Of a DNA stretch of 24,569 nucleotides, positions 1 to 24,569 are shown piece by piece. Below the pieces are notes generated by a model that was not told the DNA's origin, searched no databases, and saw only the letters and a program-made list of their open reading frames with translations. Source of the DNA: an uncultured Nitrososphaera sp. GTDB lineage: Archaea > Thermoproteota > Nitrososphaeria > Nitrososphaerales > Nitrososphaeraceae. The stretch covers positions 1-24,569 of the forward strand of contig NZ_CAMLDP010000021.1 of the NCBI RefSeq assembly GCF_946478925.1, written 5' to 3'. How positions within the stretch are numbered: position 1 is the first letter of the stretch; the number at the start of each line of letters is the position of its first letter. A program made the position numbers and the translations under genes.

Positions 1-39
1 GCCCAGATTGATTTTTATCACCTCTCACTCGCTCCCTGC

Positions 40-864
40 TTGTTGAAAATTCAGGAAGGCTCGTACGTGCTCCTGTTCCACACGTCGCGCAAAAAGTGGC
101 TCACCAAGGTGACGCCGGACAAGAAAATCCACACGCACCTAGGGATAATCGACGTGGGCGCCACGGTGGGCATGGAATACGGGTCCGTGATAAGGACGAC
201 GGAGGGAAAGGTGGTTTTCCTCATCGAGCCCACTACACACGACTTTATCATGAAGTCCGAGCGCAGGACGCAAATAGTCTACCCAAAGGACCTCGGCTTC
301 ATAGCGGCGCGAACCGGCATGAAAAACGGCTCCAAGATACTGGAGATAGGGACGGGGAGCGCTGCTGCGGCGACCTTTTTTGCAAGCATTGTAAAACCGG
401 AGGGCCACATTTACAGTTTTGACGTCAACCCTGATTTCATGGAGATTGCCAAGCGCAACCTGGAAAAGGCCGGCATGGCCGATTACGTTACTTTGAACCG
501 CCACGACCCGCACGAGGGCGTCGACGTGAGGGAGGCAGACGTTGCCATCGTCGACCTGGGCGACCCTTGGACGGTTCTTGACCAGGTGCACGACGCGCTA
601 AAGGGAAGCGGCGCGTTTGTGGCCATCTGCCCCACGATGAACCAGATAGAGAAAACCGCGACGGAACTGAAAAAGAGTGGCTATGCCGATATCGAGTCGA
701 TAGAGCTATTGATACGCACGATGGAGGCGCGCGAGGGCATGACCCGGCCGTCGATGCGCATGATAGGGCACACGACCTACCTCGTCTTTGCCAGAAAGGT
801 GCAGAAAAAGGCCGAGGCGCCGGACGAAGGAGAAGAGCCGGAGCCAGAGGAAGGAGAGGAATAG
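40..864 (+). CDS. trmI: tRNA (adenine-N1)-methyltransferase, TrmI family
   Basis: Methylates N1 of adenosine in tRNA (position 58, and 57 in some archaea) using AdoMet, in the cytoplasm. The 274-aa protein has the family layout: an N-terminal beta domain (1-75), the YPKD element near 81-84, the AdoMet-binding loop LEIGTGSAAA at 101-110, the acidic VDLGDPW at 171-177, and the C-terminal RPSMRMIGHTTYL typical of TrmI. The tail after residue 255 is very acidic. The start is TTG at 40; a T-rich TATA-like box (about 12-19) lies 25 nt upstream, so a leaderless mRNA is likely. The next codon is also TTG, so the start could be one residue later. The family assignment is firm. Confidence 0.9.
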   Translation: MLKIQEGSYVLLFHTSRKKWLTKVTPDKKIHTHLGIIDVGATVGMEYGSVIRTTEGKVVFLIEPTTHDFIMKSERRTQIVYPKDLGFIAARTGMKNGSKILEIGTGSAAAATFFASIVKPEGHIYSFDVNPDFMEIAKRNLEKAGMADYVTLNRHDPHEGVDVREADVAIVDLGDPWTVLDQVHDALKGSGAFVAICPTMNQIEKTATELKKSGYADIESIELLIRTMEAREGMTRPSMRMIGHTTYLVFARKVQKKAEAPDEGEEPEPEEGEE

Positions 865-869
865 AGCTA

Positions 870-1352
870 CTATGCCGACGACATGTCCATCGCAAGCGAG
901 CCCTTGAGCATCTCCCGGAATGCCGCGACGTCCTCTGTCTTGATGACGTAGGGCGCTGCCGCTGCAACAACAGCGGGTGCCGCCGGCTCTGCTGGCGCGA
1001 TTTCAAGCTTGCTTTCTGGAGCCTGCAGTGACGGCTTTCTTGGTGCCCTCGTCCTCCTGTCGGTCAGCGATTTCTGCTTTTTCACGCTTATCTTGACCTT
1101 GAACCCGTACTGGCCTCTGTTGCTCCACCTGTCGACCTCTACGATGTCGCCCATCCCTTGCAGCCGGTCGCCTTCCTTGGTCACTACCATAAAGTCGGTC
1201 CTGTCGCCCTTTTTGATAGTGGATATCTTTTCGTAAAAGTGCTGCCAGTCGAGCGGGTTTGTCACGAGCGCCTGCACCGTGAGCAGGTCGCCCACGCTGA
1301 CTTCGCTGACATAGCTTGACAAAATTTCTACGTTGCACAACCTAGCGTACAT
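870..1352 (-). CDS. Conserved-looking hypothetical protein with basic middle and Ala/Pro linker
   Basis: A 160-aa protein that I do not recognise. Residues 1-90 look like a compact, mostly beta domain (WQHFYEKIS, KKGDRTDFMVVTKEGD, YGFKVKISVKK). A basic stretch (TDRRTRAPRKP), an Ala/Pro-rich linker and a short C-terminal helix follow (VAAFREMLKGSLAMD). The frame stays open upstream to 1379, but I chose ATG at 1352 because a TTTAA box at 1379-1383 lies about 29 nt upstream, as at its leaderless neighbours. It is convergent with trmI, with 5 nt between stop codons. The basic linker could bind nucleic acid, but nothing shows this. Confidence 0.65.
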   Translation of the reverse strand: MYARLCNVEILSSYVSEVSVGDLLTVQALVTNPLDWQHFYEKISTIKKGDRTDFMVVTKEGDRLQGMGDIVEVDRWSNRGQYGFKVKISVKKQKSLTDRRTRAPRKPSLQAPESKLEIAPAEPAAPAVVAAAAPYVIKTEDVAAFREMLKGSLAMDMSSA

Positions 1353-1610
1353 ATATGCAGTGTACCGCCCACATTGCATTTAACATTTTTGGCAAGAAAA
1401 CCTGCTAGTTTCAAAAGTGATCTAGTTTATTCGTCTATCAATCTAGATAATGTGTAAAAGCGGCTGTACATTGCAAAATTTGCAAGTCGTGATACGAACT
1501 ATGACGCTGCTTCACCAAGATTTATTCAAACGATTAGTTTGTTCTAACCGTTCTGGCATGTAGAAGCATTTTCCATAGAAGATAAATCCCTAAACTGCAT
1601 CCGGGAGTCG
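1353..1610. other. Intergenic region with promoter of the 1611 gene
   Basis: About 258 bases without a gene. It is A/T-rich compared with the flanking genes and carries divergent promoters. TTTAA near 1379-1383 serves the minus-strand gene. AGATAAATC at about 1580-1588 lies 26 nt upstream of the TTG at 1611. An imperfect inverted repeat sits at 1529-1552. I found no tRNA or C/D box pattern in it. Confidence 0.5.
1529..1552. repeat. Imperfect inverted repeat, possible operator
   Basis: AACGATTAG (1529-1537) and CTAACCGTT (1544-1552) are inverted copies matching at 8 of 9 positions, separated by 6 bases. The element ends about 28 bp upstream of the TATA-like box of the secreted protein gene at 1611. 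A binding site for a dimeric regulator is possible, but such short repeats also arise by chance in A/T-rich DNA. Confidence 0.3.
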
Positions 1611-2042
1611 TTGTACAGAAGCTGGCAAGTGACAGTCGCGACTATTCCCCTGCTTTTGTCGATGTTTCTGCTGCTTGTCTCCTCTGCAGCAGGCGACGTC
1701 ACCGACATGACGGCCACAAAACCGGTGCTAAAGTCCGATAGTGTCCCTCTGAGACCTCTTGCTGTTGGAGATCAAGGTATATTCCTGTCGACTGATGTCC
1801 GCAGCCATCTGAACGAAACAAGCACCTTTGCGGTAATAATGGAGGCAAGGGACTCTGACGGCGTGACACAGTTTCTGGACTCGCAGTTTGGGCTGATACG
1901 CCCTGAAGCGCTGGTTAACGTCGGGATCCCTTGGACCCCTGAAAGGGCAGGCACGTACGAGGTGCGTACGTTTGTCGTGAGCGGGACTGTGAACCCGCAG
2001 GTCTATTCCCCGGTCGCCTCGTCGTACTTTACGGTGGAATAG
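1611..2042 (+). CDS. Secreted protein with signal peptide and beta-sandwich-like domain
   Basis: A 143-aa protein with a clear N-terminal signal or anchor segment (about residues 8-28: VATIPLLLSMFLLLVSSAAG), so it is exported. The rest is hydrophilic and alternates like an immunoglobulin-type fold (FAVIMEARDSDGVTQFLDSQ, GIPWTPERAGTYEVRTFVV). The WTPERAGTYEVR phrase resembles repeats of extracellular thaumarchaeal beta-sandwich proteins. Start TTG at 1611, 26 nt from a TATA-like box, predicts a leaderless mRNA. Function is unknown. The short length suggests a single domain, perhaps part of the cell envelope. Confidence 0.7.
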   Translation: MYRSWQVTVATIPLLLSMFLLLVSSAAGDVTDMTATKPVLKSDSVPLRPLAVGDQGIFLSTDVRSHLNETSTFAVIMEARDSDGVTQFLDSQFGLIRPEALVNVGIPWTPERAGTYEVRTFVVSGTVNPQVYSPVASSYFTVE

Positions 2043-2095
2043 TCTGTCATGCGGAGAACCACCGACTTTGCAGCAGAACTATTGCCTGCATGTTT

Positions 2096-2103
2096 CATAT
2101 ATG
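2096..2103 (+). promoter_or_regulatory. TATA-like box of tRNA-Arg
   Basis: The CATATATG element is centred about 26 nt upstream of the first base of the tRNA at 2126, the spacing expected of an archaeal TATA box with transcription starting at or very near the mature 5' end. Confidence 0.55.
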
Positions 2104-2125
2104 CGACCGGTTTAGGAATTGGCTA

Positions 2126-2225
2126 GGGCCCGTCGCCTAGTCAGGACAGGGTGCTGAACTTTTTAAAAAAAGTGTGCACAAGCCTCCGAAGCCAGTTGTC
2201 GTGGGATCGAAGCCCACCGGGCCCG
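2126..2225 (+). tRNA. tRNA-Arg (anticodon CCG) with a 25-nt non-canonical intron
   Basis: Reads CGG arginine codons. Acceptor arms GGGCCCG (2126-2132) and CGGGCCC (2218-2224) pair perfectly, with discriminator G at 2225 and no encoded CCA. The T arm is GTGGG / CCCAC (2201-2205, 2213-2217). The anticodon loop CTCCGAA (2184-2190) gives anticodon CCG at 2186-2188. The anticodon stem is complete only if 2157-2181 is removed: CTG (2154-2156) then joins GC (2182-2183) to make CTGGC opposite GCCAG. The intron ends form a bulge-helix-bulge: outer helix AGG/CCT, central helix GTGC/GCAC, 3-nt bulges TGA and AAG, and an inner A/T hairpin. Cutting each bulge after its second base gives exactly this junction, between tRNA positions 29 and 30. 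The spliced tRNA is 75 nt. Confidence 0.92.
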
Positions 2226-2230
2226 CTAAA

Positions 2231-2239
2231 TGTATAACC
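2231..2239 (+). promoter_or_regulatory. TATA-like box of the C/D box sRNA candidate
   Basis: TGTATAACC sits a few bases after the tRNA 3' end and about 26 nt upstream of 2261, the expected 5' end of the guide RNA. This spacing suggests the sRNA has its own promoter and is not only processed from the tRNA transcript. Confidence 0.4.
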
Positions 2240-2260
2240 AGCATCGGACGATGAAACATT

Positions 2261-2327
2261 GCTCAAATGATGACCTGTTATCCATGGGAGCGATGCGATG
2301 ACCACACCTTACGACGGTCTGATGAGT
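2261..2327 (+). ncRNA. Probable C/D box guide sRNA with two 23S rRNA guides
   Basis: Guides 2'-O-methylation of rRNA. Box C is ATGATGA (2267-2273), C' is GCGATGA (2295-2301) and box D is CTGA (2319-2322). The flanks CTCA (2262-2265) and TGAG (2323-2326) can pair as a terminal stem. The 10 bases after box C, CCTGTTATCC (2274-2283), are the exact complement of GGATAACAGG, a nearly universal 23S rRNA segment containing peptidyl transferase base A2451 (E. coli numbering, from memory). The bases before box D, ACGACGGT (2311-2318), complement ACCGTCGT, which I recall from archaeal 23S rRNA just before GAGACAGG, in the 3' part of domain V. Box D' is degenerate. The 3' end overlaps the Nudix gene antisense. 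Confidence 0.7.
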
Positions 2328-2881
2328 GAACCATGCAACTGCTTCATGATGCGCGCAGTCGCACCCCAGATGACGTTTCCCCTGTACGTGAACCTGTGCG
2401 CGTTCTTTGACAGGCGAAAGTGCTCGGTGTCCGGCTCCATCGTTTCAAGCGTCTCTATCAGGGGCGCGTCGAGCACCTTCTCAACCTCGGTTTCAGAGAC
2501 GCGCGCCTTTGGCAGCATGTCCTGCACGGTCACGAATGGCACGATGTAGTGGTTTGAGGTCATCGTCCTGACCACCTGCAGCGAGCCTGCAACGTCCTTT
2601 GGCGCAAACAGTATCCCTATCTCCTCCTGCGTCTCGCGCAGCGCGGTTTCAAGCAGGGTCGCGTCGCCCTCTGCGTGCCTGCCGCCGGGAAAAGAGATCT
2701 CGCTTCCGTGCGACTTTAGCCCCGCGCTCCTCTTTGTCAAAAATATGTACGGCACGCCTTCGTGGTAGTGGATTATGACGAGCACCGCCGAAGGTATAGA
2801 GGTCGCGGCATCCTGCGGCATGTGTACGCTTTTTGTCGCCAGCGCGCCGGCAAGGCGCCGCAGGAGCTCCTCCTTTTGCAC
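2309..2881 (-). CDS. Nudix hydrolase, CoA pyrophosphatase-like
   Basis: Probably splits CoA or a related nucleoside diphosphate derivative into 3',5'-ADP and a phosphopantetheine product, needing divalent metal. In the 190-aa protein, residues 48-90 hold the UPF0035/NudL signature FLTKRS..LKSHGSEISFPGG followed by the Nudix helix RETQEEIGI (82-90), whose glutamates bind the metal. It differs from the ADP-ribose-type Nudix protein at 20092. The start is GTG at 2881; a TTAAAT box at 2904-2909 is 26 nt upstream, so the mRNA is probably leaderless. Its 3' end overlaps the sRNA on the opposite strand. Family is confident; the exact substrate is not. Confidence 0.85.
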   Translation of the reverse strand: MQKEELLRRLAGALATKSVHMPQDAATSIPSAVLVIIHYHEGVPYIFLTKRSAGLKSHGSEISFPGGRHAEGDATLLETALRETQEEIGILFAPKDVAGSLQVVRTMTSNHYIVPFVTVQDMLPKARVSETEVEKVLDAPLIETLETMEPDTEHFRLSKNAHRFTYRGNVIWGATARIMKQLHGSLIRPS

Positions 2882-2932
2882 GGCGTTTCTTGGCCTGCGC
2901 TGGTTAAATTCCGTTGCGGCACGAGCCGCTTG

Positions 2933-3292
2933 TTACCAGTCGACTCTGGATTGGCGCCTTGGAACGTCCTCGTGGCATATCTGGCCCTTGGTCTCTAGCG
3001 TGAGGCTGATCTCCCTGTCCAGCGCAACCAGCAGCGGGTTTGCGCCGTCAAACCCAAGGAACAACTGGTCAGAGATGACAAACTCTTCAATTGCCTTGAG
3101 GCTCTTGAGATAGGAGGCCAGCGCGCTGCACAATACGGGGGCGGAGGTCTTGACGGGGTCTCCTCCTTTTTCCAGCAAGCCCAGAGCCTTTTTTCCGTCG
3201 GCTTTATCCTGAGCAGAAATGTCCTGCGCCGCAGTCGTGTATTGCTTTATGGCCCGGATGCACAGCTGCCGCGCTTCTTTTTCGTCGTACAT
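2933..3292 (-). CDS. Hypothetical helical protein
   Basis: A 119-aa protein that appears almost entirely helical (YDEKEARQLCIRAIKQYTTA, SALASYLKSLKAIEEFVI), with no signal peptide or membrane segment. I do not recognise the family. The frame is open to 3313, but I chose ATG at 3292 because the minus-strand box TAAATAAT (3313-3320) is about 25 nt upstream. It ends 51 nt before the GTG start of the Nudix gene, which has its own promoter box, so the two may be transcribed separately. Confidence 0.6.
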   Translation of the reverse strand: MYDEKEARQLCIRAIKQYTTAAQDISAQDKADGKKALGLLEKGGDPVKTSAPVLCSALASYLKSLKAIEEFVISDQLFLGFDGANPLLVALDREISLTLETKGQICHEDVPRRQSRVDW

Positions 3293-3414
3293 GTGTGAAT
3301 TTTGAACGGGCAATTATTTAACATGCCGGTACACGCAGATTCTGCATTTTTTTCTGCCTGCCTGCAAGACGTATTTTTGAGAGCACGGACTTGAGAAAAA
3401 GGGCAAGAAGAGGG

Positions 3415-3681
3415 TCAGACGCGGTAGCTGCCCATCTCTTTCGCCGGTATGTCTATTAGCATCTGCGAGCCGTCAAAGGACTTGACGTGCGACTTGGGTA
3501 TCTTGTACACCCTCGACCTTGCACCCAGGACGACTATGGAATCCGGCTCTTCGGAGGCGATGATTCCAACCGGCGCGCCGTCCTTTGTCCTGATCCCTTT
3601 GTGTATCACGCGGTCCCAGCGCGGTACGACATCTGGTTCAGAAGGTTGTTGTTGCATTTTTCTTGTTCGCCTGATAATCAT
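3415..3681 (-). CDS. Small PRC-barrel-like protein
   Basis: An 88-aa protein. After a short basic N-terminus, residues 22-85 look like a small beta barrel: WDRVIHKGIRTKDGAPVGII, then SIVVLGARSRVYKIPKSHV and FDGSQMLIDIPAKEM. The 'x-V-x-x-x-D-G-x-x-V-G' opening and 'Y-x-I-P-K-S-x-V' centre fit PRC-barrel domains, which bind RNA or proteins. Starts at 3681 or 3657 (second Met) are both possible; the GCTTAACC region near 3708-3715 is about 30 nt from 3681. Downstream on the minus strand lies a short T tract (3394-3398) that could end transcription. Function unknown. Confidence 0.65.
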   Translation of the reverse strand: MIIRRTRKMQQQPSEPDVVPRWDRVIHKGIRTKDGAPVGIIASEEPDSIVVLGARSRVYKIPKSHVKSFDGSQMLIDIPAKEMGSYRV

Positions 3682-3782
3682 ATGCCAAGTTTTGGTATTA
3701 AGGCTCGCTTAACCATGTATATTGACAGAGTTACGCGTCAGAGCTGGAACCTGTAAATAATATGGTTGAGTAATTTCATATC

Positions 3783-4247
3783 ATGTCATCAGCAAGCACG
3801 GTGCGCACAATCCTTGTCCCGGTTGACGGCTCTGAAAACGCCCACCGCGCCGCGTCCTTTGCAGTCGACCTTGCGCACAGGTACGGCGCAAAGCTGGTTG
3901 CAATCCACGCGCTTGAACTAAACCAGAGCCTTGTGTCCCTCGGCGTTTACGGGGCCGCGTACCCGCAGAACATCGACAAGATACTCGAAGCGGCAGGCAA
4001 GGAAGCCGCTCCTTGGTTTGACCGCATCAAAAAGGAAGCCGACGCCCTAAACGTCAGGATGACAAGCGCAGTCGTACACGCCCCGCTGTCGCTTGTGGGC
4101 GAGATAGTACACTATGCAGAAGAGAACAACGCCGACCTGATAGTGATAGGGAGCAAGGGTCGCACCGGCTTTAAGAAGCTCGTGATGGGAAGCGTGTCTT
4201 CGGGAGTCGTCACGTACGCACCCTGCCCCGTGCTCGTCGTGAAATAA
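3783..4247 (+). CDS. Universal stress protein, UspA family
   Basis: A 154-aa single-domain Usp protein, probably cytoplasmic and dimeric. The N-terminal strand TILVPVDGS carries Asp15, and the C-terminal ATP-binding signature G-x2-G-x9-G-S is present at 123-137 (GSKGRTGFKKLVMGS), so it belongs to the ATP-binding class. It ends in PCPVLVVK as usual. Start ATG at 3783 is 24 nt from the AAATAATA box (3755-3762), predicting a leaderless mRNA. The 100 bases between this gene and the divergent PRC-barrel gene hold both promoters. Family certain; the stress it answers is not visible. Confidence 0.9.
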   Translation: MSSASTVRTILVPVDGSENAHRAASFAVDLAHRYGAKLVAIHALELNQSLVSLGVYGAAYPQNIDKILEAAGKEAAPWFDRIKKEADALNVRMTSAVVHAPLSLVGEIVHYAEENNADLIVIGSKGRTGFKKLVMGSVSSGVVTYAPCPVLVVK

Positions 4248-4259
4248 TAAAAATAATAT

Positions 4260-4424
4260 CTATGAGGAAGAAGGCGGTTGCTGCTGGTCAGTGTCGCTTT
4301 TCTTTGCAGCCGACTCTTTGTCCTTGGTCCTCTTTTTGAGATACCATAGGCCGAGCAATGCTGCAACGGAGGCGACTACCATCTCGATGATGAGTTGCCC
4401 ACCTTCAGAGTCCCATAGCGCCAT
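4260..4424 (-). CDS. Small single-pass membrane protein (54 aa)
   Basis: A short gene that is easily missed. Translation from ATG at 4424 gives MALWDSEGGQ, then a hydrophobic helix (about 11-29: LIIEMVVASVAALLGLWYL), then a lysine-rich tail (KKRTKDKESAAKKSD) and a Gln/Pro/Ser end. The charge pattern predicts an outside N-terminus and a basic cytoplasmic tail. Third codon positions are GC-rich as in neighbouring genes. A minus-strand ATATTAT box (4452-4458) lies about 31 nt upstream. It is convergent with uspA, 12 nt away. Function unknown. Confidence 0.65.
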   Translation of the reverse strand: MALWDSEGGQLIIEMVVASVAALLGLWYLKKRTKDKESAAKKSDTDQQQPPSSS

Positions 4425-4477
4425 AGTTGTCTGTGCTATGGCGGACGCCCCATAATATGGTAATGCTTTTGCGCGTG

Positions 4478-4663
4478 CTAGGTAGACTTGGCCTTTACCT
4501 CGATCTTTTTGTAGGCGACCCTGCAGTAGCCGTGGATGTGCGTCACGTCGTCCGTCCTCTCACATCTGGGGCACGTCCATATGACATATTCTTGGCAGAC
4601 GGTGCAGATGGCAGTCGGCGAAAGGTACTCGCCGCACGCCCTGCACGATATTTTGTGGCTCAT
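4478..4663 (-). CDS. Small zinc-ribbon protein
   Basis: A 61-aa protein with cysteine pairs CRAC, CTVC and CPRC plus a final HIHGYC, enough ligands for two zinc sites, probably a double zinc ribbon. The start ATG at 4663 (MSHKISCRAC) is favoured over the longer open frame to 4714 because the GTTATAATAA box (4681-4690) is 23 nt upstream. Proteins of this sort usually bind nucleic acid or act as assembly adaptors, but no family name can be given. It is divergent from the gene at 4759; both promoters fall within about 80 bases. Confidence 0.7.
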   Translation of the reverse strand: MSHKISCRACGEYLSPTAICTVCQEYVIWTCPRCERTDDVTHIHGYCRVAYKKIEVKAKST

Positions 4664-4758
4664 TGTCTCGTTTTCTCCAATTATTATAACGTCGGTTGTA
4701 ATTCTTTTACCCAATTATAAGAACATTGTGCAACAAGATCATGTGAAGTCAGGTGAAC

Positions 4759-5136
4759 ATGGTTAAGTCTCGTTCTAATATGATTTCGTCGAATGACGCG
4801 GCAATGGCATCGGGCAAGTTAGGTATCGGCGCGATGCTGGTGGTCCTCGGAGTAGCCGGGATGGCGTACGCAATGCCAATCGAGTCAAATTCCCTGGCCG
4901 TGGGCGGCAACAGCCCTATGATATACGACAAGGTGACACATCCTCCACCTTCATCCTCCATGGTGCCGTATCTTGGGATAGTGGCGGCCTCTGCCGCATC
5001 GTTCGTCCTTGGCATCGCCTTTTTGACGGTGGGGCAGATGGGGTTCTTCAAGCCAATCGTGCCCAAGTACAAAGCAAGGGCGGAAAAAGAAGATGAAACC
5101 ACTCAGTCATCGCCTAAACATGCAGACGCGGCCTAG
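4759..5136 (+). CDS. Two-pass membrane protein, hypothetical
   Basis: About 125 aa. Two hydrophobic segments (about 17-38: LGIGAMLVVLGVAGMAYAM; 70-92: LGIVAASAASFVLGIAFLTVG) flank a Pro/Ser loop (HPPPSSSM). The tail is charged and probably cytoplasmic. The first segment could instead be a signal peptide. The start is uncertain: GTG 4753, ATG 4759 and ATG 4780 are in frame. A box at 4711-4720 (CCAATTATAA) predicts transcription from about 4741, where an ATG is directly followed by TGA. AGGTGA at 4751-4756 resembles a ribosome site but is only 2 nt from ATG 4759. Family not recognised. Confidence 0.6.
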   Translation: MVKSRSNMISSNDAAMASGKLGIGAMLVVLGVAGMAYAMPIESNSLAVGGNSPMIYDKVTHPPPSSSMVPYLGIVAASAASFVLGIAFLTVGQMGFFKPIVPKYKARAEKEDETTQSSPKHADAA

Positions 5137-5149
5137 CCGCTTCTGCATT

Positions 5150-5157
5150 TCTTTTTG
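5150..5157 (+). terminator. T-rich tract, possible archaeal terminator
   Basis: The plus strand has a T-rich run (TTTCTTTTT around 5149-5157) about 15 nt after the stop codon at 5136. Archaeal RNA polymerase often stops at such runs without a hairpin. Confidence 0.3.
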
Positions 5158-5273
5158 ACAAGTACTTGCGTACATGGCATTCAGCGTCGCGGCCAACCAA
5201 AAAGAAGCGATTTATCGAATAGCACCGTGATATAGCGGCGTTAGCCTTTTTTTCTCAAGGCCACAGAGCATAT

Positions 5274-5726
5274 ATGCATACGGCGCCCCCGTCATCGACG
5301 CCAAGAATTATCAGGACAATCGGCATCCTGACGATACTTGCAACTGCTCTGAACCTTGCTCTTGGCGTACCGCAAGCCGTGGCTGTGGGCATTTGGTTCA
5401 ATCCCAACCTTCCCTTTGCTGTCCCTACACTGTACCTTGATCCGGCCTTTGCAGCCCCTGCCGCCGTCATAGGAATAAAGACGTTCAAGGGCCAAGACGC
5501 CCGGAAGGCCAACATGATATTTCAACTCGTCTTTCTTGCCGCTCACCTGAACAACCTCTTGGCGCCGTATATCGCGCACGTTGCGCAGAGCATTGCGTCC
5601 GACTCTTTTGACTTCATAGTCTTTGACTATTCGCTCTTTGCCATCATCACGAGTCTCGTTGCCCTGCGCCTTTTGCTCAGGCGCGACGTGAAATCCTACT
5701 ATCTGGGCATTGCAAAATCACACTAG
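5274..5726 (+). CDS. Integral membrane protein, four predicted helices
   Basis: A 150-aa membrane protein. Hydrophobic segments lie near 11-38, 47-68, 82-103 and 115-134, ending with basic LLLRRDVK, so the C-terminus is probably cytoplasmic. No conserved charged or cysteine motif is seen and I do not recognise the family. Start ATG 5274; the GATATAG element near 5228-5235 would give a leader of roughly 16 nt, and no box lies at the leaderless distance. The next gene (5805) has its own TTTAATAA box, so no operon is implied. Confidence 0.6.
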   Translation: MHTAPPSSTPRIIRTIGILTILATALNLALGVPQAVAVGIWFNPNLPFAVPTLYLDPAFAAPAAVIGIKTFKGQDARKANMIFQLVFLAAHLNNLLAPYIAHVAQSIASDSFDFIVFDYSLFAIITSLVALRLLLRRDVKSYYLGIAKSH

Positions 5727-5804
5727 CGTTTCTTGCGTACTGTTGCATACCTGCATACACCTCTGCATTTAATAAGGCGCAGGAGTGCCAATTTTCGGCC
5801 GGCG

Positions 5805-6569
5805 ATGAAGATAGCGTACGAGCTGAACCCGCCCAAGGTGGCAAGGGAAGGGCGCTTTGACCAGCGGCGCCTCGACAGTGACATGGAGGCCCTAAAAGAG
5901 CGAGCGTCGCAACTGGGCAGGCATCATATTGTAGACGGCATACACCTCACCGACTCTGTCCTTGGAGTGCCCCGGGTGTCAAGCATCACCGCCGCGTCGT
6001 TTGTGAAAAAGGCCGCCAAGGGCGCAAAATTGAGCTGCAGCGTAAGGACAAGCGACCGGAACATAATCACGCTTTGCCAAGCGGCGGCTGACGCCGTCAT
6101 TTCAAAAGTCGACAGCCTCTTGATACTGCTTGGCGACGCGCCGACCGACGGCCGCAATTCGGGATTAAAGCCGTCGCAGGCAGTCAGGATGCTTCGCGAG
6201 CAGGGCTTTGACCGCAAGATAAAGCTGGACCTGTCGTTTCCCGCAAGAATCGCCGACAAAAACGCGCCGGCGATACAGGCCAAGCTCGAAGCCAAGCCGC
6301 ACGCGCTTGTCACGCAGTCCATATCGTCGCTTTCAGACCTTGGCGAGATCGTCGATTTTGTCAAGCCGCACGGCATCAAGGTGGTCGCGTGCATAATGGT
6401 GCCTTCCGAAAAGAACGCGCAGTCTGCCAAGATGATCGGCCTTGACTGGTCCAGATATGAAAAAGAGCCGGAGGAATTTGTGAAAAAGGCGGGCAGGATG
6501 GCTGCAAGCGTGCTCCTCACCTCGCCCAACAGCTTCCAGTCAGGAATAGACCTTGTAAAAAGACTCTAG
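5805..6569 (+). CDS. metF: Methylenetetrahydrofolate reductase-like protein
   Basis: Probably reduces 5,10-methylene- to 5-methyl-tetrahydrofolate (or the archaeal pterin equivalent), the methyl donor for methionine synthase. From ATG 5805 the protein is 254 aa, shorter than bacterial MetF (near 300). It keeps the TIM-barrel marks: KIAYELNPPK at the start with the catalytic-type Glu6, the SVRTSDRNIITL strand, and the LLILLGDAPT loop equivalent to the LxGDxP segment near flavin. The frame is open to 5733, but TTTAATAA (5768-5775) and the conserved N-terminus favour 5805. Two parts of methionine synthase lie in the same window. Cofactor and electron donor cannot be read from the sequence. Confidence 0.75.
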   Translation: MKIAYELNPPKVAREGRFDQRRLDSDMEALKERASQLGRHHIVDGIHLTDSVLGVPRVSSITAASFVKKAAKGAKLSCSVRTSDRNIITLCQAAADAVISKVDSLLILLGDAPTDGRNSGLKPSQAVRMLREQGFDRKIKLDLSFPARIADKNAPAIQAKLEAKPHALVTQSISSLSDLGEIVDFVKPHGIKVVACIMVPSEKNAQSAKMIGLDWSRYEKEPEEFVKKAGRMAASVLLTSPNSFQSGIDLVKRL

Positions 6570-6681
6570 ATTTTTCCTAAATAATAAAACGTCTAACGTG
6601 CTTACATTTTCTTAGTTTACTCTAGGATATGCATATACGGTGAAACGTTAAATCATTGTTGAAGCTTATCTTAAACGGCTG

Positions 6682-6990
6682 TTGTCATTCAACTTTGTAA
6701 CATACTGCAATGTTTGCAGGCTGGATAGGCAGTTTGTGCTTTATCATAGCGAGGTGAGCGCGGATGGCCAGATGTTCATGTATGGCACTTGCGTTGTCTG
6801 CAATAATAAAGCTGTCAAGAATGTCGGAGAAAGCATCTGGATTAAAGCGAGGTGTCCCAAATGCAATAAGGAGATTGCTATACTAACGTTTGATGGCGAT
6901 CCTACGGAGAATCTGAAACGCTGCTCGACGTGCAGTTATTCTGGCGTGCTTGATGTTGTAAGAATGACGCGTGGCTCACTCACCCGATGA
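6682..6990 (+). CDS. Zinc-ribbon protein with four CxxC pairs
   Basis: A 102-aa protein whose clearest feature is four cysteine pairs, CNVC, CVVC, CPKC and CSTC, evenly spread and enough for two zinc ribbons. Between them are beta-type segments (RQFVLYHSEVSADGQMFMYG, EIAILTFDGDP). No signal peptide or membrane helix. The TTG start at 6682 is weakly supported by a TTAAATC box about 31 nt upstream; a second A/T element at 6666-6674 complicates this. Codons are more A/T-rich than in flanking genes. Function unknown; nucleic-acid binding is a reasonable guess. Confidence 0.6.
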   Translation: MSFNFVTYCNVCRLDRQFVLYHSEVSADGQMFMYGTCVVCNNKAVKNVGESIWIKARCPKCNKEIAILTFDGDPTENLKRCSTCSYSGVLDVVRMTRGSLTR

Positions 6991-7015
6991 CGAAAAATCT
7001 TAACTGAATTTCATT

Positions 7016-7792
7016 CTAGATTTCCCTTGCCGCTATCTCGCCTTTCAGCTCGTCAAGCACCTTGCGCTGGTACTCGTGCAGCCCGTCGTCCTCCGGAACG
7101 CGTGGCCGGCGGTAGTCCACCGACACTTCTTTCTTTATCGTGCCAGGTCTTTTCGTGAACACGACTACCTTGTCGCCGAGGCACACCGACTCGGTGATGT
7201 TGTGCGTGATAAACACGATTGTCTTTTTGGTGCGCGCCCAGATGAGCTGCAATTCGACGAGCAAAAGGTCGCGCGTCTGGCTGTCAAGCGCCGCAAAGGG
7301 CTCGTCCATCAGGAGCACCTCCGGGTCGATTGCGAGGGCGCGCGCTATTGCCACGCGCTGCTTCATGCCGCCGGACAGCTGGTACGTGTAGGCGTCGGCG
7401 AATTTCGTGAGCTGCATCATCTCCAGGTACTGCATCGCTATGCCGTTGCGCTTTGCCTTCTCTACTCCCTTTACCTTCAGGCCAAACTCTACATTATCAA
7501 TAACGCGCAGCCAAGGAAAGAGCGCGTTTTCCTGGAACACCATTATCCTCTCTGGGCCCGTCTCTGCTACTGGCTTGCCGTCAAGCACCACTTCTCCCTC
7601 GGTCGGCCTGTCAAGCCCCGCAAGTATGTTCAAAAGAGTGGTCTTGCCGCAGCCGGACGGGCCGACTAGGCAGACGAACTGGCCGTCCTCTATCGACAGG
7701 TTGATGTTGCTTATCGCAGACATGTGGGCATGGCCGTTGCTCTGCATTGAATTAAAGTCCTTGCCGATGTTGCGCGCTTCGAGTTTTGCCAT
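7016..7792 (-). CDS. ABC transporter ATP-binding protein, nitrate/sulfonate/taurine type
   Basis: A 258-aa cytoplasmic ATPase with every motif intact: Walker A GPSGCGKT (44-51), Q-loop MVFQENALFPW (84-94), signature LSGGMKQ (139-145), Walker B VLLMDEP (159-165), D-loop, and switch His197 in FITHNITES. The closest types are SsuB, TauB and NrtD, which power uptake of sulfonates, nitrate or similar anions. No matching permease or solute-binding protein gene lies within the window. It begins 24 nt after the stop of the membrane protein gene upstream and is probably co-transcribed with it. The substrate cannot be given. Confidence 0.88.
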   Translation of the reverse strand: MAKLEARNIGKDFNSMQSNGHAHMSAISNINLSIEDGQFVCLVGPSGCGKTTLLNILAGLDRPTEGEVVLDGKPVAETGPERIMVFQENALFPWLRVIDNVEFGLKVKGVEKAKRNGIAMQYLEMMQLTKFADAYTYQLSGGMKQRVAIARALAIDPEVLLMDEPFAALDSQTRDLLLVELQLIWARTKKTIVFITHNITESVCLGDKVVVFTKRPGTIKKEVSVDYRRPRVPEDDGLHEYQRKVLDELKGEIAAREI

Positions 7793-7816
7793 GTCCGCTC
7801 TCTACCCTACACTATC

Positions 7817-8380
7817 CTACACTAGGTCGCTCATGTCCCCAAACTGCTTCATCTTTTGGTCCCTGTGCCTGTCAATAAGCATGATTGCCCCGCCTGCCGC
7901 AAGGACGATTATCCCCGCAATGACCAGAAGCATAGAGATAGCCGCAGGGACAGTGTTCGGTGTGTTGACGGATTCGCTTACTGCCTGCTCTTCTCCAAAT
8001 ATCACCAACGCGTCAAGGGAGGCGTTGCCGAGGTTTGAAATGGTGATGGTATAGTTGCCCTGCTTTTGGGCAGGAAATGACTCGCTATAGCTGAGTACGT
8101 TCAGGCTTCTCCTGGACACCGGCTCGCCGTCAGGGTCGCTGACGCTGACTGTCGCCTGCACGGGGCTTGCAGGGTTATTTGGAAACGCCACGACGTACGC
8201 ACCTGTTCCTGACGTGATGTTCCCCTGAAGGTCTAGCTTGCCGCTAGGCGCAATAGTGTGCACGTTTTTCTCCTGTATCTCCTTGAGAAACTGGGGGCCG
8301 TAATAGCTGCTTGCGATAAAGCTAAAGGCGACGATGGCAGCTCCTGCTATGAGCAAAACGTGCCCCCTTCTCAGCCTCAA
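7817..8380 (-). CDS. Membrane protein with extracytoplasmic domain and two membrane helices
   Basis: A 187-aa protein with helices at about 8-26 (VLLIAGAAIVAFSFIASSY) and 144-167 (AAISMLLVIAGIIVLAAGGAIML). Both ends are basic and cytoplasmic, leaving about 115 residues outside. That part looks like a beta-sandwich (AYVVAFPNNPASPVQATVSV, QGNYTITISNLGNASLDALVIFG) with N-x-T/S sites. The TTG start at 8380 follows a GATTATATCC box near 8407-8414. A 10-bp direct repeat (7806-7814, 7816-7824) covers its stop codon. It is probably the first gene of an operon with the ABC ATPase. Family not recognised. Confidence 0.65.
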   Translation of the reverse strand: MRLRRGHVLLIAGAAIVAFSFIASSYYGPQFLKEIQEKNVHTIAPSGKLDLQGNITSGTGAYVVAFPNNPASPVQATVSVSDPDGEPVSRRSLNVLSYSESFPAQKQGNYTITISNLGNASLDALVIFGEEQAVSESVNTPNTVPAAISMLLVIAGIIVLAAGGAIMLIDRHRDQKMKQFGDMSDLV

Positions 8381-8450
8381 TTTACGACGTTCCTAAGCCG
8401 TGCACGGATATAATCTTATCAAGGTGCGGATTGAGAAGATTTCTCCGGCC

Positions 8451-10970
8451 CTAAAGCACGAAATACTCTGCCTGAGGGTGGTGGACCACTATTGCGGCAG
8501 TGGACTGGTCCGGAATTATCTGACCCGACTCTGTCAGACCCATCCCTGATTTTTCCGGGTCCAGTATCTGCCACACAAGATGGTGCTGCATCACGTCTGG
8601 GCAGCTAGGATACCCCCAGCTGTAGCGCAGGCCCCGCTTGTCGCCGATTTGAAGCTCTTTACGTATGCGGGCGTTGACCCACTCGGCCATCGCTTCTGCC
8701 GTTTCCACTGCAAGGCCGTGCAGGTAGTAGGCGTCTGTATAGCGGTCCTGCTTGTTCCACCCATCGATGACTTCGGTGACCTTTGTCCCGACTGTCACTG
8801 CCTGAAAAGCCGCAATGTCGTCCTTTCCGAAATAGTCTGCAAGGCACAGGTGCTTTTCCTTTGAAGACCTCGGAAACTCGAAAACGACCTGCTGATTGCC
8901 GGCATCTGCAAGGTCGACTGCCAGCCTGCCCGGGCCGGCGCTTGCCTGCGACAGGTTGTGGCAGCGGAAATACCCGTAGACCGCCCTAGGCTCAAACAGT
9001 TTTTCATCGATGACGCGCCCCGTCCACTCTGCAAACAGTTTTTCCGGGTCGCCGCTTTCGCTTGCGCCCTTGCCCCTTATTCCCCACTGCAGCACAAAAA
9101 GGGACTTTTTGCTGATGTGCTTCCAGATTTCTTTCAGGTCAAGGTCCGCCGGCTCTAGCCTCACCTGCCTGCCAATGTGCGGCGCCACCGGGGGTTCCAC
9201 CGGCTTTATCCCGCTGTGCGGCAGCAGGTCCGCGGTTTCCTGCACCGCCTGTTTCTCTGTCCATTTTTCCAGCTTTTGCCGCCAGTCGCCTATGAACTGC
9301 GACCTTTCGCCTGACACGAGCGCGTTCATCGCCCGCAGCCCGTCAAACGCGGTCTTGCAGTAAAAGACGCCGGGGTTGTATATTCCGCCGTCCTTGGCTA
9401 TCCTGTTGATGTAGTTGCTGTTTATCGCCGCGCCTCCGCACAGCACGGGGATTGCCATGTTGTTCTGCCTGGCGTGCTCGATAAAATACTGCATCTGCTT
9501 TGACGTCGACACGAGCAGCGCGGAAAGCCCGACAGCATCCGGCTTGACCTCCTCTATCTTTTCCAGTATCTTTTGCATGGGCACCTGCTTGCCTAGGTCG
9601 TAGACCGTGTAGCCGTTGTTTGCGAAAATCGTCTTGACCAGGTTCTTGCCGATGTCGTGCACGTCGCCGTACACCGTGCATAGCACTAATTTGCCCTTGC
9701 TCACCCCTTCCTGCTTTATCAGGTACTTTTCAAGCTCTGCGACTGCGGCCTTCATGCACTCTGCCGATTTCAGCACGAACGGCAGGATGAGCTCGCCTGC
9801 GCCAAACTTGTCGCCCACCTCCTTCATGGCCGGTAACAGGACTTCATTCAGTGTTTGCACCGCCGCCTCGTGCGCGGCTTCCCTATTTGCCTCCCGCCTG
9901 TCGCCTACGACTTTAGCTCCCGGTATGCGCCCTGCTATTGCCTGTACGACGTCAGCCTCTATTCCGTCCTTTAGCCGGTTTACTATGCGGAAATGGCATT
10001 TCTTGTCCGCGTCCCACGACGGGTCGACTTCGACGCGCTTGCTCGTACCAGACGCGACTTTGGCTTTCTCACCCTCAAAATGCGCGATGAGGTCGGCAAG
10101 CGCGTTCTGATGTTTGTTGAAAATAAGGTCCTCTGCGAGCCTCTTTTGCTCCGCGTCGATCTCCGGGTACGGTATGATGTCCTTGGCGCTGATGATTACG
10201 GTGTCAAGCCCCGCCTTTATGGCGTGGTACAGAAACACTGAATTCACAATCTTGCGCGCGCCAGCCGGAAGGCCAAAGCTGACGTTGCTCAGGCCAAGCG
10301 TGGTAAACGCATCGGGGAACCTCTGCTTGATGAGCCTGATGCCCTCAAGCGTGTTCTTGGCAGAGTCTGAAAACTCGGCCTCGCCCGTCGCAAGCGTGAA
10401 CGTGAGAACGTCAAAGATGAACTGCCAAGGTTCAAGCCCGTATTTCTTGCCAGTGTCGTACAATAATTGCGCGGTCTCTGCTTTTTCCTCTGCAGTCTTG
10501 GCCATGCCCTTTGGCCCGATGCACATCGCTATCGCCGGCAGGCCGTACCTTGCCATGAGCGGCGCAAGAGCGTGGAAACGCGAGCCGTCGCCTTCGAGGT
10601 TTATCGAGTTTATTATCGGCCTGCCCGGTATCTGCATCACCGCTGCTTCGACCACCTTTGGGTCGGTCGAGTCTATCACGAGGGGCGCCTCGACCTCCAG
10701 GCTCAGGCGCTTGACCAGCTTTTTCATGAACTCTAGTTCGTCCGACCTCTCTGTGGTCGCGACGCACACGTCGAGGCAGTGAGCCCCGTCCTCCACCTGC
10801 TCCCTTGCAAGGTTCACGAGGCCGTCAAGGTCGTCCTTCATGACCATCTCCTTGGCTTTTCTGGAACCCTGGGTGTTGAGGCGCTCGCCTATGATGAGGG
10901 GCGCCGGCTCTTGCTTCAAGTCGACTGCCTTGAGCGCCGAGCTGACGCGTGGTATTTTTTTCAACTGCAT
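8451..10970 (-). CDS. metH: Cobalamin-dependent methionine synthase, folate/B12/activation domains only
   Basis: Transfers methyl from 5-methyltetrahydrofolate through methylcobalamin to homocysteine. The 839-aa protein matches E. coli MetH (1227 aa) without its first third. Folate domain about 22-300 (IIGERLNTQGS at 26-36; LVIDSTDPK; NVSFGLPAGARK at 229-240). B12 cap and binding domains about 320-560, with axial ligand His438 in DVHDIG (436-441), SAL 483-485 and CGGAAI 511-516. Reactivation domain about 600-839, with AdoMet-site motif RGLRYSWGYPSCPD (779-792). The homocysteine/zinc domain is missing and is encoded at 13886-14836. Start ATG 10970 is 24 nt from an AAATATA box (10991-10997). 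Confidence 0.95.
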   Translation of the reverse strand: MQLKKIPRVSSALKAVDLKQEPAPLIIGERLNTQGSRKAKEMVMKDDLDGLVNLAREQVEDGAHCLDVCVATTERSDELEFMKKLVKRLSLEVEAPLVIDSTDPKVVEAAVMQIPGRPIINSINLEGDGSRFHALAPLMARYGLPAIAMCIGPKGMAKTAEEKAETAQLLYDTGKKYGLEPWQFIFDVLTFTLATGEAEFSDSAKNTLEGIRLIKQRFPDAFTTLGLSNVSFGLPAGARKIVNSVFLYHAIKAGLDTVIISAKDIIPYPEIDAEQKRLAEDLIFNKHQNALADLIAHFEGEKAKVASGTSKRVEVDPSWDADKKCHFRIVNRLKDGIEADVVQAIAGRIPGAKVVGDRREANREAAHEAAVQTLNEVLLPAMKEVGDKFGAGELILPFVLKSAECMKAAVAELEKYLIKQEGVSKGKLVLCTVYGDVHDIGKNLVKTIFANNGYTVYDLGKQVPMQKILEKIEEVKPDAVGLSALLVSTSKQMQYFIEHARQNNMAIPVLCGGAAINSNYINRIAKDGGIYNPGVFYCKTAFDGLRAMNALVSGERSQFIGDWRQKLEKWTEKQAVQETADLLPHSGIKPVEPPVAPHIGRQVRLEPADLDLKEIWKHISKKSLFVLQWGIRGKGASESGDPEKLFAEWTGRVIDEKLFEPRAVYGYFRCHNLSQASAGPGRLAVDLADAGNQQVVFEFPRSSKEKHLCLADYFGKDDIAAFQAVTVGTKVTEVIDGWNKQDRYTDAYYLHGLAVETAEAMAEWVNARIRKELQIGDKRGLRYSWGYPSCPDVMQHHLVWQILDPEKSGMGLTESGQIIPDQSTAAIVVHHPQAEYFVL

Positions 10971-10990
10971 TTCAGTATCGCAAAATCAGG

Positions 10991-10997
10991 TATATTT
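10991..10997 (-). promoter_or_regulatory. TATA-like box of metH
   Basis: On the minus strand this reads AAATATA, centred 24 nt upstream of the metH ATG, so the metH mRNA is predicted to be leaderless. No convincing cobalamin riboswitch fits between box and gene, because there is essentially no leader. Confidence 0.5.
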
Positions 10998-11051
10998 GCT
11001 ATTCAACTTGCGCATACAACAAAAAGCGATCATGTTATCTGGCACCGTTGC

Positions 11052-11077
11052 GTAGCCGGGCCATGAAACCCGGCTAC
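11052..11077. repeat. Perfect 9-bp inverted repeat around a start codon
   Basis: GTAGCCGGG (11052-11060) and CCCGGCTAC (11069-11077) are perfect inverted copies with CCATGAAA between them. TGC/GCA flanks extend the pairing past one unpaired base. The start codon of the zinc-ribbon gene sits in the loop. If transcription starts at the ATG, as the box at 11031-11039 suggests, only half of the repeat is in the RNA and the site would act as DNA, for example an operator. Confidence 0.6.
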
Positions 11078-11191
11078 CGCAAGGTCGTGTGCGCAGAATG
11101 CGAGGCCATAGTAGGTTACGTCGCCATACAGCCGCACACCTCCACCATAGTCAAGGCGTACTGCGAGGACTGTTACCAGCAACTGCGCTAG
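11063..11191 (+). CDS. Very small zinc-ribbon protein (42 aa)
   Basis: From ATG 11063 the peptide begins MKPGYRKVVCAECEAIVGYV and ends in AYCEDCYQQLR. Two pairs, CAEC and CEDC, about 22 residues apart, form one complete zinc ribbon in only 42 residues. An ATGTTATCT box (11031-11039) is 27 nt upstream, so the mRNA should be leaderless. It is divergent from metH (92 nt between start codons) and convergent with the gene at 11188, sharing a CTAG at the stops. Function unknown. Confidence 0.65.
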   Translation: MKPGYRKVVCAECEAIVGYVAIQPHTSTIVKAYCEDCYQQLR

Positions 11192-12501
11192 GCTATTATC
11201 ACGCTCGGCGACATGGTCATAAAGATGCCATCAATCCCGAACCTTTTTTCCATCGTCTCCCTGTAGTCCATGAACCACTCGATATTCTCTGGCGTGTTTG
11301 GGGCGACTACGAAAAACCCTGCGTTGCTTTCGCCGTCTTGCCTAGTACCGTTCTTTATCGTAGTTCCGCTAAAAGTCGGGAGCACCGTGACTCCGCCAAA
11401 TCGTTCGGCAAGCTCTGTCCTTGCCTGCTCCAAAAGCTCCTGGCTGATTGCAGTCCCGTTGTCGCGCTTTGTAGAGAACAGGTAGTCAACCCTGACGTGG
11501 GGCGAGTCAAAAACCGTGCTGGCGGCTTTTGTAGTATTGCTGGTAGTGGTGGCGCCAAGGGCCTTTGCCTCCCTGTCAATCACGCCTGCCAGCTTGGCGT
11601 CATAGTCGGTTATCTTGTTCCCCGCGCTCCACGTATACAAATAGACTGACACGGTGCCATAGTTGTTGGTCCAGTCGGGGTGGTGGTTCATCTTTTCTGC
11701 CTCAAGGCCCACGTTGTACATGAACTGGAACGCCTGCACAAAGTCCTTGAACTGGAACGCCTTGTAGAGTTTGCCGCCTACTACCTGCCAGCCGGCAGAA
11801 TCGGTCAGCTCTTTTATCTGGGCTTCCGACAGGGGCGTGTACGCCATGCTATCGGATTTGACCGCCGTCTCTGGTATCAGCGTGCTGGCGGCGGTTTTTG
11901 TCATGTTTGCCAAGTTGTAGCCCGTGGCGTTTTCTGCGGGGCTGAACTTTTCAAGCGCGACCTTTTTCGTAAAGCCGTCAAAGGTGGCAGTCACCGTAAA
12001 CGGCGTCCCCTTTAGGCTGTGGAAGCCCACCGCGTTTGCCACCACTGCCATCGAACCGTGGTCCGCGGAATCCTGTCCCGCAAAGAACAGGGGCGAAGCG
12101 TAGGTCACGTTGTTGGACGGCTCTGTGTAGAGCGGAGGCGAGTTTGCCTGCGGCCCGTCGTAGTGGTGGTACGTGAAAAGCTCCACGGGGCCGCTGGCGG
12201 CCCAGGTGAGAGTCCCGCTGTAGATGACATCATCTCCAAGCGGCGGCAAAAACATTGCAGACTGATGCGCCTCGTGGCCCGGCGCAGGGTCTTGGCCAGA
12301 CGCCATAGTCTTTGTCACAAGGACTCTGCTCAGGATTGTCTGTGCCTCTGCATTCTGCTGCTGCGGCAGCAGGGCAATGCTCGTATATGCAAATGCGGTC
12401 AGAATCGACGCTGTGGCTATTGCCAGCGCAAGGCGCAGCGGCATCTTTTTCGCCGGTTTGCTCCTGTTGTTATCGTCACGCTTGAAAGAAGAAGAAGCCA
12501 T
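11188..12501 (-). CDS. Exported or membrane-anchored protein with a pterin-4a-carbinolamine dehydratase domain
   Basis: A 437-aa three-part protein. A basic start and one hydrophobic segment (about 23-46: LRLALAIATASILTAFAYTS) predict export or anchoring. Residues about 60-215 are an unrecognised beta-rich domain with sugar-attachment-type N-x-T/S sites. Residues about 223-310 match the dehydratase fold: YTPLSEAQIKELT, GWQVVGGKLYKAFQF, then the active-site signature EKMNHHPDW, with both His and the Asp-Trp present. A C-terminal domain of about 110 residues follows (VRVDYLFSTKRDNG, VTVLPTFSGTTIKNG). Ordinary PCD enzymes are about 100 aa and cytoplasmic. Start ATG 12501 is 26 nt from a TTTTATAG box (12523-12530); a TTG one codon earlier also fits. 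Confidence 0.85.
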   Translation of the reverse strand: MASSSFKRDDNNRSKPAKKMPLRLALAIATASILTAFAYTSIALLPQQQNAEAQTILSRVLVTKTMASGQDPAPGHEAHQSAMFLPPLGDDVIYSGTLTWAASGPVELFTYHHYDGPQANSPPLYTEPSNNVTYASPLFFAGQDSADHGSMAVVANAVGFHSLKGTPFTVTATFDGFTKKVALEKFSPAENATGYNLANMTKTAASTLIPETAVKSDSMAYTPLSEAQIKELTDSAGWQVVGGKLYKAFQFKDFVQAFQFMYNVGLEAEKMNHHPDWTNNYGTVSVYLYTWSAGNKITDYDAKLAGVIDREAKALGATTTSNTTKAASTVFDSPHVRVDYLFSTKRDNGTAISQELLEQARTELAERFGGVTVLPTFSGTTIKNGTRQDGESNAGFFVVAPNTPENIEWFMDYRETMEKRFGIDGIFMTMSPSVIIA

Positions 12502-12522
12502 CAAGCCACATAGAATCGTCAG

Positions 12523-12596
12523 CTATAAAACTTGGCGCAATAACTGCCTCCAGTTCGTGGGTTCTGCCTCTACTGCCGGGGATAAACCTTGTATAC
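12523..12596. promoter_or_regulatory. Divergent promoter pair
   Basis: TTTTATAG on the minus strand (12523-12530) is 26 nt from the ATG at 12501. CTTGTATAC on the plus strand (about 12588-12595) is 24 nt from the ATG at 12617. The 115 bases between the two start codons therefore carry both promoters. Confidence 0.5.
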
Positions 12597-12616
12597 TTGT
12601 TTGCCGAATTGTATGC

Positions 12617-12790
12617 ATGGTATCAAGCCATACGATCCTCAAACATCAGGAAGAGGACGAAGTCGAAGAAGGTGTCCCTGTGTGCGGCGCCAACTACTCC
12701 AGCCCGGTAGTCGATCAGGCAAGCTTCATAGACGAGATCCACTACAGCATCGGCGGCAAAAAATACATAGAAAACGCCCCACATTTCTAG
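12617..12790 (+). CDS. Small acidic protein (57 aa), hypothetical
   Basis: From ATG 12617 the product begins MVSSHTILKHQEEDEVEEGV and ends in SIGGKKYIENAPHF. It is soluble, acidic near the N-terminus, with a single Cys (VPVCGANYSS). The frame is open far upstream, but that part is antisense to the dehydratase-like gene, and the CTTGTATAC box 24 nt before 12617 supports this start. The next gene starts 24 nt downstream with its own ribosome site, so the two probably form an operon. Function unknown. Confidence 0.6.
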   Translation: MVSSHTILKHQEEDEVEEGVPVCGANYSSPVVDQASFIDEIHYSIGGKKYIENAPHF

Positions 12791-12813
12791 GCTAGGCTGG
12801 AGGGAAATATTTT

Positions 12814-13038
12814 TTGCAAATCAAGGGGCAGGAGCCTAAGGAGCGAGACACGGAACTGGAGAACATAGTAGGCAATCTTTTGATTGCAGAATACCAGGTC
12901 GACAAGCTCAGGGCGCGGCTGGCCGAAAAGGTCGTGGGTCGCGGCGACGGCCTGGCAAACAACCAGTCGGTCTACACATTCAAGAACAAGGACCGGCTCT
13001 TCCGGGTCCGCGTCCAGATAGACGAGATGGAACTATAG
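12814..13038 (+). CDS. Small charged helical protein (74 aa), hypothetical
   Basis: A 74-aa protein with a strongly helical, heptad-like first half (DTELENIVGNLLIAEYQVDK, LRARLAEKVVG) and a short beta-type end (SVYTFKNKDRLFRVRVQID). A coiled-coil dimer is plausible. The TTG start at 12814 has a good Shine-Dalgarno-like GGAGGG at 12799-12804 with a 9-nt spacer, as expected for the second gene of an operon. Family not recognised. Confidence 0.6.
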   Translation: MQIKGQEPKERDTELENIVGNLLIAEYQVDKLRARLAEKVVGRGDGLANNQSVYTFKNKDRLFRVRVQIDEMEL

Positions 13039-13291
13039 TAAAAAAAGAAGAAAAGTGGCGAGTCGCTGCCGCAGTAAAATATCTGTATGCGTGCGTGTGT
13101 ATAATGCGGTACAGTTGTATCTACACTGCACAATATGTACATGCATACATATCTCTGGACTCGTCTTGCAAAAGGTGCGGTTTATTCGAAATCCCATTTC
13201 TTTTGTACTAGAATAGCTGTGAGCCGGGCATCAGCTGGTCACAATCGTAATAGACATTGGATGCGCGTCATATAGTACATGAGTTGGGGCC
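13039..13291. other. Intergenic region
   Basis: About 250 A/T-rich bases. After the stop comes a purine run (AAAAAAAGAAGAAAAG). Near 13130-13155 are alternating purine-pyrimidine bases (ATGTACATGCATACATAT). A CATATAG element at 13269-13275 is the likely promoter of the gene at 13292. No tRNA, C/D box or coding pattern was found on either strand. Confidence 0.4.
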
Positions 13292-13831
13292 ATGACACCA
13301 ATCACGGAATCCGTCACGTTCCGCTTTGAAAAGATGGTGCTTGAGCAGCTCAAGCGTGAGGCCGAGCAAAAGCGGATAAACCTCAACACGCTGCTCAACC
13401 AGATCGTCAAGTCTCATATTGAATGGCACGCACTTGCTCCGCAAGCCGGATACGTTCCTTTGCGCAAGCCGCTAATCCGAGGGATGGTGGATTCTCTGAC
13501 CCGGGAGCAGATCGATGAAATTGCAAATAGGTACGTGCAAGATGTATCGGATCCAACTCTGATGATAACTGGCAAAAAATTTTCACCAGAATCTTTTCTA
13601 GAACTTGTAGACCGGTGGATGAGGGCCACGGGTTTTGAGTACCAGCATGAAGTGAGCAAGAGCAACAATAATCACCGTCACTTTGTCTATGTAATCCTGC
13701 ATAACATGGGGCAGAATTGGTCTTATCTTATGGCGCAGATTCTCGGGCGAGCCGCTTCTAGCTTTACAATTAAAAAACCGGATATGCGGGCTACCGAGAG
13801 CACCCTCTACATTGCGCTAGATTTGGAATAA
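13292..13831 (+). CDS. Ribbon-helix-helix-like protein with unknown C-terminal domain
   Basis: A 179-aa protein. Residues 5-45 (ESVTFRFEKMVLEQLKREAE, KRINLNTLLNQIVKSHIEW) have the strand-helix-helix pattern of MetJ/Arc-type DNA-binding proteins, where the first strand contacts DNA as a dimer. Residues 60-179 form a separate alpha/beta domain (ESFLELVDRWMRATGFEYQH, RHFVYVILHNMGQNWSYLMA) that could sense a ligand or mediate dimer contacts. No membrane segment. Start ATG 13292; a CATATAG box is about 21 nt upstream. A transcriptional regulator is the likely role; its targets are not visible. Confidence 0.65.
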   Translation: MTPITESVTFRFEKMVLEQLKREAEQKRINLNTLLNQIVKSHIEWHALAPQAGYVPLRKPLIRGMVDSLTREQIDEIANRYVQDVSDPTLMITGKKFSPESFLELVDRWMRATGFEYQHEVSKSNNNHRHFVYVILHNMGQNWSYLMAQILGRAASSFTIKKPDMRATESTLYIALDLE

Positions 13832-13885
13832 GATAAAATCTCAACAGGAACTCTGTCTATGAATATGCTTTTTGCGCCTCTCTAT

Positions 13886-14836
13886 CTATTTCGATGATGG
13901 CGTCGTCTCAAGGACGCGCCGAAGCTCTGCAATGTGCTCCGGGTTTGTGCCGCAGCACCCTCCTATCAGGCGCACGTTCTTGTAGCTTTTGACAAAGTCT
14001 GCCATCCTGTGCGCAATCTCGTCGGGCCCCATCTTGTAGACCGCCTTTCCGCCCTCGTTGTGAGGCATCCCTGCGTTTGGCATGACCAGTATGGGCAGGT
14101 CCTGCTCTGCCAGCCACTTGATGCTTGGCTCCATCTCGGCCGGCCCCGTCGAGCAGTTGAGGCCAAAAAAGTCGATACCCATGTCGCTCACCGTCGTGTA
14201 CGCGGCCTGCACGCTTGTCCCAAGGAGCATCTTGCCGTACTGGTCGAGAGTCACGTTTGCGATTATCGGGACTTTTCTGCCTGCCTTTTCCATAGCCTGA
14301 TGGGACGCCTCGATTGCAAGCTTTACTTCAAGTATGTCCTGGCTTGTTTCTATCAACAGCGCGTCTGCGCCTCCCAGGATGAGCCCTTCTGCCTGCAGCG
14401 CAAACGCCTCCCTTATCTCGTCAAGGGGCTTTTGCCCGAGGTCCGGGTCGCTTGAGCTTGGCAGAAACCCAGTCGGCCCCATCGAGCCTATTACGTATCT
14501 ATTTTCAAACTCGTCGGCGACCTCTCGCGCAAGCTGCGCCGCCTTTTTGTTGAACTCGACTGTCTGGCCGCCATAGCCGTACTCCTCCAGCTTGAACCTG
14601 TTGGAACCAAAGGTGTTTGTCTCGATGCAGTCGGCGCCTGCCTCAAGGTAGCTGCGGTGGATCTTTTTTATCCATTCTGGCCTCGTAAGGATGAGGCCGT
14701 CGTTAAAGCCGTCCTTGCCGTCGGGAAAGTCCTCGGGCGCCGGATTGAGCTTTTGTATCTCTGTTCCCATTGCCCCGTCGAACAGCAGCCGCCTCTTTTT
14801 TGCGGCTTGTACGAACGGCTCTCTTTCTTGTGGCAA
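13886..14836 (-). CDS. Homocysteine methyltransferase module, the missing N-terminal part of MetH
   Basis: A 316-aa TIM-barrel protein that binds homocysteine through zinc. It aligns with MetH residues 1-350: LLFDGAMGTEIQ (17-28), ETNTFGSNR (72-80), GSMGPTG (117-123), and zinc ligands Cys228 (GLNCSTGPAEM), Cys294 and Cys295 (IGGCCGTNPEH). Since metH at 8451 lacks this domain, the two very probably form one methionine synthase. Alternatively it could act alone with S-methylmethionine as in MmuM, but the full N-terminal-MetH look and the context favour the split enzyme. Start TTG 14836, with CATTAAAT (14861-14868) 28 nt upstream. Confidence 0.9.
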   Translation of the reverse strand: MPQEREPFVQAAKKRRLLFDGAMGTEIQKLNPAPEDFPDGKDGFNDGLILTRPEWIKKIHRSYLEAGADCIETNTFGSNRFKLEEYGYGGQTVEFNKKAAQLAREVADEFENRYVIGSMGPTGFLPSSSDPDLGQKPLDEIREAFALQAEGLILGGADALLIETSQDILEVKLAIEASHQAMEKAGRKVPIIANVTLDQYGKMLLGTSVQAAYTTVSDMGIDFFGLNCSTGPAEMEPSIKWLAEQDLPILVMPNAGMPHNEGGKAVYKMGPDEIAHRMADFVKSYKNVRLIGGCCGTNPEHIAELRRVLETTPSSK

Positions 14837-14955
14837 ACAAGCCTTGTTCTCGCAGATTCAATTTAATGCTTCGCCGGGCTCTAAAATAGACAAAAGGGGC
14901 AACATCTCTTGACACTGGGGCTCTAAACCGCATACAGAGACCTCATGGGCATCAT

Positions 14956-15465
14956 ATGATGACCTCAATAGTCCAAGAGTCAACAGCGACAACGACAACA
15001 ACGCCAACACCAACGCAGACAAGAAGAACCACAGACATACCTCCACACTTTCTCCTCGTAGGCAGAAAGAACGCGCTCGACTACATCGCGCCCGCGCTTT
15101 TCAGGATAGGCACGTTTGGCGAGCTGGTCGTGAGGGCAAAGGGGAGCATGAGCATCGTGACTGCGGTAAACGTTGCCGAGATGGTCAAAAAGGATGTCGC
15201 AGGGCTAGAAACGCGCTCTATCGCGATAGGCACAGAGGAGATAGTCATAGAAGGGATGCCAAAGAGAGTCTCGTACATTGAAATCCACCTGGCAAAGCCT
15301 GCGCCGGTTGTAGAGGCACCGACACCCGCAGCCGCAGAAGAAGCGCCGCCGCAGGACAAGCTTGCCGAGACTGCTTCGACTGCCAAGAAGATAAGGGCCA
15401 AAGCAAAGAAATCGACTACCACAAAAAAGAGAACGGTCCGCAAACAGCAAAAGGCGGACGCCTAG
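14956..15465 (+). CDS. Alba-family chromatin/RNA-binding protein with lysine-rich tail
   Basis: A 169-aa protein. Residues 31-115 are a complete Alba domain: FLLVGRKNALDYIAPALF with the nucleic-acid-contacting Arg-Lys at 37-38, GELVVRAKGSMSIVTAVNVAEM, SIAIGTEEI, and KRVSYIEIHLAK. Classic Alba is about 90-100 aa. Here a Thr-rich N-terminus (about 30 residues) and an Ala/Pro/Glu linker plus a Lys/Arg tail (AKKIRAKAKKSTTTKKR) are added, like histone H1 tails. Two ATGs in a row at 14956 and 14959. It is divergent from the homocysteine module, 119 nt between start codons. Dimeric DNA compaction or RNA binding is expected. Confidence 0.85.
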   Translation: MMTSIVQESTATTTTTPTPTQTRRTTDIPPHFLLVGRKNALDYIAPALFRIGTFGELVVRAKGSMSIVTAVNVAEMVKKDVAGLETRSIAIGTEEIVIEGMPKRVSYIEIHLAKPAPVVEAPTPAAAEEAPPQDKLAETASTAKKIRAKAKKSTTTKKRTVRKQQKADA

Positions 15466-15482
15466 GCTCTTTCTCTTTATAT

Positions 15483-16037
15483 TTATCTCTGCCTTCCGCC
15501 GCCAAAAACCGACAGGATGCTTGACACCATCATGCCTGCCGTGTAGGACTGGCCCATCTCTGCAAAGCCAGGGATAAAGTGGAGCGAGAACAGCGCGCCA
15601 AGCGCGGCAATGCCGCCGTACTGCGACAGCTTTTTCAAGAGCGTCTTTTCGCTGTTGAAAGGCGCAAGCAGCATCCCAAGTATCCACGTCCCAAAGAGCC
15701 AGATCATGGTCTTTGTGGCGACAAGCTCGGGCGCTGTGAACGCGACTCCAAAATACATCGCAGTCACGATAAAGTCGGCGCCCATCATGTTGGCAAATAT
15801 CTTGTTGAACGACTTTAGCTTGACGATATAGTGGCCAAAGACAAAGCCCATTATCGCAACTGCCGCGGCGCTCCCGCCGACGTAGGCCGCGTTTGCGCCG
15901 CACGAAAAGAGCGCCCTTGGGTCCGTGCTCCCGCACATCACCTGCGTGGCCACCAGCACCATGAGGAACGTCTTGATGATGACGCTCGCTATTATGAGCA
16001 GGGCCTTGTGCTGGCGTTCAAGCGGTTGCGCTTTCAA
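15483..16037 (-). CDS. Integral membrane protein, hypothetical
   Basis: A 184-aa protein with about five hydrophobic stretches (near 13-34, 52-72, 83-104, 109-128, 141-160). A loop has two cysteines (VMCGSTDPRALFSCGAN) that could form an extracellular disulfide. Start TTG 16037; CCTTAAG about 38 nt upstream would give a 12-nt leader, while a TATATAC element lies too close, so the start is not settled. It lies 54 nt after the AsnRS stop on the same strand. Family not recognised. Confidence 0.6.
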   Translation of the reverse strand: MKAQPLERQHKALLIIASVIIKTFLMVLVATQVMCGSTDPRALFSCGANAAYVGGSAAAVAIMGFVFGHYIVKLKSFNKIFANMMGADFIVTAMYFGVAFTAPELVATKTMIWLFGTWILGMLLAPFNSEKTLLKKLSQYGGIAALGALFSLHFIPGFAEMGQSYTAGMMVSSILSVFGGGRQR

Positions 16038-16091
16038 TGTGGTATATACGTGTGTGCTGGCTGCTGCCAGATACTTAAGGCTTGATCATCA

Positions 16092-17408
16092 TCACGGCTC
16101 TACTCGCGACATCGTCCTCGGGAAAAGCACCGTGTCTTTGATGTCCTCCGCGTTAGTTATCCATCTCACGAGGCGCTCGATGCCAAGGCCAAAGCCGCCG
16201 TGCGGCACAGACCCGTAGCGGCGCAGGTCGAGATACCACTCGTACGCCTCTGGCTTTAATCCCTCTTTTTTCATCCTGTTCGTGATAGAGTCGATGCTGT
16301 CCTCCCTCTGGCCTCCGCTCGTTATCTCGCCAAAGCCCCGGGGAGCAAGCATGTCGGCAGTCAGCCCGACTCCCGGGTAGTCCGGGTCTTCCTTGACATA
16401 AAACGGCTTGACCGCAATGGGATAGCCGACTACGAATATCGGTTTGTCAGAGTCCTTGGTCAGCTCGCGCTCGGAATCTATCGACAGGTCGTCGCCGAAC
16501 TGGATGTCGCGCTTTGTCCCGTCGTCTTCCGTGACTTGGAACCCTCGTGAACGCAAAATCTCTATCGCCCTTCCGTACGGCACGCGCTCAAACGGAGGCT
16601 CGACTTTTTTGAGGCCGGAAACGTCGCGATTTAATAATTCCAGCTCTTCTGCGCGCTCTTTGATCGTGTTCTGTATCACGTACGAGACAAGCTGCTCCTC
16701 CACCTTCAAGATGTCCTCAAGCGCGACCCACGGCGCCTCTGCCTCCAGGTGCGAAAATTCCGCCAGATGCCGGACGGTCCTCGACTTTTCAGCCCGGAAC
16801 GACGGCGTCAGACTCCACACGGGACCAAGCGAGAATATCATCGCCTCCAGGTACAGCTGCGCGCTCTGCGAGAGGTACGCGTCCTGGTCGAAATACCGCA
16901 GCTTGAAAAGAGTCGAGCCCCCTTCCACCGCGCCCTTTACTATCGTCGGAGCGGTCACCTCCATCCAGCCGTTTTCCACGAACCACTGCCGGCCGTAATG
17001 GAGGACGGACGCGCGCACCTTGGCCATTGCTATCATTTTGCGCATACGGAGCGCAAGGTGGCGCTTGTCAAGGAGCAGTTCATCGCTCTGGTACTCGCCT
17101 ATCGGGTACTCGGCTGCAACGTTGAATATTTTCAGCCCTTTTCCCTTTATCTCGTAGCCTCCCTCCGGCGCCCGGGGGTCTTGGCTTACGATGCCGGTGA
17201 CCTCCACCGACGACTCTATCGTGAGGTTTGCTACCTTGTCGGTCGAAAGGACGCACTGTATCACTCCGCCCCTGTCGTCTCGAAGCAGTAGGAACGAGTT
17301 TTCCTTTTGCTTGCGCAGGCGGTGTACCCATCCCCTGACCGTCACTTCTTTTCCGACAAAACTGGCGTTCTTGACCTCGCTGGCGCGCATATGTTTGATG
17401 TCTGTCAC
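16092..17408 (-). CDS. asnS: Asparaginyl-tRNA synthetase
   Basis: Charges tRNA-Asn with asparagine using ATP. The 438-aa class IIb enzyme has an OB-fold anticodon domain (17-100, VTVRGWVHRLRKQKENSFLL), motif 2 FRAEKSRTVRHLAEFSHLEAE-type sequence at about 204-224, and motif 3 GFGLGIERLVRW (405-416). The closing phrases EWYLDLRRYGSVPHGGFG and FPRTMSRVEP are those of AsnRS; AspRS would show a different motif 3 surrounding and ending. Length fits archaeal AsnRS (about 430). Start GTG 17408 or ATG 17390: the TTTTATAAT box (17421-17429) is 17 or 35 nt away, so neither fits well. Confidence 0.93.
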   Translation of the reverse strand: MTDIKHMRASEVKNASFVGKEVTVRGWVHRLRKQKENSFLLLRDDRGGVIQCVLSTDKVANLTIESSVEVTGIVSQDPRAPEGGYEIKGKGLKIFNVAAEYPIGEYQSDELLLDKRHLALRMRKMIAMAKVRASVLHYGRQWFVENGWMEVTAPTIVKGAVEGGSTLFKLRYFDQDAYLSQSAQLYLEAMIFSLGPVWSLTPSFRAEKSRTVRHLAEFSHLEAEAPWVALEDILKVEEQLVSYVIQNTIKERAEELELLNRDVSGLKKVEPPFERVPYGRAIEILRSRGFQVTEDDGTKRDIQFGDDLSIDSERELTKDSDKPIFVVGYPIAVKPFYVKEDPDYPGVGLTADMLAPRGFGEITSGGQREDSIDSITNRMKKEGLKPEAYEWYLDLRRYGSVPHGGFGLGIERLVRWITNAEDIKDTVLFPRTMSRVEP

Positions 17409-17435
17409 GCAGACCTGATTATTATAAAATGTTTT

Positions 17436-18032
17436 TTAGCTTTTGAAAGCTGCAAGAAGTACCCTTCTTATGGGCGCCCATATGCGCTTGTCCTTTGCCT
17501 TCTCCGGGGTAAGGAGAAGCTGTATCGCCATCCCTTGATAGATGGCAAAGAGCATCCTGACAACGCCCTCAGCCTCTGCGACATCCACTTTGATGACGCC
17601 TACCGACGATGCAAACTCCAGAAGAGTCTTCATCCTGCCTATCGCCTCTTCGAGGCCGTCTCTGAACACCTTGGCTATCTTGTCGCTCCTCCTGCCGCTG
17701 ACCCACATCTCAAAGAGCAGGGCGGTAAAGTCGGGGTTTTCCTGCAAGTTTCTCTTTAGGACTTCAATCATGCCGTCCACCAACTCTTCCAGCGTCCGGG
17801 CGCTTGAGAGGCTGCCGACCGAAGAGTCCCACATCGGCTCAAAGCCAAATGCCAGCGCCTTTGAGACCATGTCCTCCTTGTCCTTGAAGTAGTAGTGCAA
17901 GAGGCCCCTGCTGACCTTGGCGGCGTCTGCGACGTCGTTGATGGTGGTGTTCTCATAACCCTTTTTCGAAAGCACGGCAAGCGTCGCCTCAATCATCCTC
18001 TCGGCCTTTTCCTCCTTGCCCCTCCTCGGCAC
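17436..18032 (-). CDS. TetR-family transcriptional regulator
   Basis: A 198-aa protein with the TetR/AcrR DNA-binding helix-turn-helix at 29-55 (TTINDVADAAKVSRGLLHYY, then FKDKEDM). The all-helical ligand and dimer domain follows, including a motif FTALLFEMWVSGRRSDK of the type seen in the TetR C-terminal domain. It probably represses its own or nearby genes until a small ligand binds. The GTG start at 18032 is 28 nt from an ATAATAA box (about 18057-18063), so leaderless. It ends 27 nt before AsnRS on the same strand. No operator was clearly identified. Confidence 0.88.
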   Translation of the reverse strand: MPRRGKEEKAERMIEATLAVLSKKGYENTTINDVADAAKVSRGLLHYYFKDKEDMVSKALAFGFEPMWDSSVGSLSSARTLEELVDGMIEVLKRNLQENPDFTALLFEMWVSGRRSDKIAKVFRDGLEEAIGRMKTLLEFASSVGVIKVDVAEAEGVVRMLFAIYQGMAIQLLLTPEKAKDKRIWAPIRRVLLAAFKS

Positions 18033-18059
18033 AAATACACACTGCGCGCCTGTCGGTTA

Positions 18060-18179
18060 TTATGATTTGTGCTGGACGCCCAACAAAGATTCTTTGCTCC
18101 CAAGCTCCTTCACCTGCCACTTGACACCGTTCTGGTAATGGACGTATGCCAACCCGAATTTCCTCTTGACCTGCAGCCT
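18060..18179 (-). other. Coding-like short frame right after the mgtC stop
   Basis: In the same frame as mgtC, directly after its TAG stop, 39 sense codons run to a TAA: RLQVKRKFGLAYVHYQNGVK, then WQVKELGSKESLLGVQHKS. Codon third positions are GC-rich like real genes here. There is no ATG or GTG near the beginning; CTG at codon 2 or TTG at codon 10 are the only plausible starts. It could be a basic small protein, a read-through extension of MgtC, or a decayed tail. The TetR promoter overlaps its end. Confidence 0.35.
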
Positions 18180-18623
18180 CTAGGTCTCTTCGCCTCTTTT
18201 TATCATCCTTGAAAGATGCGGTATCCTAGGCACGCCGACGGCAAAGGCTGTCGCCACTATCGCAAGAAAATAGTATTCGTAGCCGATTGCCATGCCGATT
18301 GAAGCCGCAAACCACACGGCGGCCGCAGTAGTCAGGTTTGTTATCTTGCCGTCAAGCTCGCTTTTTAGGATGAGCCCCGCGCCGAGAAAACCAATGCCGG
18401 AGATTATCTGCGCCGCTATCCTTGACTGCGAGTTTGGGTCTACCAGTGACGAAAGAAAAGTGAAAATCATCGCTCCCCCTATCACAAGGCAATGCGTGCT
18501 TATCCCTGCCGCCTTGTTCCTCGATTCCCTCTCTGCACCAATGGCAAAGCCTGCCGCAAGAGAGATCCCGATGCCGACCAAAAAACGCATTTCATAGCCG
18601 GTTGGTATCCCTTCAAATACCAT
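18180..18623 (-). CDS. MgtC/SapB-family membrane protein
   Basis: A 147-aa membrane protein with the family's N-terminal block: four to five helices (FLVGIGISLAAGFAIG, CLVIGGAMIFTFLSSL, AAQIISGIGFLGAGLIL, AAAVWFAASIGMAIG) and the marks GAERE and GFLGAGLIL. MgtC proteins are tied to low-magnesium growth and to control of membrane ATP synthase in bacteria; the archaeal role is not known. The long C-terminal soluble domain of pathogen MgtC is missing, as in SapB-type proteins. ATG 18623 is 27 nt from an A/T box (about 18645-18655). Confidence 0.85.
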   Translation of the reverse strand: MVFEGIPTGYEMRFLVGIGISLAAGFAIGAERESRNKAAGISTHCLVIGGAMIFTFLSSLVDPNSQSRIAAQIISGIGFLGAGLILKSELDGKITNLTTAAAVWFAASIGMAIGYEYYFLAIVATAFAVGVPRIPHLSRMIKRGEET

Positions 18624-18716
18624 CTTGCTCTATTGACAAAAATGATATTTTAACAGTGAGGGTAATGTTATCCCTTTTTTGCAAAGCGCGGCCGGTGTTT
18701 TTTCTGCGTCCGTGTT

Positions 18717-18735
18717 TCAAGAAAAAAAGAAAATA
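18717..18735 (-). terminator. T-rich tract after the 18749 gene
   Basis: The minus strand reads ATTTTCTTTTTTTCTTG just after the stop codon at 18749. Runs of T alone are known to end archaeal transcription. Confidence 0.45.
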
Positions 18736-18748
18736 GGGGAAGAGGAAG

Positions 18749-19117
18749 TCAGGAAGCCGCTGTCTTTCTGCCCTTTGCAAAGAAAGCCGCCGCGACTCCT
18801 CCAAAGATGGCGCCCAGCGCGCCGACGTACAGCAGAGTCTCGTTGCCTCCTATCGACAGCATCGGCGTGCCAGAACCATTCGGATTCTCATGAGTAGTTA
18901 CCCACTTTCTTGCCGCAAGCAATGTCTGCTCGTTGCACTCTATCCTGTCAATGTTGTACTTTGCGCACTCGGCAAGCTGATTCGGAGTGGCGCCCGCGGT
19001 GGGGTTGCCATTGACGCCGTACTGCGCGTGCGACTGCTGAACCGTTCCTGCCGCAAGTGCCAAGGCTATCCCTGCTGCTGCGGCCAGCAGGGCCATGTAG
19101 TTTTTTGACTTGTCCAT
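18749..19117 (-). CDS. Secreted protein with C-terminal membrane anchor
   Basis: A 122-aa protein with a signal peptide (about 7-31, YMALLAAAAGIALALAAGTV, ending at SHAQ), a hydrophilic middle with two cysteines (AECAKYNIDRIECNEQ, probably a disulfide), N-x-T/S sites, and a C-terminal helix followed by lysine and arginine (LLYVGALGAIFGGVAAAFFA, then KGRK). This layout is like archaeal cell-surface proteins held by a C-terminal anchor. ATG 19117; a GGATTATCC box (about 19139-19147) lies 26 nt upstream. Function unknown. Confidence 0.65.
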   Translation of the reverse strand: MDKSKNYMALLAAAAGIALALAAGTVQQSHAQYGVNGNPTAGATPNQLAECAKYNIDRIECNEQTLLAARKWVTTHENPNGSGTPMLSIGGNETLLYVGALGAIFGGVAAAFFAKGRKTAAS

Positions 19118-19127
19118 GCACTAGTTA

Positions 19128-19988
19128 TCAAGGGCGCTCTGGATAATCCTGCGTTCCGGACGCGCCCGTCGGCGCCTGTTCTGGCTCTAGAACGCGGCCT
19201 TCAAAGCACCGGTACTTGACTAGGAGCATGTAGCCAAGAAACCCGACGACTGCGGCCCCTGCAAGAGGCAGTATGAACGAGGCAAGACCTGGCGTGGCAA
19301 GCACGCTCTGGCCGGCCATGGCGACCTTTTCTTTGGATATCTCTGTCGACTCTTCTATCGTCTGCTGCTGTTGATGATGGCCTGCGCTTGCCTCGGGGGC
19401 GACGTAGCTTTGGCTTACCTGTACGGAAGGAGGCTCTTGCACGTACTGGAACAGAAAGGCGCTGCCTGCGACAAACACCACCAGCGCGACTGCGCCGGGC
19501 GCAACCAGCGGGAGGACGCCCCTTGCGTTTCTCCTGTCAGACGTCGCCTTGTCCGCCCTTTCAAGCAGGCTGAACCTCCACATCCTCCACGCTTCCAGCC
19601 ACAGCACACCGGCCGCTGCGGCTGGCACTGCCAATCCATAGACGCTCCACGACGACAGGTTGAATATCACATACAGGACGGAAACGGCGGAAAATACCGA
19701 GGCATAGAATGCAAGCCTCGGGACCGAGAACCTCCCAAAGTTCACGTACGACTCAAGTGCCCTGACCCTCACCTTGCGGATGACGTACACCCTGCCGTGG
19801 CTGTCCTTTGCGGCAAGGCCCATCCCGACCAGCTTTTCCACCTGGTAGTCGGCCACGCTAGGGCTGGACAGGCCCAGGTCGCGCTGTATTTCCCTTATGC
19901 CTCCCGGCTCGCCCTTTCTCAACAGGTACAGGTACACCTGCAAGGTCCTGCCCTGCAGCTTGCGCTCGATGTCGCCTTCTCCTTCCAT
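19128..19988 (-). CDS. Membrane-bound winged-helix regulator
   Basis: A 286-aa protein starting at ATG 19988 (MEGEGDIERKLQGRTLQVYL), the start supported by a CCTTAAATCC box (20011-20020) 27 nt upstream, although the frame is open to 20159. Residues 8-75 are a winged helix-turn-helix of the kind that reads DNA (GGIREIQRDLGLSSPSVADY, then QVEKLVGMGLAAKDSHGRVYVI). Four hydrophobic helices follow, with a long Gln/Ser-rich extracytoplasmic loop (HHQQQQTIEES) before the last. A one-component sensor that stays in the membrane is likely. It is divergent from the Nudix-dehydrogenase pair, which it may control. Confidence 0.75.
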   Translation of the reverse strand: MEGEGDIERKLQGRTLQVYLYLLRKGEPGGIREIQRDLGLSSPSVADYQVEKLVGMGLAAKDSHGRVYVIRKVRVRALESYVNFGRFSVPRLAFYASVFSAVSVLYVIFNLSSWSVYGLAVPAAAAGVLWLEAWRMWRFSLLERADKATSDRRNARGVLPLVAPGAVALVVFVAGSAFLFQYVQEPPSVQVSQSYVAPEASAGHHQQQQTIEESTEISKEKVAMAGQSVLATPGLASFILPLAGAAVVGFLGYMLLVKYRCFEGRVLEPEQAPTGASGTQDYPERP

Positions 19989-20010
19989 ATGAGAAGAGTT
20001 GGCAGAAGGT

Positions 20011-20068
20011 GGATTTAAGGAGCGCCAAAACAGAGGCCGTTCTGGGATTAGAACACGTGTTTTATAAT
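20011..20068. promoter_or_regulatory. Divergent promoter pair between regulator and Nudix operon
   Basis: Minus-strand CCTTAAATCC (20011-20020) serves the regulator at 19988. Plus-strand TTTTATAAT (20060-20068) is 28 nt from the TTG at 20092. The two boxes are only about 45 bases apart, so a protein bound between them could affect both genes. Confidence 0.5.
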
Positions 20069-20091
20069 CCAGTCCGGCGCCAGCTAGGGCG

Positions 20092-20673
20092 TTGGCAGTA
20101 AAAAAAAGAGGTTGGAAGCGCCTTGGCCGGAAAAAGGTGTTTGAGGCAAGGGACGGCAAGACCGTCTACATGGAGCTCTTCCAGGACACCGTCCAGACGC
20201 CAAAGGGCAGGACACTTTCCTATACCCATTACCGCTCGTCAGACGTCGTAGTGGTTGTCCCGTTCCTTGACAAAGAGACGCTTGTCATGATAAGGCAGTA
20301 TCGTTACCCGCTCGACAAGACGCTGCTAGAGTTTCCCGCCGGCCACGTGGAAAAGGGCGAAAGCCCGCTTGCGACTGCCAAGAGGGAGCTTCAAGAGGAG
20401 ACCGGCTACCGGGCAAAAACAGTGAAACACGTCTACGACTACCACCCGTCAGTCAGCAAGTCGCGGCAGGTAGTGCACGTCTTTACCGCGTCCGGTCTTG
20501 CAGGCGGCGAGACCGACCACGACAGTACCGAGGACATAACCGTGGAAACAGTGAGCGTCAAGAATCTGGAAAACATGATAGCTGACAAAAAGGTGGAAAA
20601 CGCCGGCACGCTTATTGCCTACCTGTTGTGCTGCAGCAGCGGAATAAAGAAGATAAACCGCAACGGAGCGTAA
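20092..20673 (+). CDS. Nudix hydrolase, ADP-ribose pyrophosphatase type
   Basis: Probably hydrolyses ADP-ribose or a related sugar nucleotide to AMP plus a sugar phosphate. The 193-aa protein has the full Nudix box at 84-106 (GHVEKGESPLATAKRELQEE, then TGY), preceded by RQYRYPLDKTLLEFPAG, the phrase typical of the ADP-ribose group. A basic leader (VKKRGWKRLGRKK) is unusual and might bind RNA or anionic partners. Start TTG 20092 is leaderless by its box. The dehydrogenase gene follows 27 nt after the stop, so the two form an operon. Confidence 0.85.
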   Translation: MAVKKRGWKRLGRKKVFEARDGKTVYMELFQDTVQTPKGRTLSYTHYRSSDVVVVVPFLDKETLVMIRQYRYPLDKTLLEFPAGHVEKGESPLATAKRELQEETGYRAKTVKHVYDYHPSVSKSRQVVHVFTASGLAGGETDHDSTEDITVETVSVKNLENMIADKKVENAGTLIAYLLCCSSGIKKINRNGA

Positions 20674-20700
20674 AGCGGCATGATGGCAGGAGAGACAACA

Positions 20701-21726
20701 ATGAAGGTGATGGTCCTTGACAGGTGCGCGCCTATCGAAACGAGGCCGCTGAAACTGAGGTCGATACCGGTCCCCCAGCCGAAAAAAAGGGGCGACGTGC
20801 TTTTGGAGATAGAGGCGTGCGGCGTCTGCCGGTCCAACCTGCACATGATAGAGGGCGACTGGAAGGACGAGGGCTCGCCGTCGGTCCTGCCGGTGGTGCC
20901 GGGCCACGAGGTGGTCGGCGTCGTTAAAAAGGCTGGCAGCTCAAAAAAAGTCAGGGAAGGCGACAGGGTCGGCATACAACCTTTGTATAGCTCATGTTTG
21001 AAATGTGACTACTGCCATTCCGGCAAAGAGCATCTGTGCGACGACGCCGAGATAACAGGCGAAAGCGTGCAGGGCGGATACGCCGAGTACATCGTCGCAA
21101 ACGAGGAATTTGTAACTGCGATACCCGACAGCATCGACTCTGCGCACGCTGCTCCGCTGTTCTGCCCCGGCATAACTGCGTACAAGGCAGTCAAGGCAAG
21201 CGAGCCGGCAAAGGGCAGGTCCGTGGGCATCTTTGGAGTCGGCGGAGTAGGGCACCTTGCGGTGCAGATGGCCAAGATGGAGGGCGCAAGGGTGGTCGGC
21301 ATCTCCCGGGCAAAAAAGCACCTTGACCTTGCAAAAAAACTGGGCGCAGACAGCACCATCGCGTACCAGGAATCTGTCGATCAATTCGTCAAGAACCTGA
21401 AGAGGGAAGAGGGGCTACTGGACAGCGCAATCGTGTTTGCGCCGTCAGAGAAGGCCATAGACGCGGCGGTAAAGTCGGTCAAAAAGGGCGGGCTCGTAGT
21501 GGTTGGAGTGGTCGGCGAGATACCTCACTTTTCCGCGTTTGAAGAAAAGACCATCCGCGGGACAGTGATAGGCTCACGACAGGACATGGCAGACCTGGTC
21601 GCACTTGCCGCTGACAGATCGCTTGACGTGATCATAGAGACGCACAAACTTGCCGAGGCAAACGATGTGCTTGCGAGGCTAAAGCACTCGGAAGTGGAGG
21701 CGCGCGCAGTGCTTGTGCCCCGCTAG
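20701..21726 (+). CDS. Zinc-dependent alcohol dehydrogenase, MDR superfamily
   Basis: NAD(P)-dependent oxidation of an alcohol or the reverse, in the cytoplasm. From ATG 20701 the protein is 341 aa. Catalytic-zinc ligands are Cys43 (CGVCRSN), His69-Glu70 (PGHEVVG) and Cys155 (FCPGITAY). Structural zinc is held by four cysteines in CLKCDYCHSGKEHLC (99-113). The nucleotide fold begins GIFGVGGVGHLAVQMAK. The usual Asp after CRS/CRT is Asn here. ATG 20701 is chosen because AGGAGAG (20688-20694) sits 6 nt before it; ATG 20680 is in frame but lacks this. Substrate not predictable. Confidence 0.88.
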   Translation: MKVMVLDRCAPIETRPLKLRSIPVPQPKKRGDVLLEIEACGVCRSNLHMIEGDWKDEGSPSVLPVVPGHEVVGVVKKAGSSKKVREGDRVGIQPLYSSCLKCDYCHSGKEHLCDDAEITGESVQGGYAEYIVANEEFVTAIPDSIDSAHAAPLFCPGITAYKAVKASEPAKGRSVGIFGVGGVGHLAVQMAKMEGARVVGISRAKKHLDLAKKLGADSTIAYQESVDQFVKNLKREEGLLDSAIVFAPSEKAIDAAVKSVKKGGLVVVGVVGEIPHFSAFEEKTIRGTVIGSRQDMADLVALAADRSLDVIIETHKLAEANDVLARLKHSEVEARAVLVPR

Positions 21727-23012
21727 AGCACCAGCATGATGAACGCATAGTATATGGCGATGTTTGCAGCCGTTATCACGCTCCCTAGCTTGGCAAACTC
21801 AAAAAAGGAGAACGCGCGAACTCCCCTTGATTCGGCCGCCTCGATGACTATTACGTTGCTTGCCGCGCCAAGTATCGTGAGATTGCCGGCTATGGTGCTT
21901 GCCGCGGCGAGCATCAGCCATTGCGCAACATGTCCGCCCCCAAACCCGCTTCCCGCCATGACAAAGTTGTACAGCGCGACAAAGGGAACGTTGCTGAGGA
22001 TCTGGCTCAGAGAAAGACTTGCCGCCGTTATTACGCCGAGGCTCTGAGCCTTGTCGGCCGGGCTTGGGGTCGGGAGCCAGCCCGTGATTATCGATATTGC
22101 TCCTGACTGCCACATGGCCGACGTGACTACGAACATTGCCGCAAAGAACACGAGCACGGAATAGTCTACTTTTTTCAGGATCTGCGTGCGCTCGCTTGAA
22201 AGCGCGTACAGCGCGGCCGCGCCGAGCATGGCCACTATGCTCAGGCCAAAGTCAGCAATCTTGAGCGCGTGCAGGAACTCTGACAGGATGAACCCGGCAA
22301 GCGTGGCGATTGTCACATAGATTGCAAGCTTTGCCTGACGAGGGTTGTAGCCGACGCCGTCCCCTTCCTCCTCTGCGACCTTTTCCGGAGCGCGCCCTAT
22401 CTCCTTTGGCAGTTCCTTTCTGAAATACGCCTTTAGTATCAGGTACGTGACAAACAGGTTCGCAACGGTCGGCACGCTCAGGTAGAGCAGGAACGTGACG
22501 AACGGAAACTGCATCCCGCTGTCAATCGCTATGAGCAGGTTCTGCGGGTTGCCAATCGGCGTCATGACGCTTCCGACGGTTATCCCAAACGCAAGCGCAA
22601 GCAGCAGTATGGTAGGCTTGATCCCCGCGTGCCTTGCCACGTGCACCGCAAGCGGTATCCCAAGGAGCGCAATCGTGTCGTTCACCAGAAACGCCGAGAG
22701 CGCGCCCATGCCGACTACGAAAATCATCAAGAGCTGCGCCGGCGTCCTTGCGCGTGCAAGCATCCTGACTGCTATCATCCGAAGCACGCCGGCCCTCTCT
22801 AGCGCCGATACTATGCTGAACATGCCAAAGAGAAACGCAATGACTTCAAGGTTCACCGCCTTGAACGCGTCGGAAATGCCCGTCACCTGCAGGCCGACCA
22901 TCAGAGCCGCGCCGATGAGCATCGCCGTCCATATCGGGATTCCGAACCTGCGCCGGCCGATGATGAGGATGTAAACCACCGCAAACACGCCAAGGGCGAC
23001 GTACTCTTGCAC
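21723..23012 (-). CDS. ArsB/NhaD-type ion transporter
   Basis: An integral membrane carrier of the ion-transporter superfamily that includes arsenite efflux ArsB, Na+/H+ antiporter NhaD and dicarboxylate carriers. About 10-12 helices with two inverted halves: FLVNDTIALLGIPLAV and GSVMTPIGNPQNLLI in the first, LSQILSNVPFVALY and TIAGNLTILGAASNVIVIEA in the second, each with the Asn/Gly hairpin typical of the fold. GTG 23012 gives 429 aa and is 29 nt from an AGGTTATAGCC box; a longer frame opens at 23090. The C-terminal stop overlaps that of the dehydrogenase. Ion not predictable. Confidence 0.85.
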   Translation of the reverse strand: MQEYVALGVFAVVYILIIGRRRFGIPIWTAMLIGAALMVGLQVTGISDAFKAVNLEVIAFLFGMFSIVSALERAGVLRMIAVRMLARARTPAQLLMIFVVGMGALSAFLVNDTIALLGIPLAVHVARHAGIKPTILLLALAFGITVGSVMTPIGNPQNLLIAIDSGMQFPFVTFLLYLSVPTVANLFVTYLILKAYFRKELPKEIGRAPEKVAEEEGDGVGYNPRQAKLAIYVTIATLAGFILSEFLHALKIADFGLSIVAMLGAAALYALSSERTQILKKVDYSVLVFFAAMFVVTSAMWQSGAISIITGWLPTPSPADKAQSLGVITAASLSLSQILSNVPFVALYNFVMAGSGFGGGHVAQWLMLAAASTIAGNLTILGAASNVIVIEAAESRGVRAFSFFEFAKLGSVITAANIAIYYAFIMLVL

Positions 23013-23104
23013 AGCGGTGGGACAAGGCAATGTGGCTATAACCTTTACTTGCCGGGCAGACATGCAGCGTTGCGTAAATACGGGTTTCACGCTACAGCTG
23101 CAAT

Positions 23105-23362
23105 ATGGGCCAGTTGCCGGAGAGCCTGTGGGAGCTAAAAGAGACCGCCAAGTGGGCTCGCAACTCCGGGGAGAAAAAGGCCGCCATAAATGCGCTGTCT
23201 GCTCGCGGCAAGAAGGCGCTTTCGTCGCTTGAAGAGGTGCTCGCCGTGACAGCCTACGACGATGTCAGGTCGGAGTGCGCTGAAGCGATAAGGTCCGTCA
23301 AGAAAAAGGACTCTGATGAAAAGGAAGAAGGCAAGCCCTCGTTTGCAGACCTCCCTTCCTGA
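23105..23362 (+). CDS. Small helical protein (85 aa), hypothetical
   Basis: A soluble 85-aa protein with two or three amphipathic helices (LPESLWELKETAKWARNSG, KKALSSLEEVLAVTAYDDV, RSECAEAIRSVKK) and a charged tail. The pattern resembles one HEAT-like hairpin. ATG 23105 is about 27 nt from a CGTAAATACGG box (23073-23083), so leaderless. Divergent from the ion transporter with 92 bases between the start codons. Family not recognised. Confidence 0.6.
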   Translation: MGQLPESLWELKETAKWARNSGEKKAAINALSARGKKALSSLEEVLAVTAYDDVRSECAEAIRSVKKKDSDEKEEGKPSFADLPS

Positions 23363-23364
23363 TT

Positions 23365-23376
23365 CTTTCTTTTTGT
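23365..23376 (+). terminator. T-rich tract after the 23105 gene
   Basis: The plus strand reads TTCTTTCTTTTTG just after the TGA at 23362, a likely hairpin-free archaeal termination site lying in the 18-nt gap before the convergent gene's stop. Confidence 0.4.
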
Positions 23377-23380
23377 TGAG

Positions 23381-23617
23381 CTAGAGTCCTCTTGATTTCA
23401 GCTCCTTGCGGAGCTGCCTCCTTACCTGCTCGACTGCGCTGTTGAACGCCTTTAGATATTCTTCCTTGCGCTTGGGCCGCGCGACTGCCATGCCAAGCGC
23501 GATCTCGCCAGCAGTCGACACCAGCCCCGCTATGGCCACGTCTGCTGGCGCCTGCCTCGACTCTATCAGGCCGTGGAGGCTGTCTACAAGCTCTGCAATG
23601 TTGTTGTTTTGCGACAT
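23381..23617 (-). CDS. Small helical protein (78 aa), hypothetical
   Basis: A 78-aa soluble protein: MSQNNNIAELVDSLHGLIES, a moderately hydrophobic middle (VAIAGLVSTAGEIALGMAVA) and a highly basic helical end (KRKEEYLKAFNSAVEQVRR, then QLRKELKSRGL). ATG 23617 is directly preceded by a pure purine run (AGAGAGAGAAAGAGAGAG-type, 23618-23639), which may replace a ribosome site. A GATTGTAAAG box (23661-23670) predicts a leader of about 22 nt made mostly of this run. Family not recognised. Confidence 0.6.
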   Translation of the reverse strand: MSQNNNIAELVDSLHGLIESRQAPADVAIAGLVSTAGEIALGMAVARPKRKEEYLKAFNSAVEQVRRQLRKELKSRGL

Positions 23618-23676
23618 CTTTCTCTCTCTTTCTCTCTCTGTTGTCTTTTGGAATGGGTTGCTTTACAATCTTGCTA

Positions 23677-23895
23677 CTACATGAACCTGCCGAATCCCTT
23701 GGTGAACAGCACGAACGTCGCCACCGAAGGGGGCACCAGTCCTACCATGAAAAAGTTGGGCGCCTGGTCGCGGGGCATGTTAGAGCCGCCGATAAAGACG
23801 ATGACCACAAAGAACGATGCGAGGAGGGTCACTGCGAAAAACAGAGCCGCGCCTGCCATAAAAGCCAAAAGCTTTAGGTTATCTTTGGCAGTCAC
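23677..23895 (-). CDS. Small two-pass membrane protein (72 aa)
   Basis: Two hydrophobic helices (about 9-36, LLAFMAGAALFFAVTLLASF; 47-64, NFFMVGLVPPSVATFVLF) joined by a short loop with GGSNMPRDQ. GTG start at 23895, with GTTCTAATAGGG (about 23915-23926) 26 nt upstream, so leaderless. On the same strand as its neighbours on both sides, each with its own promoter box. Function unknown. Confidence 0.6.
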   Translation of the reverse strand: MTAKDNLKLLAFMAGAALFFAVTLLASFFVVIVFIGGSNMPRDQAPNFFMVGLVPPSVATFVLFTKGFGRFM

Positions 23896-23939
23896 GAAGT
23901 GCTTGCGTACGTCGCCCTATTAGAACTATCTCGCGGCGG

Positions 23940-24218
23940 TCACTTGGAGCCGCACAGGTCGGTCTCGTTGCGAAGCGATGGCGGGACTTCTTTCAAATTC
24001 GCCGGCACAGGCTTGCAGGGTGGAAGTCCGTACTGCGTCCTGAGCTGGTCTTGCTGTTTGCTCATCACTCCGGTCGAAAAGCTCGACCCGATGTGCCCGA
24101 ACTGCAGGTACATTACTATTACGATGGCTATGGAGACTCCCATCACCAGTATGGTGACGGCCACCGTCTTCATGGTCTTCTCGTATGCATCCTGCCCTTC
24201 ATTCTTGTCGTCATGCAT
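23940..24218 (-). CDS. Single-pass membrane protein with external cysteine pair (92 aa)
   Basis: A charged N-terminus (MHDDKNEGQDAYEKT), one helix (about 17-39, KTVAVTILVMGVSIAIVIVM), then about 50 external residues including two Cys (GLPPCKPVPANLKEV, NETDLCGSK) that could form a disulfide. ATG 24218 is 26 nt from a TATCTATCA box (24241-24249). Function unknown. Confidence 0.6.
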   Translation of the reverse strand: MHDDKNEGQDAYEKTMKTVAVTILVMGVSIAIVIVMYLQFGHIGSSFSTGVMSKQQDQLRTQYGLPPCKPVPANLKEVPPSLRNETDLCGSK

Positions 24219-24307
24219 ACTGTAGTACTAGACGCAGCCATGATAGATAAGACTCCGCTAATCAAACTCCATTTTGCGTAAATATCATGAACGCGTGTAC
24301 TTCCCCA

Positions 24308-24569
24308 ATGAACCAGAAGACCAAGATTTTTTCCGCAGCGGCTGCTGCTGTGCTTGTTTCTGCGCTTATTTTCGCCTCATTTGCAGTGGCGAAAAGCTAT
24401 GCGCAGATCGGCAACCAAACAACAACCCCGCCACCGGCCGGCAACCAAACCGGCCCGACTATTGGCAACCAAACAGGCGCAGCTGCTGGGAACCAGACAG
24501 CTGGTACAACCGGCAACCAGACAGCTGGTACAACCGGCAACCAGACAGCTGGTACAACCGGCAACCAGA
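24308..24569 (+). CDS. Secreted Asn-Gln-Thr repeat protein, cut by window edge
   Basis: Open to the window end, so partial. ATG 24308 (MNQKTKIFSAAAAAVLVSAL) begins a signal peptide ending near SYAQ. An in-frame ATG at 24287 is less likely, because the GTAAATATC box (24278-24286) is 26 nt from 24308. The mature part is low-complexity Gly-Asn-Gln-Thr repeats: four or more loose copies (GNQTTTPPPA, GNQTGPTI, GNQTGAAA) and then exact GNQTAGTT copies. Each copy contains an N-x-T glycosylation site, so a heavily glycosylated surface stalk is plausible. What follows the repeats is outside the window. Confidence 0.8.
   Translation, partial: MNQKTKIFSAAAAAVLVSALIFASFAVAKSYAQIGNQTTTPPPAGNQTGPTIGNQTGAAAGNQTAGTTGNQTAGTTGNQTAGTTGNQ
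24491..24569 (+). repeat. 24-bp tandem repeat in coding sequence
   Basis: Exact 24-bp units begin at 24491, 24515 and 24539, and a fourth begins at 24563 and is cut by the edge. Each starts AACCAGACAG and ends AACCGGC and codes for NQTAGTTG. Upstream, less exact GGCAACCAAAC copies show the array grew from a degenerate core. No spacers, so this is not a CRISPR array. Confidence 0.95.

What the first reader, a model, noticed from the sequence alone, without database searches (positions are those of the whole stretch)
11188..12501. Exported multi-domain protein built around a pterin carbinolamine dehydratase
The EKMNHHPDW active site is intact, yet the domain sits between two large unknown domains behind a membrane anchor. 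This enzyme is normally a small cytoplasmic protein recycling pterin cofactors. Outside the cell it might act on an exported pterin, or the fold may serve as a binding module. It lies beside metH, whose substrate is also a pterin, though no link is proven.
Basis: partly seen in the sequence, partly recalled or inferred. Interest (0 to 1): 0.75.

Follow-up and report, generated by a model that had tools for sequence, protein, structure and literature searches.

The report
Exported archaeal pterin-dehydratase fusion protein
A soil ammonia-oxidising archaeon appears to export a protein built around a pterin-recycling enzyme fold that is normally a tiny cytoplasmic enzyme; the arrangement recurs in relatives, one catalytic histidine is replaced by tryptophan, and what it does outside the cell is not known.

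The parts
11188..12504 (-). Whole coding frame, 438 aa from TTG 12504 or 437 aa from ATG 12501 (P0001 starts at the ATG)
12343..12501 (-). N-terminal export signal: K/R-rich start, hydrophobic segment (about residues 25-46), AEA box at residues 52-54 (438-aa numbering)
   Evidence: [AV][ED]A box in 13 of 13 members with a complete N-terminus
11962..12336 (-). N-terminal beta-sandwich domain, residues 57-181, of a family also found as stand-alone proteins
   Evidence: relatives; AlphaFold2 model mean pLDDT 86, almost all beta
12265..12276 (-). His77-Glu78-x-His80 of the N-domain; both His invariant in the alignments
   Evidence: 15 rows; 20 rows
12019..12021 (-). His162 of the N-domain, invariant in the same alignments
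11572..11835 (-). Pterin_4a (PF01329) domain, residues 224-311
11671..11697 (-). EKMNHHPDW motif, residues 270-278
11629..11631 (-). Trp292 at the position of the third active-site His of PCD/DCoH
   Evidence: alignment; 15 of 15 members; His in 78 of 80 bacterial loci
11191..11508 (-). C-terminal alpha+beta domain, residues 333-438; also found alone behind a hydrophobic segment and behind a dCache domain
12523..12530 (-). TATA-like box TTTTATAG, 21 nt upstream of ATG 12501 (by eye; would fit a leaderless transcript)
   Evidence: not tested against chance

Best explanation
An exported protein of Nitrososphaera-type ammonia-oxidising archaea. A Sec-type signal (cleaved at AEA or kept as an anchor) delivers it to the pseudo-periplasm. 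There the PCD domain still folds as a dehydratase and binds a pterin in its conserved pocket; it probably still dehydrates a 4a-hydroxylated pterin, or holds a pterin that has leaked out or been oxidised. The N-terminal beta-sandwich docks it to an envelope partner or binds a metal through its three invariant histidines. The CutA/PII-like C-domain, present only in part of the group, adds an accessory oligomerisation or ligand site. Shown here by sequence: the domains, their conservation, the Trp replacement; by prediction: the folds. Inferred: export, pterin binding, activity, metal binding and docking.
Against: The third active-site His is always Trp. None of five NCBIfam PCD equivalog models reaches its cut-off. 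No pterin or pterin-dependent enzyme is known to me outside thaumarchaeal cells, and the searches found no held paper that describes one. The N. viennensis glycoproteome (PMC12153357, passages) lists as glycoproteins only an S-layer protein and two multicopper oxidases. The pterin pocket could not be inspected in 3D, and no signal-prediction program was available.
Confidence: 0.45

Rival explanations
1. Exported, but the PCD fold serves only as an oligomerisation and protein-binding module in an envelope complex, with no pterin chemistry, as PCD-like Rubisco assembly factors do in other compartments.
For: Third His lost and fixed as Trp; fusion to other exported-type domains; [quoted passage not shown]
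Against: A decayed site would not be expected to keep Glu, HH, Pro, Trp, Tyr and Asp without exception in 15 of 15 members.
Confidence: 0.32
2. Primarily a copper- or other metal-handling protein of the pseudo-periplasm: the N-domain binds metal by His77, His80 and His162, and the PCD and CutA-like domains assemble it.
For: The three His are invariant in both N-domain alignments; one relative, P0026, is named 'copper-binding protein' by its source; several stand-alone relatives carry Met-rich, Cys-containing stretches before the domain; ammonia oxidation in these archaea relies on copper (start of the abstract of PMC7785015, listing).
Against: The proximity of the three His was not measured (no coordinates in hand); the source's label is unverified; the main text of the N. 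viennensis copper-limitation paper has neither 'pterin' nor 'dehydratase'.
Confidence: 0.13
3. Not exported: the hydrophobic segment is a cytoplasm-facing anchor, and the enzyme works inside the cell.
For: The stretch between the segment and the AEA box is 5 to 11 residues, depending on where the segment is taken to end, so cleavage is not certain.
Against: Positively charged start before the segment in 12 of 13 fusion proteins with a complete N-terminus (net charge 0 in P0011), signal-like box, and partner domains found behind hydrophobic segments and with dCache.
Confidence: 0.06
4. Artefact: fusion by sequencing error or misassembly.
For: P0004 (N. evergladensis) has a C-terminus that departs from the family sequence, so errors or decay do occur in this gene.
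Against: Three-domain form in P0002 on a 2.5-Mb contig and in the fragment P0003; two-domain form in ten more.
Confidence: 0.02

Closest known systems
Pterin-4a-carbinolamine dehydratase / DCoH (PF01329; PDB 3jst, 4c45, 1ru0, 1dch)
   Same: Domain fold, E-x3-HHP-x5-Y motif, conserved Trp and Asp
   Different: Export signal and one or two extra domains; third His is Trp; below all five NCBIfam equivalog cut-offs listed
PCD-like Rubisco assembly factors (acRAF, PDB 4low; plant RAF2)
   Different: Those are Rubisco chaperones (PMC4499774, PMC7714395, passages), to my knowledge without an archaeal-type export signal; here most catalytic residues are retained
Stand-alone exported beta-sandwich proteins (N-domain relatives in P0017-P0035; no family name)
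   Same: Same domain behind a signal, with invariant His77, His80 and His162
   Different: Not fused to PCD in those read, P0019 apart; the sources that give an organism name Nitrosopumilaceae (P0026) and Nitrososphaerota (P0029)
CutA1 / PII-like / SAM-lyase fold (C-domain)
   Different: No sequence match to a Pfam family above cut-off; exported context; the fold is a common one

Membership tests
PF01329 Pterin_4a domain family | Profile match over curated cut-off | tested here: met
   87.3 bits against 26, residues 224-311
PF01329 Pterin_4a domain family | PCD fold | tested here: met
4a-hydroxytetrahydrobiopterin dehydratase (enzyme, EC 4.2.1.96) | NCBIfam equivalog cut-off (PRK00823 models) | tested here: not met
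   Best 81.4 bits against 108; none of the five models listed passes
4a-hydroxytetrahydrobiopterin dehydratase (enzyme, EC 4.2.1.96) | Glu and His-His pair of the active site | tested here: met
   15 of 15 members
4a-hydroxytetrahydrobiopterin dehydratase (enzyme, EC 4.2.1.96) | Third active-site histidine (His79 of mammalian DCoH, numbering recalled) | tested here: not met
   Trp292 in 15 of 15; a broader published motif that I recall allows His or Trp here (Naponelli 2008; paper not held), and all 16 sequences fit it
4a-hydroxytetrahydrobiopterin dehydratase (enzyme, EC 4.2.1.96) | Small single-domain cytoplasmic protein | tested here: not met
   438 aa with a signal; in 80 of 80 bacterial comparison loci no N-terminal 19-residue stretch exceeds a mean hydropathy of 1.6, median length 93 aa; window protein 1.76
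4a-hydroxytetrahydrobiopterin dehydratase (enzyme, EC 4.2.1.96) | Dehydratase activity | not testable with these tools
   needs an assay
CutA1 / PII-like proteins (C-domain) | Sequence profile match (Pfam) | tested here: not met
   C-domain piece: one chance-level row of another family (E 0.21), nothing above cut-off
CutA1 / PII-like proteins (C-domain) | Ferredoxin-like CutA fold | tested here: inconclusive

The most novel reading that the evidence does not exclude
The Nitrososphaera pseudo-periplasm contains a pterin-handling enzyme or sensor: a family of exported PCD proteins with a His-to-Trp active site, coupled to a metal-binding beta-sandwich, acting on a pterin outside the cell. That would imply that pterins are used, scavenged or sensed at the surface of ammonia-oxidising archaea.
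Probability: 0.22. Interest if true: 0.75.

Novelty: new variant of a known kind. Interest (0 to 1): 0.5.

Why it matters
PCD is a textbook cytoplasmic cofactor-recycling enzyme. A conserved exported version in soil nitrifiers would mean either extracellular pterin chemistry in archaea or a further reuse of the PCD fold outside metabolism. It also shows that the database name '4a-hydroxytetrahydrobiopterin dehydratase' on these proteins hides an export signal, an extra domain family and an altered active site.

Tried and rejected
Whole-genome survey of relatives: no genome is held for the window. For the same reason co-occurrence with a cytoplasmic PCD or with pterin-dependent hydroxylases, and conservation of the metH neighbourhood, could not be tested.

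Sequon enrichment as proof of export: 7 against 3.5 expected in the window protein, but 0 to 5 in the six relatives counted; kept as weak evidence only.

The 80 comparison loci are biased: they were found by words that include KMNHHPDW, so they favour classical active sites.

Full report
What is there. The minus-strand frame 11188-12504 encodes 438 aa from TTG or 437 aa from the next codon, ATG; the database cluster that holds it (P0001) uses the ATG. Pfam finds one domain, Pterin_4a, at residues 224-311, E 7.4e-25. NCBIfam lists five PCD equivalog models, all below their cut-offs, the best 81.4 bits against 108.

Conservation. A search of 5.8 billion proteins gave 16 hits at E <= 0.001, with 7997 candidates scored. 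P0001 is the window protein's own cluster. Two more have all three domains: P0002 from Nitrososphaera viennensis, 75% identical over 99%, on a 2.5-Mb contig, and the fragment P0003. P0004 from N. evergladensis matches through the PCD domain and then leaves the family sequence, so its C-domain appears frame-broken. P0005-P0014 (ten proteins, 284-312 aa) have signal, N-domain and PCD and stop there; several lie on contigs of 1 to 4 kb, P0009 on one of 31 kb. P0015 shares only the C-domain, behind a dCache domain (dCache_1, E 7e-20). P0016 is another PCD protein with a different N-terminal part. The core architecture is therefore signal + N-domain + PCD; the C-domain is an addition in part of the group. 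The hits that carry an organism name (P0002, P0004, P0009) are Nitrososphaera, so I infer that the window comes from a Nitrososphaera-type archaeon.

Export. The N-terminus has a K/R-rich start and a hydrophobic segment (best 19-residue mean 1.76); beyond residue 60 no stretch exceeds 0.87. In the alignment a three-residue box, AEA, ADA, VEA or VDA, follows the segment in all 13 PCD-fusion proteins with a complete N-terminus (window, P0002, P0004-P0014). Of ten stand-alone N-domain relatives tested, eight show the same kind of box (P0018, P0022, P0023, P0028, P0029, P0031, P0033, P0034); P0017 does not, and P0035 has VFA. This looks like a signal peptidase I site, so a cleaved signal is at least as likely as an anchor. 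No signal-prediction program was available.

How unusual is it. In 80 bacterial loci the PCD frame has a median of 93 aa (76 to 188), and none has an N-terminal 19-residue stretch above a mean hydropathy of 1.6. PF01329 also occurs in other archaea: Haloferax volcanii and Sulfolobus acidocaldarius are among the 7 of 14 control genomes with a match, and nanohaloarchaea are reported to have a PhhB (PMC10266531, one passage).

Neighbourhood. metH without its homocysteine domain lies at 8451-10970, and a homocysteine S-methyltransferase domain is a separate gene at 13886-14836: the PCD gene lies between the two parts of what looks like a split methionine synthase. A small opposite-strand ORF occupies part of the 217-bp gap towards metH, and a TATA-like box stands 21 nt upstream of the ATG (by eye). 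A functional link is not shown.

Literature. No held paper has both 'Nitrososphaera viennensis' and 'carbinolamine dehydratase'; one has both 'pterin' and 'Nitrososphaera' (an F420 review, seen in the listing only). The main texts of PMC11131427, PMC10030591, PMC12153357, PMC7785015, PMC12448741 and PMC12542715 do not contain 'pterin' (term counts and passages); 'dehydratase' was sought in the last five and occurs only in two reference titles of PMC12542715 on other enzymes. The protein could still be named there by a locus tag, which I do not know, or in supplements, which were not readable. Non-enzymatic PCD folds have precedent in Rubisco assembly (PMC4499774 and PMC7714395, passages; PDB 4low).

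Verdict. A real, conserved PCD fusion with an export signal and an altered active site. The pterin-binding reading leads narrowly over a scaffold reading. New variant of a known kind, interest 0.5.

Noticed in passing
8451-10970 (-) and 13886-14836 (-): Methionine synthase looks split: pterin-binding, B12-binding and activation domains in one gene, the homocysteine S-methyltransferase domain in another, with the PCD fusion between them.
   Followed up: partly
11063-11191 (+): Small ORF of 42 aa with two CxxC pairs (zinc-ribbon-like), ending at the 3' end of the PCD gene on the opposite strand.
   Followed up: no
P0004 (N. evergladensis homologue): The C-terminal domain appears frame-broken in this genome; either a sequencing error or decay of the accessory domain.
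   Followed up: partly
P0015 and P0040: The same C-terminal domain follows a dCache sensor domain (P0015, Pfam; P0040, by eye), with no Pfam-recognised output signalling domain in P0015.
   Followed up: partly
P0028, P0029, P0031, P0033, P0034: Stand-alone N-domain relatives carry Met-rich, Cys-containing stretches between the signal and the domain, suggestive of copper binding.
   Followed up: no
13292-13831 (+): 179-aa frame with only a weak CopG-antitoxin-like N-terminal match (E 0.02, below cut-off); unknown.
   Followed up: no
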